64,000 nt of DNA, taken from contig CAUYUJ010018641.1 in the NCBI GenBank assembly GCA_963575745.1, positions 1 through 64,000 of the forward strand. The letters are read 5' to 3'. Shown here in pieces: positions 1 through 64,000 of this stretch (its first letter is position 1; every line of letters begins with the position of its first letter). The DNA is from Prorocentrum cordatum. Lineage: Eukaryota; Sar; Dinophyceae; Prorocentrales; Prorocentraceae. The notes under the pieces are model-generated. The model had not been told where the DNA came from and did not search any database. It saw only the letters and a list, made by a program, of their open reading frames with translations. Both the position numbers and the translations under genes were made by a program.

Positions 1-93
1 TCCAGGCGGCCTGGCAGAGGTCGCTGTGCGGCGCTTTGGAGCGCTCTGCGCTTTGCGCCTTCCTCACTATCTGGATTTGGGACGCTTACAACT
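1..93 (+). repeat. Module G, 3' end remnant
   Basis: The segment is GC-rich and ends with a degenerate form of the G-module terminus (tttgggacgctt next to a head module), matching the intact ends near 33776, 37328 and 53351. The rest of the copy lies outside the window. No gene is seen. Confidence 0.5.
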
Positions 94-404
94 GACTCGT
101 AGAGCTTATCTGAGCTAGTTGCCGGAAGCTTGAGAGTAACTCGTAGAGGTTCCCTTAGCTAGTTATAGCTGGAAGCTTAGAGTAATTACGGCGCGAGAGC
201 TAGTTGGCAAGAAACATCTCGACGGAACTTTTGGTTTGCTCGGTTGAAAATTGTGTTCTCGAAATTCAACAATTCGTCAGACGCGTAACTTTGAAGGCCA
301 AACAGCACGGCGGGAACGGCCGTTTCGAGTCATCTTGAAACGCGTTGTCGGGATGTTGTACTGAAGCTCTACGAGTCCCCCGGCGGTAAGAAAGCTTGAC
401 GGTT
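94..404 (+). repeat. Two head modules plus a short family-A copy ending in a broken hairpin
   Basis: Two heads (ACTCGTAGAGCTT...) are followed by the start of family A (gagctagttggcaagaaa). The copy then jumps to the tail arm and a hairpin at about 378-404. The hairpin has only its left stem; the right half is replaced by the next head at the sequence ggttAGT/aactcg. Most of the internal 177-bp subunits are missing. Confidence 0.6.
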
Positions 405-1849
405 AGTAACTCGAAGAGCTTCCCTTAGCTAGTTATAGCTGGAAGCTAAGAGTAATTCCGGCGCGCTGGAGAGCTAGTTGGCAAGAAAAATCTCGACGGA
501 ACTTTTGGTGACTTTTGCTCGGTTGAAAATTTTGTTCTCGAAATTTGACAATTCGTTAGAGCTCTAGTATTTGTTCCCGTCGTATTTGATCTTATTGCCG
601 CTCGCCATCTCGATCTCAGCTCGATCGGGTAACTTTGAAGGCCAAAAAGCACGGTGGCGGGAACGGCCGTTTCGAGTCATCTTGCTACGGGCTGTCGGTA
701 TTTTCAACAAAACTCGAGCTGTAGGGCAGCTACAGTGCCTGTAAGCGCAGCTATCGCACTCAGAATCATCAGGCGCGTTCGCCTGTTCAATCCAGAGGTC
801 TGAACTCGGTCTGCTACCCGAGCTAGATCCGCAATCTATTTGTATTATTCGAGTCAACTTGATACGCGTTGTCGGTATTTTCTACTTAACTCGAGCTGTA
901 GGGCAGCTACAGTGCTGGTAAGCACACCTATCGCTCTCAGAATCATCAGGCGCGTTCGCCTGTTGAATCCAGAGGTCTGAACTCGGTCTGCTAGCCGAGC
1001 TAGGTCCGCAAACCTATTCGTATTATTCGAGTCAACTTGATACGCGTTGTCGGTATTTTCTGCTTAACTCGAGGTCTAGGGCAGCTACAGTGCTGGTAAG
1101 CACACCTATCGCACTCAGAATCGTCAGGCGCGTTCGCCTGTTAAATCCATAGGTCTAAACTCGGTCTGCTAGCTGGGCTAGGTCCGCAAACCTATTCGTA
1201 TTATTCGAGTCATCTTGACAAACGCTCTCGGTTTTCTGTACTTAACTCGAGCTTTAGGGCAGTTACAGAGCCTATAGTCACATAAATCGATTGGGAATCA
1301 TCGGGCGCGTTTGTCTGTTGTATCGAGAGCTCTGAACTCGGCCTGCTGCCCGAGCTAGCTTCGCGAAACTATTCGTATTCTCCGAATCATCGTGCAACGT
1401 GCTCTCAATTTTCTGCACTCAACTCGTGCTGGGGGAGGGCTACAGTGCTGCGGGTCATAGAAATCGATTTGCACACATCAGACGCGTTCGTTGGACGATT
1501 CGAAAGCTCAGAACTTGATTTGCTGCTCGAAACAGATTCGCGAAACTATTGTATTATTCGAGTCATTCTGAGAGATGCTCTCGGTTTTCTGCACTTAACT
1601 CGGGCTGTCGGGGGGCTGCAGGGCTGGTAATCATGAGTCGATTCGCAGACATCAGACGCGTCCGCCTGTCGCATTGCGAGGTCTGAACTCGGTCTGATAC
1701 TCGAACTGGATTGCGAAACTGTTTGTTTTTTTGTTAGAGTCATGGAAACTAGTCGTTCTCTGGATTATTTCCCACTCTATATACTGTCAGGAAGCTCTAC
1801 GAGTCCCCCGGCGGTAAGAAAGGTTGACGGTTTACCGCCGGCGCCCAGT
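405..1849 (+). repeat. Family A composite repeat
   Basis: This is a long family-A copy: head, prefix, then about six subunits of 177 bp anchored on cgagtcatcttga, ending with the tail arm and a complete hairpin (about 1808-1842). Neighbouring subunits repeat the block atcaggcgcgttcgcctgtt with small changes. The short open frames crossing it are on both strands and are not conserved between copies, so no coding gene is supported. Confidence 0.8.
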
Positions 1850-2982
1850 AATTCCTGGGCGCTGGAGAGCTAGTTGACAAGAAAAATCTCGACGGGACGT
1901 TTGCTGACTTTTGGTCGGTTGAAAATTTTGTTCTCGAAATTTGAACAATCGTTAGAGCTCTAGTATTTGTTCCCGTCGTATTTGATCTTATTGCCGCTCG
2001 CCATCTCGATCTCAGCTCGATCGGGTAATTTTGAAGGCCAAACAGCACTCTGGCGGGATCGGTCGTTTCGAGTCATCTTAATACGCGCTCACGGTTTTCT
2101 CAACATAACTCGAGACAGGCGGCAACGGCCGTTTCGAGTCATCTTGATGCACGCTGTCGGTTATATCAAGATCAGTCGAGCTTCAGAACAACTACAGAGC
2201 TGGTAAGCACCACTAATGCATTCATAATGATGATCAGGCGCGTTCGCCTCTTGAATCCAGAGGTCTGAACTTGGTGCTAGCCGAGCTGGGTCGCAAACCT
2301 ATTCGTACTATTCGAGTCGTTGTAGCAGACGCTCTCGGTTTTTCGTACTTAACTCGATCTGCAGGGCAGCCACAGAGCTGATAATCACAGAAATCTATTG
2401 AGAATTATCAGGCGCGTCCGTCTGTTGAATCAAGAGCTCTGAACTCGGCCTGCTCTCCGAGCTAGGTTCGCAAACCTATTGATATTGTTCGAGTCATCTT
2501 GAGAAGTGCTCTCGGTTTTCTCTACTTAAATCGTGCTGGGGGAGTGCTACAGTGCTGCTTGTTACAGGAATTGATTTCGAGACATCAGGCGCGTCCGTTC
2601 GTCGAAGCGAGAGCTCGGAACTCGGTCTGCTGCTCGAACGACATCCGCGAACCTGTTCTATTATTCGAGACATCCTGAGAGGTACTCTCGGTTTTCCGCA
2701 CTTAACTCAGGCTGTACGGGGGGGCTGCAGAGCTGGTAATCACAGGAATCGATCGCAGACATCAGACGCGCCCGCCTGTCGCATTCAGAGGTTTGAACTC
2801 GGTTTCATACTCGATCTCGATTGGAAAACTGTTCGTTTGTTTTGTTAGAGTCATCTTGAGAGGTCTATAATCGCTTTGGCTGAAAACTAGTCGTTCTCTA
2901 AAATTATTTTCCACATTATTTAGAGAGCTCTACGAGTCCCCCGGTGGTAAGAAAGGTTGACGGTTTACCGCCGGCGCCTAGT
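1850..2982 (+). repeat. Family A composite repeat
   Basis: The copy starts inside the head sequence (aattcctgggcgctgg), joined to the AGT of the preceding hairpin, so it is 5'-truncated. It holds the A prefix and several 177-bp subunits and ends in a hairpin whose final triplet is cctAGT. Confidence 0.8.
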
Positions 2983-3290
2983 AACAACTTTTGGCTGGTT
3001 TTACGAAAAATTGAAAGATATTTGACTATTTATTTTTTAAAAAAGCAGATTTTTACGCCGAGCATTGGCATAGGAACCTCTCTGACAGCAGCTCAGCTCT
3101 CTCGATGCATGTTTCCATGAGTTGACCTCTGGGAACTGAGCGAATATAAACATCGAAAAAATCAAATTTCAAGATTTTCGCAAAATCTCCATTCTTTGAT
3201 TCCGTGTCGATTCTCTGCACTCTTACTAGTGAGAGGAGCTCTACGAGGTTCCCCGCGGTGACCAGGTTGACGGTTCACCGCCGGCGCCGG
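2983..3290 (+). repeat. Family F module, 5'-truncated
   Basis: The sequence starts at the internal F block aacttttggctggtttta and continues through agcagatttttacgccgagc. It ends in the F-type tail (gagctctacgaggttcc) and F-type hairpin with GTGA/TCAC in the stem. Confidence 0.75.
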
Positions 3291-3464
3291 TTGCTGGAAG
3301 CTTTAGAGTAATTCCGGAGCGCTGGAGAGCTAGTTGGCAAGACAAATCTCGACGGAACTTTTGGTGACTTTTGGTCGGTTGTAAATTTCGTTCTCGAAAT
3401 TTGAACATTCGTTAGAGCTCTAGTATTTTTTCCCCATGATATTCGATCTCATTCCCGCTCGCCC
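3291..3464 (+). repeat. Family A prefix, interrupted
   Basis: This is the 5' part of an A copy (ggagagctagttggcaag to ctcattcccgctcgcc). It breaks off at 3465, where a GC-rich island begins instead of the usual atcttgatctcagctcg. Confidence 0.7.
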
Positions 3465-3601
3465 CCGCGCGCGCGCGCGGGGGCGGGGGCGCGCCGGGCG
3501 GGCGGGCGCGGGCGCTTGGGCGGCCGCGGCGCGCACACGCACGCGCGTCACACACACGCATGCACACGCACACACACACGCGCGCACGCACGCGCGCACA
3601 C
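3465..3601. repeat. CG-rich and CA/CG alternating purine-pyrimidine tract
   Basis: A run of CG dinucleotides and G-rich sequence (3465-3535) is followed by about 65 bp of alternating CA/CG. Alternating purine-pyrimidine tracts of this kind can adopt left-handed DNA. Open frames here on both strands are low-complexity artefacts. Confidence 0.8.
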
Positions 3602-3880
3602 CGGATTGGACGGTCGCCCCCAAGGCGGCCGTCCTTTCTCAATCCCATGAGAGACCGTCGTCCCAGTCCATGCATCCCCCCGGATGGCTTGGTGGCGCAA
3701 GGCGCAGGCTGAAGGAGCACACTTCCCTCCCCGACGGCTGGGTTTTCCCCCAGCCAGCCCGGGGGTGTGACGGGGAATGAGGTAGTACTTGGTGAACTGC
3801 CGGTGAGATTGGGTATCCCCCAGTGTCATTTCAGCCTGGGCGCAAGGCGCAATTCGAGCCTCCGGGCAGTAAATGGTGTT
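3602..3880. other. GC-rich sequence outside the repeat families
   Basis: Single-copy in this window apart from a short internal echo (ggcgcaaggcgca near 3694 and 3838). A strong hairpin is visible near 3607-3636 (GGACGG...CCGTCC with an inner CGCC/GGCG stem). I do not recognise a gene. Confidence 0.5.
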
Positions 3881-4000
3881 GTGGGTTTGGGGGCGGGGGC
3901 GGGGGCAGGGGCGGGGCCGGGGGCGGGGCCGGGGCCGGGGGCCGCGGGGCCGGGGCCGGGGACCCAGGGGCCAGGGGCAGGGGCGGGGTCCAGGACGCAG
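3881..4000 (+). repeat. G-rich tract with quadruplex-forming runs
   Basis: Imperfect repeats of GGGGGC, GGGGCC and GGGGCA extend for about 110 bp with very many runs of three or more G on the + strand. The proline/glycine frames across it are artefacts of composition. Confidence 0.75.
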
Positions 4001-4011
4001 GAGGCTGCGCA

Positions 4012-4370
4012 GTGGGAGGAGGAAACGCTCGCGAATTTTTCGCGGGCGGTTTCCTGTCCAGCGCGCGGTTTCCGGTGTGGCGTTGATTTCTCTGGAAATG
4101 CGCGCTGGGAAGGGGCAGCGCTCGCGAAATTTTCGCGGGCGTTGTCCGGTCCAGCGCGTGATCCCCAGGGTGGCGTTGATTTCTTTGGAAATCCACGCTG
4201 GGAGGGGGGAAACGCTCGCGCTTTTTTCGCGGGCGTTTTCCTGCCCGGCGCGCGGTTTCCCGAGTCGCACGGAGGTTTCTGGAAACGGGCGCTCGGAGGG
4301 GGAAACGCTCGCGAAATTTTCGCGGGCATTTTCCCGTCCGGCGCCTGTTTCCCGGACTGCGCCCGAATTC
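4012..4370 (+). repeat. Four tandem 93-94 bp units with a palindromic core
   Basis: The core cgctcgcgaa begins at 4026 and 4119, recurs in altered form (cgctcgcgct) at 4213, and again at 4306, giving spacings of 93, 94 and 93 bp. Each unit carries an AT-centred inverted repeat of the type CGCGAAATTTTCGCG. The units are diverged, so the array is not very recent. Confidence 0.75.
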
Positions 4371-5155
4371 CTCTTAGCTCAGCTTCGCAGAGAAGTTCCG
4401 TCGAGATTTTTCTTGCCAACTAGCTCTCCAGCGCGCCGCAATTACTGGGCGCCGGCGGTAAACCGTCAACCTTTGTTACCGCCGGGGGACTCGTAGAGCG
4501 TCCTACCAGCATATAGCGTGGAAAAAAATTCCATAGAACGACTAGTTTTTCAGCCCAAAAGCGATTTCAGACTCTCAAGATGACTCTAAGAAAAAAACAA
4601 ATAGTTTCGCAATCAAGTTCGAGTATCAAACCGAATTCAGACCTCTGAATGCACTAGGCGGACGCGTCTGATGTCTGCAAATCGACCCATGTGATTAACA
4701 GCCCTGCAGCCCCGCTGAAGACCGAGTTAAGTGCAGAAAACTGACAACATCTCTCAGGATGACTCGAATAATACAATAGTTTCGCGGATTTAAACCGAGC
4801 AGCAGACCGAGTTCCGAGCTCTAGAATCGACCGACGGACGCGCCTGATCTGTGCAAATCGATTTGTGTGAGCGCTTCGGAATTACTCTAAAGCTTCCAGC
4901 AATAACTTGCTAGGGGAAGCTCTACGAGTTAAGTTCCGTCGAGATTGTTCTTGCTCTTCGGAATTACTTTAAAGCTTCCAGCAATAACTTGCTAAGGGAA
5001 GCTCTACGAGTTATTTCAAAATCTCTCGCCATCTTCGAAAAACCGACCCCAGGTTGCCACATTGTCCGCCCGGGCCGGGTTGGCCAACTAGCTGCACCCC
5101 GCGCCGGAATTCCTCTAGCTCATCCATGCCGAAGAGCTCTACGAGGTACTAGCTC
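4371..5155 (-). repeat. Inverted cluster of family A and F pieces
   Basis: Reverse complements of the head, the A prefix, a hairpin (about 4450-4497), A subunits with their cgagtcat anchors, and an F head (5040-5155) follow one another. Both ends are orientation breakpoints, since forward A sequence resumes at about 5156. Confidence 0.7.
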
Positions 5156-5861
5156 TTGATCTCAGCTCGATCGGGTGAATATTACTGTCAAAAAGCACTA
5201 TGGCGGGATCGGCCGTTTCGAGTCATCTTGATATGCGCTGACGGTATTCTGAACATAACTCGAGCTTCAGGGCAGCTAAAGAGCTGTTAAGCACACCTAT
5301 CGCATTCATAATCAGCAGGCGCGTTCGTCTGTTGAATCCAGAGGTCTGAACTCGGTCTGCTGCTCAAGCTAGATCCGGAAATCTATTCGTATTATTGAAG
5401 TCCTCTTGACAGGAACTCTCGGTTTTTTTGTACTTAACTCGAGCTGTAGGACAGCTACAGAGCTGATATTTACAGAAACCGATGCGTTGGTCTGTCGAAT
5501 TCAGAGCTCTCAAATCGGTCTAGAATCGCGAAACTATTCGTATTCATCGAACCATCTTGAGAATTGCTCTCGGTTCCTCCATTTAACTCGCGCTGAGGGG
5601 AGCTACAGTGCTGGTGGTCACAGAAATCGATTTGAAGACATCAGACGCGTCCGCCTGTCGAATCCAGAGCTCGGAACTCGGTCTGCTGCCCGAATTAGGT
5701 CTGCGAAACTACTGCATTGTTGGAGTCATCCTGAGAGGTGCTCTCAGTTTTCTGCACTCAACTCGGGCTGTAGGGGGGCTGCTCGTTGTTCTCAACTTCA
5801 GTCGAGCTGGAAGCTCTCTCCGGCGGTAATCAAGGTTGACGGCTTACCGCCGGCGTCCAAT
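5156..5861 (+). repeat. Family A composite, 5'-truncated
   Basis: It resumes forward within the A prefix at ctcttgatctcagctcgatc, has three to four 177-bp subunits, and ends in a hairpin with a shortened tail arm (aagctctccggcggtaa). Its terminal sequence is cgtccaat instead of cgcccagt. Confidence 0.7.
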
Positions 5862-6399
5862 AGAGGAATTCGGGCGCAGGTTGGAGCTAGTTGGCCGACC
5901 GGGCATTAAGAGTCAATGTGGTAACTTTGGGTCGAGTTTTTAATTTTTGTGCAAGATTTGAAAATTCGTTTTGAGAACGGGTATGTTTTTCACGTGTAGT
6001 AGGTTATGCCGCAACTGCCAGTTAAATTCTCATGTCTGTAGCTGCAATATTACTTTTCGAAACACTTGCTGGAACCGACGGCCGTTTCGAGTCATCTTGA
6101 CTCGCTTTGGCGCTTTCCTGTACGTATCTCCGGATATAGGACAGCTACAGAGCTGATGCTGACAGAAACCAATTGGACATTAATCTACAGCTCTGAACTC
6201 GGTCTGCTGCTCAAGCTAGGTCCGGAAATCTATTCGTATTCCTCGAGTCATTTTGACGAGTGCTGTCCGTTTTCTGTATTCAATTCACGATATTCTGGAA
6301 ACAAAACTCTCTGAATGTCTAGCAGGCAGCTCCGCACGAGAAGAGCTCTACGAGGCTCCCGGTGGTAACCTGGTTGACGGTTTACCGCCGGCTCCCAGT
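5862..6399 (+). repeat. Chimera of family D and family A ending in a D-type hairpin
   Basis: The D sequence (gtgtagtaggttatgccgc, then aacacttgctggaaccga) is joined near 6080 to the A subunit start ggccgtttcgagtcatctt. The terminal hairpin is D-type, ending gctcccagt. The same D-to-A join point recurs near 51795, so this chimera may be a subfamily of its own. Confidence 0.65.
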
Positions 6400-6856
6400 T
6401 CCGGCGCGGGGTGGAGCTAGTTGGTCGACCCGGCCAGAACGGACAAAGTGGTAACTTACCTCGTAGAGCTCTTCAGCAAAGAGCTAAGAGGAATTCCAGC
6501 GCAGGGTAGAGCTAGTTGGCGGGCCCGACTAAGAGAGAGGATGTGGTAACCCGGGGTTTGTATTTTTCACTTTATGGAAAATTTGGAAAGTCGTTTCGAG
6601 AACCAGTATTTTTCTCACGTGTAGTGGCTTGTGCCGCGTTCGCCAGTAAAATTTTCAGGTGCGTAGCTGCAGTATTACTATCAAAAGACTTGAGGGAACT
6701 GACTTTGAATGGAAACCAAAAAAACGTGTTTTTCCGAGTTTTCCTGCTCTTGCTTCAGAAGATTCCTTCATCTGTTCCGAGAAGCGCTGCGCAACGAAAG
6801 AGCTCTACGAGATGCCCGGCGGTAACCTGGTTGACGGTTTACCGCCGGTTCCCAGT
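6400..6856 (+). repeat. Heads plus family D module
   Basis: Two head-like segments are followed by a full D module: acgtgtagtggcttgtgcc, the block ctatcaaaagacttgaggg, and a tail with hairpin ending gttcccagt. No conserved reading frame is seen. Confidence 0.7.
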
Positions 6857-7157
6857 TTGGGTGGTTTTGCAACTTTTTGAAAGATATTTGACAATTCATT
6901 TTGAGAAAGCAGATTTTTCGCACCTGTAAACGACTATGAGGGTCTCTCTGTCTTAGTATGAGCTCTGTAGGCGCCTTTTTACTATCAAAACACTTGGCGG
7001 AACCATCTTCATGTCGACACGAAAAAATCAATTTTTCTTTTTTTCGAGAAATGCTTCCAGAAGCTCTCTCTTTCGACTTCGAGCACGCTTACGCGTGAAA
7101 TGAGCTCTACGAGATTCCCGGCGGTGACCAGGTTGACGGTTCACCGCCGGCGCCAGT
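6857..7157 (+). repeat. Family F module
   Basis: F body (agcagatttttcgcacctg, atgtcgacacgaaaaaatc, cgagaaatgcttccagaag) ending in the F-type hairpin at about 7115-7157. The 5' end is truncated at tttgggtggttttgc. Confidence 0.75.
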
Positions 7158-7495
7158 TGACGGGCCCGACCAAAAGAGAGGATGTGGTAACCGGGGTTCG
7201 GTTTTTGTCTCTGTATGCAAAATTTTGAAATTCGTTTTGAGAACCAGTATTTTTCTCACGTGTAGTGGGTTGTGCCGCGTCTGCGAGTAAAATTCTCAGG
7301 TCTGTAGCTGCAGTATTGCTATCAAAAGACTTGAGGGAACCAACTTTGGATGAAAACCAAAAATTGTTTTTTTCGAGTTTTTCTGCTCTTGCTTCAGAAG
7401 CTTCCTCATGTGTTCGAAGAAGCACTGTGCAACAAAAGAGCTTTACGAGGTGCCCGGCGGTAACCAAGGTTGACGGTTTACCGCCGGTTCCCAGT
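7158..7495 (+). repeat. Family D module
   Basis: D body starting in gacgggcccgaccaaaaga, with tctcacgtgtagtgggttg and ttggatgaaaaccaaaaat, ending in a hairpin with gttcccagt. Its native T-run after aaccaaaaat is short here, whereas in the copy near 63151 it is 90 bases long. Confidence 0.7.
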
Positions 7496-8662
7496 TCTGG
7501 GGCGCTGGAGAGCTAGTTGGCAAGAAAAATCTCGACGGACCTTTTGGTGACTTTTGGTCGGTTGAAAATTTTGCTCTCGAAATTCAACCATTCGTTAGAG
7601 CTCTAGTATTTTTCCCATGATATTCGATCTTATTCTCGCTCGCCATCTTGATCTCAGCTCGATCGGGTACCGTTTACTGCCAAAAAGCAGGCAGGCGGGA
7701 TCGGCTGTTTCGGGTCATCTTGACACGCAATAGCGGTTTTCTGAAGATCACTCGAGCTTCAGGAGAGCTACAGAGCTGGTAAGCACAGCTAATCGATTCA
7801 GAATGATCAGGCGCGTTCGCCTGTTGAACCCAGAGGTCTGAACTCGGTCTGCTAGCCGAGCTAGGTCCGCAAACCTATTTGTATTATTCGAGTCATCTTG
7901 ATAGACGCTCTCGGTTTTCTGTACTCAAGTCGAGCTAAAGGACAGCTACAGAGCTGATAGGTACAGAATCTGGTTCAGAATAATCAGTGGCCGTTGTCTG
8001 TTGAATCCAGAGCTCTGAACTCGATCTGCTGCCCGATCTAGAATTGCGAAACTATTCGTATTGTTCGAGTCATCTTGAGAGACGCTGTCGGTTCTCTGCG
8101 CTTAACTCGGGCTGTAGGGGGCTGCATGGCTTGTAATCACTGGAATCGATGCGGAGACATCAGGCGCGTGCGCCTCTTGAATCCAGAGCTCCGAACACTG
8201 TCTGTTGCCCAAACTAGGTCCGCGAAACTATTCGTATTGTTTGAGTCATCCTGAGAGGTGCTGTCGGTTCTCTGCACTTATCTCGGGCTGCAGGGGGGGC
8301 TGCAGGGCTGGTAATCACAGGAATCGATTCAGAGACATTAGACGCGTCCGCCTGTCGCGTGCAAAAGTCTGAACTCGGTCTGATACCCGAGCTAGGTTTG
8401 CCAAACTGTTCGTATTGTTCGAGTCATCTTGAGAGGTGCTGTCGATTTACGCACGTAACTCGGGCTGTAGGAGAGCTACAGAGCTCGTGCGAGACAATCC
8501 AGAAGCATCGGGGGCGTTCGGCTGTTGCATCCAAGGATCTGAAATTGCTCGGGCTGAAAAATTATGGTTTCGGTGTAATTTTTTTCGACATTATATGTTG
8601 TCAGGAAGCTCTACGAGTCCCCGGCGGTAAGAAAGGTTGACGGTTTACCGCCGGCGCCCAGT
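7496..8662 (+). repeat. Family A composite, reference copy
   Basis: This copy shows the family plan clearly. The prefix (about 7500-7680) runs from ggcgctggagagctagttgg to cagctcgatcgggtac. Tandem subunits follow, with the ttcgagtcat anchor at 7887, 8064, 8240 and 8418, so the period is 176-178 bp. A terminal segment (gaagcatcgggggcgttcgg) leads into the right arm at 8604-8618 and a perfect 10-bp-stem hairpin at 8621-8654, closing with AGT at 8660-8662. Each subunit holds inverted repeats such as CTGTAG...CTACAG and CAGGCG...CGCCTG. No coding potential is conserved across copies. Confidence 0.85.
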
Positions 8663-8678
8663 AACTCGTAGAGCTTCC
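8604..8678. repeat. Tail-head fold-back junction (two-tier inverted repeat)
   Basis: The right arm GGAAGCTCTACGAGT (8604-8618) is the exact reverse complement of the start of the next head, ACTCGTAGAGCTTCC (8664-8678). Between them lies the perfect hairpin 8621-8654. The junction could fold as a 15-bp outer stem around a 10-bp inner stem. The same head also pairs internally (AGCTTCC with GGAAGCT downstream), so two folds compete. The junction near 16370-16440 repeats this design. Confidence 0.75.
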
Positions 8679-9197
8679 CTTAGCAAGTCATTGCTGGAAG
8701 CTAAGAGTAATTCCGGCGCGCTGGAGAGCTAGTTGACAAGACAAATCTCGACGTAACTTTTGCTGACTTTTGGTCGGTTGAAAATTTTGTTCTCGAAATA
8801 CCTCGTAGAGCTCTTCGGCATCGATGAGCTAGAGGAATTCCGGCGCGGGGTGGAGCTAGTTGGCCCAGCCGGCCGAGGCGGACAATGTGACAACTTTTGG
8901 GTGGTTTTACGAAAATTTGAAAGATATTTGCCCATCTATTTTGAGAAAGCAGATTTTTACGCCGAGCATTGGCATATAAACTCCTCTCTGACAGCAGGTC
9001 AGTTCTCTCGATGCATTTTTGCATGAGTTGACTTCCAGGAACTGAGCGAATATGAACGTCGAAAAAATCGAATTTGAAGATTTTCGAAAAATCTCAATTT
9101 TTTGATTCTGTGTCGATTCTCTGCACTCTTACCAGTGAGAGAAGCTCTACGAGGTTCCCGGCGGTGACCAGGTTGACGGTTCACCGCCGGCGCCAGT
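8663..9197 (+). repeat. Head, short A prefix, then family F
   Basis: A complete head and about 90 bp of A prefix are followed by a second head of the F type (cctcgtagagctcttcgg) and a full F body. The block closes with an F-type hairpin whose AGT ends at 9197. Confidence 0.75.
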
Positions 9198-10098
9198 TCA
9201 ACAATTCGTTTGAGCTCTAGTATTTTTTCCCGTGATATTCGATCTTATTCCCGCTCGCCATCTTGATCGCAGCTCGATCGGGTGAATATTACTGTCGAAA
9301 AGCACTGTGGCGGGATCGGCCGTTTCGAGTGATCTTCATACGTGTTGTTGGTATTTTGTACTTAACTCGAGCTCTAGGGCAGCTACAGAGCTGATAAGCA
9401 CAGCTAATCGATGTAGAATGATTTGGCGCGTTCGCTTGTTGAATCCAGAGCTCTGAACTCGGTCCTTTAGCTGAGCTAGGTCCGAAAACCTACTTGTATT
9501 ATTCCAGTCATCTTGATATGAACTCTGGGTATTGTGTACTTAACTCGAGTTTTAGGACAGCTACAGAGCTGATATTTACAGAAACCGATTCAGAATCACC
9601 AGTTGCGTTTGTCTGTCGAATCCAGAGCTCTGAACTCGGTCTGCTGCCCGATCTAGAATCGCGAAACTATTCGTATTGGTCGAGCCATCTTGAGAAGTGC
9701 TCTCGGTTTTCTTCACTTAACTCGCGCTGAGGGAGGCTACAGTGCTGGTGGTCACAGGAATCGATTTGAAGACATGAGGCGCGTCCGCCTGTCGAATCCA
9801 GAGCTCGGAACTCGGTCTGCTGCCCGAATTAGGTCTGCGAAACTACTGTATTGTTCGAGTCATCCTGAGAGGTGCTGTCGGTTTTCTGCACTGAACTCGG
9901 GCTGTAGGGGGGCTGCAGGGCTGGTAATGACAGGGGTCGATTCGCAGACATCAGACGCGTCCGCCTGTCGCATTCAGAGGTACGAAAAATATTGAATGTT
10001 GGTAGGTGCTGCCGGTTTTCTCAACTTAAGTCGAGCTAGGAAGCTCTACGAGTCTCCCGGCGGTAACCAAGGTTGACGGTTTACCGCCGGCGCCCAGT
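9198..10098 (+). repeat. Family A composite, 5'-truncated
   Basis: It starts within the A prefix (tcaacaattcgtttgagc) and holds four subunits and a hairpin ending at 10098. The last subunit is shortened and joined to tcaacttaagtcgagctagg before the tail arm. Confidence 0.75.
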
Positions 10099-10620
10099 TT
10101 TCTGGTGTATCTATTCAACCATTCGTTCGAGCTCTAGTATTTTTTCCCGTAGTATTCGATCTTATTTTCGCTCGCCATCTTGATCTCAGATCGATCCGGT
10201 ACCTTTTACTGTCAAAAAGCACTGCGCCAGGATCGCCTGTTCCGGTCAGCTTGTCACGCGGTGACGGTTTTCTCAAGATAACTCGAGCTTCAGGACAGGT
10301 ACAGAGCTGGTAAGCACAGCTAATCGATTCAGAATAATCAGGCGCGTTCGCCTGTTGAACCCAGAGGTCTGAACTCCGTCTGCTAGCGGAGCTAGGTTCG
10401 GAAACCTATTCTTATTATTCGAGTTATCTTGAGAGACGCTCTGGGTTTTCTGTCCTCGAGTCGAGCTAAAGGAAAGTACAGAGCTGATACGTACAGAATA
10501 TGTTTTAGTATCATCAGTAGTCCTTGTCTGTTGACTCCAGAGCTCTGAACTTGGTATGCTGCCCGATCTAGAATCGCAAAAACTATTCGTATTGACAAAG
10601 GTGGACGGTTTACCGGGGGC
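10099..10620 (+). repeat. Family A composite with damaged hairpin
   Basis: Starts in the prefix at ttctggtgtatctattcaac, contains two subunits, then jumps to a hairpin lacking its left stem (acaaaggtggacggtttacc). The break falls in the hairpin loop, the same place that LINE insertions use elsewhere, but no insert remains. Confidence 0.65.
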
Positions 10621-11763
10621 TTCTGGAGCGCTGGAGAGCTAGTTGCCAAAAGAATCTCGACGGACCTAACTCGTGGAGCTTCCCTTAGCAAGTTGTTGCT
10701 GGAAGCTTAAGTAATTCCGGGGCGCTGGAGAGCTAGTTGGCAAGAAAAATCTCGACAGAACTTTTGGTGACTTTTGGTCGGTTCAACATTTTGTTCTCGA
10801 AATTCAACCATTCGTTCGAGCTCTAGTATTTTTTCTCGTGATATTCGATCTCATTCCCGCTCGCCATCTTAACCTCAGCTCGATCAGGTACCTTTTACTG
10901 TCAAAAAGCACGCGGGCGGGATCGGCCGTTTCGAGTCATCTTGATACGCGGTGATGGTTTTCCCAAGATAATTCGAGCTTCAGGACAGCTACAGAGCTGG
11001 CTAGGACAGATAATTGATTCGGAATGATCAGGCGCGTTCGCCTGTTGAAGCTAGAGGTCTGGACTCGGTCTGCTAGCCGTGCTAGGTTCGCAAACCTATT
11101 CGTATTATTCGAGTCATCTTGACAGATGCTCTCGGTTTTCTATACTTAACTGAAGCTACAGGACAGCTACAGAGCTGATGCGTACAGAATCTGATTCAGA
11201 ATCATCAGTGGCCGTTGTCTGTTGAATCCAGAGCTCTGAACTCGGTCTGCTGCCCGATCTAGAATCGCGAAACTATTCGTATCGTTCGAGTCATCTTTGA
11301 GAGATGCTGTCAGTTCTCTGCACTTAACTCGGGCTGTAGGGGGGCTGCATGGCTGGTAACCACTGGAATCGATTCAGAGACATCACGCGCGTCCGCCTTT
11401 CGAATCCAGAGCTCCGAACTCTGTCTGCTGCTAGTTCCCTGAACCTTATCGTCTTGTCCAAGTCATCCTGAGAGGTGCTGTCGGTTTCCTGCACTTAACT
11501 TGGGCTGTAGGGTGTGCTGCAGGGCTGGTAATGACAGGAATCGATTCAGAGACGCGTCCGCCTGTCGCATGCAGAGGTCTGAACTCGGTCTGATACTCGA
11601 GCTAGGTTTGCCAAACTGTTCGTATTGTTCGAGTCATCTTGAAAGGTGCTGAGCTGAGAAACGATTTTTTCTGTGTAATGTTTATCGACGTTATATGTTG
11701 TCAGGAAGCTCTACGAGTTCCCCGGCGGTAACAAAGGTTGACGGTTTACCGCCGGCGCCCAGT
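10621..11763 (+). repeat. Family A composite
   Basis: A duplicated head start (ttctggagcgctggagag, then aactcgtggagcttccc) leads into a full prefix, five subunits and a complete hairpin ending at 11763. Confidence 0.8.
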
Positions 11764-12018
11764 TGGTCGACCCGGCCAGAAAGGACAAAGTGATAACTTT
11801 TGGGTGGTTCTACAGTTTTTTGAAAGATTTTTGACAATTCATTTTGAGAAAGCAGATTTTTCGCACCTGTAAACGACTATGAGGGTCTCTCTGTCGAAGT
11901 ATAAGCTCTGTAGGCGCACTTTGACTATCAAAACACTTGGAGCAACCATCTTCATGTCGAAGGAGCTCTACGAGGTTCCCGGTGGTGACCAGGTTGACGG
12001 TTCACCGCCGGCGCCAGT
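11764..12018 (+). repeat. Family F module, internally shortened
   Basis: Begins at ttggtcgacccggccag, a recurrent F start point also used at about 28250 and 44599. The body jumps from atcttcatgtcga directly to the tail arm, deleting the usual cgagaaatgcttccagaag block. Confidence 0.7.
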
Positions 12019-13335
12019 TCCAGGAAAGATTTCCCGTTCCGAAAGGGTCTCTTACCTCGTAGAGCTCTTCGGCATCGATGAGCTAGAGGAATTCGGGCGC
12101 GGGGTGCAGCTAGTTGGTCGACCCGGCCCCGACGGACAATGTGCGAACTTTGGGTCGGTTGGTCAAACTAACTCGTAGAGCTTCCCTTAGAAAGTTATTG
12201 CTGGAAGCTTAAGAGTAATTCCGGGACGCTGGAGAGCTAGTTGGCAAGAAAAATCTCGACGGACGTTTTGACGACTTTTGCTCGGTTGAAAATTTTGTTC
12301 TCGAAATTTGAACATTCGTTAGAGCTCTAGTATTTTTTCCCGTGATATTCGATCTCATTCCCGCTCGCCATCTTGATCTCAGCTCGATCGGGTACCTTTT
12401 ACTGCCAAAAAGCACTGCGGCGGGATCGGCCGTTTCGAGCCATCTCGATTCGCGCTGTCTGTTTTCTCAAGACAACTCGAGCTTTAGGACAGCTACAGAG
12501 CTGGTAAGCACAGCTAATCGATTCAGAATGATCAGGCGTGTTCGTCTGTCGAACCCAGAGGTCTGAACTCGGTCTGCTAGCCGAGCTAGGTCCGCAAACT
12601 TATTCGTATTATTCGAGTCATCTTGACAGACGCTCTCGGTTTTCTGTACTTAACTCGAGCTACTGGACAGCTATAGAGCTGATACGTACAGAGACCGATT
12701 CAGAATCATCAATTGCGTTTGTCTGTTGAATCCAGAGCTCTGAACTCCGTCTGCTGCCCGATCTAGAATCGCGAAACTATTCGTATTGTTCGAGTCATCT
12801 TGAGAGATGCTGTCGGTTCTCTGCACTGAACTCGGGCTGTGGGGGGACTGCATGGCTGGTAATCACTGGAATCGATTCGGAGACATCAGGTGCGTCCGTC
12901 TTTCGAATCCAGAGCTCGGAACTCTGTCTGCTGCCGAGTGTGCGAAACTATTATTGTTCGAGCCATCCTGAGGTGCTGTCGGTTTCCTACACTTAACTCG
13001 GGCTGTAGGGGGGCTGCAGGGCTGGCAATCACAGGAATCGATTCAGAGACATCAGACGCGTCTGCCTGTTGCATGGAGAGGTCAGAACTCGGTCTGATAC
13101 TCGAGCTAGGTTTGCCAAACTATTCGTATTGTTCGAGTCATATTGAGAGGTGCTGTCGATTTACGCACGTAACTCGGGCTGTAGGAGAGCTACAGAGCGA
13201 TACAATCCAGAAGCATCGGGGGCGTTCGGCTGTTACATCGGAGAGGTCTGAAATTGCTTGGGCTGAAAATCTATTTTTTCAGTGTAATTTTCTTCGACAT
13301 TACATGTTGTCAGGAAGCTCTACGGGTCCCCCCGG
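12019..13335 (+). repeat. Heads plus family A composite, split by a LINE fragment
   Basis: Short heads (to about 12240), the A prefix and about five subunits end in the tail arm and the left edge of a hairpin (tccccccgg). The rest of the hairpin reappears at 13746 beyond a LINE fragment. Confidence 0.75.
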
Positions 13336-13745
13336 CCGCACATTCTACAGAACTCATTGTTATCTATATCCATTCGAAACTTATCTCTTACCGGTCGCTA
13401 TCAGGGGAGGCTTTGATGGCGGGGTTGACCAGCGAGGATCAGGATGTGGTTTCTGGCTTCAGATCGGCTTAATCAATACTCAGTGCGATCCCAGTGAGAT
13501 TGGCATCGCTTCCGCGAGAACCGTGGGTCCCTTCCCTGCTGGGCATGAGTTTGCTGTTTCTAGTGCCGTGCCCCTCGTTTGGAGGGATGTGGCCGAGGCC
13601 GCGTGGCTCCTTGAAGGAGCTACAGTCACAGAATGTGAATTGTCGGCAGCCGAAGCGCTGCTCAGCGTGCCCGTGTGCTACTGCGGGACCTGTCCTCGCC
13701 CAGCTGCACTCAGCTGGGAACGCGAGTCCAAACAAACAAACAAAC
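13336..13745 (+). mobile_element. 5'-truncated LINE fragment inserted in a module hairpin
   Basis: The insert interrupts the family-A hairpin: the left side stops at cccccgg and the right side resumes with aaggttgacggtttaccg. It carries the C-terminal half of an ORF3-type RNase H and ends in an A-rich tail (caaacaaacaaacaaacg). The part of the hairpin between the two edges (cggtaac) is missing, so the 5' junction was deleted and no target duplication remains. Confidence 0.75.
13370..13695 (+). pseudogene. RNase H-like ORF3, C-terminal fragment
   Basis: The frame contains G-G-F-D-G-G (Asp codon 13415-13417), the D10-like motif that opens an RNase H fold, then E-C-E-L-S-A-A-E (Glu codon 13637-13639), the E48-like helix. 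Between them is a longer insert than in the LINE-C copy at 45606. There is no recognisable stop matching the other copies, and the frame runs on into flanking family-A sequence, so this is a decayed fragment. In intact ORF3 copies these motifs form the end of the protein; the D70- and D134-like motifs that precede them are absent here through 5' truncation. Confidence 0.65.
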
Positions 13746-14895
13746 GAAGGTTGACGGTTTACCGCCGGCGCCCAGTTTTGATGACTTTTGGTCGGTTAAA
13801 ATTTGGTTCTCGAAATTTAATAATTCGTTGAGCTCTAGTATTTTTTCCCGTCATATTCGATCTTATTGCCGCTCGCCATCTTGATCTCAGCTCGATCGGG
13901 TACCTTTTACTGCCAAAAAGCGTCTAGGCGGGATCGGCCGTTTCGAGTTATCTTGATACGCGTTGTCGGTTTTCTCAAGATAATCGAACTTCAGGACAGC
14001 TTCAGAGCTGGTAAGCACAGCTAATCGATTCAGAATGATCAGCCGTGTTCGCCTGTTGAATCCAGAGGTCTGAACCCGGTCTGCTACCTGAGCTAGGTCC
14101 GCAAACCTATTTGTATTATTCGAGTCATCTTAACAGGCGCTCTTCGTTTTTTGTACTTAACTCGAGCTACAGGACAGCTATAGAGCTGATACGTACAGAT
14201 TATGATTCAGAATCATTAGTTGCCGTTGTCTTTTGAATCCAGAGCTCTAAAATCGGTCTGCTGCCCGATCTAGAATCGCGAAACTATTCGTATTGTCCGA
14301 GTCATCTTGAGAGATGCTGTCGGTTCTCTGCACTAAACTCGGGCTGTAGGGGGGTTGCATGGCTGGTAATCACTGGAATCGATTCGAGGACATCAGGCAC
14401 GTCCGCCTTTCGAATCCAGAGCTCTGAGCTCTGTCTGCTGCCCGAACTAGGTCCGCGAAACTATTCGTATTGTTCGAGTTATCCTGAGAGGTGCTGTCGG
14501 TTTTCTGCACTTAACTCGGGCTGTAGGGGGGGGGGGGGGCTGGCAATCAGAGGAATCGATTGAGAGAGATCAGACACGTCCGCCTGTCGCATGCAGAGGT
14601 CTGAACTCGGTCTGATACTCGAGCTAGGTTTGCGAAACTATTAGCATTGTTCGAGTCATCTTGAGAGGTGCTGTCGATTTACGCACGTAACTCGGGCTGT
14701 AGGAGAGCTACAGAGCTCGTACAGAAGACAATCGAGAAGCATCGGGGACGTTGGGCTGTTGCATCCGAGAGGTTTTAAATTGTCTGGGCTAAAAAGCTTT
14801 GTTTTCTGTGTATTTTTTTCGACATTATATGTTGTCAGGAAGCTCTACGAGTCCCCCGGCGGTATCAAAGGTTGACGGTTTACCGCCGGCGCCCA
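13746..14895 (+). repeat. Hairpin right half, then family A composite
   Basis: The right half of the split hairpin (to about 13777) is followed by an A copy with five subunits. A run of 14 G at about 14527-14540 replaces the usual ggggggctgcaggg. The closing hairpin ends near 14895 in cgcccagc. Confidence 0.75.
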
Positions 14896-15235
14896 GCTGG
14901 TTGACCCGGCCAGAAAGGACAAAGTGATAACTTTTGGGTGGTTTAGCAATTTTTTGAAACATATTTGACAATTCATTTTGAGAAAGCAGATTTTTACTCC
15001 GAGCATTGGTATCTTAACTTTTTTCTGCGAGCAGCTCAGCTTTCTCGAGGCAGTTTTACTATCCAAACATTTGGAGGAACCGACTTCATGTCGACACGAA
15101 ATACATCAATTTTTCCCTTTTTCGAGAAATGCTTCCAGAAGCTTTCTCTTTCGACTCTGAGCACTCCTACGCGTGAAAGGAGCTCTACGAGGTTCCCGGC
15201 GGGGACCCGGTTAACGGTTCACCGCCGGCGCCAGT
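14896..15235 (+). repeat. Family F module
   Basis: Starts at tggttgacccggccagaaag; full F body with the long form gagcattggtatcttaac. The hairpin is slightly degenerate (ggcggggaccc) but keeps the TCACCGCC right stem. Confidence 0.75.
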
Positions 15236-16425
15236 TCTTGCTGGAAGCTTAAGAGTAAGTCCGGGGCGCTGGAGAGCTAGTTGGCAAGAAAAATCTCGAC
15301 GGACCTTTTGCTGACTTTTGGTCGGTTGAAAATTTTGCTCTCGAAATTCAACCATTCGTTAGAGCTCTAGTAATTTTTCCCGTGATATTTGATCTTATTC
15401 CCGCTCGCCGTCTTGATCTCAGCTCGATCGGGTACCTCTTACTGCCAAAAAGCACACGGGCGGGATTAGCCGTTTCGAGTCACCTTGATACGCGGTGACG
15501 GTTTTCTCAAGATAACTCGAGCTCCAGGACAGCTACAGAGCTGGTGAGCACAGCTAATCGACTCCGAATGATTCCGAATCGATCGAATCCAGAGGTCTGA
15601 ACTTGGCCTGCTAGCCGAGCTAGGTCCGCAAACCTATTCGTATTATTCGAGTCATCTTGACAGACGCTCCCGGTTTTCTGTACTTAACTCGAGCTATAGG
15701 ACAGCTACAGAGCTGATGCGTACAGAATCTGATTCAGAATCATCATTGGCCGTTGTCTGTTGAATCCAGAGCTCTGGAATCGGTCTGCTGCCCGATCTAG
15801 AATCGCGAAACTATTCGTATTGTTCGAGTCATCTTGAGAGATGCTGTCGGTTCTCTGCACTTAACTCGGGCTGTAGGGGGGCTGCATGGCTGGTAATCAC
15901 TGGAATCGATTCGGAGACATCAGGCGCGTCCACCTTTCGAATCCAGAGCTCCGAACTCTGTCTGGTGCCCGAACTAGGTCCGCGAATATATTCGTATTGT
16001 TCGAGTCATCCTGAGAGGTGCTGTCGGTTTTCTGCACTTAACTCGGCTGTAGGGGGAGCTGCAGGGCTGGTTATCACAGGAATCGATTCAGAGACATCAG
16101 ACGCGTCTGCCTGTCGCATGCAGAGGTCTCAACTCGGTCTGATACTCGAGCTAGGCTTGCCAAACTATTAGTATTGTTAGAGTCATCTTGAGAGGTGCTG
16201 TCGATTTACGCACGTAACTCGGGCTGTAGGAGAGCTACAGAGCTCGTACAGAAGACAATCCAGAAGCATCGGGGGCGTTCGGCTGTTGCATCGGAGAGGT
16301 CTGTAATTGCTTGGGCTGAAAGACTATTTTGGCTGTGTATTTTTTTTGGACATTATATGTTGTCAGGAAGCTCTACGAGTCCCCCGGCGGTAACAAAGGT
16401 TGACGGTTTACCGCCGGCGCCCAGT
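15236..16425 (+). repeat. Family A composite
   Basis: The 5' end is truncated in the head (ttgctggaagcttaagagt). Prefix, five subunits, and a complete hairpin closing with AGT at 16423-16425, directly followed by a complete head, so the two-tier fold-back is intact here. Confidence 0.8.
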
Positions 16426-17643
16426 AACTCGTAGAGCTTCCCCTAGCAAGTTATTGCTGGAAGCTAAGAGTAATTCCGGGGCGCTGGAGAGCTAGTTGGC
16501 AAGAAAAATCTCGACGGACCTTTTGGTGACTTTTGGTCGGTTGAAAATTTTGTTCTCAAAATTCAACAATTCGTTTGAGCCCTAGTATTTTTTCCCATGA
16601 TATTCGATCTTATTACCGCTCGCCATCTTGATTTCAGCTCGATCGGGTACCTTTTACTGCCAAAAAGCAGGCTTGCGGGATCGGCTGTTTCGAGTCATCT
16701 TGATACGCGCTGTCAGTATATTGGACTTAACTCGAGATATAGGACAGCTACAGAGCTGATAAGCACAGCTAATCTATTCAGAATGATCAGGCGCGTTCGC
16801 CTATTGAATCTAGAGGTCTGAACTCGGTCTGCTAGCCGAGCTAGGTCCGCAAACCTATTTGTATTATTCGAGTCATCTTGACAAACGCTTTCAGTTTTCT
16901 CTACTTAACTCGAGCTATAGGAAAGCTACAGAGCTGATGCGTACAGAAATCGATTCAGAATCATTAGTCGCGTTTGTCTGTTGAATCCAGAGCTCTGCAC
17001 TCTGTCTGCTGCCCGATCTAGAATCGCGAAACTGTTCGTATTGTTCGAGTCATCTTGAGAAGTGCTCTCGGTTTTCTGCACTTAACTCGGGCTGTGGGGG
17101 CTACAGTGCTGGTGGTGACAGCAATCGGTTTGGAGACATCAGGCGCGTTCGTCTGTAACATCCAGAGCTCGGAACTCGGTCTGCTGCCCGATCCAGAATC
17201 GCGAAACTGTTCGTATTGTTCGAGTCATCCTGAAAGATGCTGTCGGCTTTCTGCACTTAGCTCGGGCTGTAGGGGGGCTGCAGGGCTGGTAATCACAGAA
17301 ATCGATTCGGAGACATCAGACGCGTCCGTCTGTCGCGTTCAGAGGTCTGAACTCGGTCTGATACTCGAGCTAGGTTTGCCAAACTATTCGTTTTGTTCGA
17401 GTAATCTTGAGAGGTGCTGTCGATTACTGGACGTAACTCGGGCTGTAGGAGAGCTACAGAGCTCGCCAAGAAGATAGTCCAGAAGCATCGGGGGGCGTTC
17501 GGCTGTTGCATCGAGAGGTCTGAAATCGCTTGGGCTGAAAAAATATTCGTTCTCTGCATTTTTTTCAACATTATATGTTGTCAGGAAGCTCTACCAGTCC
17601 CCCGGTGGTAACAAAGGTTGACGGTTTACCGCCGGCGCCCAGT
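16426..17643 (+). repeat. Family A composite, full length
   Basis: Complete head, prefix, subunits and hairpin. One subunit is of the type with tggtggtgacagcaatcgg; the last subunit reads gatttactgg variants (gattactggacgtaactc) shared with the copy ending at 18830, linking these two as recent relatives. Confidence 0.8.
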
Positions 17644-18830
17644 TATTGCTGGAAGCTTAAGAGTAATTCCGGGGCGCTGGAGAGCTAGTTGGCAAGAAAA
17701 ATCTGGACGGACCTTTTGGTGACTTTTGGTCGGTTGAAAATTTTGTTCTCAAAATTCAACCATTCGTTAGAGCTCTAGTATTTTTTCCCGTGATATTCGA
17801 TCTTAATCCCGCTCGCCATCTTGATCTCAGCTCGATCGGGTACCTGTTACTCCCAAAAAGCGCCCCGGCGGGGTCGGCCGTTTCGGGTCATCTTGTCACG
17901 CGGTGACGGTTTTCTGAAGATAACTCGAGCTGTAGGACAGCTACAGAGCTGGTAAGTACGGCTAATCGATTCAGAATGATCAGGCGCGTTCGCCTGTTGA
18001 ACCGAGACGTCTGAGCTCGGTCTTCTAGTCGAGCTAGGTCCGCAAACCTATTTGTATTATTCTAGTCATCTTCACAGACGCTCTCGGTTTTCTGTACTTA
18101 ACTCGAGCTACAGGACAGCTACAGAGCTGATACGTACAGAATCTGATTCAGAATCATCAGTGGCCGTTCTCTGTTGAATCAAGAAGTCTGAAATCGGTCT
18201 GCTGCCCGATCTAGAATCGCGAAACTATTCGTCTTGTTCGAGTCACCTTGAGAGATGCTGTCGGTTTTCTGCACTTAACTCGGGCTGTAGGGGGGCTGCA
18301 TGGCTGGTAATCACTGGGATCGATTCGGAGACATCAGGCGCGTCCGCCTTTCGAATCCAGAGCTCCGAACTCTGTCTGCTGCCCGAACTAGGTCCGCGAA
18401 TATATTCGTATTGTTCGAGTCATCTTGAGAGATGCTGTCGGTTCACTGCACTTAACTCGGGCTGTAGGGGGGCTGCATGGCTGGTAATCACTGGGATCGA
18501 TTCGGAGACATCAGGCGGGTCCGCCTTTCGAATCCAGAGCTCCGAACTCTGTCTGCTGCCCGAACTAGGTCTGCGAAACTATTCATATTGTTCGAGTCAT
18601 CTTGAGAGGTGCTGTCGATTACTGGACGTAACTCGGGCTGTAGGAGAGCTACAGAGCTCGCCAAGAAGATAGTCCAGAAGCATCGGGGGGCGTTCGGCTG
18701 TTGCATCCGAGAGGTTTGAAATTGCTTGGGCTGAACAATTATTTTTTCTGTGTAATACATTTTGTTGTCAGGAAGCTCTACGAGTCCCCCGGCGGTAACA
18801 AAGGTTGACGGTTTACCGTCGGCGCCCAGT
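17644..18830 (+). repeat. Family A composite with a recent 177-bp subunit duplication
   Basis: Starts at ttattgctggaagcttaag. Two adjacent subunits (anchors agagatgctg at 18251 and 18428) are nearly identical, including the rare words tcactgggatcgattcgg and cgaactaggtc, so one was duplicated recently. Hairpin ends at 18830 with one stem mismatch (taccgtcgg). Confidence 0.8.
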
Positions 18831-19373
18831 TTTGAGAAACCAGATTCTTCGCACCTGTAGTGGGTTTTCCCGCGTCTGCCAGTAAAATTTTGAAGTCTGT
18901 AGGTGCAGTATTACTATTGAAAGACTTGGGGGAACCGACGTTGAGTAAAAGCAGAAAAACGTGATTTTTTTTGAGTTTTTTCTTTCTCGCTCCAGAAGCT
19001 TTCTCTCCGTGTTCCCACGATCGCCGTGCAAGGAAAGAGCTCTACGAGGTTCCCGGCGGTAGCCAGGTTGACGGTTTACCGCCGGTTCCAGTTTGAAAGA
19101 TATTTGACAATTTATTTTGAGAAACCATATTTTTCGCACCTGTAGTGGGTTTTGCCGCGTCTGCCAGTAACATTTTCAGGTCTGTAGGTGCAGTATTACT
19201 ATCAAAAGACTTGGGGGAACCGACGTTGAGAAAAAACAGAAAAACGTGATTCTTTGAGTTTTTTCTTTCTCGCACCAGAAGCTTTCTCTCCGTGTTCCGA
19301 CGATCGCCGTCCAAGAAAAGAGCTCTACGAGGTTCCCGGCGGTAGCCAGGTTGACGGTTTACCGCCGGTTCCA
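18831..19373 (+). repeat. Two tandem family D modules
   Basis: Two D copies (18831-19092 and 19093-19373) share gcacctgtagtgggtttt, ctttctcgc and the tail gagctctacgaggttcccgg with a hairpin ending gttcca. They start at different points in the body, as expected from separate 5' truncation or unequal exchange. Confidence 0.75.
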
Positions 19374-20494
19374 TTTCCGGGGCGCCGGAGAGCTAGTTGG
19401 CAAGAAAAATCTCGACGGACCTTTTGGTGACTTTTGGTCGGTTGAAAATTTTGTTCTCGAAATTCAACAATTCGTTTGAGCTCTAGTTTTTTTTTTCCAT
19501 GACATTCGATCTTATTCCCGCTCGCCATCTTGATCTCAGCTCGATGCGGTACCTTTTACTGCCAAAAAGCAGGCAGGCGGGATCGGCTGTTTCGAGTCAT
19601 CTTGACACGCGATAACGGTTTTCTTAACATAACTCGAGCTTTAGGACAGCTATATAGCTGGTAAGCACAGCTAATCGATTCAGAATGATCAGGCGCGTTC
19701 GCCTGTTGAATCTAGAGGTCTGAACTCGGTCTGCTAGCCGAGCTAGGTCCGCAAACCTATTCGTATTATTCGAGCCATCTTGACAGACGCTCTCGGTTTT
19801 CTGTACTTAACTCGAGCTATAGGACAGCTACAGAGCTGATACTTACAGAAACCGATTCAGAATCATCAGTCGCATTTGTCCTTTCGAATCCAGAGCTCCG
19901 AACTCTGTCTGCTGCCCGACCTATAATTGCGAAACTACTCGTATTGTTCGAGCCATCTTCAGAAGTGCTCTCGGTTTTCTGCACTCAACTCGAGCTGGGA
20001 AGGGCGACAGTGCTGGTTGTCACAGGAATCGATTTGAAGACATCAGGCGCTTCCGCCTGTCGAATCCAGAGCTCGGAACTCGGTCTGCTGCCCGAACTAG
20101 GTCCGCGAAAGTATTGTATTGTTCGAGCGTCTTGAGAGGTGCTGTCGGTTTTCTGCACTTAACTCGGGCTGTAGGGGGCTGCAGGGCTGGTAGTCACAGG
20201 AGTCGATTCGCAGACATCAGACGCGTCCGCCTGTCGCATTCAGAGGTCTGAACTTGGTTTGATGCGGTTGCCAAAGTATTCGTTTTTTAGGGTCATCTTG
20301 AGAGGTGCTCTCAATTTACGCACGTAACTCGGGCTGTAGGAGAGCTACGGAGCTCGCAAAGAAGACAATCCAGAAGCATTGGGGGCGTTCGGCTGTTTCA
20401 TCGAGAGGTCTCAAATGGCTTGGACTGAAAAACTATTCGTACTCTGCATTTTTCTTTCGTGTTATATATTTTCAGGAAGCTGTACGAGTCCCCC
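19374..20494 (+). repeat. Family A composite split by LINE-A
   Basis: Prefix and about five subunits end in a tail arm with one change (gctgtacgagt) and the left hairpin edge cccccgg. LINE-A follows directly; the hairpin's right half is at 26307. Confidence 0.8.
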
Positions 20495-20526
20495 GGCTCA
20501 AGAACGTCTCGGCTCAAGAACGTCTC
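20495..20526 (+). other. Tandem partial spliced-leader-like sequence at LINE-A 5' end
   Basis: The 16-mer GGCTCAAGAACGTCTC occurs twice in a row (20495-20510 and 20511-20526). Its first eight bases equal the last eight of the dinoflagellate spliced leader. An eight-base match alone could be chance; its position exactly at the element's 5' edge, as in LINE-B2, makes a leader relic plausible. Confidence 0.4.
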
Positions 20527-20678
20527 TGCCTGGGTAACCTCCAGACGTTCTAGCGAGCCTTCGCCTCGGGGTGTGAGCCTGGGCGAGCCTGGGTTCCCCC
20601 GAGGTTTTTGTCTGCTTACATTACATCTCGTGTATTGTACGCTGAATTCCTCTTCGTGGTATTGAGATAGTTTCTTGT

Positions 20679-22154
20679 GTGCTGCACTGCTGTCTATTGT
20701 CTGTCTGCATATATTACCTCTTATTGAACGAGTGGCATTTTCTTGTGTGCGGGATTGTTGTTGACACAACGTCGTGCGACAGCCCTGAGGCCCAGCTGGC
20801 CTTGAGGAGAGAGATCGGTCTCGAACATTGGGGTGAAAGTACTGAGGAGTGGTTTCGTCGCCAAAAAAATCTGGACATACCCACTGAGGATTACCAGGAC
20901 GATAGGGTCAACTTCGATTACCTTGAGGAATACCAACCGTGGGATCAGAAAGACTTGCAGGCACTGGAGGCAGCATCAAACAAGCGTCAACGTGAGGACG
21001 ATAAGAATTGTCTAGATAAGTACGGATTGGACGGTAACATTCTTGAGAATATGACTCATGTTGCTGCAGCGGCGGATGCCGAAATGACGGGGGAGAGTGA
21101 GATTCGATCTAAACGTGCACGTGGCCCAGAGATAGAGGAGGAGAGGAAATTGATGTTAGCGCAGGAGAAGGATCCTTTCAAACAGATGATGATGAAGCAT
21201 GTTTGGAAAACGGAGGATGCACATGAGGATCTCATCCATGTTGTTCAATCGACGAAGACGGACATTAAAAGAGTTGAGGACACACTTAAGTTGCATGCAA
21301 AGCGCATGGAGAAATCAGATGCACGGACAGATATTCTGGAGAAACAGGTCAAGCAAATTTTGGCTGGATCTCCTGCCGCATCGGTTTCGACTAGTGTGGG
21401 CCCTGGCGGGTCCTCTGGTGGAGGTGTAGGTTCGGCCCCCCACGTGCAACAAGGGCGATCGAGCCAGTTTACGCCAACTTATCTTGAACTCAAAGGGTGG
21501 GTTACAGATTGGCCAAACCAAGTAAATCGGGGAAATCAAATGATACCCTGGGCGGATGCGTCACAGCTTATATCGAATATGATTGGGACACTTCAGGGGG
21601 AGGAAAGGAATGCATATGACAAAGATAAAACTGAACGATTAAACGGAGGAAGATATATGTACGGAAGCGTGAAGGTCGGTTTCAAAGAAGGGACAGCACG
21701 GGACACCCTCTGGATAATAAAGAAATGGATGGATATGGTCTGTAAGGAACCAGCCGATCGTATCGCTCCGCCTCCAGGTTATACATATCCAAATGCCGAT
21801 GTTCTCATCCAAGATGTGGACGCGCCTATCGATCCCAGAAAGATTCGTACGCCTGTAGAGTGTGCACCCTGGAAGCGTGATCATGTGAAAGCGGTTGCTC
21901 GTTTCTGTGGGACTTGGCGAAGTAGGACATCGGCTCATGTTCAAATCGAGATCCGTGGGGAGGTGGGGCCACCGAGGAGTCAGATTTGGACTCAAGCTGT
22001 TCCGAATCTCCGACCCGTCTGCTTTGCGACGTATACGAACACCACAGGGGCTTGGGTTCTTCATGCTGATGCATGGGCTCGTATTCTATCTATCTATCCT
22101 GCGCTGACGGTCCCCATGAATGAGATAGTGCAGGAAGTGAATCGTAGGCAGTGA
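20679..22154 (+). CDS. LINE-A ORF1, putative nucleic-acid-binding protein
   Basis: An open frame of about 490 codons from a non-AUG position; the first in-frame ATG is at 21051. In LINEs, ORF1 protein coats the element RNA. Visible parts: an acidic then basic N-terminus, a likely coiled coil coded at about 21226-21363 (regular Leu/Ile/Val spacing among K, E and D), a Gly/Ser/Val linker, and a C-terminal domain starting with E-L-K-G-W-V-T-D (about 21487). LINE-B2 ORF1 has the same order and the same block. I see no zinc knuckle. The frame ends in TGA at 22152-22154, followed in the same frame by ORF2. Where translation starts is uncertain: the acidic stretch before 21051 looks coding, so a non-AUG start or a trans-spliced upstream start is possible. 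Confidence 0.7.
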   Translation: MLHCCLLSVCIYYLLLNEWHFLVCGIVVDTTSCDSPEAQLALRREIGLEHWGESTEEWFRRQKNLDIPTEDYQDDRVNFDYLEEYQPWDQKDLQALEAASNKRQREDDKNCLDKYGLDGNILENMTHVAAAADAEMTGESEIRSKRARGPEIEEERKLMLAQEKDPFKQMMMKHVWKTEDAHEDLIHVVQSTKTDIKRVEDTLKLHAKRMEKSDARTDILEKQVKQILAGSPAASVSTSVGPGGSSGGGVGSAPHVQQGRSSQFTPTYLELKGWVTDWPNQVNRGNQMIPWADASQLISNMIGTLQGEERNAYDKDKTERLNGGRYMYGSVKVGFKEGTARDTLWIIKKWMDMVCKEPADRIAPPPGYTYPNADVLIQDVDAPIDPRKIRTPVECAPWKRDHVKAVARFCGTWRSRTSAHVQIEIRGEVGPPRSQIWTQAVPNLRPVCFATYTNTTGAWVLHADAWARILSIYPALTVPMNEIVQEVNRRQ

Positions 22155-22178
22155 CGTTTGCGGCGCCTCGTCCGAGGC

Positions 22179-25104
22179 ATGCGTTTGGCGAGCTGGAACC
22201 TGAACAAAGCAGGTGAGGCTCATTTTAAATGTGCTGAGATTCTCCATCATATGAGGGCATGTGGTGGGCTCTTTGCATGTCAGGAAACTCAATACCTTGT
22301 GCATGGTGAATTTGAACGCTTGGGGTGGCGCATCAAAACTAGTTCGTGTAGCAAGGCAGCTCTCATCTTCAACAGATCTTGGGCGGCTGCCGTCCGCATG
22401 TTCTTTACATGTTTCACGAGGTTCGTTGTCGGCGTATTTGGGTCAGAAAAGTCACCACTTATTATTGTGTCAGCGTATTTGCCAGACCCTCATGTGGAGG
22501 ATTGTGTAGAGATAGCTGCGGAGGTCTATGAGCAAATCAGACGTGCTCGCAATGTACTCCGCACTAAGTTTCCTCAGGCCAGCTTTTGTGTTCTGCTCGA
22601 TGCAAATGTGGAGATTCCGCCTGGATGCAAGTTTACGTATAATGGGGAGGAGTATGGGGCTACTGGAGAGGAGGGTACTCGTACGGACAGAAGGTGGGAG
22701 AGAGGAGGAGACGGTACACAGCAGATTGAGAGGAGGAATCGGAGGAGGAGGCTGAAGGAGCTGCTCTTAGAGTTCATGGAATCACATGGACTGAAGGCCG
22801 CCAACACTTTCAATACTAGGAAGCATACCTGGGAGTCGTGGGGGGAGAACAAGTTTCTGACTTCGAAGAGGGTCCTGGATTACCTACTGGTCCCTCATCG
22901 TTGGGAGGTCTCGGATCTGGAGGTGAAGTGGTGTTTCAAGAGGGGTGGTAAGAAGCAGTTCAGTAGATTATCCGATCACGCTATCATCGCGGCGAGTTTC
23001 ACGGACCCTGGGAATGTGATTGTTCGTCGCCCTGACCCCCAGCCTGCTCAGAAGTCTAGGCCGTCCCTGGTCGGATACAAGTGTTCGACTTGGGCTGATG
23101 AGCATCAGGCTCGGCAGCATGTGGATTTGAATCTAGGCGGTGCGGCCTTCGCTCGTTCGAGGTGTCCGTCTGTGACCTGTCCAGAGTGTTTGCAGAGTAC
23201 TATGCTGGAGGCGTACGTGTCGCCTGCGGTGGGCTATTCCACCACGAGTGCGAGAAGACCTAGGGAGCCGCCCAGGCCGGTGCAGCTCACTCGGGCCGAG
23301 GAGGAGGTTCAGATGTGTCCGAAGGAGGAGGTGGAGAGGTTGAGGAGGTTAAAGAATGAGGCCAATCGTCTACGCAGAAGTTATCGACGTGATATGATCA
23401 TGTGCAGATGCCCCCCAACAAAGCGAAAGGTCAGATATACTATCAAACATTTAGTGGTGGATGGGAGGGAGACGGAGGACCGTGAGGAGTGGAAGGAGGA
23501 GCTCGACAAGTTCGTTCGTTTCAAGGTGTCGTCCGAGGAGGTACGCAATTCCACTAACAGTATGATGGAGGGGATCAGGATGAGGGCTGTACATGAGGTA
23601 CGATCCACATCAGTTGTGGGAATTAGTATGGCGCTGCTTCTCAGAGCACGGGCTCGGCTGAAGACCCAGAGGGCTACTGGGCCAGATGGGATACCGTGCG
23701 AGATTCTTAGGAGCTTGCCGTGGTGTGCTCTCAGAGCGATGCAGAAGTTGTTCGATAAAATCATCAAGCTCATGACTCCGTATCCTCAGTCGTGGCGTGA
23801 GATTCTCGTCTCTTTTATGCCCAAAATCCCAGGGATTACTAAGTTAAAAGACGGTCGTTTGCTGTGTATGCAGAAAGCTGTTTCGAGATGGTTCAGTTCC
23901 TGTATTGTTCTCCTGGTTGAGGGCCATATTGAAAGAAACGGAGTGTTTCGTCATATTGGGTTGTATGGTTTCCAGGAACATCGTCGTACACACGAAATCA
24001 CGGCTAGCATCAAACATATAGGTCAACATGCTGCACACTGGGGAAAAGGGAAAACGGCACACTTGGCGAACGCTGATGTCCTCCAGGCGTTCGATCACTG
24101 CACGGTGGCCAATGTCAGGCGCGGGTTGGATCATGCGAGTGTGCCCCTGTACCTACAGTATGCTCTACTTAACCCCTTGTGTGAATGTGTAGGCACTGTC
24201 TATTATGATGGGATTGAGGTTTTGGAGGTAAGGTGGGACAAATGTATTCGGACGGGCGGGCCTGAGGGTCCATTGGCTTTCAATCTTATTGTTGCTGCTA
24301 TGTGGAGGTCCACGATTCGAGAATGGGACGTACTAGGACTAGGTTATCGTATTGAGTTTGCGACTGGCTCGACTAGCTGTGTTTCGATTATTAATCACTT
24401 CCTTTGGGCGGACAACTGTTATGTTCTGGCTCGGAGTCGGGAGGAACTCACGCGCATGTTACACGGTCTATCTACACAGTTACATGATTGATCCTCCGCG
24501 AGATGCGGAAGGGGAAATATTACGCACTGCTGATCTTGTTCTCTCGATGGGGTCGGAGGATTCGGGAGTGTATCGATTTAGAAGAGTGACGGAGATGGAG
24601 GTGCTTGGGGCTCATATTTGTTCTGAACTACATGTGAATGAGCACCCAGATTTGGATGCTAGTATTGGCTCTGCTCGCAGGGCTTTCTGGGGGCAGGCGA
24701 CCTTCTTCCGCTCCACGGCCATCCCGTTGAAAGATAAGTATGAGAGGTATGCACAGAGGGTTCAGAGTATTGTTCTCTACGCGGCGGAAGGATGCACGGT
24801 CGACTCTAGTTCATTGAGTGCCCTTCATATCTTTGAGGGTAAGTGCCTGGCTGTAATGTCTCGTTGTATACGGAGGGAAGGGGAAAGTTTTCAGGAATGG
24901 AATGCGAGGAGGTATGAACGTGCGAGACAAAAATTTCATGATGCACACTATGCGGGTATTGTACAGAAGTTTCTCAGAGTGCACTGGATGTGGGCAATCG
25001 ACATCCATGAATTTGCCAGGAGGCGCTGGAGGCAAACTCGACAAGAGCTTGGAGAGATTCTCGTTTCTCATGCCTGGCGTTTGGCCGACTGTGGGATAGA
25101 ATGA
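22179..25104 (+). pseudogene. LINE-A ORF2, APE-type endonuclease plus reverse transcriptase (one frameshift)
   Basis: ORF2 would nick target DNA and copy element RNA onto the nick. Starting at ATG 22179, the endonuclease motifs appear in order: W-N-L-N, C-Q-E-T (Glu 22284), L-D-A-N (Asp 22599), H-T-W, L-D-Y-L, S-D-H (22971). The RT motifs follow: A-T-G-P-D-G, S-F-M-P-K, D-V-L-Q-A-F-D (motif A, about 24076-24099), G-G-P-E-G-P (motif B, 24255-24272) and W-A-D-N (motif C, 24405-24416). Motif C has Asn where most RTs have the second Asp, and motif B has Glu where Gln is usual. The first frame stops at 24489-24491; the homologous continuation lies in another frame to 25104, while LINE-B2 is continuous there, so one indel is inferred near 24490. 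ORF1 ends in the same frame 24 bases upstream with a single TGA. Confidence 0.85.
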
Positions 25105-25160
25105 GGACAGATTCAAGCGAGGCTCTCAGATGTTGGGGGAAATAGAAGGAGGCCAGCTCA

Positions 25161-26045
25161 ATGAAACGACATCGTGGGGGACAGGAGAGTGTAGGACTTC
25201 GTCCGTGGTACTATTCATTGGAATCGTTTTATGGTTTATCCTGGTGGGAGTTCTTTGCTGGAAGTTTTGAACATTTCATGGATTTCGCTGCACATGTTTG
25301 TACTCGTACTATTTTAAAGTATTTCCAAAAGAAATGCAAAGGCTTGACGTCCTCAGGAGTGCCTGTGTTCTTGAACTTGGATGAGGATGGAGGGGTTCAT
25401 ATTGGTCATGATCGGGAGGATACACCAGCATATAGGGATCGTCTCAGCAAACGTATCGCGTTGTATAACATGCGTTGCACACAGTGGGACCTCGAAACGG
25501 ATGGGATACCACTGGATATCCAGGGGGACTCACTGCTTGTTATTAACTGGCTCTGTGGGAAATGGAAAGTATTAGCTCAGGTATATCAGAAAAGGGTGGA
25601 TACTCTGATTAATAAGTTGGACGAGATGCAGGATACATACTTGGTGAGGCCTCCAGAGGCTGGCCGTGACTTCTTCTCTCATTCTTTTCGGGAATGGAAC
25701 CAGAGAGCTGACTTACTGACCCATCAGGCCCGTCAGGGCCACGTGTACGCCGATTTCATTTACCTCAGCGATTTTGAATCTCAGTGTTATACTCCTTGCC
25801 TCATCAAAACCGGCTTTGATGGGGGCGTTTGTAGCCGCGGAAGTGCCTGTGGTGTGTGGATACAGATAGGTCTGCGAAACAAATATATCTTCTCGCGGAC
25901 CGACATCATTTTCAAGGATGTGTATCTTGCGGCTTGGTGTCTGCCACCAAGCGCCACTGTCACAGATACGAAACTATCAGCGGCGGAGCGCATATGCGAT
26001 GTGCTCCCACAGGTTGTGCAGACCTTCTTTGATCATTCGCAGTGA
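25161..26045 (+). CDS. LINE-A ORF3, RNase H with permuted motif order
   Basis: A 294-codon frame beginning at ATG 25161, 56 bases after ORF2. RNase H would remove element RNA from the RNA-DNA hybrid. Motifs in order: G-D-S-L-L-V-I-N-W (Asp 123, codon 25527; like E. coli D70), R-E-W-N-Q-R-A-D-L-L (Asp 184, codon 25710; like D134), then G-F-D-G-G (Asp 220, codon 25818; like D10), and T-D-T-K-L-S-A-A-E at residues 268-276. Canonical RNase H has the last two first. Spacing within each half (61 and 51 residues) fits the fold. In this copy the catalytic Glu of the last motif is Lys (codon 25971), whereas LINE-B, C and the 13.4-kb copy keep Glu, so the enzyme here is probably inactive. The N-terminal 120 residues match no family I know. 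Confidence 0.75.
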   Translation: MKRHRGGQESVGLRPWYYSLESFYGLSWWEFFAGSFEHFMDFAAHVCTRTILKYFQKKCKGLTSSGVPVFLNLDEDGGVHIGHDREDTPAYRDRLSKRIALYNMRCTQWDLETDGIPLDIQGDSLLVINWLCGKWKVLAQVYQKRVDTLINKLDEMQDTYLVRPPEAGRDFFSHSFREWNQRADLLTHQARQGHVYADFIYLSDFESQCYTPCLIKTGFDGGVCSRGSACGVWIQIGLRNKYIFSRTDIIFKDVYLAAWCLPPSATVTDTKLSAAERICDVLPQVVQTFFDHSQ

Positions 26046-26306
26046 TAAGTCACACATTGTTTCATCTTTATCTGTGTTCTTGTTTATTCCAACAGCTTCG
26101 CTGTTCATTGACTCATTCGTTTGTCGTCTGTGTGCTTTGCGTTTGATTGTGTCATTGCTGGCATGTGATTCTCTTTATTCCAACAGCTTCGCTGTTGTGT
26201 TATAAGAGCTGACTGCTTGCGTGATAAATAAGAGGCTCTGTCTCGCCTGATACTTTGTTGGACCTGGCCTTAGTGGCCAAGACGGTCCCAGCAAAGACGC
26301 AAAAAA
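26046..26306 (+). other. LINE-A 3' untranslated region with two TTC-loop hairpins
   Basis: Two copies of a tattccaacagcttcgctgtt unit (stem AACAGC/GCTGTT, at 26091-26105 and 26182-26196) precede the A tail. LINE-C has related copies near 45993, 46019 and 46203, and LINE-B carries a related array between RT and RNase H. The last 20 bases resemble other LINE ends here (gcaaag...cgcaaaa). Confidence 0.65.
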
Positions 26307-26393
26307 GAAAGGTTGACGGTTTACCGCCGGCGCCCAGTTTCGGTGTGTGCCCTTGCTTTCCGGGTTTTGGACCCTACCAAGTGGTCCCAAGCG
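26307..26393 (+). repeat. Hairpin right half and module G terminus
   Basis: The right half of the hairpin split by LINE-A ends with cgcccagt at 26338. It is followed by the last 45 bp of a G module (ctttccgggttttggaccc, then accaAGT), so the sequence upstream and downstream of LINE-A belongs to one module array. Confidence 0.65.
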
Positions 26394-26830
26394 CTCCCCG
26401 GAGTTCCCAAGCGCATTCAAGCAGTCCAAGCGGTTCCATGGCGCTCCCAAGCGTTTCGATGCATTCGCAAGTTCTCGGCAGTGCTCCCTGGCGCGCTTGC
26501 CGGCGCTCCCCCGCAATGCAGGTGCTGCCGCAGCCATGCGCCCGCATCGTAGCGAGGAGGGGCCAGACCCACCCCTCGCGCTCCCCCTCCAGCCATGCGA
26601 CATTCGCGCCGAAGGCGGCTGCGTCGACAATCCACAGGGGTCCGCATTTGCTTTCGGTGTTCGAAAGCAACGCTGCGAGGGCGCTGGCGCGGCAATCCCA
26701 TGGGTCCCCGTGGGCCTCGAGCGAGTAGCCGCGCCGTCGGGCTCCTCGCTGATGGCCACGCGCGCGGCAGTTGTATTCGCCTGCAGCTTTGGGTTTTGAT
26801 TTGAGGCCGACAGGACACGCAGAGTGCATA
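26394..26830. other. GC-rich insert of unknown nature
   Basis: About 440 bp seen once in the window, with short echoes of cccaagcg at its start. Long open frames exist on both strands, which is expected from the high GC content. I recognise no product. It ends where family A resumes at gcggtttcggtatatttgac. Confidence 0.45.
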
Positions 26831-28031
26831 CGCGGTTTCGGTATATTTGACTTAACTCGAGATGCAGGACAGCTACAGTGCTGGTAAGCACACTCTATCG
26901 ATTCAGAATGATCAGGCGCGTTCGTATGTTGCATCCAGATGTCTGAACTCGGTCTGCCAGCCGAGCTAGATCCGCAAACCTAGTCGTACTATTTGAGTCA
27001 TCTTGACAGGCGCTCTCGGTTTTCTGTACTTCACTCGAGCTATATGACAGCTACAGAGCTGATACCTACAGAAAACGATTCCGAGTTATCAGTCGCGTTT
27101 GTCTGTTGAATCCAGAGCTCTGAACTCGGTCTGCTGCCCGCTCTAGAATCGCGAAACTATTCGTATTGTTTGAGTCATCTTGAGAGGTCCTGTCGGTTTT
27201 CTGTACTCAACTCGAGTTCTGGGGGGCTACCTTTCTGGTAGTCACAGAAATCGATTTGGAGACATCAGGCGCGTCCGCCTGTCGAATCGAGAGCTCGGAC
27301 CTCGGTCTGCTGCCGAACTAGCGCGAAACTGTTTGTATTGTTCGAGTCATGCTGAAAGATGCTGTCGGCTTTCGCGGGCGGGTTGCAATTTTTCGCCCGG
27401 TCGCGATTGCGGTTGCGCCCGCGGGCGCTTTGAAATGTGTCGCCCGGTTGCGGTTGCGGTTGCGGTTGCGCGCTCCCGCGGGCGCTTTGAAGTGCGTCGC
27501 CGGGTTGCGATTGCGGTTGCGCGCTCCCGCGGGCGCTTTGAAATGTGTCGCCCGGTTGCGGTTGCGGTTGCGGTTGCGCGCTCCCGCGGGCGTTTTGAAA
27601 TGTGTCGCGGGGTTGCGGTTGCGCGCCCGCGGGCGCTTTGACATGTGTCGCCCGGTTGCGGTTGCGTTAACTTGGGCTGTAGGGGGGCTGCAGGGCTTGT
27701 AATCACAGGAATCGGTTCGGAGACATTAGACGCGTCCGCCTGTCGCATTCAGAGGCCTGAACTTGGTCTGATACTCGAGCTAGGTTTGCCAAACTATTTG
27801 TATTGTTCGAGTGATCTTCAGGGTTTTTGTCGATTTACGGACGTAACTCAGGCTGTAGGAGAGCTACAGAGCTCGTACAGAAGACAATCCAGAAGCATCG
27901 GGGGCGTTCGGCTGTTGCATCGAGAGATCTGAAATTGCTTGGGCTGAAAAACTATTCGTTCTGTGCAATTTTTTTCGACGTTATATTTTGTCAGGAAGCT
28001 CTACGAGTCCCCCGGCGGTAACAAAGGTTGA
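26831..28031 (+). repeat. Family A composite interrupted by a minisatellite
   Basis: Three subunits, then at about 27370 the subunit breaks into a hexamer-based array and resumes at gttaacttgggctgtagg (27664). The closing hairpin is complete on its left side and loop (to 28031), where a LINE 3' fragment is inserted. Confidence 0.75.
27370..27665 (+). repeat. Minisatellite built on GGTTGC hexamers
   Basis: Units begin at gcgggcgc (27421, 27478, 27529, 27586, 27629), spaced 57, 51, 57 and 43 bp. Most of the length differences come from the number of ggttgc hexamers. It lies within one 177-bp subunit of family A. Arg/Asn and Ala/Gly frames across it are by-products. Confidence 0.8.
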
Positions 28032-28216
28032 GGTGTGTGTGTGCCATGCCTTCGTTGTCGTGTGTGTGTGCTTGACCTCTCATCCTCCTAATAAGAGTTG
28101 GCTTTCGCCTCTGATCGTTTGGATCGGTGAGGCTTCCGCCTACTCCCGATGCGCCCGCTCCTTGCTTCCGACTAGGCTGGAAAGCCTGCACAGTCGACCG
28201 CAAAGTCCGCAAAAAA
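28032..28216 (+). mobile_element. LINE 3' end fragment in a hairpin loop with target duplication
   Basis: A 185-bp fragment of LINE 3' sequence (ending cctgcacagtcgaccgcaaa and cgcaaaaaa) is inserted in the loop of a family-A hairpin. The loop sequence acaaaggttga is present on both sides (28021-28031 and 28217-28227), an 11-bp exact target-site duplication. This is the cleanest insertion in the window and fixes the target site. Confidence 0.85.
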
Positions 28217-28577
28217 ACAAAGGTTGACGGTTTACCGCCGGCGCCCAGTTGGTCGACCCGACCAGAAAGGACAATGTGACAACGTTTTGCGAATATTTGA
28301 AGGGTATTTGACCATTTATTTTGAGAAAGCAGATTTTTACGCCGAGCATTCGCATATAGACTTTGTTCCCTGAGCAGCTCAGCTCTCTACAGCCAGTTTT
28401 ACTATTAGTTGACTTCCGGGAACCGACTGCACCTTCACTCCGAAAATCTCAATTTGACGTTTTTCTAGAAAAGCTGCAAGAAGCTCTCCGCTTCGATCCT
28501 GAGCTTTCTTACGGGTGCAAGGAGCTCTACGAGGTTCCCGGCGGTGACCAGGTTGACGGTTCACCGCCGGCGCCAGT
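28217..28577 (+). repeat. Hairpin right half plus family F module
   Basis: The hairpin is completed to 28249. An F module starting at the recurrent point ttggtcgacccgaccag follows, with a diverged middle (ccttcactccgaaaatctc) and an F-type hairpin ending at 28577. Confidence 0.75.
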
Positions 28578-29445
28578 GCTTCCGGCGCGCTGGAGAGCTA
28601 GTTGGCAAGAAAAATCTCGACGGACATTTTGAGGAATTTTGGTTGGTTGAGAACTTTGTTGTCGAAATTCAACCATTCGTGAGAGCTCTAGTATTTTTTC
28701 CCGTGATATTCGATCTTATTCCCGCTCGTCATCTTGATCTCAGCTCGATCGGGTAGCTTTTACTGCCAAAAAGCACTGCGGCGGGATCGGCCGTTTCGAG
28801 TCATCTTGATACGCGCTGTCGGCTTTCTCAAGATAACTCGAGCTTCAGGACAGCTACAGAGCTGGTGAGCACAGCTCATCGATTCAGAATGATCAGGCGC
28901 GTTCGCATGTTGAACCCAGAGGTCTGAACTCGGTCTGCTAGCGGAGCTAGGTCCGCAAACCTATTCGTATTTTTCGAGTCATCTTGACAGACGCTCTCGG
29001 TTTTCTGTACTTAACTCGAGCTACAGGACAGCTACAGAGCTGACACGTACAAAATCTGATTCAGAATCATCAGTGACCGTTGTCCGTTGAATCCAGAGCT
29101 CTGAACTCGGTCTGCTGCCCGACCTAGAATCGCGAAACTATTCGTATTGTTCGAATCATCTTAAGAGATGCTGTCCGTTCTCTGCACTTAACTCGGGCTG
29201 TAGGGTGTCTGCATGGCTGGTAATCACTGGAATCGATTCGGAGACATCAGGCGCGTCCGCCTTTCGAATCCAGAGCTCCGAACTCTGTCTGCTGTCCGAA
29301 CTAGGTCCGCGCAGCTATTCGTATTTCTCGAGTGATCCTGAGAGGTGCTGTCGGTTTCCTGCACTTAACTCGGGCTGTGGGGGGGGGGCTGCAGGGCTGG
29401 TAATCTCAGGAATCGATTCAGAGACATCAGACGCGTCCGCCTGCC
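28578..29445 (+). repeat. Family A composite lacking its tail
   Basis: Prefix and four subunits. The copy ends within a subunit (gacgcgtccgcctg), which is joined directly to F sequence, so the tail arm and hairpin are missing. A run of nine G lies near 29382. Confidence 0.75.
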
Positions 29446-29777
29446 GACCCGACCAGAACGGACAATGTGACAACTTTTGGGTGGTTTTGCGAATATTTGA
29501 AAGATATTTGACCATTTATTTTAAGAAAGCAGATTTTTCGCACCTGTAGACCAGTATGAGGGCTTCTGCGTCTTGATATGAGCTCTCTACATGCAATTTT
29601 ACTATCAAAACACTTGGCGAAACCAACTTTATGTCGACATGATAAAATCATGTTTTCTCTTTTTCGAGAAATGCTTCCAGAAACCCTTTCTTTTAATGCT
29701 GAGCACTCTTACGCGTGTTAGGAGCTCTACGAGCTTCCCGGCGGTGACCAGGTTGACGGTTCACCGCCGGCGCCAGT
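29446..29777 (+). repeat. Family F module
   Basis: Complete F body from ccgacccgaccagaacgg to an F-type hairpin ending at 29777, with the ttaagaaagcagatttttcg and tcgacatgataaaatcatg variants. Confidence 0.75.
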
Positions 29778-29900
29778 CTCTTCGCTCTTCGGGTTTTGGA
29801 CGCTACCAAGTTCACCACTTTCTTCTTTCTGGTCGGGTCGACCAACTGGGCGCCGGCGGCAAACCGTCAACCTTTCTTACCGCCAGGGGACTCGTAGAGC
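29778..29900. repeat. Module G terminus meeting an inverted hairpin
   Basis: The last 30 bp of a G module (ggacgctaccaAGT) is followed by a reverse-complement F start (ggtcgggtcgaccaact) and an inverted A-type hairpin (about 29842-29890). This is an orientation breakpoint. Confidence 0.6.
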
Positions 29901-30487
29901 TTCCATAACTCATAGAGCTTCCCTTAGCAAGCTATTGCTGGAAGCTTAAGAGTAATTCCGGGGCGCTGGAGAGCTAGTTGGCAAGAAAAAATTCGACGGA
30001 CCTTTCGGTGACTTTTGGTCGGTTGAAAATTTTGTTCTCGAAATTCCTCAATTCGTTTGAGCTCTAGTATTTTTTCCGGTGATATTCGATCTTATTCCCG
30101 CTCGCCATCTTGATCTCAGCTCGATCGGGTACCTTTTACTGCCAAAAAGAACACTGGCAGGATCGGTCGTTTCGAGTATCTCGCAGAGCTCTTCGTCATC
30201 GATGAGCTAGAGGAATTCTGGCGCAGGGTGAGCTAGTTGGTCGACCCGGCCAGAACGGACAATGTGAGAACTTTTGGGTGGTTTTGCAAATACTTGAAGA
30301 TATTTGATTATTTATTTTGAGGAAGCAGATTTTTAGCACCTGTGAACAAATATGAGGGCCTCTCACCTGTGAACAAATAGCAATTTTGAGCACCTGTGAA
30401 CAAATATCTTAATATGAGATCTGTAGGCGCACTTTCACTATTAAAACACTTGGGGGAACCAACTTTGTGTCGACATGAAAAAAATAC
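29901..30487 (+). repeat. Head, A prefix, then family F
   Basis: Forward head and A prefix (to about 30175) are followed by an F head and body. Near 30337-30410 the phrase cacctgtgaacaaata is repeated three times at about 28-bp spacing. The F body breaks at atgaaaaaaat (30487), where a 1.3-kb insert begins. Confidence 0.7.
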
Positions 30488-31762
30488 CCTGGCGACGTAC
30501 CCAACCCCTGCGCAAAAGCGGGGCGCAAATAGTTTAGGATACTTTATAAGGGGGCGATGACGGAGCGAGGGTTGCATATGTCTGCAGACGGAATTCGGGA
30601 GACTCGCAGGACACTGGCTACAGGGAAAGGGCTTGATAAAGCTGATGATCTACAATTCCTGAGCACTCCTAGCCACTTCGAAAACGGGGATCACAGCAGG
30701 CCTCGAAAGTGGCGACAGGTTCGCAGATCGCAGCCCCGCAGGGATGGCGAGGTCTCATTTGAATCTGCCCGTGGCCCTCACTGTGCTGGGCCCCCCAGCA
30801 GGCCTCGAAAATGGCGACAGTTTCGCAGATCGCAGCCCCCCAGGGATGGCGAGGTCTAATTTGAATCTGCCCGTGGCCCTCACTGTGCTGGGCCCCCCAG
30901 CAGGCCTCGAAAATGGCGACAGTTTCGCAGATCGCAGCCCCCCAGGGATGGCGAGGTCTAATTTGAATCCGCGCGATTACCCTCACTGTGCTGGGCCCCC
31001 CAGCAGGCCTCGAAAATGGCGACAGTTTCGCAGATCGCAGCCCCCCAGGGATGGCGAGGTCTAATTTGAATCTGCGCGTGGCCCTCACTGTGCTGGGCCC
31101 CCCAGCAGGCCTCGAAAATGGCGACAGTTTCGCAGATCGCAGCCCCCCAGGGATGGCGAGGTCTAATTTGAATCTGCCCGTGGCCCTCACTGTGCTGGGC
31201 CCCCCAGCAGGCCTCGAAAATGGCGACAGTTTCGCAGATCGCAGCCCCCCAGGGATGGCGAGGTCTAATTTGAATCTGCCCGTGGCCCTCACTGTGCTGG
31301 GCCCCCCAGCAGGCCTCGAAAATGGCGACAGTTTCGCAGATCGCAGCCCCCCAGGGATGGCGAGGTCTAATTTGAATCTGCCGCGGTTACCCTCTATGCA
31401 GGACCCCCCAGCAGGCCTCGAACATGGCGACAGTTTCACAGATCGCAGCCCCCCAGGGATGGCGAGGTCTAATTTGAATCTGCCGCGGTTGCCCTCTATG
31501 CAGGACCCCCCAGCAGGCATCGAACATGGCGACAGTTTCGCAGATGGCAGCCCCCCAGGGATGGCGAGGTCTAATTTGAATCTGCCGCGGTTACCCTCTA
31601 TGCTGGACCCCCCAGCAGGCCTCGAAAGTGGCGACAGTTTCACAGATCGCAGCCCCCCGCGGGCAAGACAAGAAGAGGCGGGAGGCGGGAGGCGGGAGAA
31701 GGGAGAAGGGACGCGACCACACTGCTCTATTCAAAACGAATACCCAACCAAGGAGGGTTGGG
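30488..31762. other. 1.3-kb insert carrying a 102-bp minisatellite
   Basis: The F module is interrupted between gaaaaaaat and gaatgttcaattttcga; an uninterrupted copy at 35470 shows the two are normally adjacent. The insert starts accctggcgacgtacccaac and ends accaaggagggttgggaat, giving a short CCCAACC/GGTTGGG inverted similarity near its ends. Its first 170 bp are unique. I cannot assign it to a known element class. Confidence 0.55.
30676..31660. repeat. Tandem array of about nine 102-103 bp units
   Basis: The word cagcaggcctcg recurs at 30796, 30898, 31001 and 31103 and onward. Most units are 102 bp (34 codons); the unit spanning 30898-31001 is 103 bp and shifts the frame. Long open frames therefore exist on both strands (+ 30988-31767 and - 30669-31643), with a 34-residue repeat. 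The last three units differ (ccgcggttaccctctatgc). I see no start, signal or domain that shows it is translated. Confidence 0.8.
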
Positions 31763-31890
31763 AATGAATGTTCAATTTTCGAGAAATCCCTCCAGAAGCT
31801 CTCACTCTCGACTCTGAGCTCTCACACGTGAAAGGAGCTCTACGAGATTCCCGGCGGTGACGAGGTTGACGGTTCACCGCCGGCGCCAGT
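31763..31890 (+). repeat. Family F module, 3' end
   Basis: The interrupted F module resumes with cgagaaatccctccagaag and ends in an F-type hairpin at 31890, confirming that the 30488-31762 segment is an insertion. Confidence 0.75.
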
Positions 31891-32885
31891 ATAATGTCGG
31901 AAAACAACATTTAGAAAACGACTAGTTTTAGAGCCCAAGCGATTTGAGACCTTTCGATGCAACAGCCAACGCCCCTGTAGCTCTCCTAGAGCCCGAGTTA
32001 CATGCGTAAATCGACAGCGTCTCAAGATGACTCGAACAATACGAATAGTTCGCAAACCCAGCTCGAGTATCAGACAGAGTTCAGACCTCTCAATGCAATA
32101 GTGGGACGCGTCTGATGTCTCCGAATCGATGCCTGTGACTACCAGCTCTGCAGCCCCCTACAGCCCGAGTTAAGTGCAGAAAACGGACAGCACCTCTCAG
32201 CATGACTCGAACAATACGAAGTTTCGCGGACCTAGTTCGGGCACCAGACTGAGTTCCGAGATCTGGATCCGACAGACAGACGCGCCTGATGTCTCTGAAT
32301 CGATTCCTGAGATTACCAGCTCTTTAGTCCCCCTACAGCCTGAGTTAAGAAAACCGACAGCAACTTTCAAGATAACTCGAATAATAGAAATAGTTTCGCG
32401 ATTCTAGATCGGGCAGCAGACCGAGTTCAGAGCTCTGGATACAACAGACAAATGGACTGATGATTCTAAATCCATTTCTGTAAGTATCATCTATGTAGCT
32501 GTCATATAGCTGGAGTTAAGTACAAAAACGGAGAGCGTCTGTCAAGATGACTCGAATAATACGAAAGAGTTTGCGGACCTAGCTCGGCTAGCAGACCTCA
32601 CGATACAACAGGCGAACGCGCCTGATGATTCTGAATAGATGAGGTGTGCTCACCAGCTCTGTGGCCCTTCTACCCAATCGATCTGAGATCAAGACGGCGA
32701 GCAGGAATAAGATCGAATATCACCGGAAAAAATACTAGAGCTCAAACGAATGGTTGAATTTCGAGAATAAAATTTTCAACCGAGCAAAAGTCAGCAAAAG
32801 GTCCGTCGAGATTTTTCTTGCCAACTAGCTCTCCAGCGCCCCGGAATTACTCTTAAGCTTCCAGCAACAACTTAAGCTCTACGAG
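31891..32885 (-). repeat. Family A composite, inverted
   Basis: Reverse-complement A subunits with gatgactcgaa anchors run to the inverted prefix (ccgagctgagatcaagac-like) and head (gccaactagctctccagc). The hairpin of this copy is missing at the 31891 junction, which falls within the terminal segment (taatgtcggaaaac). Confidence 0.75.
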
Positions 32886-33040
32886 TTACTAGCTCCACCC
32901 CGCACCGGAATTCCTGTAGCTCATCGATAACGAAGAGCTGTACGAGGTACTCGCTCATCCCTGCGCCGGAATTCCTCTTAGCTCATCAGCCGAAGATCTC
33001 TACGAGGTATTCCTCTAGCTCATCGATACCGAAGAGCTTT
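32886..33040 (-). repeat. Inverted head array
   Basis: Three heads in reverse orientation, each with gaattcc...agctcat...gaagagct...tacgaggta, joined without spacer. Confidence 0.7.
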
Positions 33041-33450
33041 ACGAGGTACGGGAAATCTTTCCTGGGAGGCTCTGGAGGACCCTCCTGAAGCGTTTCTGCC
33101 GCGCGGCCAGGCACGCTTCCATGCGTGCCTGCGCACGTGCAGGCACGCGTGGGCGCGTGCCGGAAGCGCTCCCGGACCAGCTGCTGGGTCAAAGAAGCTC
33201 TTGCGAGGATTCTGGAGCGGCGAAGATGGGCTGCGGGCAGGCACCACCACCGTCCGGCTTCTATTTTAGAGCCTTGTAGCTCTCAGAGAGCTCTTCGGGA
33301 ATATTACTATCGAAACACTGGCACCGGCGGTGAACCGTTAACCTGGTCACCGCCGGGAACGTCGCGGAGGTCCTTCCACGCGTGAGAGTGCTCAGAGTCG
33401 AAGGAGAGAGCTTCTGGAGGCATTTTTCAACAAAATGAACATTCACGGAG
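33041..33450 (-). repeat. Module G and F, inverted
   Basis: An inverted G module (33041-33290, core atgcgtgcctgcgcacgtgc) is followed by an inverted F hairpin (about 33319-33360) and F body remnant (to about 33440). Together with 31891-33040 this forms a 1.5-kb inverted block. Confidence 0.65.
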
Positions 33451-33776
33451 AGCTCTCTGAGAGCTAGAGGGTTTTGGATTGGAAGCCGGGCGGTGGTGGT
33501 GCCCGCCAGCAGCTCATCTTCGCTGGTCCAGAATCCCCGCAGGGGCTCGTTTGAAGTCGCAGCTGGTCCGGGAGAGCTTCCGGCAAGCGTCCACGCGTGC
33601 CTGCCCGCGTGCAGGCGCGCGTGGAAGCGTTCCTGGCAGCGCCTCAGAAGCGCCCCGTGGGGGCCCCCAGAGCCCCAGAAGCGCTTCACGAGAGCGTCCG
33701 AGGGCTCGCAGGAAAGCTTTCCGGTGCGTGTTCTCTTTGCTCTCTGGGTTTTGGAGTTTTGGACGCTACCAAGTAG
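33451..33776 (+). repeat. Module G, forward
   Basis: Starts with ggagagctctctgagagcta and ends ggacgctaccaAGT. It is the mirror neighbour of the inverted G at 33041, so the two form a large imperfect inverted repeat around the F remnant. Confidence 0.7.
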
Positions 33777-33996
33777 CTCGTAGAGCTCTTCGTTATCGAT
33801 GAGCTAGTGGAATTCCGGCGCGGGGTGGAGCTAGTAACTCGTAGAGCTTCCCTTAGTTATTTGCTGGAAGCGTAATTAAGAGTAACCCGGCGCGCTGGAG
33901 AGCTAGTACCTCGTAGAGCTCTTCGTTATCGATGAGCTAGAGGAATTCCGGCGCGGGGTGGAGCTAGTTGGCCCACCCGACCAGAAAGGACAAAGT
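33777..33996 (+). repeat. Head array
   Basis: Three heads alternate between the F type (cgtagagctcttcgttatcg) and the A type (cgtagagcttcccttag). Boundaries are at ctAGT/a. Confidence 0.7.
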
Positions 33997-34295
33997 GATA
34001 AATTTTTCCCGGAGAGCTCTCTGAGAGCTAGAGGGTTTTAGATTGGAAGCTGGACGGTGGTAGCGCCCGCCAGCAGCCCATCTTCGCCGCCCCAGAATCG
34101 TCGAAGCGGTTTGTAAAACGTCGCAAAGGGTCCGGGAGCGCTTCCGGCAAGCGTCCACGCGTGCCTGCACGCGTGCAGGCACGCGTGGAAGCGCTCCTGG
34201 CAGCGCCTCAGAGGCGCTGAAGGCGAGCCCTCTCCAGCTCCAGAGACGCCTCACTGGAGCGTCGGGGGCGCGCCAGGAAAACTTTCCGGCGTGTG
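33997..34295 (+). repeat. Module G with a perfect 36-bp palindrome
   Basis: The core 34154-34189 is a perfect palindrome with half-site TCCACGCGTGCCTGCACG. Flanking sequence is GC-rich and ends in cgtgtgttcctcgtag. Other G copies (33119, 33590, 35008, 36797, 37097, 53204) carry the same core with one to several mismatches. Arg/Ala-rich frames across it are not conserved. Confidence 0.8.
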
Positions 34296-34850
34296 TTCCT
34301 CGTAGAGCTCTCTTCGGCGTCGATGAGCTAGAGGAATTCCGGCGCGGGGTGGAGCTGGTAACTCGTAGAGCTTCCCTTAGCTAGTTGCTGGAAGCTTAAG
34401 AGTAATTCCGGCGCTTTGAAGAGCTCGTAACTCTTAGAGCCTCCCTTAGCTAGTTGCTGGAAGCTTAAGAGTAATACCTCGTAGAGCTCTTCGGCATCGA
34501 TGAGCTAGAGGAATTCCGGCGCGGGGTGGAGCGAGTAACTCGTAGAGCTTCCCTTAGCAAGTTATTGCTGGAAGCGTAAGAGTAATGCCTCGTGGAGCTC
34601 TTCGGCATCGATGAGCTAGAGGAATTCGGGCGCGGGGTGCAGCTAGTACCTCGTAGAGCTCGTCGGCAAAGAGCTAAGAGGAATTCGGGCGCAGGGTGGA
34701 GCTAGTATCTCGTAGAGTTCGTCGTCAACGATGAGCTAGAGGAATTCTGGCGCGGCGTGGAGCTAGTACCTCAGAGCTCTTCGGCATCGATGAGCCAGAG
34801 GAATTCCGGCGCGGGGTGGAGCTAGTTGGCCGACCCGGCCTTCAGCGACA
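34296..34850 (+). repeat. Tandem array of nine head modules
   Basis: Nine heads of 45-65 bp follow one another, mixing A type (agcttcccttagctagttgc) and F type (agctcttcggcatcgatgag). Most are joined at AGT/A; some at taAT/a. Each can form its own fold-back with the outer pairs matching within the unit (ACTC with GAGT, CCTC with GAGG). Confidence 0.8.
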
Positions 34851-35270
34851 AAGTGGTTCCCGGAGAGCTCGCTGAGGGCTAAAGGGTTTAAGATTAGAAG
34901 CCGGGCGGTGGTTGTGCCCGCCAGGAGCTTCTCCGCGGCGGTCCACGTTCCCCGCAGCGACTCGCCTGACCCGGCAACGGGTCCGTGAGAGCTTCCGGCA
35001 AGCTTCCACGCGTGCCTGCACGCGTGCAGGCACGCATGGAAGCGTTTCTGGCAGCGCTTCAGCGGCGCTGCAGGGGAGCTTCCCAGAGCGCCAGAAGAGC
35101 TTTACGAGAGCGTTGGAGAGCTCGCCAGGAACTCGCCAGGAAAGATTAACCTCGTAGAGCTCTTCGTCATCGATGAGCAAGAGAAATTCCGGCGCAGAAT
35201 GGAGCTAGTAACTCGTAGAGCTTCCCTTTGCAAGTTATTGCTGGAAGCTTAAGAGTAATTCCGGGGCGCT
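34851..35270 (+). repeat. Module G then two heads
   Basis: G copy with a near-perfect core palindrome around 35007-35043 (tccacgcgtgcctgcacgcg), truncated at its 3' end, followed by one F-type and one A-type head. Confidence 0.7.
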
Positions 35271-35603
35271 GGGCCCGACCAGAAAGGACAAAGTGGTAAC
35301 TTCTGGGTGGTTTTGCGAATATTTGAAAGATATTTGACAGTTCATTTTGAGAAAGCAGATTTTTCGCACCTGTAAACGACTATGAGGGCCTCTCCGTCTT
35401 AATATGAGCTCTCTGGGCGCAGTTTTACTAGCGAAACACTTGGGGGAACCAACTTCATTTCGACATGAAAAAAATGAATGTTCATTTTTTCGAGAAATGC
35501 CTCCAGAAGCTCTCTCTTCCGACTCTGAGCTCTCTCGCGCGTGACAGGAGCTCTACGAGGTTTCCGGCGGTGACCAGGTTGACGGTTCACCGCCGGCGCC
35601 AGT
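35271..35603 (+). repeat. Family F module, uninterrupted reference
   Basis: Complete F body (gcccgaccagaaaggacaaa to cgagaaatgcctccagaag) and a perfect F-type hairpin ending at 35603. It shows the join aaaaaaatgaatgttca that is split by the insert at 30488. Confidence 0.8.
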
Positions 35604-36069
35604 TCCGGGGCGCTGGAGAGCTAGTTGGCAAGAAAAATCTCGACGGACCTTTTGGTGACTTTTGGTCGGTTCAAAATACCTCGTAGAGCTTTCATGGTAA
35701 CAGAGTGAGAGGAATTCGGCGACAGGTTGGAGCTAGTTGGCGAAATCTCGAACAGGGACGCGATCATACCATCCGCGCTCTGGCTCAGCCAATTTTGCAG
35801 CTCTAACAATTCGTTTGGGCTGAGAATTGCGCAGAGCGAAGCTTTGCATCACAGAAGTTGCCTGTCGAATTCTTAGCTCATTTCGTCGACAATTCTTCTG
35901 AGCGAAGCCAAACCTGACCCTGAGATTCACATTAAAAAATGGAAGTTGAAGATTTGAAGGAATTCTACTGCGAAGTTCTCTGCTTCGATTCTGGGCACTC
36001 TTATGCGTGGAAGGAGCTCTACGAGGTTCCTGGCGGTGACCAGGTTGACGGTTCACCGCCGGCGCCAGT
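35604..36069 (+). repeat. A prefix start and a divergent F variant
   Basis: About 75 bp of A prefix, then a head of unusual sequence (gtagagctttcatggtaaca) and a diverged body (gagcgaagctttgcatcaca) that still ends in a standard F tail and hairpin (ending 36069). It appears to be a distinct F subfamily seen once here. Confidence 0.65.
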
Positions 36070-36655
36070 TTTGTTCTCGAAATTCAACAATTCGTTTGAG
36101 CTTTAGTATTTTTTCCCATGATATTCGATCTTATTCCCGCTCGCCATCTTGATCTCAGCTCGATAGGGTACCTTTTACTGCCAAAAAGCAGGCAGGCGGG
36201 ATCGGCCGTTTCAAGTCATCTTGACACGCGGTGACGATTTTCTGTACATAACTCGAGCTTTAGGACAGCTACAGAGCTGGTAAGGACAACTAATCGATTC
36301 AGAATGATCAGGCGCGTTCGTCTGTTGAATCTAGAGGTCTGAACTCCGTCTGCTAGCCGAGCTAGGTCCGGAAACTTATTCGTATTATTCGGGTCATCTT
36401 GATAGGCGCTCTCGGTTTTCTGTACTTAACTCGAGCTATAGGACAGCTACAGAGGTGGTACTTACAGAAACCGATTCAGAATCATCAGTCGCATTTGTCT
36501 GTTGAATCCAGAGCTCTGAACTCGGTCCGCTGCTCGATCTAGAATCGCGAAACTATTCGTATTGTTCGAGTTATCTTAGTCCTCTCGGTTTTCTGCACTC
36601 AACTCGGGCTGGGGGGGGGCTACAGTGCTGGTGGTCACAGGAATCGATTTGAAGA
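36070..36655 (+). repeat. Family A composite, truncated at both ends
   Basis: Starts at ttttgttctcgaaattcaac, a start point also used at 38775. It holds three subunits and breaks inside a subunit at atttgaagact, where an inverted G module begins. Confidence 0.7.
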
Positions 36656-37328
36656 CTTGGTAGCGTCCAAAACCCGGAGAGCAAAGAGGACACACACCGG
36701 AAAGCCTTCCTGGCAAGCCCACGGAAGCTCTTGTGAAGCTCTTCTGGGGCTCTGGGGGCTCCCCTGCAGCGTCTCTGAAGCGCTGCCAGGAACGCTTCCA
36801 CGCGTGCCTGCGCGCGTGCAGGCACGCGTGGACGCTTGCCGGAAGCTCTCCCGGACCAGCTGCCGGGTCAGGCGAGGCGCTGCGGGGATCGTGGAGCGGC
36901 GGAGATGGGCTGCTGGCGGGCACCACCACCGCCCGGCTTCTAATCTAAAGCCCTCTAGCTCTCAGAGAGCTCTCCGGGAACATCAGGCGCGTCCGCCGCC
37001 TGTCGAATCCAGAGCTCGGAACTCGGTCTGCTGCCCGAACTAGTCCGCAACACTATTTCGTAAAACGTCGCAGCGGGTCCGGGAGCGCTTCAGGCACGCG
37101 TCCACGCGTGCCTGCACGCGGGCAGGCGCGCGTGGAAGCGTTCCCGGCAGCGCTTCAGAAGCGCTGCAGGGGAGCCCCCAGAGCCCCAGAAGCGATTCAC
37201 GAGAGCGTCCGAGGGCCCGCCAGGAAAGCTTTCCGGCGTGTATTCTCTTTCCTCTCTGCTCTCCGACGCTACCAAGTTTCCCGTCCCCGAGGGTCTCTTT
37301 GCTCTCCGGGCTTTGGGCGCTACCAAGT
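36656..37328. repeat. Inverted and forward G modules with an A sliver between
   Basis: An inverted G (36656-36985, beginning ttggtagcgtccaaaaccc), about 65 bp of A subunit (36986-37050), and a forward G (to 37328, ending gcgctaccaAGT) make a large inverted repeat. Confidence 0.65.
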
Positions 37329-37560
37329 AACTCGTAGAGCTTCCCTTAGCAAGTTGTCGCTGGAAGCTTACGAGTAACTCGTAGAGCTTCCCCTAGCAAG
37401 TTGTTGCTGGAAGCTTAAGAGTAATTCCGGGGCGCTGGAGAGCTAGTAACTCGTAGAGCTTCCCTTAGCTAGTTGCTGGAAGGTTAAGAGTAATTCCGGC
37501 GCGCTGGAGAGCTAGTTGGCAAGAAAAATCTCGACGGACTTTTTGCTGACTTTTGGTTGG
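37329..37560 (+). repeat. Head array
   Basis: Three A-type heads (37329, 37375, 37447) with leader variations tgtcgctgg, tgttgctgg and tagttgctgg, each keeping the AGCTT/AAGCT pairing or a close variant. Confidence 0.7.
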
Positions 37561-38774
37561 TTGAAAATAACTCGTAGAGCTTCCCTTAGCAAGTTGTTGC
37601 TGGAAGCTTAAGAGTAATTCCAGGACGCTGGAGAGCTAGTTGGCAAGAAAAATCTCCACGGACCTTTTGGTGACTTTTGGTCGGTTGAAAATTTTGTTCT
37701 CGATTTCCTCAATTCGTTTGAGCTCTAGTATTTTTCCCGTGATATTCGATCTTATTCCCGCTCGCCGTCTTGATCTCAGATCGATCGGATAGATATTACT
37801 GCCAAAAAGCGTCCAGGCGGGATCGGCCGTTTCGGGTCATCTTGACACGCGGTGGCGGTTTTCTGAACATAACTCGAGCTATAGAAGAGCCACAGAGCTG
37901 GTAAGCACAGCTAATCGATTCAGAATGATCAGGCGCGTTCGCCTGTTGCATCCAGAGGTCTGAACTCGGTCTGCTAGCCGAGCTAGACCCGCAAACCTAT
38001 TCGTATTATTCGAGACATCTTGACAGGCGCTCTCGGTTTTTTGAACTTAACTCGAGCTATATGACAGCCACAGAGCTGATACTTACAGAGACCGATTCAG
38101 AATATCAGTCGCGTTGTCTGTTGAGTCCAGAGCTCTGAACTCGGTCTGCTGCCCGAGCTAGAATCACGAAACTATTTGTATTGTTCGAGTCATTTTGAGA
38201 GATGCTGTCTGTTTTCTGTACTCAAATCAGGCTGTAGGGGGACTACAGGGCTGATAATCTCAGGAATCGATTCGGAGACATCAGGCGCGTCCGTCTGTCG
38301 AATCCAGAGCTCGGAACTCGGTCTGGTGCCCGAACTAGGTCCGGGAAACTATTCGTATAGTTCGAGTGATCCTGAGAGGTGCTGTCGGTTTTCTGCACTT
38401 AACTCGGGCTGTAGGGTGGCTGCAGGGCTGGTAATCACAGGAATCGATTCGGAGACATCATACGCGCTCCACTATTGCATTCAGAGGTCTGAACTCGGTC
38501 TGATACTCGAGCTTGGTTTGCTGAACTATTCGTATTGTTCGAGTCATCTTGAGAGGTGCCGTTGATTTACGCACGTAACTCGGGCTGTTACAGAGCTCGT
38601 ATAGAAAACAATCCAACATCAGGGGCGTTGGGCTGTTGCATCGAAAGGTTTGAAATCGCTTGGGCTGAAAAAACTAGTCGTTCTCTGCAATTTTTTGGAT
38701 ATTATATATTGTCAGGAAGCTCTACGAGTCCCCCGGCGGTAAGAAAGGTTGACGGTTTACCGCCGGCGCCCAGT
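37561..38774 (+). repeat. Family A composite, full length
   Basis: Head, prefix, five subunits, terminal segment and a hairpin ending at 38774. The terminal segment is shortened (ccaacatcaggggcgttggg). Confidence 0.8.
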
Positions 38775-39875
38775 TTTGTTCTCGAAATTCAACCATTCGT
38801 TTGAGCTCTAGTATTTTTCTGACCATATTCGATCTTATTCCCGCTCGCCTTCTTAATCTCAGCTCGATCGGGTAAATATTTCTGCAAAAAAGCGTCGCGG
38901 CGGGATCGGCTGTTTCGAGTGATTTTGATACGTGTTGTCGGTATTTTGTACTTAACTCGAGCTGTAGGGCAGCTACATAGGTCATTCTCACAGAAATCGA
39001 TTGCGAATTATCAGGCGCGATCGTCTGTTCCATCTAGAGGTCTGAACTCGGTCTGCTGCCCGAGCTAGGTCCGCGAAACTATTCGTGTTGTTGGAGTCAT
39101 CTTGAGAGGTGCTGACAGTTTTCTGCACTTCACTCGGGCTGTAGGAGGGCTACAGGGCTCTTACTCACAGGAATCGATTCGGAGACACCAGGCGCGTCCG
39201 TCTGCGAAATCTTGAGCTCAGAACTCGGTGTGCTGCCCGAGTTGGGTCCGCAAAACTAGTTGTATTCTTCGAGTCATCTTGAGAGGTGCTGTCCGTTTTC
39301 TGCACTTGACTCGAGCTGTAATGGGGCTGCAGGGCTGGTAATCACTGGAATCGATTCGGAGACATCAGTCGCGTCCGCCTGTCGCATTGAGAGCTCTGAA
39401 CTCGGTCTGCTGACCCCGCTAGGTCCGCAAAACTATTCGTATAGTTCGAGTCATCTTCAGAGGTGCTGTCGGTTTTTCTGCACTTAACTCGGGCTTTAAG
39501 GGGGCTGCAGTGCTGGTAATCACAGGAATCGATTCGGAGACATCAGGCGCGCCCGCCTGTTGCATTCAGAGGTCTGAACTCGGTCTGATACTCGAGCTAG
39601 ATTTGCGAAACTATTTGTATTGTTCGAGTCATCTTGAGAGGTGCCGTTGATTTTCGCACGTAACTCGGGCTGTAGGAGAGCTACGGAGCTCGTGCGCACA
39701 GAAACCGATCCAGAAGCATGAGGGGCGTTCGGCTGTTGCATATCGAGAGGTCTGAAATTGTTTTGGCTGAACAACTATTCGTTCTCTGCAATTTTTCTCG
39801 ACATTATATATGGTCAGGAAGCTCTACGAGTCCCCCGGCGGTAAGGAAGGTTGACGGCTTACCGCCGACGCCCAG
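38775..39875 (+). repeat. Family A composite, 5'-truncated
   Basis: Starts at ttttgttctcgaaattcaac, has five subunits with a higher degree of divergence, and closes in a hairpin with one stem change (accgccgacgccc). Confidence 0.8.
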
Positions 39876-40943
39876 TTGGCAAGACAAATCTCGACGGACC
39901 TTCTGCTGACTTTTGGTCGGTTGAAAATTTTGTTCTCGGAATTCAACCATTCGTTAGAGTTCTAGTATTTTTTCCTGTCATATTCGATCTTATTCCCGCT
40001 CGCTATCTTGATCTCAGCTCGATCGGGTACCTTTTACTGCCAAAAAGCACACGGGCGGGATCGGCCGTTTCGAGTCATCTTGATACGCGCTGTCGGTATA
40101 TTGGACTTAACTCGAGATAGAGGACAGCCACAGAGTTGGTAAGCACATCTTATCGGTTCAGAATGATCAGGCGCGTTCGTCTGTTGCATCCAGAGTTCTG
40201 AACTCGGTCTGCTAGCCGAGCTAGGTCCGCAAACCTATTCGTATTATTCGAGTCACCTTGACAGGCGCTCTCGGTTTTCTGTACTCAACTCGAGCTATAG
40301 GACAGCTACAGCGCTGATACTTACAGAAACTGATTCAGAATCATCAGTCGCGTTTGTCTGTTGAATCTAGAGCTCTGAACTCGGTCTACTGCCCGAGAAT
40401 CGCGAAACTATTCGCATTGGTGGAAACATCTTGAGAGGTGCTGTCGGTTTTCTGCACTTAACTCGGGCTGCAGGGGGGCTACTGTGCTGGTGGTCACATT
40501 TGAAGACATCATGCACGTCTGCATGTCGAATCCAGAGCTCGGAACTCGGTCTGCTTTCCGAACTAGGTCCGCGAAACTATTCGTATTGTTCGATTCATCC
40601 TGATAGGTGCTGTCGGGTTTCTGCACTTACCTCGGGCTGTAGGGGGCTACAGGGCTGGTACTCAGAGGAATCCATTCGGAGACGTCAGACGCGTCCGCCT
40701 GTCGCATTCAGAGATCTGAACTCGGTCTGCTACTTGAGGTGGTTTCGTGAAACTATTCGTATTGTTCGAGACATCTTGAGAGGTGCCGGCTGTAGGAGAG
40801 CAACATTGCATCGGGAGGTCGAAATCGCTTGGGCTGAAAAACTATTCGTTTTCTGCAATCTTTTTCGACATTATATGTTGTCAGGAAGCTCTACGAGTCC
40901 CCCGGCGGTAAGGAAGGTTGATGGTTTACCGCCGGCGCCCAGT
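39876..40943 (+). repeat. Family A composite, 5'-truncated
   Basis: Starts at tggcaagacaaatctcgacg. The penultimate unit is internally deleted (gtgccggctgtaggagagca), removing most of a subunit before the terminal segment. Confidence 0.8.
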
Positions 40944-42167
40944 AAATCGTAGAGCTTCCCTTAGCAAGTAACTCGTAGAGCTTCCCTTAGCAAGTTATTG
41001 CTGGAAGCTTACGAGTAATTCCGGGGCGCTGGAGAGCTAGTTGGCAAGAAAAATCTCGACGGAACTTTTGGTGATTTTCGGTCGGTTGAAAATTTTGTTT
41101 CGAAATTCAACCATTCGTTGGAGCTCTAGTATTTTTTCCCGTGATATTCGATCTTATTCCCGCTCGCCATCTTGATCTCAGCTCGATCGGGTACCTTTTA
41201 CTGCCAAAAAGCAGGCAGGCGGGATCGGCTGTTTCGGGTCATCTTGACACGCGATGACGGTTTTCTGAACATAACTCACAGCCAAAGAGCTGATAAGCAC
41301 AGCTAATCGATTCAGAATGATCAGGCGCGTTCGCCTGTTGAATCTAGAGGTCTGAACTCGGTCTGCTATCCGAGCTAGGTCCGCAAACCTTTTCGTATTA
41401 TTCGGGTCATCTTGACAGACGCTCTCGGTCTTCTGTTCTTAACTCGAGCTATAGGACAGCTACAGAGGTGATACTTACAGAAACGGATTCAGAATCATCA
41501 GTTGCATTCGTCTGTTGAATCCAGAGCTCTGAACTCGGTCTGCTGCTCGATCTAGAATCGCGAAACTATTCGTATTGTTCGAGTCATCTTGAGAAGTGCT
41601 CTCGGTTTTCTGCACTCAAATCGGGCTGGGGGGGGTTACAGTGCTGGTGGTCACAGGAATCGATTTGAATAGATCAGGCGCGTCCGCCTGTCGAATCGAG
41701 AGCTCGGAACTCGGTCTGCTGCCCGAACTAGTCCGCGAAACTATTGTATTGTTCGAGTCATTGTGAGGTGCTGTCGGTTTTCTGCACTTAACTCGGGCTG
41801 TAGGGGGGGCTGCAGGGCTGGTAATCACAGGAGTCAATTCGCAGACATCAGACGCGTCCGCCTGTCGCATTCAGAGGTCTGAACTCGGTTTGATACTCGA
41901 GCTGGGTTGCCAAACTATTCGTTTTGTTAGAGTCATCTTGAGAGGTGCTGTCGATTTACGCACAACTCGGCTGTAGGAGAGCTAAGAGCTCGTAAAGAAG
42001 AGAATCCAGAAGCATCGGGGCGTTCGGCTGTTGCATCGAGGGGTCCGAAATCGCCTGGGCTGGAAACTATTCGTTCTCTGCATTTGTTTCCACATTATAT
42101 ATTGTCAGGAAGCTCTACGAGTCCCCCGGCGGTAAGAAAGGTTGACGGCTTACCGCCGGCGCCCAGT
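40944..42167 (+). repeat. Family A composite, full length
   Basis: Two overlapping head starts (aaatcgtagagcttccc, then aactcgtagagcttccc), the prefix, five subunits and a hairpin ending at 42167. Confidence 0.8.
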
Positions 42168-42965
42168 TATTGCTGGAAGCTTAAGAGTAATTCCGGGGCG
42201 CTGGAGAGCTAGTTGGCAAGAAAAATCTCGACGGACCTTTTGGTGACTTTCGGTCGGTTGAAAATTTTGTTCTCGAAAATCCTCAAGTCGTTTGAGCTCT
42301 ATTTTTTTTTCCCCGTGATATTCGATCTTATTCCCGCTCGCCATCTTAATCTCAGCTCGATCGGGTATCTTTTACTGCCAAAACGGACACTGGCGGGATC
42401 GGCCGTTTCGAGTCATCTTCATACGCGTTGTCAGTATTTCGTACTTAACTCGAGCTGTAGGGCAGCTACAGAGCTGGTAAGCACACCTATCCCATCCAGA
42501 ATCATCAGGCGCGTTCGTCTGTTGAATCCAGAGGTCTGAATTCGGTCTGCTAGCCGAGCTAGGTCCGCAAACCTATTCGTATTATTCGAGCCATCTTGAC
42601 AGACGCTCTCGGTTTTCTGTACTTAACTCGAGCTATATAGCCACAGAGGGCTGATACTTACAGAAACCGATTCAGAATAATCAGTCGCGTTTGTCTGTTG
42701 AATGCAGAGCTCTCAACTCTGTCTGCTGCCTGATCTAGAACCGCGAAACTGTTCGTATTGTTCGAGTCAGCTTGAGAGGTGCTGTCAGATCTCTGTACTT
42801 AACTCGGGCTGTAGGGGAGCTACTGTACTGGCAGTCACAGGAATCATTTTGAAGACATCAGAGGCGTCCGCCTGTCGAATGCAGAGCTGGGAACTCGGTC
42901 TGCTGCCCGAGCTAGGTCCGCAAAACTATTCGCATTCTTCGGGTCATCCTGAGAGGTGCTGTTGG
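42168..42965 (+). repeat. Family A composite lacking its tail
   Basis: Starts at ttattgctggaagcttaag (same start as 17644). After three subunits it breaks within gaggtgctgttgg and joins a new head at 42966, without terminal segment or hairpin. Confidence 0.75.
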
Positions 42966-44172
42966 TAACTCGTAGAGCTTCCCTTAGCAAGTTGTTGCTC
43001 GAAGCTTAAGTGTAATTCCGGGGCGCTGGACAGCTAGTTGGCAAGAAAAATCTCGACGGACCTTTTGGTGACTTTCGGTCGGTTGAAAATTTTGTTCTCG
43101 GAATTCCTCAATTCGTTTGAGCTCTAGTATTTTTTCCCGTGATATTCGATTTATTCCCGCTCGCCATCTTGATCTCAGCTCGATCGGGTACCTTTTACTG
43201 CCAAAAAGCACACTGGCGGGATCGGCCGTTTCGAGTCATCTTGATACGCGCTCTCGGTATATTGGACTTAACTCGAGATAGAGGACAGCTACAGAGCTGG
43301 TAAGCACAGCTAATCGATTCAGAATGATCAGGCGCGTTCGTCTGTTGCACCCAGAGGTCTGAACACGGTCTGCTGGCCGAGCTAGGTACGCAATCCTATT
43401 CGTATTATTCGAGTCATCTTGACAGGCGCTCTCGGTTTTCTGTGCTGAACTCGAGCTATATGACAGCTACAGAGCTGATAGCTAGAGAAACTGCGAAATG
43501 ATCAGTCGCGTTTGTCTGTTGAATGCAGAGCTCTGAACTCGGTTTGCTGCCCGATCTAGAACACAAAACTATTTGTATTTTTCGAGTCATCTCGAGAGGT
43601 GCTGTCGGTTTTCTGCACTTAACGGGGGCTATAGGGCGGCTACAGTGCTGGTTGTCACAGGAATCGATTTGGAGACACCAGGCGCGTCGTCTGTCAAATC
43701 CAGAGATCGGAACTCGGTCTGTTGCCTGAAGTAGGTCCGCGAAATTATTCGTATTGTTCGAGTCATCCTGAGAGGTGCTGTCGGTTTTCTGCACTTAACT
43801 CGGGCTGTTGGGTGGCTGCAGGGCTGGTAATCACAGGAATCGATTCAGAGACATCAGACGAGTCCGCCTGTCGCATTCAGAGGTCTGAACTCGGTCTGAT
43901 ACTCGAGTCAGGTTTGCCAAACTGTTCGTATTGTTCGAGTTATCTTGAGAGGCGCTGTCGATTTACGCACGTAGCTCGGTAGGGGAGCAGAGAACTCGCA
44001 CAGAAGACAATCCAGAAGCATCGGGGGCGTTCGGCTGTTACATCGAGAGGTCTGAAATCGTTTGGGCTGAAACAACTATTCTCTGCAATTTTTTCGACAT
44101 TATATATTGTCAGGAAGCTCTACGAGTCCCCCGGCGGTAAGAAAGGTTGACGGTTTACCGCCGGCGCCCAGT
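42966..44172 (+). repeat. Family A composite, full length
   Basis: Head, prefix, five subunits, terminal segment with gttacatcgagaggtctg, and a hairpin ending at 44172. Confidence 0.8.
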
Positions 44173-44598
44173 GTACTGTTCGAGTCATCCTGAGAGGTGC
44201 TGTCGGTTTTCTGAACTTAACTCGGGCTGTAGGGGCCGCAGGGCTGGTAATCACAGGAGTCGATTCGCAGACATCAGACGCGTCCGCCTGTCGCATTCAG
44301 AGGTCTGAACTCGGTTTGATACTCGAGCTGGATTGCCAAACTATTCGTTTTCTTAGAGTCATCTTGAGAGGTGCTGTCGATTTACCCTCGTAACTCGGGC
44401 TATAGCAGAGCTACAGAGCTCGTAAAGAAGAAAATCCAGAAGCATTGGGGGCCTTCGGCTGTTGCATCGAGAGGTCTGAAATCGCTTGGGCTGAAAACTA
44501 TCCGTTCTCTGCAATTTTTTCCACATTATATATTGTCAGGAAGCTCTACGAGTGCCCCGGCGGTAAGAAAGGTTGACGGTTTACCGCCGGCGCCCAGT
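44173..44598 (+). repeat. Family A composite, 3' part only
   Basis: One and a half subunits plus terminal segment and hairpin. It starts inside a subunit at gtactgttcgagtcatcc, the shortest A copy that still has an intact 3' end. Confidence 0.75.
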
Positions 44599-45378
44599 TG
44601 GTCGACCCGACCAGAAAGGACAAAGTGGTAACTTTTGGGTGGTTTTGCGAATGTTTGAAAGCTATTAGACCATTTATTTTGAGAAACCAGTTTTTCTACA
44701 CCTGTGAACGACTATGAAGGCCTCTGCGTCTTATTATGAGCTCCTTAGGCACAAATGTACTATCGAAACACTTGGGGGAACGAACTTCATCTCCACATGA
44801 AAAAAAATGAATGTTGAATTTCTCGAGAAATGCCTCCAGAAGCTCTCTCGTTCGGTTCTCAGCACTCTGACGCGTCGAAGGAGCTCTGCGAGGTTGCCGG
44901 CGGTGACCAGGTTCACGGTTCAGCGCCGGCGCCAGTCTGGTGCGTTTGCTCTTTGCTCTCCGGGTTTTGAACGCCACCAAGTGACTTGCGTCGTAGAGCT
45001 CTTCGTCTTCGATGAGCTAGAGGAATTCCGGCGCGGGGTCGAGCCAGTTGGTCGACCCGACCAGAAAGGACAATGTGATAACTTTTGAGTGTTTTAGCGA
45101 ATATTCGAAATATATTATATTCAAGAGACCATATTTTTCGCACCTGTAGACGACTATGAGGGCCTCTACGTCTTGATATGAGCTCTCTAGGCGCACTTCA
45201 ACTACCAAAACATTTGGAGCAACCAACTTTATTTCGACATGAAAAAAAATCAATGTTCAATGTTTCGAGAAATGCCTCCAGAAGCTCTCTCTTTCGACTC
45301 TGAGCTCTCTCGCGCGTGAAGAGAGCTCTACGAGGTTCCCGGCGGTGACAAGGTTGACGGTTCACCGCCGGCGCCAGT
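44599..45378 (+). repeat. Two family F modules separated by a G terminus
   Basis: F (44599-44936, hairpin partly degenerate: gttcacggttcagcgcc), then a G terminus (gttttgaacgccaccaAGT), an F head and a second F body with an F-type hairpin ending at 45378. Confidence 0.75.
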
Positions 45379-45554
45379 TGGATCGGTTTTGCTAAGATTC
45401 GAAAGATACTTGAGAATTCAGTTTGAGAAACCAGATTTTTCTCACGTGTAGTGGGTTATGCCTCGGCTGCCAGTTAAATTCTTAGGTCGGTAGCTGCAAT
45501 ATTACTATCAAAAGACTTGCAGGAACCGACTTTGGATGAAAACCGAAAAATCGT
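45379..45554 (+). repeat. Family D module, truncated by the LINE-B1 breakpoint
   Basis: D body (ctcacgtgtagtgggttatg, tttggatgaaaaccgaaaaa) breaks at 45554 against internal LINE-B sequence. Its missing tail would be the D-type hairpin, whose right half lies at 50669 after LINE-B1. Confidence 0.7.
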
Positions 45555-45605
45555 GGTATCGCCCTTTGCAGTCTTTGGTGGAAGAGGACGAGGGGGGGGA
45601 CTTCG

Positions 45606-45838
45606 TTCTGCTCCGAGGGGGCTTCGACGGAGGAGTTGATCGTAGGGGTACGGGCTGTGGTTGTTGGCTCGAGGTTGGACTGAAATCCAGATATAGCGAG
45701 CTGTTCACTTACAAAGAAGTGTTCTCAGCTGCCTGGATATTGCAACCAGGAGCGACGGTTACGGACGCCGAACTTTCTGCTGCGGAACGCCTCGTTGGGG
45801 CGCTCCCACAAGCCGTACGGTCACTATGGTGTGATTAG
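45606..45838 (+). pseudogene. LINE-C ORF3 C-terminus, second half of the permuted RNase H
   Basis: The frame reads G-G-F-D-G-G-V-D (Asp codon 45626-45628, D10-like) and ends with T-D-A-E-L-S-A-A-E-R-L (Glu codon 45770-45772, E48-like), with a stop at 45836-45838, about 22 residues after the Glu. This shows that in LINE-C too the D10/E48 half is the very end of the protein. The 5' truncation removes the D70/D134 half. The frame upstream of 45606 is LINE-B sequence and is unrelated. Confidence 0.7.
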
Positions 45839-46325
45839 TTGCACGTTCTTCTATCTCTCGGACTTCTACCTTTCTCCGTGTGGTGTATCGGCTGTGAATA
45901 TTTGCACATTCCATGCTCATTGCATTGATGTGCACTGTCATATCTTCGGCTGTGATTTACTTTGCTCACTTGTGCTTCTCTTATATATACTGACAGCTAC
46001 GCTGTTGTTTATATAGTGACAGCTTCGCTGTTCATTCTTATCGAGTTTTAAGATTGTATTCTTCTTGCATGTTTGTTGTGATGATCACGACGCCGAAGAC
46101 AGCCATTCTTTTCCACTCTCTATGCTCATTCGCCTTCAGGTGCACTTTCATATCTGCTGTTGTGATTTACTTACGTCAATCGTGATTCTCTTATTTATAG
46201 AGACAGCTTCGCTGCTCGATGATAAGAGTTGAGCCTGCTTTAGGTACGTCATGATGGGTGTCTCTGCGCTGCTTGACGTTGTAGGGCTAGGCCCCAGGGC
46301 CTGCACAGCCTTGCAAAGGACAAAA
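45606..46325 (+). mobile_element. LINE-C 3' fragment nested in LINE-B1
   Basis: The fragment is flanked by an 8-bp duplication, ggacttcg, at 45598-45605 and 46326-46333. LINE-B2 has a single ggacttcg at the homologous place and no insert, so filled and empty sites are both visible. It holds the end of an ORF3, a 3' untranslated region with three CAGC-type hairpins (45993, 46019, 46203), and an A-rich tail (gcaaaggacaaaa). Unlike the other LINE ends it is not in a module hairpin. Confidence 0.85.
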
Positions 46326-48338
46326 GGACTTCGAGTGGGACGCAAAACTCGTGAAGGAGGAGGAGGACGAGCAGAGGAGTCAGGGCAGGGGCACACTCAG
46401 CCAGATCATCGCAGATGCGGCGGCAAGAGCCGCCAGGTCGCCGCACTTCGTGCACCTACGAGGCCGGAACGTCTCTGGACGCTCGAACGGTTGTTACGGC
46501 GCGCTCTCTGGCCCAGAGAACTTCGATGCCAAAATGAAGCCAGGAGTCTTCGGAGATTGATCAGACCATTACGAAAACAATTTGATGCCGATATGCTCGA
46601 ATACAAACACAAAATTGAACAGCGCAAACTACGTACACAAGCACAGGCACAGAAAGTCAAAAAGATGACGGGGGAGTGGGAACTTACTTACGATGTCGAG
46701 GCCAAACAGGGGGAAATTGGGAGGTACTTGAAAGACAGGGTGGAGGACTATGGGGCTAGAAGGGAGGTGCAGTCTATTCTGGAAGGTCTGGCATCGAAGC
46801 TCAACCAGACCCAGTGCGTGAGCATCCATGCATGACATTTTGCGAGCGAGGGCTCGCCTCAAGAGTGGGGCGGCTGGGCCCGACCAAGTGACACGGGAGA
46901 TGCTGCAGCTCATCCCCTTTGCCAGCCTCAAGACAATCCGACATCATGTCATCCAGATCGCCAATCGTTGTCAACAGGTCCTCTCGGATTGGAAGAGGTT
47001 TCTGGTGACGCTCATCCCGAAGGCGCCGTCCATCCAGGAGCTTTCGGAGACCAGGGCGATCTGCCTCCTGAGCCTGGTCCAGAAGTGGTACAAACATGTA
47101 TTAGTCATTGATGGGGAACAACACCTGGTGAATATCAAACGTTCTCTTAACATGTATGGATTTGTTCAGTTCAGGAAAGTTTCGGAGGTCACGTCGTTTA
47201 CCAAACATCTGTGACAACGCGCTGCACAATGGGGAAAAAGGGGAGAAGCTCTATCTTGCCAGCATCGATGTACTACAGGCTTTTGGCCATGTTACTATCA
47301 AGCTAGCCCTGCAAAGTATGGAGAAGCTTGGTTTTGTCCCCGCTTTGATTTATGCCCTTCTCTGCCCTATGACCGAAAACACGTTTAAAGCCACCTTCGA
47401 AGGGACTCAGACTTTGGACTGGATTGGTTGGGATCGGAGTATCAGGACGTGCGGGGTGGACGGACCATTCACATTCAAAGTGGTGAGTGTGGCCTTGTGG
47501 AACGAAATCGTCGGGACCTGGGCTGGGCGTGATCTGGGATACGTAGTTGAGCCCCCCGTCCCCATGCCCACTAGATCGACGATTTCCCATGCCCTCTGGG
47601 CAGACAACTTGTTGCTATACGCCAGAGACGAACGGCAGCTCAGGACCATGATTACTGAGCTCACCCTCCCCCTTCTCCAGGCTGGCCTCAATTGGAAACC
47701 ATTCTCTCTCAAGCTCATCCCCTTTGGCGTCAATGGCTCGAATGACGTAGTTCTTGATATCCAGATACCCACTCGGGCCCGCACGTATACACTTGAATGC
47801 GTTAACACTTTAGACATCTTGGGTTACAGACTGGACAGGTCTCGGACACAGCATAGTGACTTGCAATTCAACTTGGATCGTGCCCGTGGTGCCTTCTTTG
47901 CTGACATCGAGTGCTACAGAAGCCATCGCATCCCGATTGAGAGACGATTCCAGCGCTTCCGACTCCGTATCCAGAGTAAGCTACTCTTCGCAGTTGAAGG
48001 AATGACGATTGACAACATCACAGCACAGAAGATATTCTCCTGGGAAGGAAGGCTGTTAGCTATCATTGGAGGAAGGAGGAAAAGGCGCGACAGAAGATTG
48101 GACGGTATACCAAAAGAGGAGATTTAAGTATGCACGCGACCAGTTCGCCAACCATGGCTTTCTGTCGGCTGTGACTCTTCGTTCACAAGAACTGGCTCTC
48201 GGCGAAAGATGTCGCTTGCTTTGCCAGGGGCTTTGCGTGTCAGAATATCCCGACAGCTACGCTGCACACGGACAGAGTACATGCATACACACAGCCCTCA
48301 ATGCCAGAACCACAGTACGACGCGGCTATGTTTGGTAG
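46326..48338 (+). pseudogene. LINE-B1 ORF2 remnant, reverse transcriptase in three or more frames
   Basis: This is the linker and RT region homologous to LINE-B2 ORF2, without the endonuclease. It is split between frames at about 46824 (2-bp deletion) and at 47212-47235 (a nonsense TGA plus one extra A). RT motifs seen: A-A-G-P-D-Q, L-I-P-K-A-P, D-V-L-Q-A-F-G (motif A with the second Asp lost), G-V-D-G-P and W-A-D-N (47597-47608). After 48090 a third frame carries a K-R-R-F-K-Y-A-R-D-Q-F block that aligns with LINE-A ORF2 near 24920. Not functional. Confidence 0.8.
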
Positions 48339-48905
48339 CCACGCTCGTTCGCCAATGGACAAACAAACGATGGATTGCCAACGTTCTTCTGCTAAGGTTC
48401 CCATTGTTATTCCGCCAGCTACGCTGCACACGTACAGTCAAGATCATACACATGCCCATTCGTTAGTGCCTGTGCCTCAGTTGGATGGTCAACGTTCTTT
48501 TGAGTCCACGCCCATCGATATTCCGACAGCTACGCTGCACACTCACAGTGAAGATACCACATGTGTACATTCTTTGTTGCCTGTGCCGCAGGTTGATGGC
48601 CGTTCTTTCGACACGCTGCCCAGCTATAGTCAGACAGCTACGCTGCACACTAACAGTGAATATCATGCACACCTTCATTCGTTGTTGCCTGTGCCGCAGG
48701 TTGATGGACGACGTTCTTTCGATAAGATGCCCAGCGGTATTCCGACAGCTACGCTGCGCACTCACAGAGAGGACATTGCGTATATTCCTTTGCCTGAACA
48801 TCAGTCGGGCGCGGCTACGTTTGGTAGCCGCTATCATTCGACGTGGAAAAGACATCATGCGGACTCTTCTGCTCTGTTGCCTTGTTATATTCTGGCAGCT
48901 ACGCT
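48254..48905 (+). repeat. LINE-B1 internal array of CAGCTACGCTG hairpins
   Basis: About six units with the consensus tattccgacagctacgctgc spaced mostly near 110 bp. The core hairpin is CAGC/GCTG. It overlaps the N-terminal half of ORF3 and matches the array in LINE-B2 at 58599-59251. Confidence 0.75.
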
Positions 48906-50591
48906 GCACACACACAGTACACACCTTACGCATTATCATGTTCCTTCTTGTGCTTCGCCTCAGATTGTTTCGCCTGGGCCCCAGAGATGCGCGGCTATGT
49001 TTGGCAGCCGCGAGAGACTGACAGATAACAAAGAAGATTGTCAACGTTCTTCTGGTCGTGTGTCGTCTGCGTCCAGTATAAGAGTTCCTTTGGAGCCGAA
49101 CAAACAGGATGCTCATTGTTCTTCTGGTCGTGTGTCGTCTGCGTCCAGAATAAGAGTTCCTTTGGGCACTGACCGCCGTGAATTGAACGATCCGCTGCAC
49201 GTGGCGCATCTGTTTGAGTGCGCCAGGCTCCTGGAGGAACGGAGTTTGCAGCGCGAATCGCAGGGCGCTGTTAGTCCTGCGGCCGCAGCCCCCCCAGCCG
49301 ATGGTGAGAGCGAACCCGCGCCCGTGGCCAAGAATCGTCGCAGGCAGATCGTGGAGACCCGCCTGGCCGCCAGGGGAGAGAAGAGGAGCATTGGCCCGAG
49401 CCTGACTGCGAGTCAGGAGGAGCTCGCTAAGCGTGTCAGGCAACCTCAGCACCCTTGCGACAAGAGAGATCGGGATGAAATGTGTTCTCCGAGGGGCAGT
49501 CAAAAGAGACGTTGTATTGCTCATGTGAATGACGACCCCATCGCTTCCGCCGGTAGTCCGTCTGCTGCTCCACAGGGGAGTAAGCGACCACGTGGCCCTC
49601 CTTCTTTCAATCATGTGAGTGAGCCGCGTGAGGCACGACCCTCTGGCGCACATGTGAATGCCTTCAAACTCAACGCCTACTCTCAGGCGCGGTTGGGCAT
49701 GATGCATGCGTCAGGTGACTGGTCAGCTCATCGTCGTGTGTTTGTTGCGCGCTCGAGGGACACCCAGGTTGCTCTTCTCGGCTGGCGTGGCGGTACTAAA
49801 TATGTCGGTTGGAGAAAATGGGAAGATGTCTTCATTGCGGATCAAAATGGCAATACGAAGTGGTGGGAGACAATGCAGTTCGGAAAAGAAGATTGGTCGA
49901 TCTTCGTTGAGAAATTACTCAAAAGATTGAACCTGCCTGCCATCCTTGACTATCTGGCCAAACCTAGAGTTACGGTTGCCCGTACTGAGGAGGAAGAGAA
50001 GAAAATTAACGATGATAGGATTGCGCGTCGCATTGCCAATAACTTTGAACATGAGACTGTCTTTGACTACGATTCGGATAAGATGCCATTCGAAATACTG
50101 GGTGACAGCTTGCGTGTTGTCGAATGGATAAGAGGGCTCTGGGGGTGCACAAACATGGGCTATAACAATATCTTGGAGGCGGCGCAAAACACCCTTGATG
50201 CTTGAGAACTGCGTGTGCGGGGGCTGACCCGATCAAACATCTTTATCGGGAGGGTAACAGTTATGCAGATGAACTCACGTGGGCCTGCAGAGCATGCCCA
50301 CACACATCGAAGAGAAACGAGTGTCTTGCCCCATTATATACTTCGAAAGTTTTAGGATTGAGGGGTTACTTCGACGGAGGTACTTCGGATATTGGGGCTG
50401 GGGGTGGCTGGTGGCTGCAGGCTTTTGTAGAACATCAAAATGCTATACAGTGTCGCGTGATTGCCGAGGAGGCGTTTGGCCTCGATAGGGAATCAACCGT
50501 GACGGTCTGTGAGTTAACGGCCGCCTCGAAGCTACTCCACGCAATCTCACACATTGCGTCTGTTATAGATAGCGTCTCACGCGCTCGGTAG
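48301..50591 (+). pseudogene. LINE-B1 ORF3, repeat-rich N-terminus plus permuted RNase H, frameshifted
   Basis: From ATG 48301 the frame runs 634 codons to 50205, then a 17-bp deletion relative to LINE-B2 shifts it; the rest lies in the frame 50202-50591. Order of parts: 36-37 residue repeats rich in His, Ser and Thr (with T-A-T-L-H-T and L-L-P-V-P-Q-V-D-G), a basic disordered stretch, a conserved region with A-L-L-G-W-R-G-G-T-K-Y, then RNase H motifs G-D-S (Asp 50104), S-Y-A-D-E-L (Asp 50268), Y-F-D-G-G (Asp 50373) and C-E-L-T-A-A-S (Glu 50511). The deletion falls between the first and second catalytic motifs. Confidence 0.8.
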
Positions 50592-50668
50592 AGCCACTTG
50601 CGCCTGGTGGCCGCGGGGAGCACCGCTGCTTGCATGTGCTGGAGGACCCCACCGCAAAGCCCGCAAAA

Positions 50669-51099
50669 AACCTGGTTGACGGTTTACCGCCGGCTCCCAG
50701 TACCTCGTAGAGCTCTTCGGCATCGATGAGCTAGAGGAATTCTGGCGCGGGGTAGAGCTAGTTGGTCGACCCGACCAGGACGGTGAATTGGTAACTTTCG
50801 GTCGGTTTTGCTAAGATTTGAAAGACATTTAAGCATTCATTTTAAGAAAGCAGATTTTTACGCGAAGCATTTGCATGTAAGTTTTGCTCTCAGAGCAGCT
50901 CAGCTCCCCCGAGAAAGTTTTACTATCGGTTCATTTCCGGGAACTGACCGCATACTGACATCGAAAAATCCAAAAATAAAGATTCTAAGGAAATCTTCTG
51001 CGAAGTTCTCTGCTTCAATTCTGAGCACTTTTGGGCGTGCAAGGAGCTCTACGAGGCTCCCGGCTGTGACCAGGTTGAGGGTTCACCGCCGGCGCCAGT
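50669..51099 (+). repeat. Hairpin right half, head and family F variant
   Basis: The D-type hairpin is completed to 50701, then an F-type head and an F variant (aagcatttgcatgtaagttt) follow, ending in a slightly degenerate F hairpin. The same segment occurs after LINE-B2 (61031-61459). Confidence 0.75.
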
Positions 51100-51654
51100 T
51101 GGCCGACCCGGCCCGGGCGGACAATGTGATGACCTGGGGTCGGTTTTTCGAAGATAGCTCGTAGAGCTCTTCGCCAAGATGAGCTAAGAGGAATTCGGGC
51201 GCAGGGTGGAGCTAGTTGGCAGACCCGACCTTAAGAGACAATGTGATAACTTGGGGTCGGTGTTTGTATCTTTCTGCAAAATTTGAAAATTCGTTTTAAG
51301 AGCGGTTTTTTTTTCTCACGTGTAGTGGGTTATTCCGCGCGTGGCTGTGACATTCTCAGGTCCGTAGCTGCAGTATTACTGTCAAAACACTTGAGGGAAC
51401 CGACGTTGGATGGAAACCGAAAAACCGATTCTTCGAGTTATGCCGCATCTGCCAGTGAAATTCTCAGGTCAGTAGCTGCAGTACTACTAGCAAAACACTT
51501 TGGGGAACCGTCTTTCGCTGAAAACTTAAAAAACATTTTTTTCGAGTTTTCAGCTCGCGCTTACCCCACGTGTTCCGAGCAGCGCCGTGCGAGGAAAGAG
51601 CTCTACGAGGCTCCCGGCGGTAACCTGGTTGACGGTTCGTCGCCGGCTCCCAGT
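51100..51654 (+). repeat. Head and family D module with an internal duplication
   Basis: Head and D body. The block gtagctgcagtattact...ggaaccgac is duplicated within the module (51363-51420 and 51470-51520). Ends in a D-type hairpin with a right-stem change (ggttcgtcgccgg). Confidence 0.7.
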
Positions 51655-52621
51655 TTTTCTATCTTTGTGCAAAATTTGAAAATTTGTTTTAAGAGCTGGT
51701 ATTTTTCTCACGTGTAGTGGGTTATGCCGCGTCTGCCAGTGAAATTCTCAGGTCCGTAGATGCAATATTACTATCAAAAGACTTGCAGCAACCGTCGGCC
51801 GTTTCGAGTCATCTGGACAGGCGTTGTCGGTTTTTTGTACTTAACTCGAGCTGTAGGACAGCTACAGAGCTGATGCTTAGCGAATTCCTCCAGGCGCGTT
51901 CGTCTTCTGCATTCAGAGGTCTGAACTGGGCCTGCTACTCGAGCTAGGTCCGCGAAGCTATGCATATTATTCGAGTCATCTTGACAGGTGCTTTCGGTTT
52001 TCTGTGCTTAACTCGAGCTGTAGGACAGCTACAGAGCTGATACTTATAGAAACCCATTCAAAATCATCAGGCCCGTTCATCTGTATCATCTAGAGGTCTG
52101 AACCCGGCCTTTGTCTCGAGCTAGGTCCACGAAACAGTTCGTCTTCTTCGAGTCATCTTCGCAGGTGTTGTTGGGTTTCTGTACTTAACTCGAGCTGTAG
52201 GGGGGCTAAAAAGCTGCTGCGCCCACAATCGATCCAGAATTATCAGGCACGTCCGTCTGCAGCATCTAGAGCCTGAACTCGGCCTGCTACTTGAGCTGGG
52301 TCCGCAAAACTAATCGTATTCGACAGTTTGTTTTCGAAATGATGGTGAATATTTACACTTAACTCGAGTTGCAGATCAGCTTCAGAGCTCTTCCGCAGAG
52401 AAATCGAGGGAAAATCGCGAGGCGCGCTAGTCTGAAGTATCTAGACGCTTGGCTCCGGTCTGTTGTGAGCGTAGGCGCCAAACAACCAGTCATACTCTGC
52501 TAATTTGAGGTGATGGAATTCGTTTTCTGGACTGAACTCGACCGATCAGCGCCGCGCGAGAACGGAGCTCTACGAGGCTTCCGGCGGTTGCCTGGTTGAC
52601 GGTTTACCGCCGGATCCCAGT
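51655..52621 (+). repeat. Chimera of family D and family A
   Basis: D body joined near 51795 to A subunits at gtcggccgtttcgagtcat, the same join as near 6080. Four diverged subunits lead to a D-type hairpin ending at 52621. Confidence 0.7.
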
Positions 52622-53045
52622 CCAAAGACAGGTCCGGGTAGTCAAATGATGGTAAAACTTCGGCAACAGAGCCGAGCCTCTGTCAGAACAAAGCTTTTCT
52701 ATCACTGCTGGGAGCAAACATCTGCTTTCTCGATATGACCGGTCAAATGTCTGTCAAATTCTGCAAAAAGCAAGCCCAGGTCATCACATTGTCCGTTCTC
52801 GTCGGGTCGGCCAACTAGCTCCACCCTGCCGCCGAATTCCTCATAGCTCATCGCACCGAAGAGCTCTACGAGGTATTCGAGCGCAGGGTGGGCTAGTAAC
52901 TCGTCGAGGTTCCCTTAGCTAGTTGCTGGAAGCTTAAGAGTACCTCGTAGAGCTTTTCGGCAACGATGAGCTAAAGGAATTCCGGCGCGGGGTGGAGCTT
53001 GTGCCTCGTAGAGCTCTTCGGCATAGAGGAAGTCCGGCGCGGGGT
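52622..53045. repeat. Diverged sequence, inverted head and forward heads
   Basis: About 160 bp (52622-52780) that I cannot place, then an inverted head (tcggccaactagctccaccc), followed by three forward heads or partial heads to 53045. Confidence 0.55.
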
Positions 53046-53351
53046 GCAGCTAGTTTCCCGGGGAGCTCTCTGAGAGCTAGAGGGTTTGAGATTAGAAGCC
53101 GGACGGTGGTGGTGCCTGCCAGCAGCACATCTTCGCCGCTCCAGAATCCCCGCAGCGACTTGTAAAAGGTCGCAGCGGGTCCGGGAGCGTTTCCGGCACG
53201 CGTCCACGCGTGCTTGCACGCGTGCAGGCACGCATGGAAGCGTGCCTGGCAGCGCTTCAGAAGCGCTTCAGGCGAGCCCCCCAGAGCTCTTCAGCGAAGA
53301 TGTCCCGTCCCCGAGGGTTTCTTGGCTCTCCGGGTTTTGGACGCTACCAAG
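53046..53351 (+). repeat. Module G, forward
   Basis: Core near 53204-53237 (ccacgcgtgcttgcacgcg) with two mismatches to the perfect palindrome; ends ggacgctaccaAGT. Confidence 0.7.
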
Positions 53352-53740
53352 TACCTCGTAGAGCTCTTCGTCATCGATGAGAGAGGAATTCCAGCGCGGG
53401 GTGGAGCTAGTTGGTCGACCCGACCAGAAGAGACAATGTGACAACTTTGGTTCGGTTTTGCTAATATTTGAAAGATATTTGACCTTTCATTTTGAGAAAG
53501 CATTACGCCGAGCATTGGCATATAAATTTTGTTTCCAGACCAGCTCAGCTCCCTAGATCCAGTTTTAGTATCAGTTCACTTCCAGGAACCGACTTCATGT
53601 TGAGACCAAAAAATGTCAATTTGACGTTTTTTCAAGAAATACTCCGAGAAGCTCCCTGATTCGATCCTGAGCCCTGTTACGCGTGCAAGGAGCTCTACGA
53701 GGTTCCCGGCGGTGACCAGGTTGACACCGCCGGCGCCAGT
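53352..53740 (+). repeat. Family F module with damaged hairpin
   Basis: Head, full F body and an F tail. The hairpin has lost seven bases of its loop and right stem (ggttgacaccgccggcg), ending at 53740. Confidence 0.7.
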
Positions 53741-54028
53741 GACCGACCCGGCCCGGGCGGACAATGTGGTGACCTGGGGTCGGTTTTCCAAGACTGTGAG
53801 ATATTTTGAAAATCGTTTTGGAAATCCAAATTTTTATTCTCTGCAGTCAATCATGGCGCGTTCGATGGTGCAATTCTCCAGGTTCTAGCTGCATTATTTC
53901 GATCAGAAGACTAGGAGGAATCGACGTTGTGTAACACCCGAAAGCATATTTCTTCAGTTTCGAAGCCAATATCCACGAGCGTTTGCCTCCTGTTATCTGG
54001 GAACTGATTTGGTCTCTGCAGAGCTCTA
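53741..54028 (+). repeat. Divergent family D module cut by LINE-B2
   Basis: D-like body (tctccaggttctagctgcat, gatcagaagactaggagga) ending with gcagagctcta at 54028. That is the start of a tail arm; the hairpin's right half is found at 61031 after LINE-B2. Confidence 0.65.
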
Positions 54029-54046
54029 TAGCCATTTTGGCTCAAG
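54029..54046 (+). other. Dinoflagellate spliced-leader relic
   Basis: TAGCCATTTTGGCTCAAG matches the last 18 bases of the 22-base leader that dinoflagellates add to mRNAs by trans-splicing. The bases just upstream (54026-54028, cta) fit only partly. It lies at the exact 5' boundary of LINE-B2, so it was probably copied from a trans-spliced element RNA. An SL RNA gene is less likely, as no downstream snRNA-like part or repeat unit is seen. Confidence 0.85.
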
Positions 54047-54204
54047 GTTGCCTCCCTCCTCAGGGGTCTGGCGGCTGGGGGCTCCCGCCGGGGGGCTCTC
54101 GTCTCGAGCGGCATTGTGCCGTGCTGCTTTGTTTGGTTCCCTTTACTGTACACGGTGCTGCAGCGTGTGTTTTGCCTGAGTACCGTACGCACTTATTGAA
54201 GGCC

Positions 54205-54450
54205 GAGATTGTTGGAGTACACATTGTGCGTCGGAGTGCAAGTTCATTGATTGTCGGAGTACACATTCACTGTGCACATTCTTTCTTTGATTGTCGGAGT
54301 ACACATTCATTCTTTGTTCGTCGGAGTACACATCCATCCTTGATTGTTGGAGTGCACTTTCATCCTTTCATTGTCGGAGTACACATCCCTTCTTGATTGT
54401 TGGAGTACGCTCTCATTCTTTGATTGTCGGAGAACACATCCTTCCCATCA
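54205..54450 (+). repeat. LINE-B2 5' untranslated array of 27-bp units
   Basis: The word tcggagtacacat and variants recur at 54212, 54231, 54254, 54294, 54321, 54348, 54374, 54401 and 54428; the last six intervals are 26-27 bp. The array ends just before ORF1's first ATG (54460). It may be a promoter-like monomer array or a structured leader. Confidence 0.75.
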
Positions 54451-54459
54451 TTTGCAAAG

Positions 54460-55641
54460 ATGGTTTGGAATACTCAGAGAAGCCCCTCGTGGGGGAGTGG
54501 AAAGCTACCCCCCAGTGTGCTATCAGAATCAGCCGCAGGTGAGTTCCACAGTATCGACGGTGACAGTGCGCCATCTTCCCTTGATTTCCCAGATCTCAGG
54601 ATGGAGGAGATTTCAGCGGTCGGGCCTTTCGGCCTTCAGCGGGCACAGCCACCTGCTTCGGGCCTTGTCGACAGCAGGCGAAGAGGCGGGGACCAGAGGA
54701 GCCGCAGTGGAGACATAACGGATGACAAGCCCCCTGCGTGGTGGGCTGGCGCTCAGAGTGCGATGATTGACGCCCAAAGGGTACAACTGAACGAGACCCT
54801 CACAGCACGCTTGGCCCCCATGGAAGCGACGCTGGCGACGCACACGGCATCAATTGCTTCAATGCGGCGCGAGATCACAGAGAATGCAGCATCTCTGTCA
54901 GCACTGAGAACCGAATTCAACACACTTCAAACGAGATCGGAGTCAGGGTCCAGCAATGGTTTGTCCTCTCGGATGTCTGGGGCCTTTACTCGTGCTACCT
55001 GGAACCCGTCTTTCATTGAAATTAAGGGCTGGGTGACGGACTTGAAAAACTATGAGCAACGAGGCCGCCAGATGTTGACACAGTCGCAAGTAAATGCTAT
55101 CCTCAATGAGATTGTCCTTTCCCCGATCGTCGCCAGCACTTCGGCTGAAGGCAGGGTTGACACACCACGTACTCAAGAAGAAAATGACGGGCGCACATTC
55201 GGATACAGCCGCATTAGAATCTTATCACCATGGGGGCCGATTCCATAATATTGTGGGACATGCGTCAGAGACTCCTCGCGGCAGTGCAAAGTGGAACTAG
55301 CAAAACACTGACAGAAGTGGCCAAACAGGCTGCAGAGGCACAGGGGGGCATCAAAGTCATTGTTGAGGCGGCCCCACACAAACAACCGCATGTGAATTGC
55401 GCTGGTAAGTTTCAGAACATTTTCAGACGCCATGTCAATGCGACCCTGGGGATCGTTCTTCGAGCGGAGCTGGGAACCACCCACGGCGCACTTTTGGGGC
55501 AAGCTCCCCAACGACACCGCACATCGCAAGGTCATCGCAGTTTTCAACCCAGCAGCGAACTATGACATCCTCCCCGCTCTGGCTGACTTGAATCCAGCCA
55601 TCAACACGGCCCAGCTCCAGACAGATCTGAGGGCTGAATGA
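54460..55641 (+). pseudogene. LINE-B2 ORF1, frameshifted
   Basis: From ATG 54460 the frame has an Arg/Ser-rich N-terminus, a likely coiled coil coded at about 54790-54940 (regular Leu, Ala and Ile spacing), then I-E-I-K-G-W-V-T-D at about 55015-55041. That block is shared with LINE-A ORF1. The first frame stops at about 55248; the continuation lies in another frame to about 55430 and then returns to the first frame until TGA 55639-55641. Two compensating indels are inferred. The final TGA is directly followed, in the same frame, by ORF2. Confidence 0.7.
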
Positions 55642-58470
55642 CATGAGTGGATTGCCAGAGTTGGCACATGGAATATCGAGAAAAGAGGTCGACAGCTCTC
55701 CAGAGCTATTCTAGACGCCGCCAACGACAGGGGCATTTTCATGCTTGCGCTCCAGGAGGCCCAGTTTTTCACGGACAGTCGACAGATTTTAGCAGGGGAT
55801 GGGTGGCATATGGAACGTTCCTCCTGCAAGAAAGCAGCCATTTTGTGGAAGGGCCCGTGGAAGGCTCTGCTACGTGACATAGAGCGCGGGCCAAGGTTCG
55901 TCATTGCATGGTTCAGGCCAGCCGCTATTGTTTGCTTGTGTGTGCCATATGCAGATGATAAGGACGAGGAGGTGAGGGAATTCAGTCAAGTTCTGGAGGA
56001 GGTGAAGAGGAGGATCAGAGAGTATCGCAGACGCCACCCAGAGCAGTCAGACATGCTCATCTTGTTTACGGATGCCAACGTTGAGATGGCTCCCAATATT
56101 ATTGCCAAGGGCCGTGCTATCACTGGTATGGGTGTGGAGGAAGAGGTGGGGGTTCTCTTCAGAGGAGGAAGGGAGGGTGTGAGGAAGAATCAACTGGAGG
56201 AGATGAGGTTCTTGTTCACCGAGTTTTGCAGTGCGCATCGAATGCGGCTGGCAAGCACGTTTGGCCCTCGCTGTGCGACTTGGCGCGGCAGGGCAGCACC
56301 GCAAGGTGAGGCGGTGCTCGACTATATAGGCATCAGTGCTTCTATTCAATTCGACTCGGGGACTACTGCTGAGTGGATTCGGGCCCCAGGGAGATCTGCT
56401 ACAATCCAGGAGATCAGCGATCACAAACTAGTTCATCTTGCGGTTGCTGTGGGGAGACGGCGACATTGCAAGAATAGGAAGCGAGCAGCCCTGCATCAAT
56501 GGGAACCCGTTGACCCTGCTGTGGCTGCTGCCAGCTTCGATCGTGCCCTGTCACGGCAGTTGCGCACGCGGTCCTCGATGAATACGGCCCGAGGTTCGCC
56601 CAAGTTTCAATATGCAGGCTCTCGGTATCGCCCTTTGCAGTCTTTGGTGGAAGAGGATGAGGGGGGGGACTTCGAGTGGGGCGCGAAACTCGTGAAGGAG
56701 GAGGAGGGCGAGCAGAGGAGTCAGGGCAGGGGCACGCTCAGCCAGATCATCGCAGATACGGCGGCAAGTATCCCTAGCCGCCAGGTGGCCGCACTTCGTG
56801 CACCTACGAGGCCGGAGCGTCTCTGGACGCTCGAACGGCTGTTACGGCGCGCTCGTTGGCCCAGAGAACTTCGATGCCAGAATGAAGTCAGGAGTCTTCG
56901 GAGATTGATCAGACCATTACGAAAACAGTATGATGCCGATATGCTCGAATACAAACACAAAAGTGAACAGCGCAAACTGCGTACACAAGCACAGGCACTC
57001 AAAGTCAACAAGATGACGGGGGAGTGGGAACTTACTTGCGATGTCGAGGCCAAACAGGTGGAAATTGGGAGGTACTTGAAAGACAGGGTGGAGGACTATG
57101 GGGCTAGAAGGGAGGTGCAGTCTATTCTGGAAGGTCTGGCATCGAAGCTCAACCAGAACCAGTGCGTGAACATCACCATGCATGACATTTTGCGAGCGAG
57201 GGCTCGCCTCAAGAGTGGGGCGGCTGGGCCCGGCCAAGTGACGCGGGAGATGCTGCAGCTCATCCCCTTTGCCAGCCTCATGACAATCCGACACCATTTC
57301 AGCCAGATCGCCAATCGTCGTCAACAGGTCCCCTCGGATTGGAAGAGGTTTCTGGTGACACTCATCCCGAAGGCGCCGTCCATCCAGGAGCTTTGGGAGA
57401 CCAGGGCGATCTGCCTCCTGAGCCTGGTCCAGAAGTGGTACAACCATATATTAGTCATTATAGGGGCACAACACCTGGTGAATATCGAACATTCTCTTAA
57501 CATGTATGGATTTGTTCAGTTCAGGAAAGTTTGGGAGGTCACGTCGTTTACCAAACATCTGTGCCAACACGCTGCACAATGGGGAAAAGGGGAGAAGCTC
57601 TATCTTGCCAGCCTCGATGTACTACAGGCTTTTGACCATGTTACTACCAAGCTAGCCCTGCAAAGTATGGAGAAGCTTGGTTTTGACCCCGCTTTGATTT
57701 ATGCCCTTCTCTGCCCTATGACCGAAAACACGTGTAAAGCCACCCTCGAAGGGACTCAGAATTTGGACTGGATTGGTTGGGATCGGAGTATCAGGACGGG
57801 CGGGGTGGACGGACCATTCATATTCAAAGTGGTGAGTGTGGCCTTGTGGAACGATATCGTCGGGACCTGGGCTGGGCGTGATCTGGGATGCGTAGTTGAG
57901 TCCCCCGTCCCCATGCCCACTAGATCGACGATTTCCCATGCCCTCTGGGCAGACAACTTGTTGCTATACGCCAGAGACGAACGGCAGCTCAGGACCATGA
58001 TTACTGAGCTCACCCTCCCCCTTCTCCAGGCTGGCCTCAATTGGAAACCATCCTCTCTCAAGCTCATCCCCTTTGGCGTCAATGGCTCGAATGACGTAGT
58101 TCTTCATATCCAGATGCCCACTCGGACCCACACGTATACACTTATATGCGTTAACGCTTTAGACATCTTGGGTTACAGACTGGACAGATATTGGACACAG
58201 CATAGTGACTTGCAGTTCAACTTGGATCGTGCCCGTGGTGCCTTCTTTGCTGACATCGAGTGCTACAGAAGCCATAGCATCCCGATTGAGAGACGATTCC
58301 AGCGCTTCCGACTCCGTATCCAGAGTAAGCTACTCTTCGCAGTTGAAGGAATGACGATTGACAACATCACAGCACAGAAGATATTCTCCTGGGAAGGAAA
58401 GCTGTTAGCTATCATTGGAGGGAGGAGGAAAGGCGCGACATTGGACGGTATACCAAAAGAGGAGATTTAA
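55642..58470 (+). CDS. LINE-B2 ORF2, APE-type endonuclease plus reverse transcriptase
   Basis: The frame opens directly after the ORF1 stop and has no ATG until 55741, although endonuclease sequence (T-W-N-I-E-K, about 55666) starts before it, so the first ATG is not the true start. Endonuclease motifs: Q-E-A (Glu 55756), T-D-A-N-V-E, A-T-W, L-D-Y-I, S-D-H. After a charged linker come RT motifs: A-A-G-P-G-Q (the usual Asp is Gly), L-I-P-K-A-P, D-V-L-Q-A-F-D-H, G-G-V-D-G-P and W-A-D-N (57946-57957). The Asn in motif C and the Asp in motif B are shared in kind with LINE-A. The frame ends at 58470, but a conserved C-terminal block (like K-R-R-F-K-Y-A-R-D-Q-F) continues in another frame, so the true end was probably lost by a frameshift near 58435. 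Confidence 0.85.
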   Translation, partial: HEWIARVGTWNIEKRGRQLSRAILDAANDRGIFMLALQEAQFFTDSRQILAGDGWHMERSSCKKAAILWKGPWKALLRDIERGPRFVIAWFRPAAIVCLCVPYADDKDEEVREFSQVLEEVKRRIREYRRRHPEQSDMLILFTDANVEMAPNIIAKGRAITGMGVEEEVGVLFRGGREGVRKNQLEEMRFLFTEFCSAHRMRLASTFGPRCATWRGRAAPQGEAVLDYIGISASIQFDSGTTAEWIRAPGRSATIQEISDHKLVHLAVAVGRRRHCKNRKRAALHQWEPVDPAVAAASFDRALSRQLRTRSSMNTARGSPKFQYAGSRYRPLQSLVEEDEGGDFEWGAKLVKEEEGEQRSQGRGTLSQIIADTAASIPSRQVAALRAPTRPERLWTLERLLRRARWPRELRCQNEVRSLRRLIRPLRKQYDADMLEYKHKSEQRKLRTQAQALKVNKMTGEWELTCDVEAKQVEIGRYLKDRVEDYGARREVQSILEGLASKLNQNQCVNITMHDILRARARLKSGAAGPGQVTREMLQLIPFASLMTIRHHFSQIANRRQQVPSDWKRFLVTLIPKAPSIQELWETRAICLLSLVQKWYNHILVIIGAQHLVNIEHSLNMYGFVQFRKVWEVTSFTKHLCQHAAQWGKGEKLYLASLDVLQAFDHVTTKLALQSMEKLGFDPALIYALLCPMTENTCKATLEGTQNLDWIGWDRSIRTGGVDGPFIFKVVSVALWNDIVGTWAGRDLGCVVESPVPMPTRSTISHALWADNLLLYARDERQLRTMITELTLPLLQAGLNWKPSSLKLIPFGVNGSNDVVLHIQMPTRTHTYTLICVNALDILGYRLDRYWTQHSDLQFNLDRARGAFFADIECYRSHSIPIERRFQRFRLRIQSKLLFAVEGMTIDNITAQKIFSWEGKLLAIIGGRRKGATLDGIPKEEI

Positions 58471-58598
58471 GTATGCACGCGACCAGTTCGCCAACCATGG
58501 CTTTCTGTCGGCTGTGGAACTCTTCGTTCACAAGAACTGGCCCTAGGCGAAAGATGTCGCTTGCTTTGCCAGAGGCTTTGCGTGTCAGAATTTCCTGA

Positions 58599-59251
58599 CA
58601 GCTACGCTGCACACGGACATAGTACATGCATACACACAGCCCTCAATGCCAGAACCACAATACGACGCGGCTATGTTTGGTAGCCACGCTCGTTCGCCAA
58701 TGGACAAACAAAAGATGGATTGCCAACGTTCTTCTGCTAATGTTCCCATTGTTATTCCGACAGCTACGCTGCACACGTACAGTCAAGATCATACACATGC
58801 CCATTCGTTATTGCCTGTGCCTCCGTTGGATGGTCAACGTTCTTTTGAGTCCACGCCCAGCTATATTCCGACAGCTACGCTGCACACTCACAGTGAATAT
58901 ACCACATATGTACATTCTTTGTTGCCTGTGCCGCAGGTTGATGGCCGTTCTTTCGACGCGCTGCCCAGCTATAGTCAGACAGCTACGCTGCACACTAACA
59001 GTGAAGATCATACACACCTTCATTCGTTGTTGCCTGTGCCGCAGGTTGATGGACGACGTTCTTTCGATAAGATGCCCAGCGGTATTCCGACAGCTACGCT
59101 GCACACTCACAGAGAGGACATTGCGTATATTCCTTTGCCTGAACATCCGTCGGGCGCGGCTACGTTTGGTAGCCGCTACCATTCGACGTGGAAAAGACAT
59201 CATGCGGACTCTTCTGCTCTGTTGCCTTGTTATATTCCGGCAGCTACGCTG
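58599..59251 (+). repeat. LINE-B2 internal array of CAGCTACGCTG hairpins
   Basis: The core CAGCTACGCTG occurs at 58599, 58761, 58872, 58980, 59091 and 59241. All intervals are multiples of three (162, 111, 108, 111, 150), so the ORF3 frame is preserved. The longer consensus (ttattccgacagctacgctg) matches units in the 3' untranslated regions of LINE-A and LINE-C. Confidence 0.8.
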
Positions 59252-60953
59252 CACGCACACAGTACACACCTGATGCATTATCATATTGCTTCTTGTGCTT
59301 CGCCTCAGATTGTTTCGCCTGAGCTCCAGAGATGCGCGGCTATGTTTGGTAGCCGCGAGAGACTGACCGATGACAAAGAAGATTGTCAACGTTCTTCTGG
59401 TCGTGTGTCGTCTGCGTCCAGTATAAGGAGTTCCTTTGGAGCCGAACAAACAGGATGCTCATTGTTCTTCTGGTCGCGTGTCGTCTGCGTCCAGAATAAG
59501 AGTTCCTTTGGGCACTGACCGCCGTGAACTGAACGATCCGCTGCAAGTGGCGCATCTGTTTGAGTGCACCAGGCTCCTGGAGGAACGGAGTTTGCAGCGC
59601 GAATCGCAGGGCACTGTTAGTCCTGCGGCCACAGCCCCCCCAGCCGATGGTGAGGGCGAACCCGCGCCCGTGGCCAAGAATCGTCGCAGGCAGATCGTGG
59701 AGACCCGCCTGGCCGCCAGGGGAGAGAAGAGGAGCATTGGCCCGAGCCTCACTGCGAGTCAGGAGGAGCTCGCTAAGGGCGTCAGGCAACCTCAGCACCC
59801 TTGCGACAAGAGAGATCGGGATGAAATGTGTTCTCCGAGGGGCAGTCAAAAGAGACGTTGTATTGCTCATGTGAATGACGACCCCATCGCTTCCGCCGGT
59901 AGTCCGTCTGCTGCTCCACAGGGGAGTAAGCGGCCACGTGGCCCTCCTTCTTTCAATCATGTGAGTGAGCCGCGTGAGGCACGACCCTCTGGCGCACATG
60001 TGAATGCCTTCAAACTCAACGCCTACTCTCAGGCGCGGTTGAGCATGATGCATGCGTCAGGTGACTGGTCAGCTCATCGTCGTGTGTTTGTTGCACGCTC
60101 GAGGGACACCCAGGTTGCTCTTCTCGGCTGGCGTGGCGGTACTAAATATGTCGGTTGGAGAAGATGGGAAGATGTCTTCATTGCGGATCAAAATGGCAAT
60201 ACGAAGTGGTGGGAGACAATGCAGGTCGGGAAAGAAGATTGGTCGATCTTCGTCGAGAAATTACTCAAAAGATTGAACCTGCCTGCCATCCTTGACTATC
60301 TGGCCAAACCTAGAGTTTCGGTTGCCCGTACTGAGGAGGAAGAGAAGAACATTAACGATGATAGGATTGCGCGTCGCATCGCTCATAACTTTGAAAATGA
60401 GACTGTCTTTGGCTACGATTCGGATAAGATACCATTCGAAATGCTGGGTGACAGCCTGTGTGTTGTCCAATGGATAAGAGGGCTCTGGAGGTGCACAAAC
60501 ATGGGCTATAACAATATCTTGGAGGCGGCGCAAAACACCCTTGATGCACTAACGGACACCTGCTTGAGAACTGCGTGTGTTGGGGCTGACCCGATCAAAC
60601 ATCTTTATCGGGAGGGTAACAGTTATGCAGATGAACTCACGTGGGCCTGCAGAGCATGCCCACACACATCGAAGAGAAACGAGTATCTTGCCCCATTATA
60701 TACTTCGAAAGTTTTAGGATTGAGGGGTTACTTCGACGGAGGTACTTCGGATATTGGGGCTGGGGGTGGCTGGTGGGTGCAGGCTTTTGTAGAAAATCAA
60801 AATGCTATACAGTGTCACGTGATTGCCGAGGAGGCGTTTGGCCTCGATAGGGAATCAACCGTGACGGTCTGTGAGTTAACGGCCGCCTCGAAGCTAATCC
60901 ACGCAATCTCACAGATTGCGTCTGTTATAGATAGCGTCTCACGCGCTCGGTAG
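58646..60953 (+). pseudogene. LINE-B2 ORF3, permuted RNase H with all four catalytic residues (one frameshift)
   Basis: Starts at ATG 58646 with His/Ser/Thr-rich repeats of 36-37 residues. One extra G at about 59427 relative to LINE-B1 shifts the frame; the second part (59436-60953) holds a basic disordered stretch, a conserved A-L-L-G-W-R-G-G region and the RNase H. Its motifs are, in order: L-G-D-S-L (Asp codon 60450), R-E-G-N-S-Y-A-D-E-L (Asp 60630), G-Y-F-D-G-G (Asp 60735) and V-C-E-L-T-A-A-S (Glu 60873). Spacings are 60, 35 and 46 residues. The protein stops 26 residues after the Glu, at the end of what would be helix A. Canonical RNase HI has D10, E48, D70, D134. Confidence 0.8.
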
Positions 60954-61030
60954 AGCCGCTCGCGCCTGGTGGCCGCGGGGGGCACCGCTGCTTGCATGTG
61001 CTGGAGGACCCCGCCGCAAAGCCCGCAAAA

Positions 61031-61459
61031 AACCTGGTTGACGGTTTACCGCCGGCTCCCAGTACCTCGTAGAGCTCTTCGGCATCGATGAGCTGGAGGA
61101 ATTCTGGCGCGGGGTAGAGCTAGTTGGTCGACCCGACCAGGACGGTGAATTGGTAACTTTCGGTCGGTTTTGCTAAGATTTGAAAGATCTTTAAGCATTC
61201 ATTTTAAGAAAGCAGATTTTCACGCGAAGCATTTGCATGTAAGTTTTGCTCTCAGAGCAGCTCAGCTCCCCCGAGAAAGTTTTACTATCGGTGCATTTCC
61301 AGGAACTGACCGCATACTGACATCGAGAAATCCAAAAATAAAGATTATAAGGACATCTTCTGCGAAGTTCTCTGCTTCAATTCTGAGCACTTGGGCGTGC
61401 AAGGAGCTCTACGAGGCCCGCGGCTGTGACCAGGTTGACGGTTCACCGCCTGCGCCAGT
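61031..61459 (+). repeat. Hairpin right half, head and family F variant (duplicate of 50669-51099)
   Basis: Same order and nearly the same sequence as after LINE-B1, including the variant aagcatttgcatgtaagttt. Small differences: agctggagg for agctagagg, and a shortened gcacttgggcgtgc. Confidence 0.75.
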
Positions 61460-61914
61460 TGGCCGAACCGGCCCGGGCGGACAATGTGATGACCTGGGGT
61501 CGGTTTTTCGAAGATAGCTCGCAGAGCTCTTCGCCAAGATGAGCTAAGAGGAATTCGGGCGCAGGGTGGAGCTAGTTGGCAGACCCGACCTTAAGAGACA
61601 ATGTGATAACTTGGGGTCGGTGTTTGTTTCTTTCTGCAAAATTTAAAAATTCGCTTTAAGAACGGGTATTTTTCTCACGTGTAGTGGGTTATTCCGCGCG
61701 TGGCTGTGAAATTCTCAGGTCCGTAGCTGCAGTATTACTATCAAAACACTTGAGGGAACCGACGTTGGATGGAAACCGAAAAACATATTCTTCGAGTTTG
61801 TTCCTTCAAGCTTGAGAAAACTTCTTCCGTCTGTTTCGAGCAGCGCTGCGCGAGAAAAGAGCTCTACGAGGCTCCCGGCCGTTACCTGTCTGACGGTTTA
61901 CCGCCGGATCCCAT
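61460..61914 (+). repeat. Head and family D module
   Basis: Matches 51100 onward to about 61790. It then differs: the internal duplication seen in the 51-kb copy is absent, so that duplication came after the segments separated, or was lost here. Hairpin is degenerate (cggccgttacctgtctgacg). Confidence 0.7.
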
Positions 61915-62321
61915 TGTAAGAGATTTTGAAATTCATTTTGGAACCATTATTTTTGTAACGTAGAGTGGGTTGTGCCGCGCTCGCCTGTAAAATTCTCGGG
62001 CCCGTAGCTGCAAAATTACCGTAAAAAACGCGGAGGAACCGTTGGCCGGGAAAGCGTATTTCCGACAAGCGTAGTCGATTTCGGTAAGCAAGCTAGAGAA
62101 ACAACTCTTGTGTTTTCTGCACGTTATTAGCTATAGCTACTCAGCATGTTTGATTCTGATAGTTTCAGTGTATTATAAATAAACTCGGCAGAAAAATGTC
62201 GTATTACCAAAACTTGTTTATATTTTCAAGAAGCTAGTATTTACTTGAGATTCATTCTTGGCGTCCAAGCACTCTTCCGTGATTCCAGAGCTCTACGAGG
62301 GTCCCGGCGGTAACCTGGTTG
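61915..62321 (+). repeat. Divergent AT-rich D-like module with hairpin left half
   Basis: D-like start (agagtgggttgtgccgcgc), then about 200 bp of AT-rich sequence seen only here (about 62040-62240). It ends in a tail arm (gagctctacgag) and the left half and loop of a D-type hairpin (to 62321), where a LINE-B 3' fragment is inserted. Confidence 0.6.
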
Positions 62322-62857
62322 TTTTAGGATTGGGGGGTTTTAGGAGGGTCCCGGCGGTTCCATTATACACTTCGAAAGTTTTAGGATTGAGGGGTTACTT
62401 CGACGGAGGTACTTCGGATATTGGGGCTGGGGGTGGCTGGTGGGTGCAGGCTTTTGTAGAAAATCAAAATGCTATACAGTGTCACGTGATTGCCGAGGAG
62501 GCGTTTGGCCTCGATAGGGAGTCAACCGTGACGGTCTGTGAGTTAACGGCCGCCTCGAAGCTAATTCACGCAATCTCGCAGATTGCGTCTGTTATAGATA
62601 GCGTCTCACACGCTCGGTAGAGCCACTTGCGCCTGGTGGCCGCGGGGAGCACCGCTGCTTGCATGTGCTGGAGGACCCCACCGCAAAGCCCGCAAACCTG
62701 GTTGAACGGCCGCCTCGAAGCTAATTCACGCAATCTCGCAGATTGCGTCTGTTATAGATAGCGTCTCACACGCTCGGTAGAGCCACTTGCGCCTGGTGGC
62801 CGCGGGGAGCACCGCTGCTTGCATGTGCTGGAGGACCCCACCGCAAAGCCCGCAAAA
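62322..62857 (+). mobile_element. Two tandem LINE-B 3' fragments in one hairpin loop
   Basis: The loop word AACCTGGTTG stands before the first fragment (62312-62321), between the two (62695-62704) and after the second (62858-62867). The first fragment (62322-62694) holds the end of ORF3 and the 3' region; the second (62705-62857) repeats its last 150 bp. The start of the first is scrambled: short pieces of ORF3 sequence and of the hairpin's left flank (gagggtcccggcggt, second copy 62346-62360) are interleaved. Confidence 0.8.
62371..62620 (+). pseudogene. LINE-B ORF3 fragment, D10/E48 half of RNase H
   Basis: Nearly identical to the end of LINE-B2 ORF3: Y-F-D-G-G-T-S-D, then V-C-E-L-T-A-A-S-K, ending S-H-A-R and stop at 62618-62620. 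Only the second half of the permuted RNase H is present because of 5' truncation. Confidence 0.75.
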
Positions 62858-63149
62858 AACCTGGTTGACGGTTTACCGCCGGCTCCTAGTGCTTCCGGGG
62901 CGCTGGGGGCTAGAGGAATTCCGGCGCGGGGTGCAGCTAGTTGGCCCACCCGGCCGGGGCGGACAACGTGGGAACTTTGGGTCGGTTGGGCAAAGATTTC
63001 GCGAGATTTGAACATTCGTTTTAAGAACTGCTATTTTTCGCACCTGTAGTGGGTTATGCCGCGTCTGCCAGTTAAATTCTCAGGGTGGTAGCTGTAGTAT
63101 TACTATCAAAACATCTGGGAGAACCGACTGTGGATGAAAACCAAAAATC

Positions 63150-63240
<91 letters not shown>

Positions 63241-63348
63241 CAGCAGAAGAGGAAACTATTCTCATGTCTCGAGCAGCGCCACGCGGGAAAAGAGCTCTAC
63301 GAGGCTCCCGGCGGTAACCTGGTTGACGGTTTACCGCCGGCTCCCAGT
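62858..63348 (+). repeat. Hairpin right half and family D module with a 90-base T run
   Basis: Hairpin to 62890, a short head, and a D module (gcacctgtagtgggttatgc). The native T tract after aaccaaaaatcg is 90 T (63151-63240). The module ends in a perfect D-type hairpin at 63348. Confidence 0.75.
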
Positions 63349-63600
63349 CCGGGGCGCTGGGGAGCTAGGTGGCAGAAAAATCTCGACGGACCTTTTGGTG
63401 ACTTTTGCTCGGTTGAAAATTTTGTTCTCGAAATTCAGCAATTCGTTTGAGCTCTAGTATTTTTTCCCGTGATATTCGATCTTATTCCCGCTCGCCGTCT
63501 TGATCTCAGCTCGATCGGATACCTTTTACTGCCGAAAAGCACTCCGGCGGGATCGGCTGTTTCGAGTCATCTTGACAGGCGTTGTCGGTTTTTCCCAACC
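63349..63600 (+). repeat. Family A prefix, truncated
   Basis: Head remnant, A prefix and the first 50 bp of a subunit (gtcatcttgacaggcgttgt), then unrelated sequence begins. Confidence 0.7.
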
Positions 63601-63696
63601 ATCTTGTGGTGTTGGGTCCTCGTTTTGAAGAGACGGTGCCCCGCGTTCCTCTCCTCCTCCTCCCCCTCCTCCCTCTTCCCATCGTCATCATCATCA

Positions 63697-63728
<32 letters not shown>

Positions 63729-64000
63729 ATCATCATCATCATTAGCATCGTCATCATCATCGTCATCGTCACCCACGCCTCTTTTCGGCACACCCCTCAT
63801 ACGTTTCGTGGCCCCATAGGGAGCTCCACCGAAGGCCCCAGTGGCAGGGTCCGCATGCCTCCCCACCACCCATTTCGGCACACCCCTCACACGTTTCGTG
63901 GCCCCATAGGGAGCTCCACCGAAGGCCCCAGTGGCAGGGTCCGCATGCCTCCCCACCACCCATTTCGGCACACCCCTCACACGTTTCGTGGCCCCATAGG
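63567..64000 (-). CDS. Partial open frame with 30-residue repeats and an acidic tail
   Basis: Read on the - strand, the frame is open from the window edge to a stop near 63567. It begins with 90-bp tandem units (cacccctca at 63791, 63881 and 63971), coding a 30-residue repeat with the core V-G-R-H-A-D-P-A-T-G-A-F-G-G-A-P-Y-G. These are followed by about 25 Asp/Asn residues and a short Lys/Glu-rich piece, then about 20 residues that overlap family A. The unit length keeps the frame. I do not recognise the protein. The + strand frame codes Ser-rich low-complexity sequence. It could be the 3' end of a real gene continuing outside the window or a minisatellite with a chance frame. Confidence 0.4.

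Follow-up and report, generated by a model that had tools for sequence, protein, structure and literature searches.

A very likely natural circular permutation of RNase H in LINE retrotransposons of the dinoflagellate Prorocentrum cordatum

The locus

The window analysed here, i.e., the whole stretch of 64,000 nucleotides of Prorocentrum cordatum DNA, contains a LINE-A copy, two LINE-B copies (LINE-B1 and LINE-B2) and three truncated copies (Table 1). The frame that encodes the end of LINE-B2 holds the equivalents of the RNase H residues D70, H124, D134, D10 and E48, all in one frame by translation and with 25 residues between E483 and the stop. An earlier note on this DNA had read the motif order of LINE-B2 as GDS, REGNxxAD, FDGG and CELTAA, and this is what the translation gives at 60450, 60630, 60735 and 60873. 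The same note proposed a structure prediction on a frame-corrected LINE-B2, a correction that the RNase H domain itself does not need, and assumed a linker of about 35 residues between the two halves; 35 is the spacing from D134 to D10, whereas the linker proper has about 20 residues in the structure model.

Table 1. Coordinates of the LINE features in the window (half 1 and half 2 are the two parts of the LINE-B2 RNase H domain)
Feature	Position	Strand	Basis or remark
LINE-B2 endonuclease-like and reverse transcriptase part of ORF2	55642..58470	+	Pfam RVT_1 33.2 bits, E 5.4e-8
508-aa open frame: end of LINE-B2 linker and RNase H domain	59427..60953	+	translation
LINE-B2 RNase H domain, very likely permuted	60327..60950	+	208 aa modelled; translation, AF2 model, rotation test
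Half 1, equivalent to RNase H strand 4 to helix E	60429..60647	+	model residues 35-107; hhalign; PDB RNase HI residues 68-134
D70 equivalent (GDS)	60450..60452	+	D342 of 508-aa frame
H124 equivalent, His ten residues ahead of D134	60600..60602	+	conserved in 16/16 rows
D134 equivalent (REGNSYAD)	60630..60632	+	D402 of 508-aa frame
Putative new linker joining old C- and N-termini, about 20 aa	60648..60707	+	model element borders
Half 2, equivalent to strands 1-3 and helix A	60708..60947	+	model residues 128-207
D10 equivalent (FDGG)	60735..60737	+	D437 of 508-aa frame
E48 equivalent (CELTAA)	60873..60875	+	E483 of 508-aa frame
LINE-B1 RNase H domain of the same order, split by a frameshift near 50200	50029..50588	+	translation
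LINE-A ORF2 copy in three frames (22155-24491, 24343-25104, 25146-26045)	22155..26045	+	uninterrupted equivalent of 1317 aa in L087
LINE-A RNase H domain of the same order, Lys at E48 position (25971)	25416..26042	+	translation
Truncated C-lineage copy, half 2 only	13385..13687	+	close relative P0057
Truncated copy, half 2 only	45608..45829	+	
Truncated LINE-B copy, half 2 only	62360..62617	+	Asp codon 62402

The order had also been claimed for the other copies. In LINE-B1 it is found as Asp, Asp, Asp and Glu at 50104, 50268, 50373 and 50511, across the frameshift that splits the domain. In LINE-A the claim stands for the three Asp residues (25527, 25710 and 25818) but not for the Glu, since 25971 encodes Lys (TDTKLSAAE). 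Of the 131 LINE-A copies scored, 19 besides this one were examined, and all 19 have Glu here (many copies are identical, with 7 distinct proteins among 20), so the loss of Glu seems specific to the copy in the window. In the truncated copies (13415, 45626 and about 62400) the FDGG/ELxAA half stands alone; that each ends with this half had been noted. The LINE-A and LINE-B frames share 27% identity over 294 aa (E 2e-21), i.e., a likeness beyond chance.

Two further observations concern the truncated copies. The copy at 45608 appears to be a chimera, as the stretch YRPLQSLVEEDEGGDF (window ~45557-45604), which LINE-B2 ORF2 also contains, precedes it in frame. Just downstream of LINE-B2, part of the LINE-B 3' end occurs again (62360-62617 and 62706-62777).

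Place of the domain in ORF2 and copies across the genome

The earlier note had assigned the domain to an ORF3, which the intact copies contradict: there it forms the C-terminal end of a single ORF2 with an endonuclease-like part, a reverse transcriptase (RT) and RNase H. The ORF3 appearance in the window results from the frameshifts in the window copies; in LINE-B2 the RT and RNase H parts lie in different frames. The genome scored for LINE copies comprised 4.13 Gb in 21,875 contigs (the published Prorocentrum cordatum assembly is given as 4.15 Gb in PMC10666404). An open frame of 1654-1658 aa is listed for 18 of the 85 scored LINE-B matches and one of 1317 aa for about 30 of the 131 scored LINE-A matches, both counted by eye. 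An assembly artefact can be ruled out on account of these 85 and 131 matches across the genome.

The 1654-aa LINE-B ORF2 of locus L009 consists of an endonuclease-like N-terminus, RT, a long repetitive linker and RNase H as the last element, and the 1317-aa LINE-A ORF2 of locus L087 has the same order without the long linker. RT and RNase H thus share one open reading frame in both families: RVT_1 scores 35.1 bits in L009 (cut-off 29.6) and 26.8 bits, i.e., below the cut-off, in L087 (E 5e-6). The endonuclease-like N-terminus has APE-type motif-like segments (WN, DANVE and SDH, assigned by eye), and Pfam gave no endonuclease match in LINE-A or LINE-B ORF2 at E up to 0.1.

Several other traits of these elements are recorded here for their own sake. 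The linker between RT and RNase H in LINE-B is built of repetitive ATLHT..HSLLPVPQ-like units (window 48175-50205 and 58547-59518, and L009 ORF2), which are absent from LINE-A. The RT catalytic motif reads WADN in LINE-A and LINE-B (L009, L087) and WSDN in other LINEs (relatives L089-L103), compared to the usual xADD. ORF1 and ORF2 share a frame and are separated by one TGA followed by C, at 22152-22154 of the window in LINE-A and at 1422-1424 of L009 in LINE-B, an arrangement common to both despite their ORF2s being only ~27% identical, and LINE-B has no Met within the first 55 codons after the ORF1 TGA. The arrangement suggests stop readthrough or reinitiation.

Sequence homology of the two halves

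The relationship of half 1 to RNase H is readily detected. A 16-row profile of half 1 aligns to the second half of the enzyme in a set of 54 prokaryotic RNase HI sequences (hhalign probability 98.1, 63 columns, and E 7e-14, a value that applies to one single profile comparison). When the family profile is compared to PDB, the top 5 of 19 listed matches are RNase HI (E 0.0017 to 0.22), and in these matches the profile from position 33 or 39 to 109 pairs with the second half of each chain (residues 68-134 in 3u3g, E 0.0017).

Half 2 is weak by sequence alone. On its own it has no RNase H match in Pfam or PDB, and against the prokaryotic RNase HI set hhalign gives probability 5 with FDGG alone aligned. 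Against the whole prokaryotic profile with strict gaps, 11 of 200 shuffles reach the observed score, which is at the edge of chance; with two looser gap settings this falls to 2/200 and 0/200, with D10 aligned and E48 outside the alignment. The comparison with 12 canonical LINE RNase H domains from the same genome yields probability 51 and a score of 29.2 over 19 columns with D10 paired, compared to a maximum of 17.6 in 100 column shuffles of half 2. Of 20 family rows, 9 have a Pfam RVT_3 match within E 10, the best at E 8.7e-5, and LINE-B2 scores 14.7 bits against a gathering cut-off of 21.6.

Undoing the proposed permutation

If the domain is permuted, a profile with the order restored should score as one whole domain, as the earlier note had proposed. 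A profile with swapped halves matched 46 proteins at E up to 10. Of these, 37 are relatives or fragments, one is P0031 from the window itself, and eight (P0046-P0053) bear canonical RNase H labels, with E 7.8e-6 to 4.5e-4 for seven of the eight. The native-order profile (20 rows) matched 25 proteins at E up to 1, none of them labelled RNase H. We take this contrast as suggestive only, because the two profiles came from different alignments and were run on different candidate pools, and P0046, the best canonical match, is without the first half. Early versions of both profiles, made from the first four or three sequences, were compared to PDB sequences (E up to 10) and matched no RNase H; the matches listed in those searches (E 0.3 and above) were unrelated chains, which we took as chance.

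In the rotation test, the columns of a 27-row family profile (27 of the 30 rows of alignment A7, with P0016, P0019 and P0022 left out) were rotated in steps of six, and each rotation was aligned to canonical profiles. The same-genome canonical set consisted of 12 distinct domains, several of them near-identical, from 15 loci, of which 3 failed the motif filter. In native order the alignment to this set scored 51.5 over 59 columns and covered canonical positions 73-134 only, whereas a rotated start placed after helix E and ahead of FDGG raised the score to as much as 68.3 over 120 columns, covering canonical positions 11-134 of 145 and pairing D10, E48, D70, H124 and D134 all with their counterparts. 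For the combined set, rotation changed the score from about 76 to 88 and the alignment from 61 to 122 columns; the baseline here, at default gaps, is taken from neighbouring rotations (24 and 156-204), which gave about 76 and 60-61 columns. In rotated profiles with the columns of half 2 shuffled, none of 200 reached the observed score (maximum 60.9 vs 68.1 for the same-genome set and 86.5 vs 88.1 for the combined set). With eased gap settings the scores peaked in the same interval, and the listed path sometimes contained half 1 only, mostly in the loosest setting. As a control, a canonical LINE family peaked at rotation 0-12 (about 178), i.e., at or near no rotation.

Rotation brought no gain against prokaryotic RNase HI alone, neither for a 16-row profile at any rotation nor for the 27-row profile. 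This does not help the permuted reading and is the main sequence result against it. The expectation of the earlier note is therefore borne out with the same-genome LINE set, at 120 columns, and not with the prokaryotic set alone.

Predicted structure and search for a second N-terminal half

An AF2 model of the LINE-B2 domain built from 30 rows has pLDDT 92.2 and pTM 0.87, and its predicted element order is b4-aB-..-b5-aE-b1-b2-b3-aA; it superseded a first model from 7 rows (pLDDT 71). Structure searches that follow chain order were uninformative and say nothing against families missing from the matches listed. The break that the earlier note had put between helix A and strand 4 is supported by this predicted order together with the rotation test.

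A complete canonical D10/E48 half upstream of GDS would make the terminal half a second, partial domain, as the earlier note had pointed out. In one intact ORF2 each of LINE-A and LINE-B, the scan for such a half gave nothing above noise. The FDGG site itself was the top hit in LINE-A (17.9, next 16.8) and second in LINE-B (15.8, behind a site at 15.9 within the endonuclease-like part). No competing N-terminal half thus stands out upstream of GDS, although the contrast is small. Neither of these ORF2s has a second FDGG upstream of GDS, and consequently the intermediate expected of a duplication is not seen.

Relatives and conservation

For the residue census, fragments were set aside and the 14 database relatives covering all four positions were used. 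All 14 have the permuted order and 13 keep all four residues, the exception being P0055 with Asn at D134. In a 16-row census, D70, D10 and the His are conserved in 16/16 rows and E48 and D134 in 15/16; the Asp and Glu of half 2 are invariant in 23/23 rows. The five catalytic positions are thus kept across families that are about 30% identical. Among 11 LINE-B copies, including that of the window, D70, D10, His and E48 are present in all and D134 in 10 (Ala in L002). Median dN/dS in LINE-B is 0.27, ranging from 0.05 to 0.83 over 55 non-independent pairs of 11 copies (of 12 loci, L004, which has a stop, was left out).

In a tree of half 1, all 16 permuted sequences form one clade (support 0.997) apart from canonical LINE and prokaryotic sequences; the input before the length filter was 16 permuted sequences, 12 LINE sequences and every second of the 54 prokaryotic sequences. 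The clade is in line with a single origin before the split of LINE-A and LINE-B. Two sequences that are partial for the domain, P0057 and P0058, represent the C lineage; P0057, a close relative of the copy at 13385-13687, has the D134, D10 and E48 positions in that order and adds the D134 part in front. The earlier proposal that the permutation is ancestral to the A, B and probably C lineages agrees with the 14 spanning relatives, the half-1 clade and these two proteins.

The relatives include the Prorocentrum cordatum proteins P0041 and P0054, the latter one of the 14 that cover all four positions, and family fragments also come from 'Pyramimonas sp.' and one MMETSP transcript. The EukProt Pyramimonas sp. 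entries (P0016, P0021, P0022, P0025, P0027, P0034 and others) are up to 93% identical to LINE-B, a likeness that may stem from contamination or from horizontal transfer. A single-sequence search with residues 200-508 of P0001 found nothing at E up to 0.01, and scans of viral contigs found no relative.

Discussion

The ORF2 C-terminal domain of these dinoflagellate LINEs is, with high probability, an RNase H of the RVT_3, or archaea-like, type that has undergone circular permutation in nature; our overall verdict is that a natural circular permutation is very likely. We describe it as a permuted variant, not as a canonical member of RNase H1/RVT_3, because its elements run from b4 to aE and then from b1 to aA. 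The wider reading also appears likely, namely that the permutation is natural, ancient and of single origin, that the RNase H is catalytically intact, and that it was fixed in the pol protein of diverse dinoflagellate (possibly other protist) LINEs and is still under selection in intact elements.

As a rival reading, half 2 might be an unrelated beta-beta-beta-alpha domain with a convergent FDGG/ELxAA resemblance, placed after an RNase H remnant that has lost its N-terminal half. The missing Pfam and PDB matches and the hhalign probability of 5 with the prokaryotic set speak for such a domain. We nevertheless find this quite improbable: half 2 scores well above its shuffled versions against the same-genome LINE domains with D10 paired, the joined alignment also pairs E48 at a score that no shuffle reached, the Asp and Glu are invariant, and the two halves occur together in the same order in every spanning relative. 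Even if both halves are RNase H, they could in principle complement each other between molecules as a swapped dimer, with no single permuted domain per chain, which is compatible with the sequence and with truncated genomic copies that carry half 2 alone. Such an arrangement strikes us as highly improbable, given that a single chain is modelled confidently as one domain and that a linker of about 20 residues connects the halves; the truncated copies may moreover be read as ordinary 5'-truncated LINE insertions. It is also unlikely, though somewhat less so, that the permuted fold has been kept as a catalytically dead domain with a role in nucleic-acid binding. A few copies have indeed lost one residue, but the conservation of the five catalytic positions across divergent families and the median dN/dS of LINE-B (with the range and non-independence given above) speak against this reading.

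For a permuted RNase H, the chain would begin at strand 4 with D70, pass through strand 5 and helix E with the His and D134, and continue through a short new linker into strands 1-3 and helix A with D10 and E48. The five residues would form the usual two-metal active site, and from what is known of the family, the enzyme would act after target-primed reverse transcription to remove the template RNA. A single origin of the permutation is probable, perhaps through duplication of the domain in tandem followed by loss of the outer halves.

LINEs of the I group and their relatives carry endonuclease, RT and RNase H in ORF2. The layout of LINE-A and LINE-B ORF2 is the same, with an endonuclease-like N-terminus, RT and a C-terminal RNase H; the differences are the permuted RNase H and, in LINE-B, the long repetitive stretch that separates RT from RNase H. 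LINEs with a canonical RNase H also occur in the same genome (L104 and L105). Their domain is of the RVT_3 type with the same catalytic residues as the permuted family, but it has canonical order and lies before or inside RT, not at the C-terminus as in LINE-A and LINE-B. The genome has 80 RVT_3 matches over the cut-off, of which 15 loci were looked at. By eye, the canonical domain stands between an RT motif-1-like stretch (e.g., SDGVVGEML) and the remaining RT, and is apparently inserted in the RT fingers, in L104 (2-2491, minus strand), L105 (2481-5501, plus strand), L089, L090, L092, L093, L095, L098 and L100-L103.

The archaea-like RNase H (aRNH) domains described from other LINEs are reportedly canonical in order, which fits the alignment legend of the study concerned. 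The aRNH of plant Ta11 L1 and oomycete L1/Utopia elements (Pfam PF13456, RVT_3; PMC5348765) is likewise LINE-borne, and the word stem 'permut' is absent from the main text of that study. The permuted family resembles aRNH in its GDS, H..RE.N..AD and FDG motifs, and its PDB matches include the Sulfolobus tokodaii and LC11 enzymes; it differs in that strand 4 to helix E stand ahead of strand 1 to helix A. Circularly permuted E. coli RNase HI has been engineered in the laboratory. Such constructs would show that in principle the fold tolerates new termini, whereas the permuted LINE domain is very likely natural. Searches of open-licence papers, with PMC5408684, PMC5890265, PMC7824862, PMC10666404 and PMC5348765 consulted, brought up no retrotransposon with a naturally permuted RNase H.

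RNase H is a classic fold for folding studies, and a natural permutant would provide an evolutionary test of which breaks are tolerated. With standard Pfam models the domain is below the cut-off or unscored in the copies tested, and consequently LINEs of this kind are likely to be annotated as lacking an RNase H despite having one. With canonical RNase H elsewhere in the pol of further LINEs, this genome allows domain order and position in retrotransposition to be compared in a natural setting.
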